A DNA stretch of 34,964 nt from a virus: the IMG/VR virus record IMGVR_UViG_3300023440_000014, positions 1-34,964 of that record, one strand, 5' to 3'. Below are positions 1 through 34,964 of the stretch, piece after piece; the first letter of the stretch is position 1, and each line of letters starts with the position of its first letter. The position numbers and the translations under genes are program-made. The notes under the pieces were generated by a model. That model had not been told where the DNA came from. It saw only the letters and a list, made by a program, of their open reading frames with translations, and ran no database searches.

Positions 1-260
1 GGCTGCCAGGCACAGACAGGGCCGTGCAAATAAAAGCAAAACGTAACGACTGGCAAAAGCAAAAGCGCCAGGGGCGCGGCGGCGGCTGGGAATATCACAT
101 CTCCAGCCTGCCAGCCGAGACGCAGGCGCATATCCAGGGTGAAATTCTAATACGCATCAAGCCGTCCGAGATTCCGGCCAGCAAGCGCCGCATCGTGCGG
201 TTTCTGGCCTGGCTGCTGCGTCCGGTGATTCGTGAAGCCATCCGGGAGGAGCGGCCATGA
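1..260 (+). CDS. Mu-type N-terminal DNA-binding domain protein (5'-truncated by window edge)
   Basis: The reading frame is open from base 3, and the first in-window start would be a GTG at 24. Residues encoded before that GTG (LPGTDRAV) align with VPGSDRRV of the next gene, so the true start is very likely upstream of the window. The protein resembles the winged-helix DNA-binding domain at the N-terminus of MuA-type transposases and Mu repressors, including the shared tract EYHISSLPAETQAHI. It then ends in a basic, hydrophobic tail (ILIRIKPSEI... ending IREERP) with no catalytic domain. It overlaps the transposase start by 4 bases (ATGA at 257). By position (directly before A) it may act as a Ner- or repressor-like regulator that competes for transposase or operator sites; this is inference. 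Bases 90-135 are identical to 386-431. Confidence 0.7.
   Translation, partial: LPGTDRAVQIKAKRNDWQKQKRQGRGGGWEYHISSLPAETQAHIQGEILIRIKPSEIPASKRRIVRFLAWLLRPVIREAIREERP
90..135 (+). repeat. 46-bp perfect direct repeat, copy 1 (with 386-431)
   Basis: Forty-six bases are identical, in the same orientation, at 90-135 and 386-431. Both encode EYHISSLPAETQAHI in their genes. Flanking codons of the two aligned domains have diverged, so the identity, including third positions, suggests recent duplication or gene conversion rather than plain constraint. Confidence 0.9.
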
Positions 261-2476
261 GGGAGTGGTTTACAGCCCAGACCCTGGCATCCATGCCGGG
301 CGTCCCCGGTTCAGATCGAAGAGTACGCTCTCGCGCCGAAAAAGATGGATGGAAATCGCGCCCTCGCGAAGTGGGAAAGGGGTTTGAATATCACATCTCC
401 AGCCTGCCAGCCGAGACGCAGGCGCATATCCGGAGGGAGGCATCAAAACGGAGCATTGAAGCGATCAATAACGAGCCGGAATTTGCTGAAGAGGCGCGGC
501 TGCACGAGCTGGCGCAACGGGAAGCGGCCAGACAGGCCGCAGAGCGGGCGCGGGAGCGCAAGATCAGAGCCGGACTCCAGGAATATGCCGCCCTGCCCGC
601 GGATAGCCGGAAAAAGAAACGCGCCAAGGCGCGGTTATGGGTGCTTCGGGCGCTGGGTGATTATTTGCAGCGCCATCAATGCAGCCACAAGGCGGCGTTT
701 CACGGGCTGGCGATGGAGCTGCGCGACAACACGCTGACCATGCCCGGCTGGGTGCGTGACGAGATGCCGGTTTATCGCGGCGTGCGTGGCGTGAGCGAGG
801 CGTCCATTGCCAAGTGGTTCCACGATTATCGCAATGAGGGGGTGATGGCGCTGACGGATGGTTATGGCAACCGCAAGCATCAATCCTGCATTGAAACGAA
901 TGCGGACCTGTTCCGGCTGGTGATCGGGGCGCTGGTGAAAGCACCGCAAATCACCGGCAAGGCCATGATGGAGTTTTTGCGCGCCTGCAACAAAAAACGC
1001 GCCGAGAGCGGCGATGAACCGTTGTCACTGCCGCACCAGCGCAGCTATGAGCGCTTTCGCAATGCATGGATTGAGCAGAACAGGCAGGTCTGGACGATGA
1101 TGACCAACCCGGACCAGTGGAAAAACAAGTTTATGCTGGCCGCCGGCTCGCATTCCGAGCATGTGGAGCGGCTGAATCAGCTATGGGAGCTGGATTCCAC
1201 ACCGGCGGACTGGATGCTGATCGATGGCCGGCATTCGGTGGTGGGCGTGATTGATATGTACAGCCGCCGGCTGAAATATTTTGTATCGAAAACCTCCAAA
1301 TCGATGGCTGTCTGCCAGGTGACGCGACGCGCCATTATGGACTGGGGTGTATGCGATGGCGTGCGTACGGATAACGGGCAGGATTATGTATCGAATCAGT
1401 TTGAAGTGGTGTTGCAGGGGCTGGATATCGCTCACTACATCTGCATCCCGTTTGCCTCCGAGGAGAAAGGCACGATTGAGCGCGCCATGCGCACGCTCAG
1501 CCACGGCATTCTGAACCTGCTGCCCGGTTTTATTGGTCATAATGTAGCTGAACGCAAGGCCATTGAGGCGCGCAAATCTTTTGCCAAACGCATGATGACG
1601 CAGGGCGAAGTGATTGATGTGGAGATGAGCGCAGCCGATCTGCAGCAGCATCTCGATAACTGGTGCGAGCATTATTACGGCAACGACAAACACAGCAGCC
1701 TGGGCATGAGCCCGAACGAAAAGGCGCGACGCTATACCGGCAGCATTCGCAGGATCGATGATGAACGGGCGCTGGATATGTTGCTATCCGAAGTGGCCGG
1801 GGTGCGCAAGATCGGCAAGAAAGGTGTGCGGTTTGAGAATCACACCTACTTCAACGATGAGATGGGCGCATATGTCGGCAAGGACGCCATGCTCAAATAT
1901 GACGAGCGCGATATAGGCCGTCTTTATGCCTATGTTGAGGAGCGTTTTATCGGCGTTTTGCTGTGCCACGACATCCTGGGCATATCGCGCCAGGAGGCGG
2001 CTGCGGCAGTCAAGGCGAAACAGAAGAAACTGGTGGCCAAACAGGCGGCGGAATACCGCGCATGGGGTCGCGAAATCAAGGAAAACATGGCCGAAACGGT
2101 GCTCGATTATCGCATTGCCGAATCGGAAAACGTGGTTGCACTGCCGCATCAGACCGAAACGCACCGCACAACCGGCCTGGATGAGGCGGGGCGAGCCCTG
2201 CTTGCGGATGCAGGCGAGCAGCCGGAGAGCACACCGCTGACGGATGCCGAGCAGGCCGTATTCGACGCCATGAATGCGGATGAACCGGCAGACAATACGC
2301 CGGAATCACTGCGCCTGCTCGGCCATGATCCGGTGCGCGATTACAGACTGTGGGAATCGCTCAAGGCGCGATCAGATCGGGGTGAAACACTGTTGCCTGC
2401 CGAGGCTGATTTTGTGCGCGGATACGCAACAACCACCGAGCACGATGCCATGAAGAAATTTATTGCAGCGGAATGA
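257..2476 (+). CDS. A: Mu-type DDE transposase (MuA family)
   Basis: 739 aa, close to the 663 aa of MuA. It catalyses strand transfer of the phage ends for integration and replicative transposition. Residues 1-60 form a Mu-type winged-helix domain. A basic helical region follows, then an integrase-core (rve) domain. The catalytic triad can be placed at D313 (LWELDSTPAD), D372 (VRTDNGQDY) and E408 (EEKGTIERAM). After it comes a beta-barrel-like region and an acidic, helical C-terminal tail, which in MuA contacts MuB and ClpX. The ATG overlaps the stop of the preceding gene (ATGA). The gene starts the transposition operon A-B. All three acidic residues are present, so the enzyme is probably active. 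Confidence 0.96.
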   Translation: MREWFTAQTLASMPGVPGSDRRVRSRAEKDGWKSRPREVGKGFEYHISSLPAETQAHIRREASKRSIEAINNEPEFAEEARLHELAQREAARQAAERARERKIRAGLQEYAALPADSRKKKRAKARLWVLRALGDYLQRHQCSHKAAFHGLAMELRDNTLTMPGWVRDEMPVYRGVRGVSEASIAKWFHDYRNEGVMALTDGYGNRKHQSCIETNADLFRLVIGALVKAPQITGKAMMEFLRACNKKRAESGDEPLSLPHQRSYERFRNAWIEQNRQVWTMMTNPDQWKNKFMLAAGSHSEHVERLNQLWELDSTPADWMLIDGRHSVVGVIDMYSRRLKYFVSKTSKSMAVCQVTRRAIMDWGVCDGVRTDNGQDYVSNQFEVVLQGLDIAHYICIPFASEEKGTIERAMRTLSHGILNLLPGFIGHNVAERKAIEARKSFAKRMMTQGEVIDVEMSAADLQQHLDNWCEHYYGNDKHSSLGMSPNEKARRYTGSIRRIDDERALDMLLSEVAGVRKIGKKGVRFENHTYFNDEMGAYVGKDAMLKYDERDIGRLYAYVEERFIGVLLCHDILGISRQEAAAAVKAKQKKLVAKQAAEYRAWGREIKENMAETVLDYRIAESENVVALPHQTETHRTTGLDEAGRALLADAGEQPESTPLTDAEQAVFDAMNADEPADNTPESLRLLGHDPVRDYRLWESLKARSDRGETLLPAEADFVRGYATTTEHDAMKKFIAAE
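386..431 (+). repeat. 46-bp perfect direct repeat, copy 2
   Basis: Second copy of the 90-135 repeat, inside the DNA-binding domain coding sequence of transposase A. Homologous recombination between the copies would fuse the upstream small gene in frame to the transposase and delete 296 bp. Confidence 0.9.
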
Positions 2477-2505
2477 GTGTTTTTGAGTTGTGAAGGGTAA
2501 AAAAA

Positions 2506-2540
2506 GGCTGCCCCGACCGTGAGAAGTCAACAAGGCAGCC
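2506..2540 (+). promoter_or_regulatory. Inverted repeat between A and B (attenuator-like)
   Basis: In the 82-base gap between A and B, arms of seven bases (2506-2512 and 2534-2540) are perfectly complementary around a 21-base loop. The 3' side is followed only by ATTTC, so this is a weak terminator or a processing/attenuation structure rather than a strong stop. The B ribosome-binding site (AGGAG) lies just downstream. Confidence 0.35.
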
Positions 2541-2558
2541 ATTTCAGGAGAGCGAAGT

Positions 2559-3266
2559 ATGAAGCATAGTATATTGAAAGTCAAAAACGTGGCGAGGATG
2601 GCGCTGGCCGGCGAGGCGCTGACCAATCGCGCCATCGGCATGCCCGGCATGGGGCTGGTGTACGGTCCGACCGGAGCCGGCAAGACCACCGCCATCACCT
2701 GGTATATCAATCAGTGCAACGGCGTGTATGTGCGGGCATGGGCGGTGTGGAGCCCCAGTGCCATGCTGGAGGCAATCTGCACCGAGCTGGATTTGCCCAA
2801 GGCGCGGAATCTCTCGCGCATGGCGGCGGATATTGTGGCAAAAATGGAGGAGACCGGCAGGGCGCTGTTCATTGATGAGGCCGATTATGTGATCGACCAG
2901 AAGCGCATGGTGGAAACATTGCGCGATCTGCACGATATGAGTTCAACGCCGGTGATCCTGATCGGCATGGAAGGCATTCATCGCAAAATACAGCAGCGCA
3001 AACAGGTATCCGGCAGGCTGGCTGAATGGGTGCATTTTGACCCGTGCGATATCGATGACGCCCGCATACTGGCAGACGGCCTGAGCGATGTGATTGTGGA
3101 TGATGATCTGCTGGATTACCTGTTCAAAAAAACGAGCGGGCTGGCACGCAATATCTGTGTCGGTCTGTCCAAAATCGAGCGGCGCGGCAAGCGGCTGGGG
3201 AAAGATCGCATGACACTGGCCGATTGGGACAAAAGCCAACCGTTCTTTGTCGGGCCGGGGGTGTAA
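2559..3266 (+). CDS. B: Transposition target-capture ATPase (MuB family)
   Basis: 235 aa AAA+ ATPase. Walker A GPTGAGKTT is at about residues 36-44 and Walker B ALFIDEAD at about 102-109 (D106, E107), followed by a sensor-like segment STPVILIGMEG. In Mu this protein forms ATP-dependent filaments on target DNA, delivers target to the transposase, and gives immunity to self-insertion. It is shorter than Mu B (312 aa) because it begins almost at the P-loop and lacks the N-terminal helix-turn-helix domain, as in other transposable phages. A Shine-Dalgarno AGGAG stands before the ATG. The start of the next gene overlaps its stop codon (TAATG). Confidence 0.93.
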   Translation: MKHSILKVKNVARMALAGEALTNRAIGMPGMGLVYGPTGAGKTTAITWYINQCNGVYVRAWAVWSPSAMLEAICTELDLPKARNLSRMAADIVAKMEETGRALFIDEADYVIDQKRMVETLRDLHDMSSTPVILIGMEGIHRKIQQRKQVSGRLAEWVHFDPCDIDDARILADGLSDVIVDDDLLDYLFKKTSGLARNICVGLSKIERRGKRLGKDRMTLADWDKSQPFFVGPGV

Positions 3267-3586
3267 TGATGAGGGAACGCAAGCGTATGCGCCGGGCATC
3301 CGGCATCAACCAGCGCTCAAGAGCGTGGCAATCAATGCGTATTCTCAGGCGCTTCAAGCTGCCTGATATCGTGGCGACGGCGGAAATATCACCCAATAAC
3401 TGTGCCAAATATATCCGGGCGCTCAATGCTATTGGTTACCTGCGGGTGGTGCAGGCACGCCACCAGGGCAAGGCCGGCGGCGGCGCGGTGTATGCACTGG
3501 TAAAAAACACCGGCCCGAATGCGCCGCTGGCCAAGGATGGCTTTGTCTACGACCCGAATACCGGAGAGGAGATTGATTATGCCTGA
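3266..3586 (+). CDS. Early winged-helix protein, unknown role
   Basis: 106 aa, starting at the ATG that overlaps the B stop (TAATG); a longer reading from 3224 would run inside B and is unlikely. The sequence is very basic at the N-terminus (RERKRMRRASGINQRSRAWQ). It then has a pattern like a winged helix (SMRILRRFKLPDIVATAEIS, NNCAKYIRALNAIGYLRVVQ). It probably binds DNA, and similar small regulators follow B in other Mu-like phages. The overlap with the next gene (3579) places it in the early operon. Its function is not known to me. Confidence 0.7.
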   Translation: MMRERKRMRRASGINQRSRAWQSMRILRRFKLPDIVATAEISPNNCAKYIRALNAIGYLRVVQARHQGKAGGGAVYALVKNTGPNAPLAKDGFVYDPNTGEEIDYA

Positions 3587-3950
3587 TACAGCATGCACCC
3601 CAGGGCACCCTCTCTCTCGCAAGCTCGATTCACCTTGGATTGAAGCCTTGCGGATGGCGTGCCGCACCCATAGTCAGGCGGTGGTCGGCAGCAGAATCGG
3701 CATGAGCCCGGCGGTGGTGAATCAGGTGCTCAAGGGTTGCTATAACGGCAATTTACTGAATGTGCAGCGCCGGGTTGAAGGGGCGCTGATGGGTGTGACG
3801 GTGGATTGTCCGGTGGTGGGCGATCTGCTTCTGAATCGCTGCATGGAAAATCAGAACAGGCCGTTTGCAGCCACCAACCCGCTGCGGGTGGCGCTGCATC
3901 GGGCGTGCAAAACATGCCCGGAGAACAAGAGCAATGGAGGTGAGAGATGA
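3579..3950 (+). CDS. Small helix-turn-helix protein
   Basis: 123 aa. The ATG at 3579 was chosen because GGAGAGGA sits just upstream; longer in-frame starts lie inside the preceding gene. A helix-turn-helix is visible in SQAVVGSRIGMSPAVVNQVLKG at about residues 30-55, followed by NVQRRVEGALMG, the pattern seen in LacI/XRE-like phage regulators. The C-terminus has four cysteines (CPVV, NRCME, HRACKTCPEN) that might bind a metal. It overlaps both neighbours. It is likely an early transcription regulator; the target is unknown. Confidence 0.7.
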   Translation: MPDTACTPGHPLSRKLDSPWIEALRMACRTHSQAVVGSRIGMSPAVVNQVLKGCYNGNLLNVQRRVEGALMGVTVDCPVVGDLLLNRCMENQNRPFAATNPLRVALHRACKTCPENKSNGGER

Positions 3951-4345
3951 ACAGATTAAGGATGAAATGGAAATCACAGGAGAAACCACAGCAGCGCAGG
4001 CCCGATCACCGGGAGCAGCCGCCAGCCTGGATCAGCGATGCGCAGCTTGATCTGCTGGCCAATCGCTATCAGGCCAATCATATCTGCTATCTGCTGGATA
4101 TCACCTTCGATGCCTACCTGCTGGCGCCGAAGGGATGGGATCGCATTGCAAAACACCTGCACAATGGCGGCGGCTGCCGCATGGAGGCCGGGCAGCTGGT
4201 GATGAACGATAAACCGCGCGCCGGGATTTGCGGCTGGTGCGAACGCTGGTGGAGTGCGCGATCCGGGGGGCTTAATGAGGGCGATTTATGCCCGGAGTGC
4301 GCCCGCAATATACTCATGAAAACCGGGGAGGCGCGGCATGCCTGA
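3947..4345 (+). CDS. Hypothetical early protein with CxxC pairs
   Basis: 132 aa, ATGA overlap with the previous stop. It is a basic, glutamine- and proline-rich N-terminus followed by a helical region (ISDAQLDLLANRYQANHICYLLDI). The C-terminal half has two CxxC pairs (CGWC near residue 94 and CPEC near 118), spaced as in a small zinc ribbon. I recognise no family. It is co-transcribed with its neighbours by overlap. Confidence 0.6.
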   Translation: MNRLRMKWKSQEKPQQRRPDHREQPPAWISDAQLDLLANRYQANHICYLLDITFDAYLLAPKGWDRIAKHLHNGGGCRMEAGQLVMNDKPRAGICGWCERWWSARSGGLNEGDLCPECARNILMKTGEARHA

Positions 4346-4478
4346 TTCAATCATGATTGTCCTGATTGTTGCGCTCGCATTCGGCGCACAGGTCATCATC
4401 TGGATTATCAAGGATATCGAAGCTGAAAAGCGCAAGAATGATGAAATCGAGCACTGGCTGAACGGTGGCAAGGGCTAA
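4338..4478 (+). CDS. 46-aa single-pass membrane protein
   Basis: Overlaps the previous gene by 8 bases. The protein starts MPDSIMIVLIVALAFGAQ and has one hydrophobic segment (about residues 5-24), then a charged helix (KDIEAEKRKNDEIEHW). It has the shape of a small inner-membrane protein with a cytoplasmic coiled tail. Upstream GGGGAGG serves as ribosome-binding site. The function is unknown. Confidence 0.55.
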   Translation: MPDSIMIVLIVALAFGAQVIIWIIKDIEAEKRKNDEIEHWLNGGKG

Positions 4479-4497
4479 GCAAACCACTACCGGAAGT

Positions 4498-4511
4498 GCG
4501 GCTTAAGCCGC
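4498..4511. promoter_or_regulatory. 14-bp perfect palindrome upstream of gam
   Basis: The 14-base sequence GCGGCTTAAGCCGC at 4498-4511 is its own reverse complement. It lies in the 63-base gap before gam, about 20 bases before the AAGGAG ribosome-binding site. It could be an operator for one of the helix-turn-helix proteins upstream, or an RNA hairpin; no T-run follows. Confidence 0.45.
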
Positions 4512-4541
4512 GCCCATAACCCACAAAAAAGGAGAAGAAAT

Positions 4542-5063
4542 ATGGCAACACGCAGAATCAAAACCAGCGCAGTAGGCCCTGTGCCGCAAGACAGGGAGCA
4601 GGTGCGCGATTATATCCTGCGCATCGGCAGGCATCAGAACGATCGCAAGCGCATCGAGGCCACCATGAACGATCAGATCCAGAAGATCAAAGACAAATAC
4701 CAGGCGCAGGCCGCCCCTCATGCCGAGCAGATCGCTGAATTATCACAGGGTGTGCAGGTCTGGTGCGAAGCCAATCGGGACAAGTTGACCAATGGTGGCA
4801 AGCGCAAATCCGCCGATCTCGGAGCCGGTGAAATCCAGTGGCGCACCCGCCCGCCCAAAGTGTCGCTGCGCAATATTCCGGGCGTGATTGAGGCGCTCAA
4901 GGCGCTGGGGCTGGCGCAGTTCCTGCGCACCAAGGAAGAGATTAACAAGGAGGCCATCCTGGCCGATCCGGAAGCAGCGCAGAATGTGAAAGGAATCACC
5001 ATCAGTCAGGGCGAAGATTTCGTCATCAAGCCGCACGAGAGCGAGCTTGAGGAGGTGGCGTGA
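4542..5063 (+). CDS. gam: Host-nuclease inhibitor Gam (Mu Gam family)
   Basis: 173 aa, matching the length of Mu Gam (174 aa). Gam is a Ku-like homodimer that binds double-stranded DNA ends and blocks host exonucleases such as RecBCD. The long N-terminal helix (DREQVRDYILRIGRHQNDRKRIEATMNDQIQKIKDKYQ) and the following WCEANRDKLT, ADLGAGEIQWRTRPPKVSLR and NIPGVIEALKALGL blocks are typical of the family. It has a good ribosome-binding site (AAGGAG). The next gene overlaps by TGATG at the stop. Confidence 0.95.
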   Translation: MATRRIKTSAVGPVPQDREQVRDYILRIGRHQNDRKRIEATMNDQIQKIKDKYQAQAAPHAEQIAELSQGVQVWCEANRDKLTNGGKRKSADLGAGEIQWRTRPPKVSLRNIPGVIEALKALGLAQFLRTKEEINKEAILADPEAAQNVKGITISQGEDFVIKPHESELEEVA

Positions 5064-5254
5064 TGCAGTTGCAGATGAATAACAGCGGTGCATGGCGCAA
5101 TGTGATTCAGTTCAAGGCCGCGCAGGAAAGGGTGGTGCGGCAGGCGGCTGAGAATCTCGCAGTTGCCGGCGGCATTCGCGGCTTCCGGATTGTCGATGAA
5201 GGCATTGCTGTGGCGCACTGCCTGCGCCCGGACTACATCTGGGTAGATGGCTGA
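5063..5254 (+). CDS. Hypothetical 63-aa early protein
   Basis: The ATG at 5063 overlaps the gam stop (TGATG), with GGAGG at 5051-5055 as ribosome-binding site. The sequence (MQLQMNNSGAWRNVIQFKA...) has a helical middle and no membrane segment. Small proteins of this kind commonly follow gam in Mu-like phages. I see no assignable function. Confidence 0.6.
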   Translation: MQLQMNNSGAWRNVIQFKAAQERVVRQAAENLAVAGGIRGFRIVDEGIAVAHCLRPDYIWVDG

Positions 5255-5303
5255 TGCGCCCCATCAATATGATTCTCAACCCCAACGATGCCGAAGCGAC
5301 TGC

Positions 5304-5399
5304 GGCACATGGACGTGCCACATGACAAATATGCAGGAAAGCATATTTGCACGGTCGAATGGCCGCCCGAAGGGTGTGGCACATGGACGTGCCACATGA
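5304..5399 (+). repeat. 22-bp direct repeats flanking a perfect 9-bp-arm hairpin
   Basis: Two identical 22-base copies lie at 5304-5325 and 5378-5399. Each contains the dyad TGGCAC/GTGCCA or its 5-base core. Between them, CAAATATGC (5326-5334) and GCATATTTG (5341-5349) form perfect 9-base arms around a 6-base loop. The second copy ends on the start codon of the following gene (ATG at 5396). The block fills most of the 141-base gap after 5254. It could be an operator array controlling the next gene, or a small repeated element that has inserted. Confidence 0.75.
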
Positions 5400-6031
5400 A
5401 AATCACCTGCCCATCGTGTGGAACCGGCGGTTCAATCAGCCTGTTTATGGCCGATACGGATGCGCGTCGGGCGGTGCTTGCTGCCGCCCGGCTGCCGTCG
5501 GACTGCGGCATGGCGACGCTGAAATATATATCCCTGTTCACCCCGCGTGATCGCTTTCTCACCAGCACGCGGGCAGCCCGATTGATTACGGAATGTTGTG
5601 ATATGATTATCTCCGGTGTCGATTTCGACCGGGATCATATCAAAGCACCTTCGTATATCTGGCGGCAGGCCATGCTGGAAATGATTGAAAATGAAAAGAT
5701 CGACCGGCCTATCAAAAACCACCACTACCTGCTGCGCATCGTGCAGACCATGCTCAACAAGCGATCTGATGTGAATCAGGCGGAGCGGGCGGATGCCCGC
5801 CGCAATAGCGAAACAGTGCGGGTGCGCAGCACATCCATGCAGCCGATAGCGGAAGCATTGCCCGGTGCGCTGCCGGATATTCCGGCAGATGTGCGCCCTG
5901 CCCTGCTGAAGTTGGCCAGGGAGGCGTTGTTAGGCGACGGATTCAAGGAAAAATTCCTGATTGCGCCGCTGATTGAACAAAAAGCGAAGGAATTGTATGC
6001 CGATGGATATGCCAATGGAGGGCAGCCATGA
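5396..6031 (+). CDS. Conserved early phage protein with N-terminal zinc-ribbon-like motif
   Basis: 211 aa from the ATG at 5396 (MKITCPSCGTGGSISLFMAD). A longer in-frame ORF from 5288 exists but its extra 36 residues are made by the direct-repeat/hairpin block, so they look non-coding. The N-terminal CPSC with a distant C pair (SDCG, ECC) may bind zinc. The middle (APSYIWRQAMLEMIENEKI...HHYLLRIVQTML) and the C-terminal helical segment (PADVRPALLKLAREAL) are like a hypothetical protein found between gam and gemA in other Mu-like phages. The biochemical role is unknown. Confidence 0.75.
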   Translation: MKITCPSCGTGGSISLFMADTDARRAVLAAARLPSDCGMATLKYISLFTPRDRFLTSTRAARLITECCDMIISGVDFDRDHIKAPSYIWRQAMLEMIENEKIDRPIKNHHYLLRIVQTMLNKRSDVNQAERADARRNSETVRVRSTSMQPIAEALPGALPDIPADVRPALLKLAREALLGDGFKEKFLIAPLIEQKAKELYADGYANGGQP

Positions 6032-6297
6032 ATACGCATTTATTCGACATCATCAAGCGCAATCTGGCTGTGCCGGATTCAGATCGCGATCCGGCAGCCA
6101 AAACGATGAATGAGCGGCCGCTCAAGGAGAATACCATTGCTGGCATCCAGATGGTGCATCGCCTGATGCGCGAGCGGCAGATATGCCGCGCCGAAGCGGC
6201 AAGGATTGCGGCGGCGGAAACCGGCTGCGTGGCGCAAACACTGAAAGCCAAGTGGCGCGATTATGAAGCGCGCCTCAAGCGGGATGGGCTGCTGTGA
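6028..6297 (+). CDS. Hypothetical early protein (89 aa)
   Basis: ATGA overlap with the previous gene; GGAGGGCAG upstream. Mostly helical. The segment MVHRLMRERQICRAEAARIAAAETGCVAQTLKAKWRDYEARL resembles a small helix-turn-helix DNA-binding fold. No family is recognised. Its tight overlaps on both sides support translation in the early operon. Confidence 0.6.
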   Translation: MNTHLFDIIKRNLAVPDSDRDPAAKTMNERPLKENTIAGIQMVHRLMRERQICRAEAARIAAAETGCVAQTLKAKWRDYEARLKRDGLL

Positions 6298-6641
6298 GCG
6301 AATTCGATATTGATCGCGCCGCAGTACTGGCCACGCTGTCCAGGCATATCGGCAAGGCGCGCGGCCTGAGCGCCAGAGCGCTGGTGGCAGATATCACATG
6401 GGAAGCGGCAACCGATGCCGGCTGCCGTCGTTTGCGCCAGGTGATTGAGGAGCTGCGCAGGGAGGGCCACCACATTTGCGGCCATCCGTCCTCCGGCTAT
6501 TTCATTGCGGCCAACGAAGAGGAGCTGAACGAGACATGCCGGTTTCTGGTGGATCGCGCCATGACCACGCTCACGCAGGTTTCCAGAATGAAAAAAGCCA
6601 GCCTGCCGGATCTGCATGGCCAGTTGGGGTTGAAGATATGA
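6294..6641 (+). CDS. Small winged-helix-like early protein
   Basis: 115 aa with a GTG start that overlaps the previous stop (GTGA). The segment LSARALVADITWEAATDAGCRRLRQVIEELRREGHHICGHPSSGYFIA reads as a winged helix: helix-turn-helix, then a beta-hairpin wing ending in GYF. Such proteins recur between gam and mor in Mu-like phages and are presumed to be DNA-binding. The target is unknown. Confidence 0.6.
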   Translation: MSEFDIDRAAVLATLSRHIGKARGLSARALVADITWEAATDAGCRRLRQVIEELRREGHHICGHPSSGYFIAANEEELNETCRFLVDRAMTTLTQVSRMKKASLPDLHGQLGLKI

Positions 6642-6856
6642 GTATCACTATCCGCAAGGTGAAATGGATGACCGCTGATTTCAGACCGGTTCCGATGCCG
6701 TCTACAAAATGCCCTATAGTGAAGATCTACGGCAGCGATGATGTTGTGACGGCGGTAATGGGCATCATGCACTGCAATGCGTGCGCCTATGTCCAGCAGA
6801 TTCATGTTGATTACAACGCCGAAACAGGCGAGGTGCACTGTGCCGCGCCAAAGTAA
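6638..6856 (+). CDS. Hypothetical 72-aa protein
   Basis: ATGA overlap at the start (ATG 6638). The protein begins MSITIRKVKWMTADFRPVPM. It has cysteines in CPIV, HCNAC and HCAAPK, which could form a small metal site. No family recognised. The next gene most likely starts inside its last codons (GTG 6840). Confidence 0.55.
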   Translation: MSITIRKVKWMTADFRPVPMPSTKCPIVKIYGSDDVVTAVMGIMHCNACAYVQQIHVDYNAETGEVHCAAPK

Positions 6857-7301
6857 AACACCGGAACAATATCGCCGCGCCGAGCTGGGCAAGATTCATA
6901 TTGCCAAAAAGGCGTTGGGGCTGGATGATGATACCTATCGCGATGTGCTGTGGGCGGTGTGCCGGGTGCGCTCGGCGGCTGATCTGGATAGCACGGGCCG
7001 CTTCAAGCTGATTAAGCATTTTGAATCACTGGGCTGGAAAAATACGCGCCGTAATTACGGGCGCAAACCGGGCGTAACCGCTGATAAAACACCGCTTATG
7101 AACAAGCTCGAAGCGCTGCTGGCCGATAATAAACTGCCGTGGGGCTATGCCGATGGCATGGCAAAACGGATGTTTAAGGTGGATAAGGTGGGTTGGTTGA
7201 AGCCTGATCAACTGCATAAGCTGGTGGCGGCATTGCAGATTTCGATCAATCGGAAGCCTGTAAGGTGTGAGGCGACAGGCGATAAGGAGAACGCATCATG
7301 A
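6840..7301 (+). CDS. gemA: GemA / gp16-family regulatory protein (DUF1018)
   Basis: 153 aa from a GTG at 6840 (MPRQSKTPEQYRRAELGKIHIAKKALGLDDDTYRDVL). I prefer this start because the family begins with the RR.ELAKIHIAKKxLGLDDDTYR block; a longer ATG start at 6777 lies inside the preceding gene. The middle (STGRFKLIKHFESLGWK) and C-terminal (WGYADGMAKRMFKVDKVGWLKPDQLHKLVAALQ) motifs are typical of Mu gp16/GemA. In Mu, GemA alters expression of host genes and affects DNA supercoiling. It sits directly before mor, as in Mu. Confidence 0.88.
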   Translation: MPRQSKTPEQYRRAELGKIHIAKKALGLDDDTYRDVLWAVCRVRSAADLDSTGRFKLIKHFESLGWKNTRRNYGRKPGVTADKTPLMNKLEALLADNKLPWGYADGMAKRMFKVDKVGWLKPDQLHKLVAALQISINRKPVRCEATGDKENAS

Positions 7302-7326
7302 GCAACGACACCTCACCCCTCACACC
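7264..7326 (+). promoter_or_regulatory. Inverted repeat enclosing the mor ribosome-binding site
   Basis: GGTGTGAGG (7264-7272) and CCTCACACC (7318-7326) are perfectly complementary. The loop between holds the AAGGAGA ribosome-binding site and the mor start codon at 7298. The downstream arm is part of a CCCCTCAC-rich tandem stretch (7310-7344) that encodes TSPLTPDPSPLT. Pairing in the mRNA could limit mor translation; this is inference. Confidence 0.35.
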
Positions 7327-7771
7327 CGACCCCTCACCCCTCACTCTCTTTGATCCGATGACGGCGGATTTTGAGGAATTGGCCGGGCATATCGATGATA
7401 TCGCCGATGATGATCGGGTGTGGCCGAAATCGCTGGCCGAGCTGGTGGATTTTCTGGTGGACGACTGGAAGGAACAGGGTGCGGATGATGAGGATGCCCT
7501 GGCCTATGCGCGAAGGACCGTGTTGAAAATATCATACTGCTGGGGCGGGCGCGTGCGCTATGTGCCGAAAGACGACAAATTAAGGGTGGCGCTGCGCGAT
7601 AGCCAGATATGGCAGCAGTTCTGCGCCTCGCGCAGCCGCCGCAGCATCCCGGAGATTGCCGAACAGCACGGATTAAGCGATGCGCAGGTGTATTCCATTA
7701 TCAAACAGCAGAAGAAACTGACCATTGCGCGCAGGCAGGGTGATTTATTTACCGATTCTGAAATCAAATGA
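7298..7771 (+). CDS. mor: Mor-family middle/late transcription activator
   Basis: 157 aa. Mor proteins are dimeric activators that bind at the -35 region of the middle promoter and recruit host RNA polymerase. The dimerisation part (DFLVDDWKEQGADDEDALAYARRTVLKISYCWGGRVRYVPK) and the C-terminal helix-turn-helix (RSIPEIAEQHGLSDAQVYSIIKQQKK) are both clear. The N-terminal dozen residues (TSPLTPDPSPLT) come from a short tandem repeat and are atypical. It is the last early gene, and a strong terminator follows about 100 bases downstream. No separate C activator is seen, so this protein may serve both the Mor and C roles. Confidence 0.9.
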   Translation: MSNDTSPLTPDPSPLTLFDPMTADFEELAGHIDDIADDDRVWPKSLAELVDFLVDDWKEQGADDEDALAYARRTVLKISYCWGGRVRYVPKDDKLRVALRDSQIWQQFCASRSRRSIPEIAEQHGLSDAQVYSIIKQQKKLTIARRQGDLFTDSEIK

Positions 7772-8024
7772 TTTCAGAAGGCTTGACAGACACAGAAAAA
7801 AGGCGCAAGCATTCGCGCATCCCGGCCATAGTCGGGGGCGAGTTTTGCAGCTCGGAAACAGAAAGCAGACGCAAGCCTGCTTTCCCAAGCAAGGCTTTTT
7901 TTGTGTCTGTTGCACAGTTTACCACCCTATGGTGGATCGTGCGGGGAGGCGCAAGCCTGCTGGGTTCTTTCTGTTCCAGTCTGCAAACCTCGCACGGTCT
8001 GCCGCCAGTGTTTTGCAGCTCTGA
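7725..8024 (+). CDS. Possible Ash/Icd-like small phage protein (doubtful)
   Basis: An open frame here ends with PMVDRAGRRKPAGFFLFQ and NLARSAAS, which resembles the C-terminal part of the poorly understood Ash/Icd-like proteins found upstream of antirepressor genes in P4-like and lambdoid elements. The apparent start lies inside mor, and no good ribosome-binding site is visible, so the true start is unknown. The region also has a terminator and several hairpins, and may be a structured leader RNA with a fortuitous frame. A second overlapping frame (7768-8064) is equally open. Confidence 0.3.
   Translation: MRAGRVIYLPILKSNDFRRLDRHRKKAQAFAHPGHSRGRVLQLGNRKQTQACFPKQGFFCVCCTVYHPMVDRAGRRKPAGFFLFQSANLARSAASVLQL
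7873..7903 (+). terminator. Intrinsic terminator ending the early operon
   Basis: A GC-rich stem is formed by AAGCCTGCTT (7873-7882) and AAGCAAGGCTT (7887-7897) with one bulged A, a TCCC loop and a run of seven Ts (7896-7902). It lies about 100 bases after mor, so it should stop early transcription before the rha leader. Confidence 0.85.
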
Positions 8025-8056
8025 CGGTAGATACACTCTACAGAAGGAGCTTCACC
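7904..8056 (+). promoter_or_regulatory. Structured leader upstream of rha
   Basis: This gap carries several inverted repeats: CCACC/GGTGG (7922-7926, 7931-7935); CGTGCG (7938-7943) with CGCACG (7991-7996); and GTAGA/TCTAC (8027-8031, 8037-8041) next to the AAGGAG ribosome-binding site. GTTTTGCAGCTC occurs both at 7842-7853 and 8010-8021. No clean -35/-10 pair can be picked by eye. It probably contains the promoter of the rha unit and a folded 5' leader. Confidence 0.45.
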
Positions 8057-8635
8057 ATGCATGATCTCACCACCCCGCAGGTTTCCCTGCACCACAACCG
8101 CCCTGTTACCACCAGCCTGAATGTCGCCGATGTGTTCGGTAAAAAGCATAAGAACATTACACAGACCATCCGTGAGATGGACATCCCGGAAGAATTTGAT
8201 CGGCTGAATTTTCAGCCCATCTCTTACACCGATGTGAACAACCGAAAGCAACCCGCATATGAACTCACCCGCGACGGCTTCACTTTGCTGGCGATGGGCT
8301 TCACCGGCAAAGCAGCCATGCAGTGGAAGATTAAATATATCGAGCTGTTCAACGCAATGGAGCATGAAATCGCCGAAGCACCCGCCCATGTGGCGGCACT
8401 GGAGCGGCATCTGGCCAGGGAGTTGCTCAAACAGCGCCCGGAATGGAAGCGGATTATCCGCTATAAGGGCTATGGCCTGTTCCATCGTGAAATCGGCAAG
8501 CTGATGGATATGAGCACGGCGACCGTGCGTAAACATGTTCGCGAAATGGAAGCCTGCGGGCTGCTCACCCCGCCTGCCAACCTGCCTGCCATGCAACAGG
8601 GCGCGCTGCGCTTTCGTGGTGAAGCCCATGTGTAG
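8057..8635 (+). CDS. Rha-family phage regulatory protein / antirepressor
   Basis: 192 aa with AAGGAG 9 bases before the ATG. Residues 1-100 are a typical Rha domain: VTTSLNVADVFGKKHKNITQTIRE, FNFQ-like NFQPISYTDVNNRKQPAYELTRDGFTLLAMGFTGKAAMQWKIKYIELFNAME. The C-terminal half carries a helix-turn-helix-like segment (LFHREIGKLMDMSTATVRKHVREMEACGLL) that replaces the usual antirepressor C-terminal domains. Rha proteins interfere with host or phage repression when IHF is limiting in P22-like phages. Placed just after Mor, it may tune the lysis-lysogeny switch; this is inference. Confidence 0.88.
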   Translation: MHDLTTPQVSLHHNRPVTTSLNVADVFGKKHKNITQTIREMDIPEEFDRLNFQPISYTDVNNRKQPAYELTRDGFTLLAMGFTGKAAMQWKIKYIELFNAMEHEIAEAPAHVAALERHLARELLKQRPEWKRIIRYKGYGLFHREIGKLMDMSTATVRKHVREMEACGLLTPPANLPAMQQGALRFRGEAHV

Positions 8636-8837
8636 CGGCTGCGACGATAAGGAATATGAGCTGTATCACCTGCACAGGGAATGCGCCCGCCTCATCACCG
8701 AGAATCATTTCCTGAATAAGCGGGTGGATGGATTATTGGCCGATAACAACGCTTTAAGGGCGGCCAATACCGGCCTGCATCGCATGGCCTCAGCGCTGCA
8801 GCAGCAGCAAATCCGGCGCAAAACGGGGGCCATGTGA
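8628..8837 (+). CDS. Small coiled-coil protein
   Basis: 69 aa starting at 8628, overlapping the rha stop by 8 bases. The sequence begins MCSGCDDKEYELYHLHRECARL and continues as one heptad-rich helix (LITENHFLNKRVDGLLADNNALRAANTGL) that is likely a coiled coil. The CSGC pair might bind metal. The next gene overlaps it by TGATG. Function unknown. Confidence 0.6.
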   Translation: MCSGCDDKEYELYHLHRECARLITENHFLNKRVDGLLADNNALRAANTGLHRMASALQQQQIRRKTGAM

Positions 8838-9001
8838 TGGATGCCCCGGATATCGATGAGGCAGCCCTTGCCCTGATGGCCATTCGCGCTGTGACCGATC
8901 TATTGTGCGAATTGCCCGATATGCATGTGGTGAATCCGGATCATCTCAATGCGCTGCTCTCTATCGTGGCCGATCGGCTGGATGCGGCGTTGGATATCTG
9001 A
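8837..9001 (+). CDS. Hypothetical 54-aa acidic protein
   Basis: Starts at the TGATG overlap. The protein (MDAPDIDEAALALMAIRAVT...) is helical and acidic, with the closing segment HLNALLSIVADRLDAALDI. Small helical proteins of this type are common beside antirepressors, but I can assign no role. The TGA at 8999-9001 is just before the MITE-like element. Confidence 0.55.
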   Translation: MDAPDIDEAALALMAIRAVTDLLCELPDMHVVNPDHLNALLSIVADRLDAALDI

Positions 9002-9004
9002 ACC

Positions 9005-9066
9005 GTAGGGGCGATCCTTGTGATCGCCCTTGATTCAGGCCGGGCGAATACAAGATTCGCCCCTGC
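9005..9066. mobile_element. 62-bp MITE-like double-hairpin element
   Basis: The ends GTAGGGGCGA (9005-9014) and TCGCCCCTGC (9057-9066) are inverted repeats with one mismatch. Inside are two perfect hairpins with 8-base arms and 5-base loops: GGGCGATC/GATCGCCC (9009-9016, 9022-9029) and GGGCGAAT/ATTCGCCC (9042-9049, 9055-9062). Short elements with GTAGGGGCGA ends are widespread in bacteria (Nezha-like MITEs). It sits in the only untranslated gap between the rha unit and the endolysin, just before the candidate late promoter. It may also act as a transcript-end structure for the genes upstream. Confidence 0.75.
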
Positions 9067-9079
9067 GGCCGATTCGATG

Positions 9080-9101
9080 TATTCAAACGCCTGATACACA
9101 C
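9080..9101 (+). promoter_or_regulatory. Candidate late-promoter motif upstream of endolysin
   Basis: TATTCAA and TGATACACAC at fixed spacing. The 22-base block is identical at 19 positions to 16933-16954, which lies upstream of the protease. The motif ends 30 bases before the endolysin ATG and 31 before the protease ATG. Mu has activator-dependent promoters at exactly these two loci (Plys and PI). Confidence 0.55.
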
Positions 9102-9130
9102 GGATTGGAAACATTGCGCATGATGCGGTC

Positions 9131-9673
9131 ATGAAAATCACCGAGCAACATCTGATTGATATTCTGGATATCCCCGCTGCCCGTGCAGCGAAATGGGTAC
9201 AGCCTATTCATGCCGCCTGTGCCTGCTATGGCATCGAATCGCCGTTGCAGGTGGCTGCCTTTCTGGCGCAAATCGGCCATGAATCCGGGCGGTTGCGCTA
9301 TGTGCGCGAAATCTGGGGGCCGACTTCGTGGCAAAAACGCTACGAAGGCCGCGCCGATCTGGGCAACACTGAGCCGGGTGATGGCTTCAAATTTCGCGGG
9401 CGCGGGCTGATTCAGATTACCGGTCGCAATAACTATGCCAGGGCATCAATTGCGCTGGGCGTGGATCTGACTGAATCACCGGAGCTGCTGGAGCAGCCGA
9501 ATATTGCCGCTCTGTCGGCGGCGTGGTTCTGGGATGAGCATCATCTGAATGATTTGGCCGATGTGGGCGATATGCGCCACATCACCCGCATCATCAACGG
9601 CGGCTATAACGGGCTGGATGAGCGGATGAAATTCTATGAGCTGGCGCTGAATGCGCTGAACGTGGAGGTATGA
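9131..9673 (+). CDS. Endolysin, glycoside hydrolase family 19 (chitinase-like)
   Basis: 180 aa, the usual size of phage GH19 lysins. It cleaves peptidoglycan glycan strands at lysis. The family core is visible: FLAQIGHESGRLRYVRE (catalytic Glu at E51), GDGFKFRGRGLIQITGRNNY, and the C-terminal INGGYNGLDERMKFY. No signal peptide or membrane segment is seen at the N-terminus, so export would depend on the holin. It is the first gene of the lysis block, with a shared late-promoter-like motif 30 bases upstream. The absence of a clear Shine-Dalgarno just before the ATG (GATGCGGTC) is noted. Confidence 0.93.
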   Translation: MKITEQHLIDILDIPAARAAKWVQPIHAACACYGIESPLQVAAFLAQIGHESGRLRYVREIWGPTSWQKRYEGRADLGNTEPGDGFKFRGRGLIQITGRNNYARASIALGVDLTESPELLEQPNIAALSAAWFWDEHHLNDLADVGDMRHITRIINGGYNGLDERMKFYELALNALNVEV

Positions 9674-9674
9674 T

Positions 9675-9827
9675 ATGAATCTGGATATTGCGACATTGCT
9701 GATGCTGCTGATGTTTGTGATCGGCTTTCTGGCGGGCGGCAAGTGGAAGGCGCGTTTTATCCGCGAACTGGTGGCTTTCGAGGGGAGCGCCAAGGCTAAA
9801 ATAGACGCATTGCGCAAGCATCTGTAA
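9675..9827 (+). CDS. 50-aa single-TM lysis-block protein
   Basis: Starts two bases after the endolysin stop (GGAGGTATGAT gives the ribosome-binding site). Residues 3-20 (LDIATLLMLLMFVIGFLA) form one membrane helix, followed by a basic tail (GGKWKARFIRELVAFEG, KAKIDALRKHL). The size and position between endolysin and holin suggest a lysis accessory (holin partner, pinholin or inner-membrane spanin-like), but no family motif is seen. The TAATG at its end starts the next gene. Confidence 0.6.
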   Translation: MNLDIATLLMLLMFVIGFLAGGKWKARFIRELVAFEGSAKAKIDALRKHL

Positions 9828-10222
9828 TGCTGCCATTTATCGGCCCGCTGCTGGGCATCGGCGAAAAGCTGCTCGACAAGCTCTGGCCTGATCCGGAAAA
9901 GGCGGCGCGCGCCAAGGTGGCGCTGATGCAAATGGCTGCCAAAGGCGAACTGGATGATATGGGCGTGCATATGCAGGCCATCGTGGCGGAAGCCAAATCA
10001 GAGCACGTGATCACAGCCACATGGCGACCCATCACCATGCTGGTGTTTGTGTTTATCATTGCCAATAACTACATCATCGCGCCGTACATCAGTCTCTTTT
10101 TTCATGTTGACCCCACCCTGCCGTTGCCTCCGGAGATGTGGGATTTGCTCAAGATTGGTTTGGGCGGTTATGTGGTCGGGCGCTCGGTGGAAAAAGCTGC
10201 CGGGGCATTCAGGGGGAAATAA
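9827..10222 (+). CDS. Holin, 3-TM family (GTA-holin-like)
   Basis: 131 aa. An amphipathic N-terminal part (LGIGEKLLDKLWPDPEKAARAKVALMQMAAKGELD) is followed by WRPITMLVFVFIIANNYIIAPYI as a strong membrane segment and by the C-terminal LLKIGLGGYVVGRSVEKA. This matches the 'holin of 3TMs' family that perforates the inner membrane to release the endolysin. The start overlaps the previous stop (TAATG), and the stop overlaps the next ATG (TAATG). Confidence 0.88.
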   Translation: MLPFIGPLLGIGEKLLDKLWPDPEKAARAKVALMQMAAKGELDDMGVHMQAIVAEAKSEHVITATWRPITMLVFVFIIANNYIIAPYISLFFHVDPTLPLPPEMWDLLKIGLGGYVVGRSVEKAAGAFRGK

Positions 10223-10437
10223 TGGCTGATATAGCAGACCTGGCCGAGGCGCGCGAGGCAAAGCAGCGCGCTGACGCCATTGAAATGATTACCCGGCGCA
10301 AACAGGAGCCGCCGCTGGTTGATACGGATGGCAATCGCATCTGCCGCGATTGTGAGTGCTTGATCCCGCCGGCCAGATGTGCGGCTGCGCCACATGCAGT
10401 GCGCTGTATTGATTGCCAGAGGCAGGCGGAACAGTGA
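10222..10437 (+). CDS. DksA/TraR-type C4 zinc-finger protein
   Basis: 71 aa. The C-terminal half has the four-cysteine zinc finger of the TraR/DksA family (ICRDCECLIPPARCAAAPHAVRCIDCQ), preceded by a helical N-terminus (EAREAKQRADAIEM). TraR-like proteins bind RNA polymerase in the secondary channel and mimic DksA plus ppGpp. In Mu-like phages such a gene is regularly found between the lysis genes and terminase. It probably tunes host transcription late in growth. Confidence 0.88.
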   Translation: MADIADLAEAREAKQRADAIEMITRRKQEPPLVDTDGNRICRDCECLIPPARCAAAPHAVRCIDCQRQAEQ

Positions 10438-10769
10438 TTGATTATCAGGCAGCCCAGTTCTGGGCCAATATCGCCGTGCTGATTGTGGGCTCGGGGGCCA
10501 GCGTGTATGCGTGGCGGGTGCGGCGCGATATGGCGACGATTGGCAAGATCACCGAGATCGAGGCATCCATCAGCCAGCATGTGGCGGAGAATGGCGTGCA
10601 GCTGGCGCACCTGGATGAACGGCTGCGCCAGGCCATCGGCGCAGCGGAGCTCAAGCCGATTTATGATCGACTTAATAGCGTCAGTGAGTCCATCAGCGAG
10701 ATCAACGGCAAGATGCACACGCTGGATTTGATTCATGAGATGATGCTCAACGAGGGAAGAAAACCATGA
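10434..10769 (+). CDS. DUF2730 family protein
   Basis: 111 aa from a GTG at 10434 that overlaps the previous stop (GTGA). An N-terminal membrane segment (AAQFWANIAVLIVGSGASVYAW) is followed by a long coiled-coil region (EIEASISQHVAENGVQLAHLDERLRQ..., YDRLNSVSESISEINGKM). This layout fits DUF2730, a conserved protein at this place in Mu-like phages (Mu gp25 region). It may be an inner-membrane lysis accessory; function unproven. Confidence 0.8.
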   Translation: MIDYQAAQFWANIAVLIVGSGASVYAWRVRRDMATIGKITEIEASISQHVAENGVQLAHLDERLRQAIGAAELKPIYDRLNSVSESISEINGKMHTLDLIHEMMLNEGRKP

Positions 10770-11068
10770 CCAACCTGAAAGATATCGAACGATCAGACCG
10801 GCGGCTGCGCATTTTGCAGGCGCTGGCCAAAGCGCCGGACTATGCCACCAACGAGGCGGTGCTCAGGGGTGAGTTGAAATGTTTCGGGCACGGGGTGTCG
10901 CATGATGTGCTGCGCGCCGATCTGGCATGGCTGGCTGAATTGGAGCTGCTCAACATAGAAACCATCGGCACCGATATCCAGGTGGCCACGATCACCCTGC
11001 GCGGCGTGGATGTGGCATCCGGACTGGCAACTGTGCCGGGCGTGAAGCGCCCGAGACCGGGGGCGTAA
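10766..11068 (+). CDS. Winged-helix phage protein (Mu gp26 position)
   Basis: 100 aa, overlapping both neighbours by ATGA and TAATG-type junctions. The pattern SDRRLRILQALAKAPDYATNEAVLRGELKCFGHGVSHDVLRADLAWLAELELLNIET is a winged-helix fold of ArsR-like type, ending with ATITLRGVDVASG. Equivalent proteins lie just before the small terminase in many Mu-like phages. It is probably DNA-binding, perhaps in packaging or its regulation. Confidence 0.75.
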   Translation: MTNLKDIERSDRRLRILQALAKAPDYATNEAVLRGELKCFGHGVSHDVLRADLAWLAELELLNIETIGTDIQVATITLRGVDVASGLATVPGVKRPRPGA

Positions 11069-11637
11069 TGGCCAGACCATCATCCATCGAAACGCTGCCG
11101 CCGGATATCCTGGAGAAGCTGCAGGCGCTGCTGCGCGATCCGCGCATCAGCCAGATGGCGGTGACAGCGCGCATCAACGATGCCCTGAAAGAGCGCGGCG
11201 AGCCGCCGGTGAGCAAATCGGCAGTGAATCGCTACGCCGTGAAGATGGAGAAAGTGGGCGAACGCATGATGCAATCGCGCGCTGTGGCCGATATGTGGAT
11301 TGCCAAGCTGGGCAATGCGCCGCAGGGCAAAACCGGCCAGTTGATCAATGAAGTGGCGCGGACGCTGAGCTTTGAAGTGCAGCAGATTCTGGCCGAACGC
11401 ATGGCTGATAATCCCGATGAACTGGATCTGGAGGCCACCATGAGCGTGCTCAAGGATCTGGCGCTGACATCCCAGCGCATTGAAAAATCCACATCGCTGA
11501 ATGAGGAGCGGGAACAGAAAATACGCGAACAGGAGCGTCAGCGCGTCACTGAAGAGGCTGTTAAATTCGTCAAGGATCAGGGGCTATCTGTCGGTCAGGA
11601 ATCCGAGTTGCGAAACTTCCTGCTACAGGTGTCGTAA
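11068..11637 (+). CDS. Terminase small subunit (DUF3486, Mu gp27 family)
   Basis: 189 aa. The N-terminus (MARPSSIETLPPDILEKLQALLRDPRISQMAVTARIN, KSAVNRYAVKMEKVGERM) is a helix-turn-helix region typical of DUF3486. The rest is long helices (TGQLINEVARTLSFEVQQILAER, ATMSVLKDLALTSQRIEKS) ending in a charged coiled coil. In Mu, gp27 recognises the packaging site and feeds DNA to the large subunit. The gene ends in TAATG with the next start. Confidence 0.88.
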   Translation: MARPSSIETLPPDILEKLQALLRDPRISQMAVTARINDALKERGEPPVSKSAVNRYAVKMEKVGERMMQSRAVADMWIAKLGNAPQGKTGQLINEVARTLSFEVQQILAERMADNPDELDLEATMSVLKDLALTSQRIEKSTSLNEEREQKIREQERQRVTEEAVKFVKDQGLSVGQESELRNFLLQVS

Positions 11638-13217
11638 TGCCCCGTGGCACTCCCCCTGCCGCAAGCGGCATTCCCCCTGTGCCTGCACTTACAGACGGCA
11701 TCCTGCTCAAGGGTCAGCGCGATTGGGTGGCTGACCCTTCGCCGTTGAAGGTGAATGAAAAAGGACGGCGCACCGGCATCACCTGGGCGGAGGCATCCGA
11801 TGATGTGTTGATTGCCTCGGCCAGCAAAGAGGCCGGCGGCCAGAATGTTTACTACTATCCGCAATCCAAAGAGGATGCGATTGAATATATCGAGACCTGC
11901 GCCAAGTGGGCCAAGGCATTCGATAAAGTTTGCGGCACGATGGAAGAGGGTAGCTGGGAAGATGAACTGGGTCACATCCTGCCGGATGATGATCCGGACA
12001 AGGCCATCAAAACCTACACCATCAAGTTTCCGTCCGGATACAAGATCATGGCGCTGTCTTCATCCCCATCGCGCGCTCGCGGCAAGCAGGGCGTGTTTGT
12101 GCTGGATGAGGGTGCCTTCCACCCCAATCTGCCTGGTGTATTGAAATCGGTGATGGCGGCTATTCTGCGTGGCGGCAAGGTGCGCGTGATCAGCACCCAC
12201 GATGGGGCTGACAATCCATTCAACCAGCTAATCGATGAAATCCGGGCAGGTCGCCGCAAGGGTACGGTGCACCATTACCCATTCAAAAAAGCAGTCGGCG
12301 ATGGCATGTATAAACGCATTTGCGAATTGAGCAATGAGCAGTGGAGCCAGGAGAAGGAAGATCAGTGGGTAAAGGATGCCTACGCCTTTTACGGCGAAGA
12401 TGCAGCCGAAGAGCTGGATGCGATTCCATCATCCGGATCGGGCGTATATCTATCCGGCATCCTGATTGAAAGCCGCATGTATCCGGCTCCGGTGCTACAG
12501 ATGGAGTTCAATGATGCCTTTGCGCTCAAGCCCATCCCCGAGCGGCGCTCGATTTGCCAGGCATGGCTGGATGATCATCTAAAGCCGGTTTTAGACGGGC
12601 TTAATGCCGATTTGGAGCATAGCTACGGGCAGGATTTTGGCCGTACGGGCGATCTATCGGTGATTCCGGTGCTGCAAACGCAACCGAATCTGGATCGGGT
12701 GGAAAAACTGGTGCTTGAGATGCGCAAGGTGCCCTACGATCAGCAGGAACAGGTGATTGATTATCTGATTCCGAAGCTGCCCCGGTTCAAATCGGGCAAG
12801 CATGATGCGCGTGGTAACGGCCAGGCAGTGGCAGAATATGCCGCCAGCCATTACGGGCACAGCCGGATTGAGCAGGTGATGCTGACCGAGGGCTGGTATC
12901 GCGACAATATGCCCGAGCTGAAAGCTGCTTTTGAAGATGCAACGCTGCGCATCTGCAAATCAGCCGACCACCGTACCGATCTGCGCGCCATAAAAATGGT
13001 CAAGGGCGTGGCTCGAATTCCGGACAACTACAAGGGCAAGGGCACGGACGGAAAACCGCGCCATGCCGATTATGCCGTAGCGCTGGCGCTGGCCTATGCA
13101 GCTTCTACGGCGGATGTGGCACCGGTTGATTTTGCCACCGATGAGGATAAAACCGTGACCAGCAGCTTTATCAGCGATGAGGCCGACATCAATTATAGCG
13201 CGTTCATAGGGGGCTGA
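11637..13217 (+). CDS. Terminase large subunit (Mu gp28 family)
   Basis: 526 aa. It pumps DNA into the prohead with an N-terminal ATPase and cuts it with a C-terminal RNase-H-like nuclease. The P-loop is of the divergent Mu type (EKGRRTGITW, about residues 41-50). Walker B is GVFVLDEGAF (D157, E158), followed by RVISTHDG as motif III. The nuclease part is recognisable by SYGQDFGRTGDLSVIPVL and HDARGNGQAVAEYAA. Members of this group cut by the headful method; in Mu packaging starts near the left end and takes flanking host DNA. Confidence 0.92.
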   Translation: MPRGTPPAASGIPPVPALTDGILLKGQRDWVADPSPLKVNEKGRRTGITWAEASDDVLIASASKEAGGQNVYYYPQSKEDAIEYIETCAKWAKAFDKVCGTMEEGSWEDELGHILPDDDPDKAIKTYTIKFPSGYKIMALSSSPSRARGKQGVFVLDEGAFHPNLPGVLKSVMAAILRGGKVRVISTHDGADNPFNQLIDEIRAGRRKGTVHHYPFKKAVGDGMYKRICELSNEQWSQEKEDQWVKDAYAFYGEDAAEELDAIPSSGSGVYLSGILIESRMYPAPVLQMEFNDAFALKPIPERRSICQAWLDDHLKPVLDGLNADLEHSYGQDFGRTGDLSVIPVLQTQPNLDRVEKLVLEMRKVPYDQQEQVIDYLIPKLPRFKSGKHDARGNGQAVAEYAASHYGHSRIEQVMLTEGWYRDNMPELKAAFEDATLRICKSADHRTDLRAIKMVKGVARIPDNYKGKGTDGKPRHADYAVALALAYAASTADVAPVDFATDEDKTVTSSFISDEADINYSAFIGG

Positions 13218-13218
13218 T

Positions 13219-14775
13219 ATGGCCGGTAAAACAACAATCAATCCAGATTTGACCATTGAGTTTGCTACTGATGATCCACAGATGGATATCACGCGCGGCT
13301 ATCTGGGCAATATCCGCATCAATGAAGATAAAGTGCTGCAATCGGTGGGCGGCAAGCTCTCGGTTTATGAGGATGTATATCGTGATGATCGGGTGAAATC
13401 GTGCCTGCAACAGCGCATCAGCGCGGTGACATCGCGTGATTATGATGTGCGGGCAGGCGGCGATTCGGCGCTGGATAAGCGGGCGGCGGAAGCGGCAGAA
13501 GATATGATCCGTTCCCTGCGCTTTGACCGGCTTACCGAGCGTTTTTTATTGCAGGCGCTGCTCAAGGGATGGGGTGTGGGTGAAATCATCTGGAGCCTGA
13601 AAGGCGGACTGATCTGGCCTGCCGCGATCAGAATCAAGCGCAGCCAGCGCTTTGTGTTTGCGCCATTGCACACCAGCAAGCCTGTCAGCAACGGTTATGA
13701 AGATGTGAAGCGCGCCCTGCGGCTGGAATCTGTGCTGCGCATGAAAACCCGCGATGCGCCCTATGAGGGAGTGGAGCTGCCGCCCCGCAAATTCATCGTG
13801 CATTCGGTCGGCGGACTGGATGATGAGAACCCTTACGGCACAGGGCTGGGCTTCTGGCTTTACTGGCCGGTGCGCTTCAAGCGCGAGGGCATGGGCTTAT
13901 GGCTGCAATTTATTGATAAATTCGGTTCGCCATCGGCCAAGGGCACCTACCCCAACAACGGCGGCGAAGCCGAAAAGCGCAAGATGCTCGAAGCGCTCAG
14001 GGCGCTGCGCTCCAATTCTGTGACAGCGGTGCCCGAGGGCATGGCAGTGGAATTGATTGAAGCAGCGAAATCCGGCATCAGCACACACGAGCAACTGATC
14101 GACCACATGGATCAGGCCATCACCACGGCGATATTATCACAGACGCTGACCACATCGCAGGGCAACATTGGCAGCCAGGCACTGGGTGTGGTGCATGAAG
14201 GCATCAAGGATGGCGTGGCCAAATCGGATGCCGATCTGCTCTCCGACACGATCAATGAAACGCTGATGTACTGGTTTACTGAATTCAACTTCCCCGGCGC
14301 AACGCCGCCGCATATCTGGCGTGATATGGCTGATGTGGAGGATTTGGGCGACAAGGCGGATCGTGATCTGAAATTAAGCCAGGCATCGGGTCGCAGCCTG
14401 GATGCGGACTACGTGGAGGAACAATACGATGTAAGGTTGGGGGATGTTATCAATCAAATCCCCCCCAACCCCCCTTTGACAAAGGGGGGCGAGGGGGGAT
14501 TGCCGGCATCATTTGCGGAGGCTATCACCACCCCGCCGCCGGACTCGGCTGATCCCATCACCGATCAACTGGAAAAAGAGGCGGCGCCCATCACCGATGC
14601 CATGATTGACCAGGTGCGCGGGCTGCTCGATGAGGTTGCCGATCTGCAGGAATTCTCCGACCGGCTGCCGGAACTGCTTGGCACGATGGATACGGACAGG
14701 ATAACCGAGCTGATGGCCAAAGCATTCGCAGTGGCTGATCTGACCGGGCAATACGAGGTGGTGAAGGGCAATTGA
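13219..14775 (+). CDS. Portal protein (DUF935, Mu gp29 family)
   Basis: 518 aa. The dodecameric portal forms the DNA channel of the capsid vertex. Typical DUF935 blocks are present: SVYEDVYRDDRVKSCLQQRISAV, GWGVGEIIWS, NPYGTGLGFWLYWPVRFKREG, WLQFIDKFGSPSAKGTYP, and LIDHMDQAITTAILSQTLTTSQG. Near residues 413-428 it carries an extra peptide, IPPNPPLTKGGEGG, encoded by a palindromic repeat element (14457-14501). That insert lies in the flexible C-terminal part and keeps the frame, so the protein is probably still functional. Confidence 0.92.
   Translation: MAGKTTINPDLTIEFATDDPQMDITRGYLGNIRINEDKVLQSVGGKLSVYEDVYRDDRVKSCLQQRISAVTSRDYDVRAGGDSALDKRAAEAAEDMIRSLRFDRLTERFLLQALLKGWGVGEIIWSLKGGLIWPAAIRIKRSQRFVFAPLHTSKPVSNGYEDVKRALRLESVLRMKTRDAPYEGVELPPRKFIVHSVGGLDDENPYGTGLGFWLYWPVRFKREGMGLWLQFIDKFGSPSAKGTYPNNGGEAEKRKMLEALRALRSNSVTAVPEGMAVELIEAAKSGISTHEQLIDHMDQAITTAILSQTLTTSQGNIGSQALGVVHEGIKDGVAKSDADLLSDTINETLMYWFTEFNFPGATPPHIWRDMADVEDLGDKADRDLKLSQASGRSLDADYVEEQYDVRLGDVINQIPPNPPLTKGGEGGLPASFAEAITTPPPDSADPITDQLEKEAAPITDAMIDQVRGLLDEVADLQEFSDRLPELLGTMDTDRITELMAKAFAVADLTGQYEVVKGN
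14457..14501. mobile_element. 45-bp palindromic repeat element inserted in the portal gene
   Basis: CCCCCCTTTG (14469-14478) and CAAAGGGGGG (14480-14489) are perfect 10-base arms around one A. They are enclosed by AATCCCCCC and GGGGGGATT ends (14457-14465, 14493-14501). The local base pattern is unlike the neighbouring coding DNA. Elements of this C-run/TTTGACAAAG/G-run type, giving peptides like NPPLTKGGEGG, are common dispersed repeats in bacterial genomes. A further GGTTGGGGGAT at 14435-14445 can pair with the left C-run. Confidence 0.75.
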
Positions 14776-14803
14776 GAATTTCGAATTGTAAAATGAGCAT
14801 GAA

Positions 14804-16069
14804 ATGAAAACCAAATACGGCTCGCTGCCGTTTGATGCGCAGATTGCGTTTTTTAAAAAGAAGCTGGCGCTACCCACGCGCAGCTGGACAGATATTATTC
14901 ACGGCAACCATGATCATGCTTTCGTGGTGGCAGGGGCGAACAAACAGGCGCTGGTGGAGAGTTTTCAGGCGGCGGTGCAAAAGGCGATAGCAGACGGAAC
15001 TACGCTGGCGGCATTCCGGAAAGACTTTGACCGCATTGTGAAAGAAGCGGGCTGGGACTATAACGGCTCACGTAACTGGCGTTCACGCGTGATTTATGAA
15101 ACCAATTTGCGCACCAGCTATCAGGCGGGCCGATTCACCCAGTTGCAGAATATGGACTACTGGCAATATCATCATTCGCCAGCATCTGAAAACGCACGCA
15201 AGCAGCATGTGGCATGGGATGGCCTGATTCTGCCGAAGGATGATCCATTCTGGCAAACCAACTACCCGCCCAATGGATGGGGTTGCAAATGTACCGTGAC
15301 AGGCCACAGTCGCGCCGCTGTGCAGCGTAAGGGACTGAAGATAGCCAAATCACCGAAGCTGGAGATGCAGACGGTGGAGATTGGCTCACAGGGGCCTAAC
15401 CCGCGCAGGGTTACTGTGCCGAAAGGCGTTGGACCCGGCTGGGCCTATGCGCCGGGGCGCGATGCATGGATGCGTGGACATGCCATACCACCCAAAGGCG
15501 ATGCGCCGTGGCCATTTACAAAAGGGGAAACCGGGCGGCATCATCTGATTCCGGATTTTGCAGCGCATGATCTGTTACCGGATGCACGCCCGTTTCCAAA
15601 GTCAAGATTGCTGCCGACAGGGAAGCCGCCTGCATTCTATGCTGATGCATTCCTGAAGGAATTTGGCGGGTCGGTTGGCAAAGATGCGCTGTTTATCGAT
15701 GTGACCGGTGAACCGCTTATCCTCTCCGATACCCTGTTTCGCAAAGCCAAAGACAATACATGGAAGGCAATGAAAAACGGGCGCGAGCAATACGCACTGA
15801 TGATGGCCGAAGTGCTGAAAGCTCCGGATGAGATATGGGTTGGTATGGAGTGGAACGGCGCATTGGGCAAGGCGGTTGTTCGGCGGCGCTATGTGAGCAG
15901 GCTGATACCGAAGGATGGCACTCGCCCCGGTTTTGTGGTCTTTGAAAATGCATCAGACGGGTGGACGGGTGTCACCAGCTTCCCACGAGATTTCAATACA
16001 AGCGTGGAATGGGATGCTGAAATATCGAAAGTGAGGCGGGGCGTTCGCCTGTATCGGCGACCGGAGTAA
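14804..16069 (+). CDS. F: Head morphogenesis protein (Mu gpF / SPP1 gp7 family) with C-terminal PBECR-like nuclease domain
   Basis: 421 aa. Residues about 1-180 match the phage Mu F-like minor head protein: FDAQIAFFKKKLALPTRSWTDI, WRSRVIYETNLRTSYQAGRF, NYPPNGWGCKCTV. This part is involved in prohead assembly at the portal. The last ~120 residues (FRKAKDNTWKAMKNGREQYALMMAEVLKAPDEIWVGMEW... VRRRYVSRLI... TSFPRDFN) look like the PBECR (phage Barnase-EndoU-colicin/RelE-like nuclease) domains often fused to such proteins and thought to act on host RNA after injection. The head role is well supported; the nuclease activity is family inference. Confidence 0.85.
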   Translation: MKTKYGSLPFDAQIAFFKKKLALPTRSWTDIIHGNHDHAFVVAGANKQALVESFQAAVQKAIADGTTLAAFRKDFDRIVKEAGWDYNGSRNWRSRVIYETNLRTSYQAGRFTQLQNMDYWQYHHSPASENARKQHVAWDGLILPKDDPFWQTNYPPNGWGCKCTVTGHSRAAVQRKGLKIAKSPKLEMQTVEIGSQGPNPRRVTVPKGVGPGWAYAPGRDAWMRGHAIPPKGDAPWPFTKGETGRHHLIPDFAAHDLLPDARPFPKSRLLPTGKPPAFYADAFLKEFGGSVGKDALFIDVTGEPLILSDTLFRKAKDNTWKAMKNGREQYALMMAEVLKAPDEIWVGMEWNGALGKAVVRRRYVSRLIPKDGTRPGFVVFENASDGWTGVTSFPRDFNTSVEWDAEISKVRRGVRLYRRPE

Positions 16070-16177
16070 AAAACAAAGGCGACGCTGACCCGCCGCCTTA
16101 TCTCCACAGGTAGGTTCGGGCCCCCGGTCAGAGGCATTCTCCTGTGATGAGGTTTAATGACAGTATAGGGGTATTCG

Positions 16178-16624
16178 ATGGCAGGCGCAAGCATTGATAT
16201 AAAATATGATGATCGCGACGTTAAAGCCGCATTGCGGCGCTTGCAGATGGTTGGCGGCGATTTATCCGCCGTCTTTGCCGAGATCGGCGAACACCTGACC
16301 CGTTCGCACCGGCAGCGCTTTGCCGAAGGCGTGGATCCGGATGGCCAGGCATGGGAGCCGCTGGCCGAAAGCACGAAAGCCCGCAAGAAGAAGAATGCCG
16401 ACAAGGTGCTCATTGAGCATGGCGGGCTGATGGATTCGCTGCACTACAATACCGGCAGTCATGAGCTGGAATTCGGCACCAATCTGATTTATGGCGCGAC
16501 CCACCAGTTCGGCAGGGAAGAGGCGGGGATTCCGGCCAGGCCGTTTTTAGGCGTGAGCAGCGATGATGAAGCGGAGATATTGAACATTATCACGGATCAT
16601 ATAGGCCAGGCGGTCAACGGTTAG
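16178..16624 (+). CDS. G: Phage virion morphogenesis protein (Mu gpG family)
   Basis: 148 aa. The family pattern is clear: DVKAALRRLQMVGGDLSAVFAEIGEHLTRSHRQRFAEGVDPDGQAWEPL, then LIEHGGLMDSLHY, FGTNLIYGATHQFGREEAGIPARPFLGVSSDDEAEI. In Mu, gpG acts in head-tail completion or tail-terminator-like assembly. A 108-base gap separates it from gpF. The ATG is preceded by AGGGG. Confidence 0.9.
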   Translation: MAGASIDIKYDDRDVKAALRRLQMVGGDLSAVFAEIGEHLTRSHRQRFAEGVDPDGQAWEPLAESTKARKKKNADKVLIEHGGLMDSLHYNTGSHELEFGTNLIYGATHQFGREEAGIPARPFLGVSSDDEAEILNIITDHIGQAVNG

Positions 16625-16626
16625 GC

Positions 16627-16767
16627 ATGAGACATCTGATTTTAAACCACGGCATGAATCGGGTGTGTAGCGGGTGCGTGTCGGGGCGAAGCCGTAAAAT
16701 CGATTCTAAGGCGTCGGATGGTTTTCTGGCGGCCCTACTACCTAAAAAATGCCAGGACAAAATTTAA
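16627..16767 (+). CDS. Possible 46-aa ORF in the G-protease gap (doubtful)
   Basis: This is the only plus-strand frame of note in the 360-base gap between gpG and the protease. It reads MRHLILNHGMNRVCSGCVSG and ends KKCQDKI. Cysteines C14, C17 and C42 might suggest a metal site, but there is no good ribosome-binding site and no family match. The rest of the gap holds a 10-bp direct repeat (TTAAACGGGT at 16764 and 16775), an inverted repeat and a late-promoter-like motif. Confidence 0.25.
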   Translation: MRHLILNHGMNRVCSGCVSGRSRKIDSKASDGFLAALLPKKCQDKI

Positions 16768-16813
16768 ACGGGTCTTAAACGGGTAGAATCGCATATTCTG
16801 GTTGTGTTGATGG

Positions 16814-16871
16814 GCGGGGATGCCGAGGTTTCGCTGTCTGACCTAGCCGAGGTGCATATTACAGTCCCCGC
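16814..16871 (+). other. Inverted repeat in the G-protease gap
   Basis: GCGGGGA (16814-16820) and TCCCCGC (16865-16871) are perfect complements enclosing 44 bases that contain a further AGGT/ACCT pair. It has no T-run, so is not a standard terminator. It could be a folded untranslated leader of the protease transcript or an RNA processing site. Confidence 0.35.
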
Positions 16872-16932
16872 AGCCAGGGTCAAGACATCCTCAATCCGGT
16901 TGGGTTTTGCGCCGGTCATGCCTGCTGCATCT

Positions 16933-16954
16933 TATTCAACAGCTTGATACACAC
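16933..16954 (+). promoter_or_regulatory. Candidate late-promoter motif upstream of protease/scaffold
   Basis: Second copy of the motif at 9080-9101 (19 of 22 bases equal). Here TTCAACAGCTTGA is a near-perfect dyad (TCAA/TTGA), the sort of site a dimeric Mor/C-type activator would use. The start codon at 16985 lies 31 bases downstream. Confidence 0.55.
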
Positions 16955-16984
16955 ACTTTCAAATCGCACGCCATTGTTCGGCGC

Positions 16985-18139
16985 ATGGCTTCGCAAACAA
17001 AACCCATCCACGCCTTTATTGCAGGCACACATAAAACACGCCTCGGGCATGAGGTGACCATTACCGCATCCGATCTTCAGGCCGCTGCGGCAGCCTATAA
17101 CCCGGCACTGCACGAGGCGCCGCTGGTAATTGGCCATCCCGATGGCAAAGCCCCGGCCTATGGCTGGATCGAATCATGCGCGGTCAGTGGCGATGATTTC
17201 TTTGTCACGCCCAAACAGGTCAACCCCGATTTTGCCGAACTGCATAATGCCGGCGCATTCAAAAAACGCTCCATGTCCTTCTACCATCCTGACAACAGCC
17301 TGAACCCCGCCCCCGGTGTCTGGTATCCGCGCCACCTGGGATTTCTTGGCGCGCAACCGCCGGCTATCAAGGGTTTAGGTGGCCATGAGTTTGCAGAGGC
17401 GGAAGGTGATGGCGATATTCTTACGGTGGAATTCGGCGAATTTGAAGATCGTGTCGAGGCTGGCATGTGGCGCAATCTGCGTGAGTGGATTCTGGCCAGG
17501 TTCGGCAAGGATGATGCCGACGCTGCCGTCTCGGGATATGACGTTGATTTCCTGCAAGCGGAAGCCGCGAAAGAAAAGAACCAACAGGAAGATGCCCAAT
17601 CGGCATTTTCAGAATCAATCCAAAACAACAAGGAGGGTGAGATGACACCTGAAGAAATCGCCGCCAAGCAGGCGGAACTGGACGCGCGGCAGGCTGCGCT
17701 TGACGACAAGACGGCAGAATTCTCCGAGCGCGAGCAGAAGCTGGCCGAACAGGAGAGCGCTGCGCATCGCGCTGAATGCGCTGATTTTGTCGAGGCGCAG
17801 GTTGCTGCGGGGAAGGTGTTGCCGACCCAGAAAGATAATCTGATCGAATTTATGGCAGGTCTGGAGCATGTCGAGACGGTCGATTTTGCTGAAGGCGACG
17901 CCACGGTGAAGAAATCGCCACTGGCCTTCATGCGGGATTATCTGGCGGCTCAGCCGAAGATTGTGGCGTTCGGAGAGCATCATGCTGACGATAAGCGTGC
18001 AGACATGGGCGTGACAGTGAGCGTGCCTGCGGGCTTCGAGGTGAATGCCGAAAAGGCTGAGATTCACGCCAAAGCGATCGCCTTCGCAGAATCCAATCAG
18101 GTTGACTATATCACGGCTGTGAAAGCAGTCAGCAAATAA
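16985..18139 (+). CDS. I: Prohead protease with C-terminal scaffold (Mu gpI family)
   Basis: 384 aa from the ATG at 16985 (MASQTKPIHAFIAGTHKT). An in-frame start at 16907 would put a promoter-like motif inside the gene and adds a non-conserved tail, so I reject it. Residues 1-160 are the protease region: LHEAPLVIGHPDGKAPAYGWI and FKKRSMSFYHPD, including candidate catalytic His and Ser residues as in Mu gpI. The rest, from about residue 220, is charged, coiled-coil scaffold (EIAAKQAELDARQAALDDKTAEFSEREQKL). The protease processes the scaffold during head maturation. Confidence 0.9.
   Translation: MASQTKPIHAFIAGTHKTRLGHEVTITASDLQAAAAAYNPALHEAPLVIGHPDGKAPAYGWIESCAVSGDDFFVTPKQVNPDFAELHNAGAFKKRSMSFYHPDNSLNPAPGVWYPRHLGFLGAQPPAIKGLGGHEFAEAEGDGDILTVEFGEFEDRVEAGMWRNLREWILARFGKDDADAAVSGYDVDFLQAEAAKEKNQQEDAQSAFSESIQNNKEGEMTPEEIAAKQAELDARQAALDDKTAEFSEREQKLAEQESAAHRAECADFVEAQVAAGKVLPTQKDNLIEFMAGLEHVETVDFAEGDATVKKSPLAFMRDYLAAQPKIVAFGEHHADDKRADMGVTVSVPAGFEVNAEKAEIHAKAIAFAESNQVDYITAVKAVSK
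17642..18139 (+). CDS. Z: Nested in-frame scaffold protein (Mu gpZ equivalent)
   Basis: An ATG at 17642, in frame with the protease, has a strong Shine-Dalgarno AAGGAGGGTGAG just before it although it lies inside a coding region. The product (165 aa, starting MTPEEIAAKQAELDARQAAL) would be exactly the coiled-coil scaffold part. Mu makes gpZ this way within gene I, and lambda makes Nu3 within C. The conclusion is strong by signal and analogy. Confidence 0.78.
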   Translation: MTPEEIAAKQAELDARQAALDDKTAEFSEREQKLAEQESAAHRAECADFVEAQVAAGKVLPTQKDNLIEFMAGLEHVETVDFAEGDATVKKSPLAFMRDYLAAQPKIVAFGEHHADDKRADMGVTVSVPAGFEVNAEKAEIHAKAIAFAESNQVDYITAVKAVSK

Positions 18140-18156
18140 CACAGGAGAATTAAACC

Positions 18157-18495
18157 ATGTCCATGCAAGCCATTTCCATTTTTACCCTGTCGGTTGTTGC
18201 CGCCGGCGCAATCACCAAGCACCGCTTTGTTACCCACGGCAATACCCAGGCAGGCGCAGCGGCCAATACCCTCGGTGTGGCACGTACCGCTGCCGCACCG
18301 AATGAGGGCCTGACTGTTGATGTGATCGGCACGGCGGTTGTCGAGGCCGGCGCAGCCATTGCGGCAGGTGCGGCCATCGAAACCGACGCAACGGGTCGCG
18401 CCGTCACCAAGGCCGCCGGTGTCACGGTGGGTCGGGCGCTTCAGGCTGCCACTGCTGCCGGTGATTTTATCGAAGTGCTGCTGATCCAGAACTGA
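18157..18495 (+). CDS. Capsid decoration/stabilising protein (DUF2190-like)
   Basis: 112 aa with AGGAG upstream. Small, alanine- and glycine-rich beta protein: ISIFTLSVVAAGAITKHRFVTHGN, LTVDVIGTAVVEAGAAIAAGAAIETDATGRAVTKAAG, TVGRALQAATAAGDFIEVLL. This pattern is that of the DUF2190/head-fibre decoration proteins that trimerise on the capsid. It sits between protease and major capsid, as expected. Confidence 0.82.
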   Translation: MSMQAISIFTLSVVAAGAITKHRFVTHGNTQAGAAANTLGVARTAAAPNEGLTVDVIGTAVVEAGAAIAAGAAIETDATGRAVTKAAGVTVGRALQAATAAGDFIEVLLIQN

Positions 18496-18524
18496 TTACA
18501 AACAGATAACAAGGAGAGAAGATT

Positions 18525-19448
18525 ATGCCAATGAGTAACCAGCAGGTGCGGATTATTGATCCTATCCTCAGCAATGTAGTTCAGGGCTACAAGCATGCCG
18601 AGCATGTCGGCCACAACCTGTTTCCGCGCGTCGCAGTTGGCGTGTCCGGCGGCCAGGTGATTGAATTCGGCAAGGAGAGCTTCAAGCTCTATAACGCACG
18701 GCGCACGCCGGGCAGCGCTACCAAGCGCATCCAGTTCGGCTATGCCGGCAAGTCGTTCGCACTGGTGGATGACTCGCTTGAAGGCCAGGTGCCGCGCGAA
18801 CACCTGCGAGACGCCAAGGCTGTGCCGGGCATTGACCTGGGCACGCGATCGGTGAATTCAGTGATGGCTTCGCTATCGCTGGCGCTGGAAAACGATCAGG
18901 CCCAACTGGCACGCAATGCGGCCAATTATGATGCCAATCATAAAGTCGATCTGGCTGCGGCCAAATGGTCGAACGATGTGAACAACCCGATCTCCGATAT
19001 TGATGCCGGGCGCGAGGCGATTCGCAGTACGGTAGGTATTTATCCGAATGTGATTGTGCTCTCGGCCAAGGCATTCAATGCTGCCAAGAACAATGCCAAC
19101 GTGTTGAATCGATTCAAATATACGAGCTCCGATTCGGTGACGGCTGAAATGCTGGCCAGCATCTGGAACCTGCAAAAGGTCGTTGTTGGCGTGGCGATCA
19201 GCTTCGACGATGCCGGTGTATCCACCGATATCTGGGGCAATGACGCCGTGCTGGCTTATGTGCCGAGCATGGCGTCCACGCTGGAAGAGCCCTCCTATGG
19301 CTATACCTACACAATGGACGGCAACCCGCTGGTTGAAGAGCCATACTACGACAAGAACTGTAAGAGCTGGATTTATCCGGTGGGCTATGAGCGCGTACCC
19401 GTACTCTCCGGCATCACATCCGGTTTCCTACTGCAGAATGTGGCCTGA
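18525..19448 (+). CDS. Major capsid protein (HK97 fold, Mu gpT-like position)
   Basis: 307 aa; Mu gpT is 305 aa. The N-terminal arm (VRIIDPILSNVVQGYKHAEHVGHNLFPRVAV) and the P-domain and A-domain blocks (VMASLSLALENDQAQLARNAANY, VYPNVIVLSAKAFNAAKN-like IYPNVIVLSAKAF, WGNDAVLAYVP) are those of phage major capsid proteins. It has a strong ribosome-binding site (AAGGAGAG). A very strong terminator follows directly, as is usual for this highly expressed gene. Confidence 0.9.
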   Translation: MPMSNQQVRIIDPILSNVVQGYKHAEHVGHNLFPRVAVGVSGGQVIEFGKESFKLYNARRTPGSATKRIQFGYAGKSFALVDDSLEGQVPREHLRDAKAVPGIDLGTRSVNSVMASLSLALENDQAQLARNAANYDANHKVDLAAAKWSNDVNNPISDIDAGREAIRSTVGIYPNVIVLSAKAFNAAKNNANVLNRFKYTSSDSVTAEMLASIWNLQKVVVGVAISFDDAGVSTDIWGNDAVLAYVPSMASTLEEPSYGYTYTMDGNPLVEEPYYDKNCKSWIYPVGYERVPVLSGITSGFLLQNVA

Positions 19449-19469
19449 TCCATAACGGGTCTGCTGACA

Positions 19470-19500
19470 ACGGGGCGGGTTTTTGCCCGTCCCGTTTTTC
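19470..19500 (+). terminator. Strong intrinsic terminator after the major capsid gene
   Basis: An 11-base stem (19470-19480 with 19485-19495, two G-T wobbles) is closed by a TTTT loop and followed by TTTTT. It lies 21 bases after the capsid stop. It should limit or end transcription of the head operon; the genes downstream need read-through or their own promoter. Confidence 0.9.
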
Positions 19501-19525
19501 TCAATAAGTGAAGAGGAGTTTTTTT

Positions 19526-19837
19526 ATGCAAGTAAGAATCAAGAACCCATGCAAGGCCGACGGTGAGTATCTGATGCCAGGCGATACGCCCGATCTGGGC
19601 GACAATGATGCACAGGCGCTCATTGAATCCGGCGCTGCCGAGGCGTTGCAGGGCGGCGTGAGGCCGGATGATGCCGATGCATTGCTGACGGAGATCCGCG
19701 AAGCGATTGCATCACTGGCTACCGATGATGGCGATGCGTGGACAAAGTCCGGCAAGGCAAAAACCGAAGCGATTGAGACCGTGCTGGGCTATGCCATCAC
19801 AGCAGCCGAACGCGATGCCGCAACGGCGGATGCATAA
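19526..19837 (+). CDS. Mu gp35-like head-tail region protein
   Basis: 103 aa from ATG 19526 with AAGAGGAG upstream; the GTG at 19508 is before that site and rejected. The N-terminus (MQVRIKNPCKADGEYLMPGDTPDLGDNDAQALIESGAAE) is a small SH3-like motif seen in many phage head-completion proteins. The C-terminus (SGKAKTEAIETVLGYAITAAERD) resembles the H. influenzae Mu-like HI1506 family. Probably a connector protein. Confidence 0.72.
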   Translation: MQVRIKNPCKADGEYLMPGDTPDLGDNDAQALIESGAAEALQGGVRPDDADALLTEIREAIASLATDDGDAWTKSGKAKTEAIETVLGYAITAAERDAATADA

Positions 19838-19840
19838 GCC

Positions 19841-20263
19841 ATGAGTTACGCCAGCAAGCAGGATATGATTGACCGGTTTTCTGAATCAGAAATGATTCAG
19901 CTGACGGATCGTGCTGGCGCTGGTGTGATTGATGATGCAGTGCTGAATGTCGCAATGGCTGAATCCGATGCCGAAATTGATGCCTATTTGCAGGCGCGCT
20001 ACGCCCTGCCGCTGACCAGCGTGCCGCTGCTGATCGGCAAGCTGGCAAGGGATTTGACCCGTTTTTATCTTTATGATGACAATCCACCCGAGTCGGTCAG
20101 TGAGCGGTATAAGGCTGCTGTCAAAACACTTGAGCTGATTGCCCGGGGCACCATGCAGTTGGGTCTGGATGCAGCCAGCCAGCCCCTGGCAGCAACGGCT
20201 ATGCCCGAAACACGGGCCGATGCGCCGGTATTTGATACGGCATCACTGGCCACCTACAAATGA
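19841..20263 (+). CDS. DUF1320 protein (Mu gp36 family), head-tail connector
   Basis: 140 aa. Typical family blocks: SYASKQDMIDRFSESEMIQLTDRAGAG, DAEIDAYLQARYALPLTSVPLLIGKLARDLTRFYLYDDNPPESVSERYKAAVKTLELIARG. These are head-completion adaptor proteins on the portal. It overlaps the next start by ATGA. Confidence 0.9.
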   Translation: MSYASKQDMIDRFSESEMIQLTDRAGAGVIDDAVLNVAMAESDAEIDAYLQARYALPLTSVPLLIGKLARDLTRFYLYDDNPPESVSERYKAAVKTLELIARGTMQLGLDAASQPLAATAMPETRADAPVFDTASLATYK

Positions 20264-20796
20264 CCCTCACCGAACTCCAATCCGCCGCCGTGACCGCCAT
20301 CAAGACGGCCATCCCGACGCTGGCGCAGTGCGAAATCTATGGCGGCCAGTTTGCCGGAGAGCATGGCAATCGCGTGGCCATTCATGCGCCTGCGGTATTG
20401 ATTGCAGGCTTGGGGGCAAGGCCTGTTACTGATCCTGGCATTGATGGCCAGATGGATGTATCGGCTCGCTTTGCGGCCTATGCGGTGGCGAAATACGCCA
20501 ACGATCGCCAAAAGCGCGAAGGCGGCTGCATTGATCTGGCCGAAGCTGTGGCACTGTTGATCCACAATAACAATTTTACATTGCCCGGCGTTGGCACCGC
20601 GAAGGTTATGCAGGTGCAGGGCATGACCAATGCGGCGGCTGACAAGGTCGGATTCTCGATCTGGTCCATCACCTGGGAGCAGCAAATCAGAATCGGCGCA
20701 GCACCGGTGAGCAATTACGGCCCATTGACCGATGTGCGCATTGGCTTCGCCCCGAATATAGGCCTCGGTCATGAGCCGGATTACGTTGCGATATGA
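20260..20796 (+). CDS. DUF1834 protein (Mu gp37 family)
   Basis: 178 aa, overlapping both neighbours by 4 bases. Conserved features include LQSAAVTAIKTAIPTLAQCEIYGGQF near the start, VSARFAAYAVAKYANDRQKREGGCIDLAEAVALLIHNNNF, and FSIWSITWEQQIRIG. By Mu order it is a tail-completion or neck protein. It is the last Mu-type gene; the P2-type tail starts with the next one. Confidence 0.88.
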   Translation: MTLTELQSAAVTAIKTAIPTLAQCEIYGGQFAGEHGNRVAIHAPAVLIAGLGARPVTDPGIDGQMDVSARFAAYAVAKYANDRQKREGGCIDLAEAVALLIHNNNFTLPGVGTAKVMQVQGMTNAAADKVGFSIWSITWEQQIRIGAAPVSNYGPLTDVRIGFAPNIGLGHEPDYVAI

Positions 20797-21344
20797 TGAT
20801 TGAACTCTTACAGCGCATCGAGCGCATCGAGCGCCAGATGCATAATATTGCCCTGTTCGGCACGATTACCGATGCCAATTATCAGACTGCCCGCGTGAGA
20901 GTTCAGATTGGCGATCTGATCACCGGCTGGCTGCCGTGGTTATCGCAACGCGCAGGCAACGATGTGGATTGGGATGCGCCGGAAATTGGCGAACAGGTGG
21001 TGGTATTTTCACCTTCCGGTGAAATCGGCAATGGCGTAGTGCTCCCTGCCATCTATCAAACCGCCCATCCGGCCAATGGCAGTACGCCGGATGAGGCCAT
21101 ACACACCTATAAGGACGGCGCGGTGATTGCGTATGATCGCGCTGCCCACCACCTATCAGCCACCCTGCCCGCAGGCGCAACATGCGCCCTGGTTGCGGAT
21201 GGCGGGATTTCGATTACCGGCGATATCAGCGTCACCGGCACAATCACATCAACCGGCGATATGATCGCTGCAGGGATCAGCCTGGATCATCATGTACATG
21301 GCGGCATCCAGCCCGGTGGCTCCAATACAGGTGCGCCGCAATGA
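20793..21344 (+). CDS. V: Baseplate spike protein (P2 gpV family)
   Basis: 183 aa. An N-terminal helix (ELLQRIERIERQMHNIALFG) is followed by an OB-fold (DANYQTARVRVQIGDLITGWLPWLSQRAG, GEQVVVFSPSGEIGNGVVLPAIYQ). A repetitive beta-helix tip (GGISITGDISVTGTITSTGDMIAAGISLDHHVHGG) ends with the HxH motif that binds iron at the spike apex. It pierces the host outer membrane on sheath contraction. This is the usual first gene of the P2 baseplate operon. Confidence 0.93.
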   Translation: MMIELLQRIERIERQMHNIALFGTITDANYQTARVRVQIGDLITGWLPWLSQRAGNDVDWDAPEIGEQVVVFSPSGEIGNGVVLPAIYQTAHPANGSTPDEAIHTYKDGAVIAYDRAAHHLSATLPAGATCALVADGGISITGDISVTGTITSTGDMIAAGISLDHHVHGGIQPGGSNTGAPQ

Positions 21345-21352
21345 ATTACGAA

Positions 21353-22033
21353 TTAAATCTGTTGCTTTTTTTTAATATCTGCCGGAATTACAAAGGTAAG
21401 GTTCAGAAAAAAGGCAAGGAAGGCAATGGCTTCTTCAGCATCAGCATGGCTTGCCTTGATTTCGTGCGCTGCTTTATTGCGCTCGAGGCGCAGATGATGC
21501 GCCCAACCGGCCAAAGGCCGGGTGATGATTCCTTGATTCAGACAATCGTCAATCATATCCACAAACCGTTTACCCTTTGCTCCCAACCTTTGCAGGGAAA
21601 CCTCCAGCACGCTGCCACAGGCGGAGATAATAAGCGGCGGGGAACTATTCTGATGCAACAGTTCTTGAGCAGCTACAAACAGTTCTTTAATTTCATCCGG
21701 ATAGCTGTTATCGCAATAGGGGGCTTTAACCTCTGGGAACGTAGCCACAATCAAAGGCGGCTTGCCGCGAAAAACGCGAGGCCCGTTGTTGCTGCACTTG
21801 AGAATTTCACTGATTTGGTTCCATGTTGCGCGGAAGATAAACAACACCGGGGAATGGCACTGCGGGCAACATGCTGTGCCATAAGCATCGGTCATGGTGT
21901 CAGCTTCGTATTGTGGGGCATCCACCGCCCAGTGCAGCAAGCTGGGATCTTGGACGTTGTATTGCGCCATATTCACCACGCAAAAATCAACATGATTGCC
22001 GCAATGTGGGCATTCTTTTCGAGACTGGAACAT
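21353..22033 (-). CDS. DUF4145 domain protein with N-terminal zinc ribbon (cargo gene)
   Basis: 226 aa on the minus strand inside a plus-strand tail operon. The start has a perfect GGAGG ribosome-binding site 9 bases before the ATG. The N-terminus has CPHC and CPQC pairs, as in a zinc ribbon. The C-terminal helical region (IISACGSVLEVSLQRLGAKG, LAGWAHHLRLERNKAAHE) is characteristic of DUF4145, a domain found in restriction/defence-associated proteins. GC content is lower than around it. It is an insertion between V and W, which adjoin in P2, so it is likely a lysogenic-conversion or anti-phage gene; that role is inference. Confidence 0.85.
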   Translation of the reverse strand: MFQSRKECPHCGNHVDFCVVNMAQYNVQDPSLLHWAVDAPQYEADTMTDAYGTACCPQCHSPVLFIFRATWNQISEILKCSNNGPRVFRGKPPLIVATFPEVKAPYCDNSYPDEIKELFVAAQELLHQNSSPPLIISACGSVLEVSLQRLGAKGKRFVDMIDDCLNQGIITRPLAGWAHHLRLERNKAAHEIKASHADAEEAIAFLAFFLNLTFVIPADIKKKQQI

Positions 22034-22056
22034 AACAACCTCCGGGAAGCACTACT

Positions 22057-22269
22057 ATGAGTAAGTTAATTAAATCATGCAACCAGCTACACGGTGCGCT
22101 CATTGACCCATTTGGTAAGATGAAGACAAGCAACCCCATCGAGGCTATTGAGCGGGTGCGCAATCAGTTTGAACTGATCAAAATAGAATGTGGTGAAGGC
22201 GCCGCCAATGAAGCAATGATCCACAGCTATGTGATGGCCATGTATCAGCAACATGGTGATGCAACATGA
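22057..22269 (+). CDS. Hypothetical 70-aa protein beside DUF4145 gene
   Basis: A helical protein (ending YVMAMYQQHGDAT) that overlaps the next gene by ATGA. The upstream ribosome-binding site is weak (CGGGAAG). It is divergent from the DUF4145 gene, with 23 bases between the two starts, so both promoters would need to lie within or beyond the other gene. No family is recognised. It may be part of the same inserted cargo. Confidence 0.55.
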   Translation: MSKLIKSCNQLHGALIDPFGKMKTSNPIEAIERVRNQFELIKIECGEGAANEAMIHSYVMAMYQQHGDAT

Positions 22270-22604
22270 ACGGCATGCACAACGCCACTGGCAAACCGCT
22301 CACCGGCATTGCGCATCTGCGCCAGTCGATTGCGGATATTCTGGCTACGCCGTTGGGCAGCCGGGTGATGCGGCGCGATTATGGGTCGAGGTTGTTTGCG
22401 TTGACCGACGCGCCGATGAATCGCAACGGCGTGATGGATGTGATTATCGCCACCGCCGAAGCCTTGAAAAAATGGGAGCCGCGGTTGAATGTAACCGCTG
22501 TGCGCGTGGCGCAGCCAACCAGCGATGGGCGCTTAACGATTGGCGTTGAGGGCGTTTATACGCCAAACGGCAAAGCTGTTGTGCTGGATGGGATTGTGAT
22601 CTGA
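22266..22604 (+). CDS. W: Baseplate wedge protein (P2 gpW / T4 gp25 family)
   Basis: 112 aa. The core motif of gp25-like proteins is present: GKPLTGIAHLRQSIADILATPLGSRVMRRDYGSRLFAL. Then comes WEPRLNVTAVRVA and GVEGVYTPNGKAVVLDGI. It forms part of the baseplate wedge and starts sheath polymerisation. It overlaps both neighbours, so it belongs to the V-W-J-I operon. Confidence 0.92.
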   Translation: MNGMHNATGKPLTGIAHLRQSIADILATPLGSRVMRRDYGSRLFALTDAPMNRNGVMDVIIATAEALKKWEPRLNVTAVRVAQPTSDGRLTIGVEGVYTPNGKAVVLDGIVI

Positions 22605-23500
22605 TGAGCCTTGCCCAGATTGATTTCGCACAAATCCCTGCGCCGGCGGTGATTGAGCAGCTCGATTACGAGGCGATTCTGGCTGCCATGAAGGCTGATC
22701 TGCTGGCGCGTGATGCCACACTGACAGCATCTACTCTCGAGTCCGACCCGATTGCCAAACTGCTCGAGGTCTGCGCCATGCGCGAATTCATCGTGCGACA
22801 GCGTGTGAATGACGGTGCGCATGCGGTGATGCTGGCCTATGCATCCGGCGCCGATCTGGATCAGATTGGTGCCAACTTCGGCATGGCTCGGTTGATCATC
22901 ACGCCTGCCGACAACACCAAAACGCCACCGGTGGCAGCGGTGATGGAGCTGGATAGCGCCTATCGCGAGCGCATCCGGCTGTCGCTGTATTCACGCACCA
23001 CGGCGGGACCGGTGAATCAATATAAATTTCACACCCTGTCCGCCGATCCGGATGTGCTGGATGTGAGCATCACCAGTCCGAATCCGGGCGATGTGGTGAT
23101 TAGCGTATTGTCTCGTACAGGCAGCGGCACACCGACTCAAGCCGTACTGGATGCGGTGATGGCCACGTGCAATGCCGATGATGTTCGCCCGCTCACCGAT
23201 CACGTGATTGTGCAGGCTGCGCAAATTGTGAACTACGCCGTCGCAATCGATCTGACTGTATATCCCGGCCCCGATCCGGTCACGGTGCAAGCGGCAGCAT
23301 TGCAGGCAGTCACAGATTATTGCGACGCCCATCATGCGCTTGGCCATGATATCACCCGCGCAGGCCTGATTGCGGCCGCCACGGTTGCGGGCGTGCAGAA
23401 TGTGGCACTAACAGCACCTGCTAACGATCTGGTGGTGGATGATCTGCATGCCAGTTATGCCACAGCCATCAGTGTGGCGATTGCCGGGAGTGCGATCTAA
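22604..23500 (+). CDS. J: Baseplate protein J (P2 gpJ family)
   Basis: 298 aa. Typical gpJ features: AVIEQLDYEAILAAMKADLLARD, AYASGADLDQIGANFGMARLII, YRERIRLSLYSRTTAGPVNQYKFHTLSADPDVLDVSI, PLTDHVIVQAAQIVNYAVAIDLTVYPG. It is a wedge component that bridges the hub and tail fibres. Overlaps at both ends place it in the baseplate operon. Confidence 0.94.
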   Translation: MSLAQIDFAQIPAPAVIEQLDYEAILAAMKADLLARDATLTASTLESDPIAKLLEVCAMREFIVRQRVNDGAHAVMLAYASGADLDQIGANFGMARLIITPADNTKTPPVAAVMELDSAYRERIRLSLYSRTTAGPVNQYKFHTLSADPDVLDVSITSPNPGDVVISVLSRTGSGTPTQAVLDAVMATCNADDVRPLTDHVIVQAAQIVNYAVAIDLTVYPGPDPVTVQAAALQAVTDYCDAHHALGHDITRAGLIAAATVAGVQNVALTAPANDLVVDDLHASYATAISVAIAGSAI

Positions 23501-24147
23501 TGGCTGATGTAACCTCCATTCTCCCGCCCAATGCCACCGAGCTGGAGCGTAATATCGAACAGTTGGCTACAGGTGCGATTGAGCAACTGCCTGTACCGAT
23601 CCGTGATCTGTGGAATCCGGATAAATGCCCGGTAGCCCTATTGCCCTGGCTGGCCTGGGCGCTGGATGTGGAACAATGGCAATCGGACTGGCCGGAGGCT
23701 ACCCAGCGTGCCGCTATCAAGGCGAGCATCGACGTGCACAATCACATGGGCACGGTGGCATCAGTCAAGCAGGCACTGGCAGCACTGGGCGCATCTATTA
23801 AGCTAACAGAGTGGCATCAGACCGGCGGCGCCCCGCATACGTTTGACCTTACTGCATGGGCAAATACCAATCTCGCTCCGGCAGGCAGGCCTGTTCTGGA
23901 TGCGGCATTATACAATACGCTGCTGGCCGCCGTGAATGAGGCCAAGCCTGCACGTAGTCATTTTACCTTTCGCGTGGGGGCCCGCTTTAGCGGCGGTGTG
24001 GCTATGGGTGCAACCATGAGTGGCAGCGCCATAACGCGCCGCTCAGCAACGACACACAGGCCGCCGATGGCAGCGCAGGGCGGATTGGCGTCCGCTGTGA
24101 CCGCATCCATTGCGGCTGTAGCACGGTTCCCAATGGAGGTGATATAA
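23500..24147 (+). CDS. I: Tail protein I (P2 gpI family)
   Basis: 215 aa. The family signature LLPWLAWALDVEQWQSDWPEATQRAAIKASIDVHNHMGTVASVKQAL is clear. It links the baseplate wedge to the fibre. The C-terminal part (VGARFSGGVAMGATMSGSAITRRSATTHRPPMAAQGG) is low-complexity and probably a trimerising or linker segment. Confidence 0.92.
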   Translation: MADVTSILPPNATELERNIEQLATGAIEQLPVPIRDLWNPDKCPVALLPWLAWALDVEQWQSDWPEATQRAAIKASIDVHNHMGTVASVKQALAALGASIKLTEWHQTGGAPHTFDLTAWANTNLAPAGRPVLDAALYNTLLAAVNEAKPARSHFTFRVGARFSGGVAMGATMSGSAITRRSATTHRPPMAAQGGLASAVTASIAAVARFPMEVI

Positions 24148-24672
24148 ATGCCAGGTACAACATTAACCCCAGTCATTACCGATGCCGGATTGCAGGCTGC
24201 ATTCAACGCATCAAGCACGGGCATCGCGGCGGAAATCACCCATATCGCACTGGGCGACATCGGGTATACGCCGTTATCCAGTCGCACGGCGTTAGCCAAT
24301 GAGCGCATGCGGCTGCCTGTTGCGGATGGCTCGCCGGTGACGGCCACCCAGATTCACCTGACCGGCCTGGCCGCAGGCGCAATCGAATTCTGGGTGAAAG
24401 AGGTTGGCTTCTGCCTGGCGGACGGGACGCTGTTTGCGGTTTGGAGTGACCCTGCGCAGACACTGGCATACAAGGCTGCCGGCGTGGATTTGCTGCTGGC
24501 GTTTGATTTGTCAATTGCAGCCATTCCGGCCGGATCAATCACGGTACAGGGCACAGGGCAGAACCTGAGCCTGTACTACGCCGAAGAGCTCTCAAACATG
24601 GCTATAGCCCAGCTGGGCACCATGCATCGGCAGATATTGATTGAAGAGCAACTGCAAAAAGGAGGCTTGTAA
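24148..24672 (+). CDS. H: Tail-fibre / collar N-terminal protein (P2 gpH N-terminal type)
   Basis: 174 aa. It has the phage tail-collar fibre N-terminal fold (DUF3751): LTPVITDAGLQAAFNASSTGIAAEITHIALGDIGYTPLSSRTALANERMRLP, then WVKEVGFCLADGTLFAVWSDP. The C-terminus ends in a helical, probably trimeric, segment (MAIAQLGTMHRQILIEEQLQ). In P2, gpH is one long fibre; here it is short and stops exactly where the DGR variable protein begins (overlap at 24672). So the fibre is probably split into an anchor (this gene) and a variable receptor-binding protein. Confidence 0.85.
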   Translation: MPGTTLTPVITDAGLQAAFNASSTGIAAEITHIALGDIGYTPLSSRTALANERMRLPVADGSPVTATQIHLTGLAAGAIEFWVKEVGFCLADGTLFAVWSDPAQTLAYKAAGVDLLLAFDLSIAAIPAGSITVQGTGQNLSLYYAEELSNMAIAQLGTMHRQILIEEQLQKGGL

Positions 24673-26006
24673 TGCCATTAGAACAAACAATAACTCAGCT
24701 TGTAACCGCGTCAGATACGTTGACAAACGAGGTACGCCGATTGATCGGCCAGGCACCCGTTGCATCGCCGGTAAATCCGGGTCAGCAGGGATTCGGCGTG
24801 GGTATATGCCCCGGCCCACTGCCTGCCGGCATGGCGGAGATGCCCGGCACGCGCGATGTTGCGCATGATAATTACGGCAATTATATATTTTCAGACGGAT
24901 CAATCATGGTCTGGATACCTGCGTTTTATTACAAATGGGGCACAGGCACGAACGGGCTGGCAGTTAATATTGTGGACATCGTACCGTTTGTCGGCGGGCC
25001 CTACGGCACGGTCGCCACGGCCAACGCCGCAGGCTATGCCCTGCATCGCGCATTTTACGATGGCGGTGCAATTCAGCCGGGCGTGTTTGTTGATAAATAT
25101 CAGTGCAGCAACAACGGCGGCATTGCATCATCAATTCGATTTGCGAATCCGCTATCGACAAATGCAGCGCACAACCCGATTTCCGCGCTCAGCAATGCGC
25201 CCGCCAACAACTACGGCGGCGCAATTCTTGCGCCGAAATCGCGCGGCGCGTCCTTTTTCTGTAATACGCGTTTCATTTTTTCCGCCCTGGCCATGTTATC
25301 ACTGGCGCACGCACAAAACGCGACATCGACAACGTGGTGCGCATGGTATGATGCAGCAGGCATCACAAATTATCCGAAGGGTAATAACAATAATGCCCTC
25401 GGAGATACCAATGACGCATCCATTGCGTATGTATCTGATGGTTATCCCAACGCGGGCAAAACCGGCTCGGCAAATCTGTTTGCCCGCACAACGCACAATG
25501 GCCAAAACTGCGGCGTTGCGGATATGAACGGCAATATGTGGGAGATCAATCCGGGCATCACGTCAGACGGAGTAAATCTTTATGTGATGAGCACGTCGGC
25601 TAAAATGTCCGCATCAACGGCTGGCAACACACCACTGTCTACAGATGTGTTTGGCGCGGCAGCCCTGGCCGCGCGGTACATCAACCTGGGTGCAACGCAT
25701 GCATCGTTGTGGGCAACGGGCGCAAACAGAGCTGTTCCATTCGGCAGCCCTACAACCCAGACGCTATCAGATGCAACGTCCGGCGCGGCGTGGAACACTG
25801 CTGGCGCTGGAGTGCCGCTGGCGACCGGCGGCGCGAACGCATTCGGCATGGATTACATCTGGGATTACAAGCCAAATGAAATGTGCCCGCTCGCGGGCGG
25901 CTACTGGAACGGTGGCAGCAGCGCGGGCGTGTGGGCGTTGAATCTCGCCAATGTGCGAGCCGCCTCGAACAGCACCGTGGGCTTTCGCGCGGCCTTGTAT
26001 CTCTGA
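24672..26006 (+). CDS. DGR variable protein: receptor-binding protein with FGE-like C-type-lectin fold
   Basis: 444 aa. Residues 1-40 form a short helix that may bind the upstream fibre (LEQTITQLVTASDTLTNEVRRL). The rest is the C-type-lectin variant related to formylglycine-generating enzymes: CGVADMNGNMWEINPGI at about residues 279-295, and GGYWNGGSSAGVWALN with ANVRAASNSTVGFRAAL at the end. The last 41 codons contain the variable repeat. Ten residues (407, 409, 411, 414, 417, 426, 431, 434, 435, 441) differ from the template, all through template adenines. It is the DGR target and probable tail-tip ligand; variation would change host receptor. Confidence 0.93.
   Translation: MPLEQTITQLVTASDTLTNEVRRLIGQAPVASPVNPGQQGFGVGICPGPLPAGMAEMPGTRDVAHDNYGNYIFSDGSIMVWIPAFYYKWGTGTNGLAVNIVDIVPFVGGPYGTVATANAAGYALHRAFYDGGAIQPGVFVDKYQCSNNGGIASSIRFANPLSTNAAHNPISALSNAPANNYGGAILAPKSRGASFFCNTRFIFSALAMLSLAHAQNATSTTWCAWYDAAGITNYPKGNNNNALGDTNDASIAYVSDGYPNAGKTGSANLFARTTHNGQNCGVADMNGNMWEINPGITSDGVNLYVMSTSAKMSASTAGNTPLSTDVFGAAALAARYINLGATHASLWATGANRAVPFGSPTTQTLSDATSGAAWNTAGAGVPLATGGANAFGMDYIWDYKPNEMCPLAGGYWNGGSSAGVWALNLANVRAASNSTVGFRAALYL
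25881..25993 (+). repeat. DGR variable repeat (VR)
   Basis: Aligned without gaps to 26446-26558, offset 565. All 85 positions that are not adenine in the template are identical. Of 28 template adenines, 13 differ here: seven are G, five are C, one is T. The 3' part (CGTGGGCTTTCGCGCGG, 25976-25992) is unchanged and GC-rich as expected of an IMH (initiation of mutagenic homing) element. Homology ends at about 25995, 11 bases before the stop codon. Confidence 0.96.
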
Positions 26007-26015
26007 GCGATTGAG

Positions 26016-26039
26016 CGATAGCGATATGAGCGGTTATCG
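26016..26039 (+). promoter_or_regulatory. Hairpin just after the VR (candidate homing structure)
   Basis: CGATAGC (26016-26022) pairs with GTTATCG (26033-26039) with one G-T wobble and a 10-base loop. It begins 10 bases after the target-gene stop and ends right before avd. In the Bordetella phage DGR a hairpin directly downstream of the IMH raises retrohoming. This one lies within short GAGCGAT-type direct repeats, so the assignment is tentative. Confidence 0.45.
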
Positions 26040-26042
26040 ATA

Positions 26043-26444
26043 ATGGGCATGCACGATGAAGCTAATCTGGATCGTAAGTTCACAGAATTTGCGAAGCTGA
26101 TGAATATCCACCTGAACCACTTCCCGAAGCATGAGAAGTATGGTCTGGCGCTGGAAATCCGGCGATCGGCTTATGAAATGTATGGATTTATCGTGGAAGC
26201 ACAGACGCGCTATCACAAAAAAACCACGCTAACGAATCTGGATATCAGGCATGAGCAATTGCGCATGCTGATCAGGCTGGCCTATAAGCTGGGATATTTC
26301 GGGTTCAAGGCGGGAAAGATTGCCGAGCAATCGCCAAAACAGCAGGGCGAGCATCGTTATCTCGCACTGTCAAAACTGGTTGACGAGATCGGCAAAATGA
26401 TTGGCGGATGGATTGTATCTACACGTCAACGGGAATCATCTTGA
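26043..26444 (+). CDS. avd: DGR accessory variability determinant (Avd)
   Basis: 133 aa, the usual size of Avd (about 125). It is an all-helical protein of the four-helix-bundle family also found as the 23S rRNA intervening-sequence protein: LMNIHLNHFPKHEKYGLALEIRRSAYEMYGFIVEAQTRYHKK, LTNLDIRHEQLRMLIRLAYKLGYF, HRYLALSKLVDEIGKMIGGWI. Avd is a pentamer that binds the DGR RNA and the reverse transcriptase and is essential for cDNA synthesis. It lies between VR and TR, its stop being one base before the TR. The ribosome-binding site is weak. Confidence 0.92.
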   Translation: MGMHDEANLDRKFTEFAKLMNIHLNHFPKHEKYGLALEIRRSAYEMYGFIVEAQTRYHKKTTLTNLDIRHEQLRMLIRLAYKLGYFGFKAGKIAEQSPKQQGEHRYLALSKLVDEIGKMIGGWIVSTRQRESS

Positions 26445-26445
26445 T

Positions 26446-26558
26446 ATGTGCCCGATCGCGAGCGGCAACTGGAACAATGGCAGCAACGCGGGCGTGTGGG
26501 CGTTGAATCTCAACAATGTGCGAGCCAACTCGAACAACAACGTGGGCTTTCGCGCGGA
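26446..26558 (+). repeat. DGR template repeat (TR)
   Basis: Non-coding template, 113 bases, directly downstream of avd. It reads in the VR frame as an Asn-rich peptide (11 AAC/AAT codons). AAY codons let adenine mutagenesis reach many residues without a stop codon. Differences from VR occur only at adenines (13/28). A frame that runs through it (26401-26697) is not considered a gene. Confidence 0.96.
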
Positions 26559-26696
26559 CTCGATACCTCACGGGCAGCAATGCCGAAGTGGAATCAAGGG
26601 AGATGATTTCCGGCGCGTGGGTTCGCCCCACGGCGAAATCTGCACATGCCGCCATTCTGGTAGGATTAATGATAATCTCGAAGGTCTGGCGGCATG
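26559..26696 (+). ncRNA. DGR spacer RNA between TR and RT
   Basis: In characterised DGRs the RNA just downstream of the TR primes and positions cDNA synthesis. Here it is clearly structured. CGTGGG (26616-26621) and CCCACG (26627-26632) form a perfect 6-base stem with loop TTCGC. CATGCCGCCA (26645-26654) and TGGCGGCATG (26687-26696) form a perfect 10-base stem that includes the RT start codon. Inside its loop GATTA/TAATC (26664-26668, 26673-26677) form a second stem with ATGA loop. The RT ribosome-binding site GAAGG is in the large loop. Confidence 0.7.
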
Positions 26697-27713
26697 AAGC
26701 GGGTTGGTGATTTGTACGACAGTGCATTTACGCGTGATGCGCTGCTGACCGCATACCATGCGGCAGCAAGGCACAAACACGGCAAGCGCGCGTGCTTTAA
26801 TTTTGAGCGCAGACTGGCATTCAATCTCGAATCGTTATATTGCGAATTACGCGACGGTATTTATCAACCAATGCCATATTACACGTTTGAAGTTTTTGAG
26901 CCAAAGCGCCGCACAATCTATGCACCGGCGTTTCGCGACCTCGTTGTTCAGCATGCTATTTATGCTGTTGCAAATCCGATATTCGATCGCACGTTTATCG
27001 ATCATTCATACGCATGCAGAAAAGGCATGGGTACACACAAGGCAGCGGACTATGCGCAAGCGGCATTGCGCGCCGTTCCGCATGACAGCTATACGCTAAA
27101 GACTGACGTGCGGAAGTTTTTCTATCGCATCGATAGAGGCATTCTGCGCACCCTGATTGAGCGCAAAATAAAGGACAATCGCTTCGTTGGTTTAATGATG
27201 GCGTTCGCTGATCACGGTGAGTCGGTCGGCATCCCAATAGGCAATCTACTGTCACAGCTTTATGCGCTGATTTACCTCAACCCGATGGATCAATTTGTGA
27301 AGCGCGAATTGCGCGTAAAATACTACTGCCGCTATGTTGATGATGCTGTGCTGTTTGGGCTGTCAAAAGCCGAGTGCATTGACGCAAAAAACAAAATCGA
27401 GACGCTGCTCAAGACGCTCAATCTGGAGTTATCGCACTACACAATAGCGCCGGTCAAAAAAGGCGTGAATTTTGTTGGCTATCGCACATGGGCGAGTCGC
27501 CGGTTTATCAGAAAACACAGCCTCTATAAATTCAGAAAGTCACTGAAAAAAGGCGATGTAAAAAGCGCCGTTTCAATCCTCGGTCACGCCAGAAATACCA
27601 GCTCATTGAATTCGATGTTGAGTTACATAAAAAAGGAGAAAAAACATGAAAATAGTCAGCTACAAAAAACATATCACACCCTCAGTCACTGTGTCCCTGG
27701 TGCTGTCTGTTGA
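26694..27713 (+). CDS. DGR reverse transcriptase
   Basis: 339 aa, the compact size of DGR enzymes, with RT domain only. The catalytic aspartates are in TLKTDVRKFFYRID (D138) and YCRYVDDAVLF (YVDD, residues 214-217). Motif 4 reads GIPIGNLLSQLYALIYLN (about 179-196), the form with I/V-G-x3-SQ that sets DGR enzymes apart from retron and group II RTs. The enzyme copies TR with adenine-specific errors. It starts inside a 10-base hairpin stem. Its 3' end overlaps the next gene by 68 bases. A C-rich, poorly conserved tail (QLQKTYHTLSHCVPGAVC) may be a by-product of that overlap. Confidence 0.95.
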   Translation: MKRVGDLYDSAFTRDALLTAYHAAARHKHGKRACFNFERRLAFNLESLYCELRDGIYQPMPYYTFEVFEPKRRTIYAPAFRDLVVQHAIYAVANPIFDRTFIDHSYACRKGMGTHKAADYAQAALRAVPHDSYTLKTDVRKFFYRIDRGILRTLIERKIKDNRFVGLMMAFADHGESVGIPIGNLLSQLYALIYLNPMDQFVKRELRVKYYCRYVDDAVLFGLSKAECIDAKNKIETLLKTLNLELSHYTIAPVKKGVNFVGYRTWASRRFIRKHSLYKFRKSLKKGDVKSAVSILGHARNTSSLNSMLSYIKKEKKHENSQLQKTYHTLSHCVPGAVC

Positions 27714-28101
27714 TAAGAGCGGTCAATTTGTCGGCACAGAACTGGCAACTCTGAGTGACGGGCTGACATACGTCAGCATGCCTGCGTCGGCAACGCTGCC
27801 CGCGCAGCCCAAGGAGATCGCCAAGACAGTCACTGACGGCGCTACACTATCAGCGACTACGCTCGCAGATCTGAAGGCGGCATCGCCACATGTTAAGCTG
27901 ATAAATGATCGTGTGTGCGAAAAAATTCGCGAGCAGTACTCCCTGGATGATGAGCTAAAGCTGGCGCGCATCTCAATCGGTAATTTGCAAAAAACATACA
28001 CCGCCAGCGCGGCGGAGTTACAGGCCGTGACCGACTATCAGGTTGCAGTAGAAGCGGCGCGGGCGTGGGGCCGGGCGGAAAAAGCGAAGTTGGGACTATA
28101 A
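27646..28101 (+). CDS. Unknown protein at the tail-fibre-assembly (P2 gpG) position
   Basis: 151 aa with a strong ribosome-binding site (AAAAGGAGAAAAAAC), starting 68 bases inside the RT gene. It has a beta-rich N-terminus (KIVSYKKHITPSVTVSLVLSVDKSGQFVGTELATLSDGLTYVSM) and a helical C-terminus (SAAELQAVTDYQVAVEAARAWGRAEKAKLGL). In P2 the gene between the fibre and the sheath (G) is the fibre chaperone. No motif of that family is seen here, so the chaperone role is an inference from position. It could instead be a DGR-linked accessory protein. Confidence 0.7.
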   Translation: MKIVSYKKHITPSVTVSLVLSVDKSGQFVGTELATLSDGLTYVSMPASATLPAQPKEIAKTVTDGATLSATTLADLKAASPHVKLINDRVCEKIREQYSLDDELKLARISIGNLQKTYTASAAELQAVTDYQVAVEAARAWGRAEKAKLGL

Positions 28102-28124
28102 TAAAAAAATAAAGGAGGCATAGC

Positions 28125-29321
28125 ATGCCAGCAGCATATTTACACGGCGTACAAGTCGTCGAAAAAACAAACGCAACGCGGAACATCCGCACCATATCCA
28201 CAGGCATCATCGGCATTGTCGGCACAGCACCCGATGCTGATCCGGTGGAATTCCCGCTCGATACACCGGTGCTGATTGTCGGGGATCGTGCCAAAGCGGG
28301 CAAACTCGATACCACTGGTCTGGGTAAAGGCACGTTACCTATGAGCATGGACGCGATTTTTGACCAGATTGCACCGATCATGGTGGTGGTGCGTGTGGCA
28401 GAAGCCACGCTCACCGGTGGCGCTATTGATATTGCAGCTACACAGAGCAATATCATCGGCACAGTCACAGCGGCGGGCATATCCACCGGCATGCAGGCAC
28501 TGCTTACAGCTAAAACAGTGCTGGGCGTGCAGCCGCGCATCCTGGGCGCACCGGGCTGGACATCGTATCAGCCGGTTGCCGCCGCGATGGACTCCATCAC
28601 TGCCGATCTTAGAGCCTTTGCATACTACGATCTGGCCAGTGCCGATGTGCCAACTGCCCTGACCGACCGGGTGGCCTACGGCAACAAGCGCTCCATGCTG
28701 CTGTGGCCGGGATTTGAGGTGTGGGACACCACGGCCAATGCCCTGGTAGCACAACCGGCATCAGCGCGTGCGCTCGGCATGCGCGCCAAGTTGGATAACG
28801 ATGTTGGCTGGCATAAAACGCTGTCTAACATCGTTGTAAACGGCGTTTCAGGCGTGACAAAACCGGTCAGTTGGGGCCTGCAAAATGCCAACTCGCAGGC
28901 CAACCTGCTCAACCAGAACGAAATCACCACCATCATCATGCAGGATGGTTATCGATTCTGGGGCAGTCGCACGCCATCTGCCGATCCGGTGTTTGCCTTT
29001 GAATCCGCAGTCCGTACCGGCGATGTGCTGGCCGATTCGATTGCTGATGCGCATCTATGGGCAATGGATAAGCCGATGTCTCCCGTGCTGTTCGATGAGA
29101 TCGTGGATGGTGTCAACGCCAAGTTCCGCGAACTCAAGGCGCTGGGCTATATCGTGGACGCGAATGCCTGGCTGGATAAAGAGCTGAACACCACCACGAG
29201 CCTGAGTGCCGGAAAACTGTGGATTGATTACGATTACACGCCGGTGCCACCGCTGGAGCAGCTCGGATTCCAGGCCACCATCACCAATAAATATCTGATT
29301 GAACTGCTGTCGAAGGCATAA
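28125..29321 (+). CDS. FI: Tail sheath protein (P2 gpFI family)
   Basis: 398 aa; P2 FI is 396 aa. Family blocks: AAYLHGVQVVEKTNATRNIRTISTGIIGIVGTAP, LDTPVLIVGDRAKA, RILGAPGWTSYQPVAAAMDSITADLRAFAYYDL, GYRFWGSRTPSADPVFAFESAVRTGDVLADSI, and the C-terminal WIDYDYTPVPPLEQLGFQATITNKYL. It forms the contractile outer tube. Ribosome-binding site AAAGGAGG. Confidence 0.96.
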   Translation: MPAAYLHGVQVVEKTNATRNIRTISTGIIGIVGTAPDADPVEFPLDTPVLIVGDRAKAGKLDTTGLGKGTLPMSMDAIFDQIAPIMVVVRVAEATLTGGAIDIAATQSNIIGTVTAAGISTGMQALLTAKTVLGVQPRILGAPGWTSYQPVAAAMDSITADLRAFAYYDLASADVPTALTDRVAYGNKRSMLLWPGFEVWDTTANALVAQPASARALGMRAKLDNDVGWHKTLSNIVVNGVSGVTKPVSWGLQNANSQANLLNQNEITTIIMQDGYRFWGSRTPSADPVFAFESAVRTGDVLADSIADAHLWAMDKPMSPVLFDEIVDGVNAKFRELKALGYIVDANAWLDKELNTTTSLSAGKLWIDYDYTPVPPLEQLGFQATITNKYLIELLSKA

Positions 29322-29332
29322 GGAGATAATAC

Positions 29333-29494
29333 ATGAAATATAAAGCCCTGCGCCCGGCGCATATCAACAACACGCCGCTGAATATCGGCGATACCATCGA
29401 ACTGCACGAGCGCGCCGCCCAGTTTCTGATAGCTGACGGCACACTCGAAATCATCAAAAAGAAGGCGGTCAAAACCGCCAAACAAGGAGCATAA
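29333..29494 (+). CDS. Small protein between sheath and tube (53 aa)
   Basis: Has AAGGAGAT before its ATG and starts MKYKALRPAHINNTPLNIGD. The pattern ALRP..INN.....GD.IEL.E..A.FLI..G.LE is like the small SH3-like proteins found among phage head-tail genes (compare the start of the 19526 protein). The C-terminus is Lys-rich (IIKKKAVKTAKQGA). P2 has no gene here; the role is unknown. Confidence 0.65.
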   Translation: MKYKALRPAHINNTPLNIGDTIELHERAAQFLIADGTLEIIKKKAVKTAKQGA

Positions 29495-29497
29495 ATC

Positions 29498-30010
29498 GTG
29501 GCTATTCAGAATATCTTAAAAAATCTCAACCTATTTGTGGATGGTCGCGGGTTTGCGGGCAAGGTGACAGAAATAGAACTGCCCAAGCTGACCATGAAAA
29601 CCAGCGAATATCGGGCGGGCGGCATGGACGCGCCGGTTGAGATCGAGATGGGCATGGAAAAGCTGGAAACCACGTTCACGCTGAACGGCTACGATCCGGA
29701 AGTGCTGAAGCTGTTTGGGCTTGCACCGGGTAACCGTAAGCCGCTCACCCTGCGTGGCACATTGCTGGATGATATAACCGGCACAGAACAGCCGGTCATC
29801 GTCAACCTGAAAGGGATGCTGCGCGAAGTGGACATGGGCACATGGAAGCCTGGCGAAGATGCGACACTGAAGATGGCCGCTGCACTGGTTTATTACAAAC
29901 TGACCATTAACGGCATTGTTATAAACGAGATCGACGTGCTCGGTATGAAACGCATCATCAACGGTGTGGATCAGCTGGCACAGACCCGCGCTAATCTGGG
30001 TATCGCGTGA
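29498..30010 (+). CDS. FII: Tail tube protein (P2 gpFII family)
   Basis: 170 aa; P2 FII is 172 aa. It starts at a GTG with CAAGGAG upstream. Motifs: NILKNLNLFVDGRGFAGKVTEIELPKLTMKTSEYRAGGMDAPVEIEMGMEKLETTFTLNGYDPEVLKLFGL and KPGEDATLKMAAALVYYKLTINGIVINEIDVLGM. It forms the inner tube. The start of the next gene overlaps its stop (TGATG). Confidence 0.95.
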   Translation: MAIQNILKNLNLFVDGRGFAGKVTEIELPKLTMKTSEYRAGGMDAPVEIEMGMEKLETTFTLNGYDPEVLKLFGLAPGNRKPLTLRGTLLDDITGTEQPVIVNLKGMLREVDMGTWKPGEDATLKMAAALVYYKLTINGIVINEIDVLGMKRIINGVDQLAQTRANLGIA

Positions 30011-30249
30011 TGGAGACGATCACGTTGAAATATCCCATTGAGGTGGCTGGTGAGAAAATCACCAGCTTAAACCTGCGCCGCCCGAAGGTACGCGATATGC
30101 TGGCCGCTGATAAGTCATCCGGCTCGGATGCCGAAAAAGAAGTCAGCATGTTTGCCAACCTGTGCGAAGTCTCGCCCGATGCGATTATGGAACTGGATGG
30201 CAAGGATTACGCCACACTACAGCAGGCATATTCCGCTTTTTTGTCCTGA
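30010..30249 (+). CDS. E: Tail assembly chaperone (P2 gpE family)
   Basis: 79 aa from the ATG at 30010; the upstream in-frame GTG at 30007 is less likely. It matches the phage tail assembly family: TLKYPIEVAGEKITSLNLRRPKVRDMLAADKS, ANLCEVSPDAIMELDGKDYATLQQAYSAFLS. The chaperone coats the tape measure during tube assembly. Its last codons hold a T TTT TTG slippery site, allowing an extended E' product, as in P2. Confidence 0.9.
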   Translation: METITLKYPIEVAGEKITSLNLRRPKVRDMLAADKSSGSDAEKEVSMFANLCEVSPDAIMELDGKDYATLQQAYSAFLS

Positions 30250-30389
30250 GGCCAACCGATGCGCGGGCGGCGTGTGTTGCGCTGGCCCGTGTTACCGGGT
30301 GGGGCTTGATTGATTTGATGGATATGACCGGCGACAACCTGTTGCAATGGCTCGAAGCAGTGAAAGCAACAGAGCCAGTATTGAAATAA
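30010..30389 (+). CDS. E': E-E' frameshift product (P2 gpE+E' type)
   Basis: A T TTT TTG heptamer at 30237-30243 is in the right frame for a -1 shift, six bases before the E stop. This is the same heptamer used by P2. After slippage, translation continues from 30243 through VLRPTDARAACVALARVTGW and LIDLMDMTGDNLLQWLEAVK to the TAA at 30387-30389, giving about 126 aa. The E' frame has no good start of its own. The segment is typical of E' (WGxxDLMxMxGDxLLxWL). The coordinates join two frames. Confidence 0.87.
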
Positions 30390-30579
30390 ATATGAGATAC
30401 GGGAAGAAAAGAAGCAATGTGCCCGGAATGGCAATGATTGTGCCGACGATGAACAGCGTGACAAGATCAGTCCAGCCCGTGATAGGCACAAAGAATGCAG
30501 CACCAATATAGCTTAACAGAACGACCACTTTGGGATGGTGTTTCCACGCCATGATGCGATCAAAAAGGTCATGATTCAT
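30292..30579 (-). CDS. Small membrane protein on the minus strand (cargo gene)
   Basis: 95 aa from the ATG at 30579 (MNHDLFDRIMAWKHHPKVVV). Two membrane helices can be seen: VVVLLSYIGAAFFVPITGW and TLFIVGTIIAIPGTLLLFFPYLIFISILALLLSLL. The 3' end overlaps E' in antisense, so the C-terminal ~33 residues may be accidental. It fills the ~200-base gap between E' and the tape measure, which in P2 is absent. No clear ribosome-binding site is seen. It may be a lysogen-expressed exclusion-type protein; this is inference. Confidence 0.5.
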   Translation of the reverse strand: MNHDLFDRIMAWKHHPKVVVLLSYIGAAFFVPITGWTDLVTLFIVGTIIAIPGTLLLFFPYLIFISILALLLSLLRAIATGCRRSYPSNQSSPTR

Positions 30580-30596
30580 ATAAGGAGCGTAGTCGA

Positions 30597-33062
30597 ATGA
30601 TCGGTAAAAGTCTAGCAGTTGGCATTGTGATTGGCGGCTCGATAGCGGCAAGCTTTAGCCGGTCAATCAAGACTGCCGACGAAAAAACACTTGCTCTGGG
30701 GGCAACAATTAGAAAAGCCTCTGATCAAAAGGCTTCGATTGTTCGGTTCAGGGCACTGGGTAAAGCATTAGGTAAAACATCCCGCGACATGAAGGCAGCG
30801 CAATCCAGTACTGCTAGTCTAGCGCAGGCAATAGCAAAATCAGAAGCGAAGATTAAAGCGTTGCAGGCGGAAGGCAAAAAGACTGGGCAAGCACTTTCAT
30901 CAGGCATGCAAACTGCGACCGAAGCCACCTTGACCTGGAGTCAGTTCACCAGCCAGCGCATGAGTACGTATATGAAAGAGCTGGGAGGGCACGCCCCGGC
31001 AATTAAAAAAATAGCCGCCGAATGGAAGGTGTATAAGGTCGAGCATGGCAAAGCCATGAAAGGCGCATCGAAAACCGCCACTACGGAGCTCTCCAAAGAG
31101 CAGGATGCGCTTAAAAAGCTACAGGCAGAGTTTCGCAGCTCTGTGGCCACATCAGGCAAGCTCAAGCGGGCGCATCAACGGCAAAAAGAGGCGATAGGCA
31201 AACTGCGTGGCGAATTACGTGGAGCCGGTATTGATGTGCGCAGGCTTGGGTCGGCTGAAAAAACACTTGGTAGAAGCATCGAGAAAACCAACCGAGCAAT
31301 GGACAGGCAGCGCAGGAAACAGCAGGCGGGAAGGCGGCTTGGCGCACTGAGAAACCGAGCTCTCGGGGCCGTAGGCTCGGTCTATGGCGTAGCTAGGCTG
31401 GTTGGTCGCAATGCCGAGTTCGAGCATGCTTTAACCATGCTATCCAACACAGGCAACCTGTCCCGCGAGAAAATAGCTAAAATTCGCACCAAATTGAGAA
31501 GCGAATCTGTCAAAACGAATCAGACCAAGGCTGAACTGCTGGGTGGTCTTGATTTTTTGGTCGGCAAAGGGCTAAAAACCAAGGCGTCTGTTGCGGCAAT
31601 TCACGACATTGGTATTGCCGCCACCGGCTCCGGGGCGAGTATAATCGATCTGTCAAAAGCATCGTTTGCAATGATGGATAATATGAAGATATCTAGCCTG
31701 GAAGTCGCGAAGGGGCTGGATATTATTGCCTCATCCGGCAAGCAGGGCGGCTTTGAGTTGGTGGACATGGCCCGTTTTCTACCATCTATTACAGCGCAGG
31801 TGCAGGTGTTGGGACTCAAGGGAAAGCAGGGCATTGCTTCAATTGGCGCGGCGCTTCAAATCGCCATGAAAGGCGCAGGAAAAGCAGAAGAGGGAGCCAA
31901 TAATCTGCAAAACTTCCTGTCAAAAATCACATCAAAGGAGACCGTCAACAACCTCCAAAAAATGGGGGTTAGCGTTCGTGATGTGTTTGATAATGCAAAG
32001 GCCAATGGTGAGAATCCACTGATCGCGATTATTCGCAGCATCAAAGAGGTTACAGGTGGTGATTCATTTGCGTTGAATCAGATATTTGGCGACATGCAAG
32101 TGAAGAATTTCCTAAACCCGATGCTGGCAAATATCGATGAGTTCAATAAAATATACAGCAAGTCGCTCAAGGCACAGGGCGTGAACCAGCGTGACTTCAC
32201 CAAAAACATGAAAGATACATCTGAGAAGATGAAACATTTGAAGATTGGCGTCGAAAATGTCGGCGATGCGTTTGCCCGCTCATTAAGGCCTGCGATTGAT
32301 CCGGTACTGGACGGACTTGGCTCTGTTGCACAATGGGCATCTGATGTGATTGTGCGATATCCGGTTGTGGGTCAGATTATAGGCGGCATTGCCATCGGAT
32401 TTGCCGGATTGACCACGGCAATTGGGCTGGCAACAGCAGCGCAATGGGCATGGAATACATCCGTTGTGGCGAGCTCGGTTGCCATGCTAAGAAATGCTTC
32501 AGGTGCAATCTGGGCGGGTGGTGCGTATGTAGCCGGCGCGGCTAAAATAGGCATCCTAACCGCTGCGCAATGGCTATGGAATGTGGCAATGGATGCCAAC
32601 CCTATTGGTCTAGTGATCGCGGGTGTTGCGGCTCTGGCTGGTGGTGCCGTGCTATTGTATAAAAACTGGGATTCAGTCACGAAATGGTTCGGTAAAAAAT
32701 TGGACTGGCTAACCAACAAATTCAGCTTTGTCGGCGACGCTTGGCATGCCATCTTCGGCGGCGATAAAAAGGCCACGGTAACGCAGCATGTAAAACAGAC
32801 GTTTGACACCATTAAAAAGCCCGTATTTTCAAAAGCCGCCCCTGCCGCCCTCGCTGCAACAATGGCGATGGCAACGCCAGCCGCAGCCTCGCCAGCACAA
32901 ACCGTGCATCAGGATAATCGAGCCAGCTATGTGCTGCATGTCAATGTGGACGGCGGCGATCCGGCGCAGGTGAAAGACGCCGTGCATCAGGCCCTGGCTG
33001 AAAAAGAACGCGAACATGCAGCCCGCACTCGCGGTGCGCTGTTTGATATTCAGGGCGGTTGA
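30597..33062 (+). CDS. T: Tail tape measure protein (P2 gpT family)
   Basis: 821 aa; P2 T is 815 aa. The N-terminal third is coiled coil (KSEAKIKALQAEGKKTGQAL, TTELSKEQDALKKLQAEFRSS). The TP901/tape-measure core follows: ALTMLSNTGNLSREKIAKIRTKLR, GGLDFLVGKGLKTKASVAAIHDIGIAATGSGA, ASSGKQGGFELVDMARFLPSITAQ. Membrane segments are at VVGQIIGGIAIGFAGLTTAIGLA and NPIGLVIAGVAALAGGAVLLYKNW. Its length sets tail length, and its hydrophobic parts help DNA entry. Confidence 0.95.
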   Translation: MIGKSLAVGIVIGGSIAASFSRSIKTADEKTLALGATIRKASDQKASIVRFRALGKALGKTSRDMKAAQSSTASLAQAIAKSEAKIKALQAEGKKTGQALSSGMQTATEATLTWSQFTSQRMSTYMKELGGHAPAIKKIAAEWKVYKVEHGKAMKGASKTATTELSKEQDALKKLQAEFRSSVATSGKLKRAHQRQKEAIGKLRGELRGAGIDVRRLGSAEKTLGRSIEKTNRAMDRQRRKQQAGRRLGALRNRALGAVGSVYGVARLVGRNAEFEHALTMLSNTGNLSREKIAKIRTKLRSESVKTNQTKAELLGGLDFLVGKGLKTKASVAAIHDIGIAATGSGASIIDLSKASFAMMDNMKISSLEVAKGLDIIASSGKQGGFELVDMARFLPSITAQVQVLGLKGKQGIASIGAALQIAMKGAGKAEEGANNLQNFLSKITSKETVNNLQKMGVSVRDVFDNAKANGENPLIAIIRSIKEVTGGDSFALNQIFGDMQVKNFLNPMLANIDEFNKIYSKSLKAQGVNQRDFTKNMKDTSEKMKHLKIGVENVGDAFARSLRPAIDPVLDGLGSVAQWASDVIVRYPVVGQIIGGIAIGFAGLTTAIGLATAAQWAWNTSVVASSVAMLRNASGAIWAGGAYVAGAAKIGILTAAQWLWNVAMDANPIGLVIAGVAALAGGAVLLYKNWDSVTKWFGKKLDWLTNKFSFVGDAWHAIFGGDKKATVTQHVKQTFDTIKKPVFSKAAPAALAATMAMATPAAASPAQTVHQDNRASYVLHVNVDGGDPAQVKDAVHQALAEKEREHAARTRGALFDIQGG

Positions 33063-33481
33063 TGATGGCGATAAGCAATGAAGTCATGATGGCTATTGGC
33101 GGCTTCAAATTCGCCGCCGATCGCGCCGCATACCAGGAATTGCGCCGCGTCTCTGAATATCGCTGGCAGGAACAGCAGCGTATCAGCCGCGATCCGGCCA
33201 TGCAGTTCACCGGCAAGGGTCGCGAAACCATTGAACTATCCGGCGTGATTTATCCGGCGGAATTCAACAGCGGCACGGATCAGGTAGCCGAAATGCGCAA
33301 GGTCGCAGCCGATGGCAAGCCACTCACTCTGATTGCGGCACATCAAGGCAGCGTGGGGCACATCGAAGGTGATTGGGTGATCAAGCGCATCGAAGAAACC
33401 GGCACAGTGTTTGCCTCTGGCGGCAGCCCGCGCAAGATAGAATTCAGGATGAGCCTGCAATTCTATGGGGGTGACGCATGA
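33062..33481 (+). CDS. U: Tail protein U (P2 gpU family)
   Basis: 139 aa from an ATG overlapping the T stop (TGATG). Typical: MAIGGFKFAADRAAYQELRRVSEYRWQEQQRISRDPAMQFTGKGRETIELSGVIYPAEF, then GDWVIKRIEETGTVFASGGSPRKIEFRMSLQFYG. It is a tail-terminator-like or baseplate hub component. Confidence 0.93.
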   Translation: MMAISNEVMMAIGGFKFAADRAAYQELRRVSEYRWQEQQRISRDPAMQFTGKGRETIELSGVIYPAEFNSGTDQVAEMRKVAADGKPLTLIAAHQGSVGHIEGDWVIKRIEETGTVFASGGSPRKIEFRMSLQFYGGDA

Positions 33482-33684
33482 CCCAATACCGCACCAAACA
33501 GGGCGATATGCTCGATGCCATCTGCTATAAATTCTATGGCCGTGAATCAGCATCGATTGATGTGCTCAAGGCCAACCCCGGCCTGGCAGATCGCGGTGCC
33601 GTATATCCGGCGGGCGTCACCATCAACCTGCCTGTGCTGGCTGCCACGCCATCCAGCGCCACGCCCGTAAGGCTTTGGGACTGA
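33478..33684 (+). CDS. X: Tail protein X (P2 gpX family, LysM-like)
   Basis: 68 aa, overlapping both neighbours. TKQGDMLDAICYKFYGRESASIDVLKANPGLADRGAVYPAGVTINLPVL is the small LysM-like fold that anchors in the baseplate hub. Confidence 0.93.
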   Translation: MTQYRTKQGDMLDAICYKFYGRESASIDVLKANPGLADRGAVYPAGVTINLPVLAATPSSATPVRLWD

Positions 33685-34715
33685 TGCAGCCCGACTTCTC
33701 CATATCCGCCGACGGCAGCGATTTAACTGCCGCCATTCGCGACAGGCTTATTCGCCTGGCCATCACCGACCATAAAGGCACCACGTCGGACACGGCGCAG
33801 ATAGTAATTGATGACCGCGACCATCGTGTTGCGCTGCCACGCACCGGGGCTGAGTTATCCATTTCAATGGGCTATATCGAAACGGGTTTAATCGACATGG
33901 GCAAATGGACAGTCGGCGAGATAGAATTGTCTGGCTCGCCAGATACGATCACCATCCGCTCCACGGCTGCGAATATGTCCACCCGCGCAACCAAATCCGG
34001 AAAAGGTGATGCGTTGCGCAGCGTCAAAACCCGCGCCTGGGATAATATCGCCATTGCCGATATCTGCAAAACCATTGCAGGCGAACATGGCTTGGTTGCC
34101 AAGGTGTCAGGCAAATACGCCACAGGCAGCCCGCCCGCCATCGGTGCGCCGATCAACCACCTGGATCAACATAACGAGTCCGACCTGAATTTCCTCACCC
34201 GTCTGGCGCACGATTACGGCGCGATCTGCAAGCCGGTGCGTGATTATCTGCTGTGGGTCGAAAAGGGTACGAATATCAGCGCTACCGGTCGCGTGCTGGA
34301 TAGCGTGAGCATCACACCGGATCAGGTTACATCATGGCGCGCCACGTTGGCTGATCGCGGTAAATATGTGGCGGCTCTGGCGCACTATCACGATCACGCC
34401 ACAGCCAAACGTATCCCCGTCCGTGTCGGAAATCCGTCCGGTTCACCTGTCACGTCTGCTGTAGGTACATTTACAGACGAGCAAGCCGCCCGCGCCGCTG
34501 CCACGGCAAGACTGGATGCCGTCAATCGCGGCGCAACCACGTTGCACATTACCATGCCGGGCAATGCGCTGATTGCGTCCGGGTCGCCGCTGATGTTGGG
34601 TGGCTTTCGAGCGGGGGTTGACGGGGATTACATTTCAGACATGGTCGCTCATGAATTGAGTGGCGGCGGCTATAAAACAACATTAACCGGCAGCAGTAAA
34701 ACCAGCCGAAAATAG
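33684..34715 (+). CDS. D: Baseplate hub / late control protein D (P2 gpD family)
   Basis: 343 aa from the ATG at 33684, overlapping the X stop (TGATG). Recognisable blocks: MQPDFSISADGSDLTAAIRDRLIRLAITDHKGTTSDTAQIVIDDRDHRVALPRTGAELSISMGY, ADICKTIAGEHGLVAKVSGKYA, INHLDQHNESDLNFLTRLAHDYGAICKP, and EQAARAAATARLDAVNRGATT. gpD is the hub that holds spike V. It is the last phage gene before the right end. Confidence 0.95.
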   Translation: MQPDFSISADGSDLTAAIRDRLIRLAITDHKGTTSDTAQIVIDDRDHRVALPRTGAELSISMGYIETGLIDMGKWTVGEIELSGSPDTITIRSTAANMSTRATKSGKGDALRSVKTRAWDNIAIADICKTIAGEHGLVAKVSGKYATGSPPAIGAPINHLDQHNESDLNFLTRLAHDYGAICKPVRDYLLWVEKGTNISATGRVLDSVSITPDQVTSWRATLADRGKYVAALAHYHDHATAKRIPVRVGNPSGSPVTSAVGTFTDEQAARAAATARLDAVNRGATTLHITMPGNALIASGSPLMLGGFRAGVDGDYISDMVAHELSGGGYKTTLTGSSKTSRK

Positions 34716-34748
34716 CATTTAACAACCAAGTAAATCGCCCAACCGAGA

Positions 34749-34793
34749 CTAAAACCATTCGCCGTACGCGCTAAAACCATTCGCCGCGTTACA
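34749..34793. repeat. Phage right end: tandem transposase-binding repeats and terminal CA
   Basis: CTAAAACCATTCGCCG occurs at 34749-34764 and again at 34771-34786, a 22-base period. In Mu the right end has MuA sites R1 and R2 that are 22 bp each and adjacent. The sequence GTTACA follows and ends in CA at 34792-34793, the expected 3' terminal dinucleotide of the Mu family. From 34794 the sequence encodes a host kinase. So the phage-host junction is most likely after 34793. Confidence 0.82.
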
Positions 34794-34943
34794 CCGTTTT
34801 TTACCACCAAAGGCGTGGGTGAGGGCACAGGCCTGGGTATGGCGATGGTTTATGGCGCGGTTCAGAATCATCGCGGCCTGATTGATATCGACAGTACGCA
34901 ATGCTCAGCAAGAGCAGTCCTCATCCACAGTACACCCCTCTGA
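34794..34943 (+). pseudogene. Host (hybrid) sensor histidine kinase fragment cut by the prophage
   Basis: The frame from 34794 reads [21 protein letters not shown] then [12 protein letters not shown], the G2 box and end of a histidine-kinase ATPase domain. Its N-terminal part is missing because the prophage sits just before it; the rest should lie left of the prophage. After LIDID the expected final GT motif is not seen and the frame stops at 34941. A different frame continues from 34891 ([24 protein letters not shown]) and looks like a linker to a receiver domain. The host gene may therefore carry an additional frameshift or deletion. Confidence 0.72.
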
Positions 34944-34964
34944 TTTGATTGCCGCGCAAGGTGC

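Follow-up and report, generated by a model that had tools for sequence, protein, structure and literature searches.

Positions 24672-27713 of the window (the whole 34,964-nt stretch of viral DNA analysed here) almost certainly form a complete diversity-generating retroelement (DGR) of the kind found in BPP-1. The prophage that carries it is transposable, BcepMu-like and a mosaic of Mu and P2. The earlier note had placed all DGR parts here in the order target with variable repeat (VR), Avd, template repeat (TR) and reverse transcriptase (RT), and the open reading frames and repeats match this order. The anatomy of the element, the adenine-specific divergence of its repeats, the clade of its RT, the predicted fold of its target, and the conserved RNA and stem-loop were observed or computed here. 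The cassette is real and very probably functional, and from these features we infer the activity of its enzyme and RNA. It is a clear new member of a well-known kind, to which BPP-1, hankyphage and ACA1 belong, and not a new type of system. The parts of the element, the transposition genes, the C4 RNA, the end repeats and the host flank described below lie on the + strand.

The backbone agreed with the Mu/P2 mosaic that had been proposed for this prophage, with Mu-type head and transposition genes joined to a P2-type tail. A MuA-type transposase (257-2476; HTH_Tnp_Mu_1, rve and Mu-transpos_C) and a MuB-type DNA transposition protein (2559-3266; phrog_296, E 1.2e-54) lie at the left of the window. 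The Mu-type head genes comprised Portal_Mu (E 2.4e-94), Phage_Mu_F and Mu Gp27, and Phage_tail_S was also present. The baseplate and tail genes (Tail_P2_I, Baseplate_J, GPW_gp25, Phage_base_V, sheath and GPD) were of the P2 type. At its C-terminus, the Mu F-like protein (14804-16069) has a PBECR2 nuclease-like domain (E 4.6e-28). A C4 antisense RNA, a phage regulatory RNA known from P1 and P7, was found at 7925-8009 (Rfam RF01695, 65 bits), and no other Rfam family was matched in the window. The transposase scan of viral contigs yielded no match; therefore, relatives of the backbone were read only via their DGR-side loci.

At the right end, positions 34794-34964 translate into the 3' part of a host histidine-kinase gene. 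We placed the probable right phage end at 34794 because most bacterial-genome matches to this flank begin at that base. The right junction is inside the histidine-kinase gene, and the left end of the phage is outside the window. Next to the junction stand two copies of CTAAAACCATTCGCCG (34749-34786), which are probable transposase end-binding sites; a search for this pair elsewhere found nothing. The best matches to the flank (84% identity, E 3e-24) came from the class to which the Mariprofundaceae MAG with the nearest genomic relative of the RT (72%) belongs. Given this shared class, a zetaproteobacterial host is likely. In 143 genomes of another class, no flank match was obtained at E 1e-18.

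The TR (26446-26560) starts directly after the avd stop codon, and the VR (25881-25995) precedes it at an offset of 565 nt. In an ungapped comparison, the two stretches diverge at once outside these limits, and within them the VR has no non-adenine difference from the TR. The counts of the earlier note were exact over 26446-26558: all 85 non-adenines are identical and 13 of 28 adenines differ (7 to G, 5 to C and 1 to T). Its reading of all 13 differences as the mark of mutagenesis held for 12 of 27 adenines, but not for the last one, in which an A of the TR (26558) faces a C of the VR (25993). This is a fixed difference: 55 of 59 related loci likewise show A to C, as do 20/20 loci of a 20-locus comparison. 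Since it recurs in 55 of the 59 loci, we take 26558/25993 to be the start of the IMH*/IMH boundary and not a mutation event; in those 55 loci, the fixed A to C is followed by divergence. In the remaining 112-nt mutagenic core (VR 25881-25992), 12 of 27 adenines were changed (7 to G, 4 to C and 1 to T) and none of 85 other bases. The probability that 12 random differences in this core would all hit its 27 adenines is 4e-9. A second VR was not detected: other places in the window match the TR core at the background level (44/90 vs 89/90 for the VR).

The adenine-only pattern was also maintained across the family. Over 59 related loci with distinct TR/VR pairs, the VR was changed at 801 of 1427 TR adenines versus 44 of 4827 other bases, and the adenines were replaced by G (460), C (204) or T (137). 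In the frame of the target gene, the TR contains 11 AAY codons, and none of its 17 adenine-bearing codons can be turned into a stop codon. The in-frame AAY codons allow wide variation without stop codons.

The avd gene (26043-26444) encodes a protein matching PF22296 bAvd (E 3.8e-18, above the Pfam cut-off) and phrog_3206 'Avd protein of DGR' (E 2.9e-26); its score was slightly below the NCBIfam cut-off (75.1 vs 80 bits). The RT gene (26694-27713) matched RVT_1 and phrog_1423 (E 8.8e-98), and its product has the IPIGNLLSQ and YVDD motifs. An RT phylogeny, which had been suggested as a check on the element, was constructed by maximum likelihood from 29 RTs, including 19 DGR RTs as well as group II and retron RTs. 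A branch supported at 100/99 separated every one of the DGR RTs (those of the window, its relatives, BPP-1, VP58.5, ACA1, BalMu-1, YPCBV-1 and others) from the group II and retron RTs. The window RT paired with that of the related locus L003 (support 100/98). A retron or group II identity of the RT was considered and ruled out by this tree. The C-terminus of the RT overlaps a small downstream gene (27646-28101) by 68 nt (27646-27713). This gene matched no credible Pfam or PHROG family and is kept in most relatives. As it is also kept in loci lacking Avd and RT, it goes with the target and not with the RT. At a guess, its product might be a fibre chaperone.

The target gene (24672-26006) encodes a 444-aa tail-tip variable protein with the VR at its 3' end (residues 404-441). 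The earlier note had assigned it to the position of P2 gene H. This was right for the receptor half, but the gene H N-terminal domain is in a separate open reading frame (24148-24672), which encodes a tail-collar fibre protein for baseplate attachment (PF12571 Phage_tail_fib, E 1.1e-8; phrog_3737 tail fiber protein, E 3.5e-65). The same split of gene H is seen in ACA1, in which the corresponding protein is called 'tail fiber hub attachment subunit'. The target itself matched no Pfam family. A profile of 17 target relatives hit one credible solved structure, 5vf4 (E 3e-6), which is TaqVP, the DGR variable protein of Thermus aquaticus. When the single sequence was aligned to TaqVP, the VR fell on the C-terminal variable stretch of TaqVP. 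The fold was then taken from a model of residues 37-444, built on a 59-sequence alignment of the conserved part (pLDDT 86.5, pTM 0.91); an AlphaFold2 model of the full-length target with 17 sequences (pLDDT 42) was set aside. The model used aligned with TaqVP over 297 residues (Z 30.1, rmsd 3.0) and also resembled Mtd (Z 13) and Treponema variable protein 1 (Z 11). The structure prediction thus agrees with the C-type-lectin fold of DGR variable proteins that had been anticipated for the target.

Two further elements of the cassette were missing from the earlier note. One is the spacer between TR and RT (26559-26693), which, judged by covariation in 21 alignable loci, is predicted to be the structured 3' part of the DGR RNA. 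Its consensus structure has 30 pairs, and 95.8% of the cells are paired; sliding the pair partners as a control gave 33-50%. The percentage paired is biased upward, since the pairs had been drawn from this very alignment. The two-sided changes, found in 17 of the 30 pairs, are the stronger evidence, and none of 500 shuffles was as high on any measure. In BPP-1, the corresponding spacer folds and recruits bRT-Avd (PMC12875486).

The other is a post-VR stem-loop element at about 26007-26031, with the loop GATA at 26017-26020. Guo et al. describe the hairpin or cruciform after the VR of DGRs as having a GRNA loop and a GC-rich stem of 7-10 bp (PMC3240598). In 24 loci, a GRNA loop (GATA, GGTA, GAGA or GAAA) occurs after the VR at a nearly constant distance, and most loci of the target family have an inner stem with a tandem G.A step and a single 3' bulge. 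Thermodynamic folding by itself does not single out this hairpin in most loci, but the covariation test does: among 17 distinct hairpins, the outer stems formed 73 pairs versus 29 expected after exchanging arms (0/2000). The window loop fits GRNA. Its stem, with two GC pairs, the tandem G.A and about one to two A-T pairs, is below the typical 7-10 bp and gave no folding signal (z +1.1). The halves around GATA look like direct repeats and not like a clean inverted repeat. The outer stem is nearly gone throughout the sublineage of the window (the window, L003, L004, L006, L007, L008 and L067), which conserves the sequence GAGCGATTGAGC-GATA-GCGATATGA with tandem G.A pairs. The 25-nt element is identical in all seven members, and the bases beyond it vary. 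The RTs of L003, L004, L006, L007 and L008 differ from the window RT by 21-29%. An exact search located a 26-mer of the element in six viral contigs, records of the same sublineage included. The predicted stem is weak in this sublineage, yet the element (26005-26030 in the window) is strictly conserved. Tentatively, what is recognised in GAGCGATTGAGC-GATA-GCGATATGA may be its sequence or a DNA structure of a non-standard kind; we consider such a variant way of recognising the DGR target possible but doubtful.

A third point absent from the earlier note is the loss of Avd, TR and RT in relatives of the element. A target search of viral contigs found 420 relatives, of which the best 80 were read. 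In 11 loci, the target had no adjacent Avd or RT match (L063, L070, L071, L084, L090, L093, L100, L104, L112, L117 and L123), and remnants of the mutating engine, such as avd joined to the 3' end of the RT gene, were seen in others (e.g., L075, L088 and L099). In L063, which has tail genes 73-87% identical to those of the window, an HNH endonuclease gene (4328-4960, - strand; phrog_374, E 1.7e-70) sits exactly at the place that Avd, TR and RT occupy in close relatives. The target and the small gene after it persist in the loci that lost the engine, and several independent deletion forms were observed. False joins in metagenomic assemblies could produce such arrangements, but the losses take several different forms.

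We considered other explanations of these results. The repeat by itself is 88% identical, as might be expected of an ordinary gene duplication beside an RT that is unrelated to it and of the retron or group II type. The presence of Avd, the restriction of the differences to adenines (P 4e-9), the same adenine pattern in 59 loci, and the position of the RT inside the DGR clade, from which group II and retron RTs are excluded, all speak against a duplication, which we regard as extremely improbable. A cassette that was formerly active but is now idle in the present phage, with the VR as a frozen allele, is less easily dismissed and is nevertheless unlikely. The weak post-VR stem in the sublineage of the window would suit an idle cassette, as would the relatives that retain the target without Avd, TR and RT. 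On the other hand, the RT and Avd reading frames are intact, the spacer RNA pairs are kept, TR and VR have accumulated zero stray non-adenine differences, and loci with a VR differing from their own TR strictly conserve the post-VR element. The DGR is presumably still working in the present phage, with activity in its recent past.

The role of the target was weighed in the same manner. The DGR might diversify a virion protein other than the receptor binder, for example a decoration protein or a surface protein of the lysogen. C-type-lectin folds do occur in non-receptor proteins, and formylglycine-generating enzymes share the fold of the target more weakly (Z about 10). However, gene J, gene I and the N-terminal half of gene H immediately precede the target, an arrangement shared with the ACA1 antireceptor (PMC10612066), and the predicted model of the target is structurally similar to Mtd. 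A non-receptor role is accordingly quite improbable, and we consider the target a presumed receptor-binding protein.

The tropism-switching DGR of BPP-1 (mtd-avd-TR-brt) shares with the window the order and spacings of its parts, the adenine-specific TR/VR divergence, the RT clade, a C-type-lectin target at the tail tip and the place of the post-VR stem-loop. The TR follows avd directly in both, the VR-TR offset is 565 nt in the window and 556 nt in BPP-1, and the spacer is 133 and 144 nt, respectively. In contrast to the window, BPP-1 has a perfect 8-bp GC stem after the VR, and its RT is 34% identical. BPP-1 is not a Mu-type phage. Pseudomonas phage Bise encodes the closest annotated RT relative (58%) and has a TR/VR pair and contractile tail genes, but its DGR is located close to the end of the genome, behind another target protein, with a TR-VR offset of 714. 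The Bacillus phage BalMu-1 and the Chromohalobacter phage YPCBV-1 also have a tail-region target, an RT (36-40% identical to that of the window) and a TR/VR pair. In BalMu-1, genes for transposases A and B are present, and the target is only 27% identical over half its length. An Avd is annotated in YPCBV-1, for which the term Mu-like is used (PMC9769972).

In the Pseudoalteromonas phages ACA1/ACA2, gene H is likewise split, and an antireceptor, Avd, TR, RT and one more small gene accompany the P2-type tail (PMC10612066). ACA1/ACA2 and Vhmlvirus (VHML and VP58.5) share with the window the P2-type tail and the separate gene H N-terminal half, followed by antireceptor, Avd, RT and small gene (PMC10612066). 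They differ in not being of the Mu type, and their RTs are 36-37% identical to that of the window; their antireceptor was absent among the tblastn matches of the window target. BcepMu is an example of a Mu-like phage whose tail proteins resemble those of P2 (PMC10612066). Hankyphage, a transposable phage of Bacteroides, has an active tail-fibre DGR whose activity was seen in reads (PMC6199706, PMC12135933). It is like the window in combining Mu-type transposition with a tail-fibre DGR and differs in its Bacteroides host, a likeness taken from its published description. The literature therefore already contains a transposable phage in which a tail-fibre DGR is active (PMC6199706, PMC12135933) and the split gene H layout (PMC10612066). 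More than 30,000 DGRs were reported by Roux et al.; three of the lineages are carried mostly by phages and seem to act on proteins for host attachment (PMC8144416).

Given this anatomy, the element would work as follows. The avd-TR-spacer-RT transcript would supply the structured RNA, and the RT-Avd complex would copy the TR with errors opposite adenines. With the IMH and the post-VR stem-loop as guides, the cDNA would then take the place of the VR in the 3' end of the target gene. The receptor-binding half of the split gene H, with its C-type-lectin fold, would be the target, so that the receptor tip of the tail fibre would be rewritten.

The present system leaves the known picture of DGRs unchanged. 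Its target is one of a large family of such phage proteins; of the 420 relatives in viral contigs, the best 80 were read, and the loci are numerous enough for covariation to reveal RNA and DNA signals. The natural losses of the mutating engine with the target intact mean that receptor evolution with and without targeted mutation may be compared in close relatives.

Follow-up and report, generated by a model that had tools for sequence, protein, structure and literature searches.

Introduction

The closest described systems are the diversity-generating retroelement (DGR) of the Bordetella phage BPP-1, whose target protein is Mtd (PDB 1YU0-1YU4), the prophage DGR of Thermus aquaticus with its variable protein TaqVP (PDB 5VF4; PMC6328139), and the virus DGRs of Roux et al. 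2021 (PMC8144416). In phage DGRs, including that of BPP-1, the variable repeat (VR) is followed by a hairpin with a GC-rich stem of 7-10 bp and a GRNA loop (PMC3240598). The nine variable residues of TaqVP are solvent-exposed (PMC6328139).

The window, that is, the whole stretch of viral DNA that was analyzed (an IMG/VR record of 34,964 bases), contains a genuine DGR of this known type with all of its core parts open. The coordinates of its features are shown in Table 1. We assign a probability of about 95% to the reading that the repeat is the VR of a phage DGR, in which variation templated by the template repeat (TR) and driven by AAY codons would affect about a dozen surface residues on a C-type-lectin fold and lead to varied receptor binding, with the D441A difference representing a fixed boundary.

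Table 1. Features of the DGR locus and the evidence used to identify them
Feature	Position	Strand	Evidence
Tail-collar fibre gene, directly upstream of the target	24148..24672	+	PF12571 1.1e-8, phrog_3737 3.5e-65
DGR target gene: tail-fibre-type variable protein, 444 aa, FGE-type C-type-lectin fold (predicted)	24672..26006	+	ORF; PHROG tail matches; TaqVP by sequence E 2.2e-7, by model Z 27.6
VR	25877..25995	+	119-nt repeat of TR; 13/14 mismatches at TR adenines
IMH region: invariant VR 3' end, codons 436-441, fixed A>C vs TR at codon 441; limits approximate	25977..25994	+	GAC to GCC in 73/73; matches TaqVP invariant beta5 strand
Post-VR hairpin core GAGC[GATA]GCGA, putative tandem G.A mismatches	26013..26024	+	Kept after VR in 47 distinct loci; after TRs 0
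Avd accessory gene	26043..26444	+	PF22296 3.8e-18, phrog_3206 2.9e-26
TR	26442..26560	+	11 AAY codons, in register with target
DGR reverse transcriptase, 339 aa, IGNLLSQ and YVDD motifs	26694..27713	+	PF00078 1.4e-14, phrog_1423 8.8e-98

Results

The DGR is located in the tail-gene block of a Mu-like phage. The record starts with a Mu-type transposase and also includes a Mu-type portal and a Mu F protein. Genes for baseplate J, tail protein I and the tail-collar fibre protein are found upstream of the DGR, and those for the tail sheath and the tape measure are found downstream. The Avd gene lies between the repeats, its 3' end running a few bases into the TR, and the reverse transcriptase gene lies 3' of the TR. 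The Avd product scored above the cut-off for PF22296 and slightly below that for NF033474 (75.1 bits, cut-off 80). Both the reverse transcriptase and the Avd reading frames are full-length and open, and their motifs are retained. The record has one VR, and neither a second VR nor a second reverse transcriptase was found within its 34,964 bases. No family in Pfam or NCBIfam matched the target protein, which was placed through PHROGs, a profile search of solved structures and a structural model. Two other reading frames were observed in the record. One, at positions 14804-16069, encodes a Mu F-like protein with a C-terminal PBECR2 nuclease-like domain, and the other, a 151-aa ORF at 27646-28101 without a clear family assignment, overlaps the last 68 nt of the reverse transcriptase gene in a different frame.

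The TR lies 565 bp downstream of the VR and the two share 88% identity over 119 nt. All but one of the 14 mismatches fall on TR adenines, which account for 29 of the 119 TR bases (hypergeometric P = 1.0e-8). The remaining one, a T>A change, is at the extreme 5' end. The TR has an open reading frame that resembles the end of the gene, as would also be expected if it were a degraded, neutrally drifted copy produced by an ordinary gene duplication. This origin has a negligible probability given the concentration of mismatches on adenines, a pattern repeated in the 90 TR/VR pairs described below, the adjoining reverse transcriptase and Avd genes, and the existence of relatives with identical TRs and unlike VRs. 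Neutral duplication was ruled out by the adenine bias of the mismatches.

The first-pass annotation of this DNA had listed ten residues changed between template and VR (I407L, S409G, N411Y, N414G, N417S, N426A, N431A, N434S, N435T and D441A), and all of them were reproduced codon by codon. Its description of the template was exact as well. The TR has 11 AAC or AAT codons (411, 413, 414, 417, 424, 426, 427, 431, 433, 434 and 435) plus ATC at 407, AGC at 409 and GAC at 441. A further AGC, absent from that list of sites, is found in the TR at 416 and is the same in the VR. AAY codons make up 11 of the 38 TR codons vs 37 of the 403 in the rest of the target gene (Fisher P = 0.001). Randomization of the adenines in these codons gives access to 15 amino acids and no stop codon, as the annotation had proposed for their design, and no stops were found at the AAY sites in 90 VRs compared. 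The codon sets place the upper bound of the repertoire at 15^11 = 8.6e12 protein variants for the 11 AAY sites and at 5.5e14 when 407, 409 and 416 are added.

To extend the analysis beyond a single pair, relatives were collected with target and reverse transcriptase queries, which returned about 100 viral loci, and by a search of bacterial genomes, which returned 60. A TR/VR pair was accepted when at least 75% of its mismatches were on A, and by this rule many relatives carry a pair of their own. L103 was excluded from the per-site counts due to a misassigned target frame, and L121 had no usable anchor. In 90 pairs with the same layout the VR was changed at 1240 of 2318 TR adenines vs 64 of the 7624 TR bases other than A (A>G 656, A>C 308, A>T 276), counts that are descriptive and carry no test since adenine bias was the criterion for choosing the pairs, which include both close and distant relatives. 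The script detected no TR/VR pair in L108, L115, L116, L119, L120, L127, L131, L137-L140 and others, some of which may be without a DGR of their own and some truncated by contig ends. The closest relative from a bacterial assembly, L107 (75% identity), is on a contig of a Mariprofundaceae MAG, followed by L108 (62%) from a zetaproteobacterial MAG. A literature search for DGRs in connection with Mariprofundus gave nothing. The phage host may be an iron-oxidising zetaproteobacterium.

Comparison of the pairs, site by site, separated the positions that vary from those that do not. At each of the 11 AAY sites, 71-93% of the pairs with an AAY codon in that position showed a change, giving 9-15 residue types and no stops. 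The ATY codon at 407 yielded I, L, V and F, with R or M being rare. The other sites behaved differently: AGC at 409 became Gly in 13 of 14 pairs, Ser was kept in 13 of 20 pairs with AGC or AGT at 416, and all 73 pairs with GAC at 441 of the TR had GCC at this codon of the VR, with GCC also present in 11 more pairs that have GAC one codon earlier. Eight comparisons between near-identical phages showed changes at 407, 411, 413, 414, 416, 417, 422, 424, 426-428, 430, 431 and 433-436 and never at 409 or 441, those at 409 being informative only for L048/L050/L052, as the other phages have GGC in the TR. By these comparisons, diversification involves the 11 AAY sites and 407, and S409G is nearly fixed. 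Since GAC was replaced by GCC in every one of the 73 pairs, D441A is read as a fixed difference between TR and VR in the IMH region and not as the product of recent mutagenesis. The comparison thus showed D441A to be a fixed IMH/IMH* boundary mark that is not diversified, and by analogy with the family this element would act in homing.

The list of ten variable residues therefore needed to be modified. Residue 441 was removed as fixed, 409 was treated as nearly so, and the list was incomplete because the AAY sites 413, 424, 427 and 433, which are the same as the TR in this phage, vary in relatives. A reading in which all ten residues, including 441, are diversified ligand contacts agrees with the fact that every one is a TR-adenine change in this single pair. 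Nonetheless, it is very improbable, and for 441 already refuted, in view of the constancy of 441, both across the pairs and between near-identical phages, its match to the invariant beta5 strand of TaqVP, and the Gly found at 409. A lone TR/VR pair overcounts by taking fixed differences as variable, and it overlooks AAY sites left unmutated by chance. The roughly 90 comparable pairs of one phage DGR family make it possible to tell which sites are diversified and which are fixed differences at the TR/VR boundary.

The structure of the target protein was predicted with AlphaFold2 from an alignment of 47 relatives (mean pLDDT 80.7, pTM 0.86). The pLDDT is below 50 at residues 414-418, and the model alone places the middle of the VR poorly. 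VIA-align of the model retrieved TaqVP (5vf4) over 298 residues with an rmsd of 3.2, followed by Mtd variants (Z about 11) and by PvdO and formylglycine-generating enzymes (about 9-11), showing by model that the VR domain has an FGE-type C-type-lectin fold. The sequence profile found TaqVP as well, and the VR alignment is gapless. With an offset of 63, TaqVP I344, D348, N351, V354, Y361, N364, S368, R370 and G372 correspond to 407, 411, 414, 417, 424, 427, 431, 433 and 435. Because all nine variable residues of TaqVP, published as exposed, align without gaps with sites in this protein, homology supports the location of the diversified residues on one exposed C-terminal face. Position 441 corresponds to TaqVP 378, which is within the invariant beta5 strand, and the model has a strand at 440-443. 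The ligand face had been assigned to the extreme C-terminus on the grounds that the last changed site is 441. A ligand face in the C-terminal VR fits the TaqVP structure, but the argument from 441 was unsound, since the position of the face cannot be deduced from a fixed IMH/IMH* difference that lies in the invariant last strand.

Several groups of relatives, which are different contigs with the same TR and unlike VRs, capture DGR activity as it occurs in nature. In L031 and L036 the TR, the 526 nt that separate the two repeats and the 899 nt upstream of the VR are all identical, but the VRs have 13 differences, each of them at a TR adenine. The same pattern was observed in L048/L050/L052, with 2 to 19 VR differences (17 for L048 vs L052), while L046 and L066 have 17 VR differences, and L039 and L041 have one difference in the 899 nt upstream and 14 in the VR. 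Near-identical relatives with unlike VRs show the cassette at work in nature, and these sequences represent strong indirect evidence of retrohoming in this DGR family. We infer that the copy in the 34,964-base record is active as well. It is improbable that the DGR is now inactive in this phage and that its VR is a frozen product of past mutagenesis. A single VR is known for the record and the outer stem of its hairpin is weak, as an inactive copy might have; however, the reverse transcriptase and Avd frames are complete and uninterrupted, their motifs are retained, and the nearest relatives (L005, L009, L085 and L086) have the same weak hairpin but unlike VRs.

Scoring of the hairpin downstream of the VR by Watson-Crick pairs only failed at many loci, including that of this phage, and therefore a reading with G.A pairs was considered. 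Of 81 distinct loci, 46, including that of this phage, have the sequence GAGC-GRNA-GCGA downstream of the VR, compared with 0 of 89 downstream of the TR. The more general pattern GA-NN-GRNA-N'N'-GA with complementary NN was present at 47 distinct loci (GC/GC 41, AC/GT 4, GT/AC 2). Here the constancy of the GA/GA flank is built into the pattern, the count used the very loci from which the motif had been derived, and the sequences are related and thus not independent of each other. Pairing of the outer arms is stronger than after the arms are shuffled among loci (mean 3.57 bp vs 1.90; 0 of 1000 shuffles). In the copy of this phage the outer stem is weak, with 2 bp, the loop GATA fits GRNA, and the stem is short and includes the tandem G.A. 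Continuous Watson-Crick stems occur in at least 17 relatives. The GA/GA block is retained with covarying stems on either side, which suggests tandem G.A pairing. We lean slightly towards a target mark in this lineage of phage and prophage DGRs that is a non-Watson-Crick cruciform. Its GRNA loop would be closed by two covarying pairs, followed by an invariant tandem 5'-GA-3'/5'-GA-3' mismatch (sheared G.A pairs, probably), then by a bulge or small internal loop, and finally by an outer stem that covaries. This arrangement would replace the continuous stem of the BPP-1 type. The G.A hairpin is the one unusual feature of this DGR, and a search of the literature on tandem G.A in DNA hairpins found nothing on DGRs. 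If confirmed, this variant would widen the known range of DGR target sites and aid automated target finding.

Discussion

The recombination pathway can be proposed by analogy with the DGR family. The TR would be transcribed and copied into cDNA by the reverse transcriptase and Avd, with random bases incorporated opposite template adenines. The cDNA would then replace the VR at the 3' end of the target gene, presumably guided by the IMH/IMH* difference and the post-VR hairpin. At 11 positions the AAY codons could give up to 14 other residues, free of stops, with a smaller choice at 407 and a weak one at 409 and 416. The diversified residues would form one exposed ligand site, as suggested by the model for the FGE-type fold and by homology for the exposure. 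Through this site the phage may vary its receptor binding, a function and a type of ligand expected from Mtd.

Comparison with known systems located this DGR among them. TaqVP has the same FGE-type C-type-lectin fold, as aligned over the 298 residues, the VR is at the extreme C-terminus in both proteins, and the last strand is invariant and IMH-coded. The nine TaqVP variable positions all match sites in this protein, one of them ATC-coded. The two differ in sequence (about 20% identity), in the number of AAY sites (11 vs 7 in TaqVP) and in the extra variable sites 413, 426 and 434, the last of which corresponds to an invariant Trp in TaqVP. The BPP-1 DGR shares a phage tail gene as target, Avd and reverse transcriptase, adenine mutagenesis, an IMH and a post-VR hairpin, and Mtd belongs to the same fold class. 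However, its sequence is distant, the phage described here is Mu-like, and the putative tandem G.A mismatches in its hairpin contrast with the continuous Watson-Crick stem of BPP-1. The DGRs of Roux et al. have in common the IMG/VR source, targets in tail structures, a C-type-lectin VR domain and at least 75% of mismatches on adenines, and no difference from them was found in source, targets, VR domain or adenine bias.

Follow-up and report, generated by a model that had tools for sequence, protein, structure and literature searches.

A conserved hairpin 3' of the template repeat of a viral DGR and a reading frame that crosses it to the reverse transcriptase start

Introduction

In the diversity-generating retroelement (DGR) carried by the virus record analysed here (a stretch of 34,964 nucleotides, hereafter the window), the start codon of the reverse transcriptase (RT) gene lies in one arm of a hairpin, at the end of the spacer (Sp) that separates the RT gene from the template repeat (TR). 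This location raises the question of whether the hairpin serves the start codon that it covers, the template RNA to which it is attached, or some connection between the two. We address this question by comparing the locus with its homologues in viral contigs, phages and cellular genomes.

The DGR locus

The element in the window (Table 1) is a DGR: the differences between TR and the variable repeat (VR) are adenine-biased, with 13 of the 14 located at TR adenines, a DGR-type RT adjoins TR, and an Avd protein is encoded. The Avd scores above the gathering score of Pfam bAvd and, at 75.1 bits, just below the curated cutoff of 80 for NCBIfam DivGenRetAVD. The solved chain closest to the window RT is 8ub7_A (5.4e-52), and in an alignment of 15 RTs the motif G-N-L-L-S-Q, which we take to be the mark of DGR RTs, is invariant, as are the first three residues, M1-K2-R3.

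Table 1. Features of the DGR locus, in coordinates of the window
Feature	Position	Strand	Remarks
DGR target gene	24672-26006	+	VR at its 3' end
VR (variable repeat)	25877-25995	+	direct repeat of TR, 88% identical
avd (accessory variability determinant)	26043-26444	+	stop TGA 26442-26444; Pfam bAvd 3.8e-18, NCBIfam DivGenRetAVD 4.6e-21
TR (template repeat)	26442-26560	+	88% identity to VR
trORF, 83 codons	26446-26697	+	ends at TGA of the AUGA over the RT start
Sp, structured template-RNA spacer, TR to RT	26561-26693	+	RNAalifold, 22 loci
Reported hairpin, 10-bp outer stem	26645-26696	+	exact reverse-complement arms and fold
Inner hairpin GATTA-ATGA-TAATC	26664-26677	+	sequence and fold; inner pairs covary (RNAalifold)
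DGR reverse transcriptase gene, 339 aa	26694-27713	+	RVT_1 1.4e-14; start codon in 3' arm of the hairpin

A hairpin or cruciform downstream of VR is described, in the sections consulted of PMC3240598, as nearly always present in DGRs and not as a defining feature. No stable hairpin was detected after the window VR at 25990-26050, with only those 61 nt folded (DNA fold of -3.8 kcal/mol, z = +1.46). The minus strand holds a 102-aa antisense ORF (26419-26727) across TR, the spacer and the RT start, and an antisense ORF is annotated at the same place in phage Bise.

The hairpin and its conservation

The perfect 10-bp hairpin named by an earlier, sequence-only reading of this DNA is borne out, with CATGCCGCCA (26645-26654) and TGGCGGCATG (26687-26696) being exact reverse complements and the RT ATG (26694-26696) lying within the second arm. 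The same reading placed a nested hairpin and a ribosome-binding site in the loop; the former is present as GATTA (26664-26668), ATGA (26669-26672) and TAATC (26673-26677), and the latter corresponds to a weak RBS-like AAGG (26681-26684) on the loop side. From the outside inwards, the structure consists of the 10-bp outer stem, a UU/UC internal loop, 2 bp, a GGUA/CGAA internal loop, which presumably resembles the bulged-G (sarcin-ricin) motif, and the inner stem. The 59-nt hairpin RNA folds with -25.3 kcal/mol (z = -4.1, with none of 200 shuffles as good), and the fold of 26561-26720 yields z = -3.3. A search of 25800-27800 with the Rfam covariance models returned no match at E<=1.

RT-based scans of viral contigs, one genome-contig scan and phage records produced 265 loci with a start position, many of which repeat one contig; after five truncated loci were dropped, 107 distinct sequences spanning -70 to +12 were retained. 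The hairpin could be parsed in 103 of these, compared with 68 of 2140 dinucleotide shuffles, and a parse anchored on sequence motifs alone gave the same result in 100 of 103 anchored loci. The outer arms (97 distinct pairs) show 84.1% pairing with their own partner versus 58.7+-1.3% when partners are swapped between loci (500 swaps), and at most 52% in shifted registers. In an alignment of 75 sequences, pairing amounts to 77.0%, as against 55.4% after shuffling, and cells in which both sides have changed number 224 versus 87, a value that none of 500 shuffles reached. The covariation analysis that the sequence-only reading had called for thus revealed many compensatory changes: in RNAalifold applied to 22 full spacers, such changes occur in 17 of the 31 predicted pairs, including those of two helices located 5' of the reported hairpin. 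The internal loop is nearly invariant, with GUA on its 5' side in all 75 aligned sequences. These substitution patterns indicate that the hairpin is kept for its pairing and for the internal-loop motif GUA...GA.

Two further observations pertain to this set of loci. The sequence ACCTCA directly after TR (window 26561-26572) is strongly conserved in the homologues, and RNAalifold pairs its TCA with the UGA over the RT start, in pairs that scarcely vary. In two loci, L014 and L030, a stop codon falls within the RT-matched stretch, which may reflect a broken RT or else a match that overruns the end of RT.

The start codon in the hairpin

In the window, the RT start codon has an unpaired probability of 0.00 and, at 25.6 kcal/mol, is the hardest to open among 41 starts chosen by hand from the ORF list. 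The sequence-only reading saw in the hairpin a trap that would control the RT level, a proposal that the homologues do not support. Conserved start pairing, as expected of a start-codon-sequestering riboregulator, was not found: the whole start codon lies within the contiguous stem in 3 of 103 loci, namely the window, L005 and, by mismatch tolerance, L018. The contiguous stem usually stops 1-6 nt ahead of the RT start, the distance between its 3' end and the start codon being <=11 nt in 99 of the 103 loci. With the outer stem forced, the A of the start pairs with the 5' side at P>0.5 in 28 of 103 loci and the G in 61. RT and avd starts were compared in 42 RT clusters; that of RT was the harder one to open in 20, and hence no harder overall.

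Pairing of the RT codons with the spacer flank, assessed by partner swapping, was not significant over 50 clusters (p=0.07-0.09). Among the 35 clusters at RT identity >=0.58, own partners pair better than swapped ones (p=0.004-0.02, uncorrected for the several cut-offs tried). RT codons 2-10 show no extra synonymous conservation. In many loci, RT codons 1-5 can also form an extended helix ('P0') with the spacer, which is not claimed here, as it proved weak and lineage-limited by partner swapping and lacks synonymous conservation. A conserved start-codon trap is rejected given the rarity of stem-held starts and the non-significant codon pairing over all clusters; the window is the extreme case, and its start-codon cover is a local oddity.

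The hairpin follows the template repeat

The trap is also undercut by the occurrence of the same hairpin 3' of TR in DGRs where the RT gene comes first and no RT start is nearby. The covariance model R1 finds the window hairpin at 54.8 bits as the sole match in 71.8 kb. Phage Bise is matched as well (40.4 bits), and a weak match falls in a Helicobacter prophage (14.9 bits, E 0.12); no match was obtained in BPP-1 and twelve other phage loci. A search of 398 genomes of one phylum yielded 7 matches and that of 48 genomes of a class one more. Of these 8 distinct matches, two lie at already known RT-adjacent loci, L287 and L289 belong to DGRs arranged as RT-TR-hairpin, and L286 is a fragment with TR and the hairpin at the edge of a contig, with no RT. 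Matches L288, L290 and L296, without an RT by tblastn and, in the case of L288 and L290, also without a TR-like repeat, were set aside as chance.

In L291, a larger fetch of L287, RT ends at 4629 and is followed by TR (4640-4764) and the hairpin (4869-4918); 17 of the 19 TR-to-VR differences are at adenines, and VR lies in an nSTAND1-FGE-sulfatase target. L292 is similar, with 23 of 25 differences at adenines. Scanning of 21 further loci produced 7 matches, two of which are already found loci again, two (L298 and L316) have the RT downstream, and three are additional RT-first loci (L304, E 0.003; L313, E 0.004; L311, E 0.14), each with the hairpin 3' of a TR-like sequence. The hairpin thus follows TR wherever RT sits, the RT-first part of this statement being based on five loci and the edge piece. 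Because the trap is not conserved and the hairpin lies 3' of TR in RT-first DGRs, we regard it as a domain of the template RNA and not primarily as an RT switch.

Two of the RT-first loci have features of their own. The DGR of L291 (29-2212 and 3562-4918) has, in its nSTAND1-FGE-sulfatase protein, a target that fits the defence type, and in L313 a 4-kb stretch contains a single TR and two copies resembling VR (89% and 88%).

A reading frame through the spacer

In the window, an ORF that starts 1 nt after the avd stop, denoted trORF, crosses TR, the whole spacer and both hairpins. Across 99 loci, the frame that ends at the TGA of the ATGA of RT extends upstream without a stop for 100 codons (median). 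The ATGA overlap itself is forced by the MK start of RT. TR, as the copy of a coding frame, would be open in any case, the trORF frame being the VR-coding frame of TR. Within Sp, this phase (+1) is open in 89% of 36 RT clusters, compared with 34% in shuffles, and the other five frames are open in at most 41%. The antisense ORF was rejected as the cause of the frame constraint, given that minus-strand frames are open in merely 20-27% of clusters.

Spacings between conserved motifs of the spacer step by three: inner loops are mostly of 8, 11, 14, 17, 20, 23, 29 or 32 nt, and the RT start mostly lies 134 to 170 nt from the TR-end motif. Of 40 independent closest pairs with unequal Sp length, 33 differ by a multiple of 3 (p=2.2e-10), and the same holds for the inner loop in 39 of 47 closest pairs. 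The sub-segment GAAAT..RGTA differs in length in 16 pairs, in each of them by 1 or 2 nt, so these shifts are compensated elsewhere to hold the total; in the window, the middle of the peptide is off the common phase and the frame is restored at the end. No frame constraint was seen in the six loci of the RT-first/TR-hairpin type, the length classes of which are 0, 1, 1, 2, 0 and 2 modulo 3 (Fisher's test against 48/54, p=0.005). Sequence comparison hence places the spacer of this TR-first clade under a reading-frame constraint. With an upstream ORF that terminates on the RT start and the frame conserved, the locus shows the sequence arrangement expected of translational coupling.

Among clusters with RT identity >=0.60, 25 of 28 have an open trORF; over all 50 RT clusters it is closed in 15, for the most part the ones more distant from the window. 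The closed clusters have spread length classes, a comparison that is partly circular because the clusters were split by the openness of that very frame, which does not apply to the closest-pair test.

In 70 of 79 loci, a single base separates the avd stop from the trORF ATG, a spacing of exactly 4 nt when counted from the stop's first base. Median Shine-Dalgarno pairing is -10.3 kcal/mol for the trORF versus -5.8 for RT (30 clusters, p=1e-4); in the window that of the trORF is weak (-4.3). The Shine-Dalgarno-like sequence is itself made up of avd codons, and Avd may be the reason for its retention. The strength of the RT Shine-Dalgarno does not differ between clusters with and without a trORF (p=0.53); no stronger signal was found where the trORF is absent. 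Conservation of the trORF amino acids is weak (p=0.066 for the changed-codon BLOSUM test, p=0.033 for the synonymous fraction and p=0.097 for the third-position excess), which argues for ribosome passage over a peptide function, with translation predicted from the frame.

Proposed mechanism and alternatives

We consider it reasonably probable, on the evidence of sequence and frame, that the transcript is a dual-use RNA in which RT translation is coupled to the trORF and the folded spacer acts as template. The hairpin would be the 3'-terminal domain of the DGR template RNA (TR plus the structured spacer) and would most likely help RT-Avd to assemble on this RNA so that cDNA is primed, a role suggested here by that of the BPP-1 spacer, on which the putative binding is modelled. 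Ribosomes arriving from avd, or loaded at the trORF start, would traverse TR and the spacer and unwind the hairpin; after terminating at UGA, they would initiate anew at the overlapping RT AUG. A folded spacer, particularly one bound by RT-Avd, would make the RNA a template and keep RT from being made, with a self-limiting RT level as the predicted outcome. Of the two-use transcript put forward by the sequence-only reading, the coupling of messenger and template is favoured by the frame conserved through the spacer to the RT start, and the part assigned to the trapped start codon is not supported. The wider proposition, that across a large phage DGR clade the template is a translated gene, ribosome traffic to the RT start sets messenger versus template, and RT-Avd binding halts its own synthesis, is plausible and more tentative.

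Several other explanations were weighed against this one. A hairpin that exists to trap the RT start, and sets the RT level directly by opening and closing, is decidedly improbable. It accounts for the fully paired window start, and it gains from relatives in which the start or codons 2-4 pair with a segment 5' of the stem, from L112, where a GTG start faces CAC, from the loci in which the start A pairs once the outer stem is forced, and from the codon pairing among the closer RTs; but it is weakened by the scarcity of starts within the contiguous stem, by codon pairing that is not significant over all clusters, by RT codons free of extra synonymous conservation, by RT starts that open about as readily as those of avd, and by the distance between hairpin and RT start in RT-first DGRs. 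Still far less credible is an intrinsic terminator or attenuator that divides the template RNA from RT mRNA. Of 101 loci, 11 have TTTT within the 10 nt that follow the stem, but the other 90, the window included, have no T run, and the idea is rejected for most loci. In Pseudomonas phage Bise (L032 2932-3000), the hairpin is followed by eight T and then by a separate GGAGG before the RT start; there, the hairpin could act as a terminator.

The remaining alternatives concern the frame. A small functional protein of about 83 aa as the product of the trORF, and as the reason for keeping the frame, is unlikely: the pattern GFRADS.SPR..Q..GGTKGD.FR....AKSV......SGR....LEGQ recurs in many clusters and the ATG is preceded by a Shine-Dalgarno sequence, yet amino-acid conservation is weak, the window and the L002 cluster alter the middle of the peptide by compensating one-base indels that return the end to frame, and the frame from TR to hairpin is not kept in RT-first DGRs. 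Also rather unlikely is a frame maintained solely to escape Rho-dependent polarity ahead of RT, with neither re-initiation nor a switch between template and messenger. Such escape would likewise need a stop-free passage with little amino-acid constraint, but it leaves unexplained why the frame in use is the one that ends at the RT start, considering that phase 2 is open in 41% of clusters. The coupling of RT translation to a trORF that runs through the template RNA remains the reading that we favour.

Implications

In the literature searched, we found no description of translational coupling in DGRs, results on template-repeat ORFs being judged by titles and abstract openings, nor of a balance between RT production and template use of the same transcript. 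The hairpin lacks an Rfam match and may have been described previously, the BPP-1 structure paper (Handa et al., Nature 2025) lying outside the comparison. A frame conserved through a structure-conserved RNA makes the balance between RT and template testable with single-stop and compensatory mutants. Both the annotation and the engineering of DGR templates are affected: frame-breaking insertions in TR or the spacer could silently lower RT in such systems.

Comparison with known systems

The DGR of the Bordetella phage BPP-1 has the same gene order as the window (avd-TR-Sp-brt), a spacer of similar length (144 nt by annotation versus 133), and an RT that is 34% identical to that of the window. 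According to the parts consulted of PMC12875486, the BPP-1 spacer folds and recruits bRT-Avd, and an internal adenine primes cDNA; the window shares a folded RNA of this type between TR and RT. BPP-1 differs in having no match to the R1 model and in the end of its VR-frame ORF, which comes at 2964 of L033 and leaves 31 nt to brt. In the same locus (L033 2717-2994), no stop interrupts RT's own frame across TR and the spacer ahead of the brt start as annotated. Another likeness is to the hairpin/cruciform on the VR side of DGRs, for which the consulted portions of Guo et al. 2011 (PMC3240598) report that pairing rather than sequence matters, as in the stem studied here. As described there, however, that element is DNA, lies downstream of VR and has a 4-nt GRNA loop, whereas the window hairpin is 3' of TR and has a long structured loop.

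In translationally coupled genes with an AUGA overlap, the upstream ORF ends on the downstream start, inside a structure that would be opened by the translating ribosome. Compared with such genes, the window is distinguished by the nature of its upstream ORF, which is the mutagenesis template together with its structured spacer.
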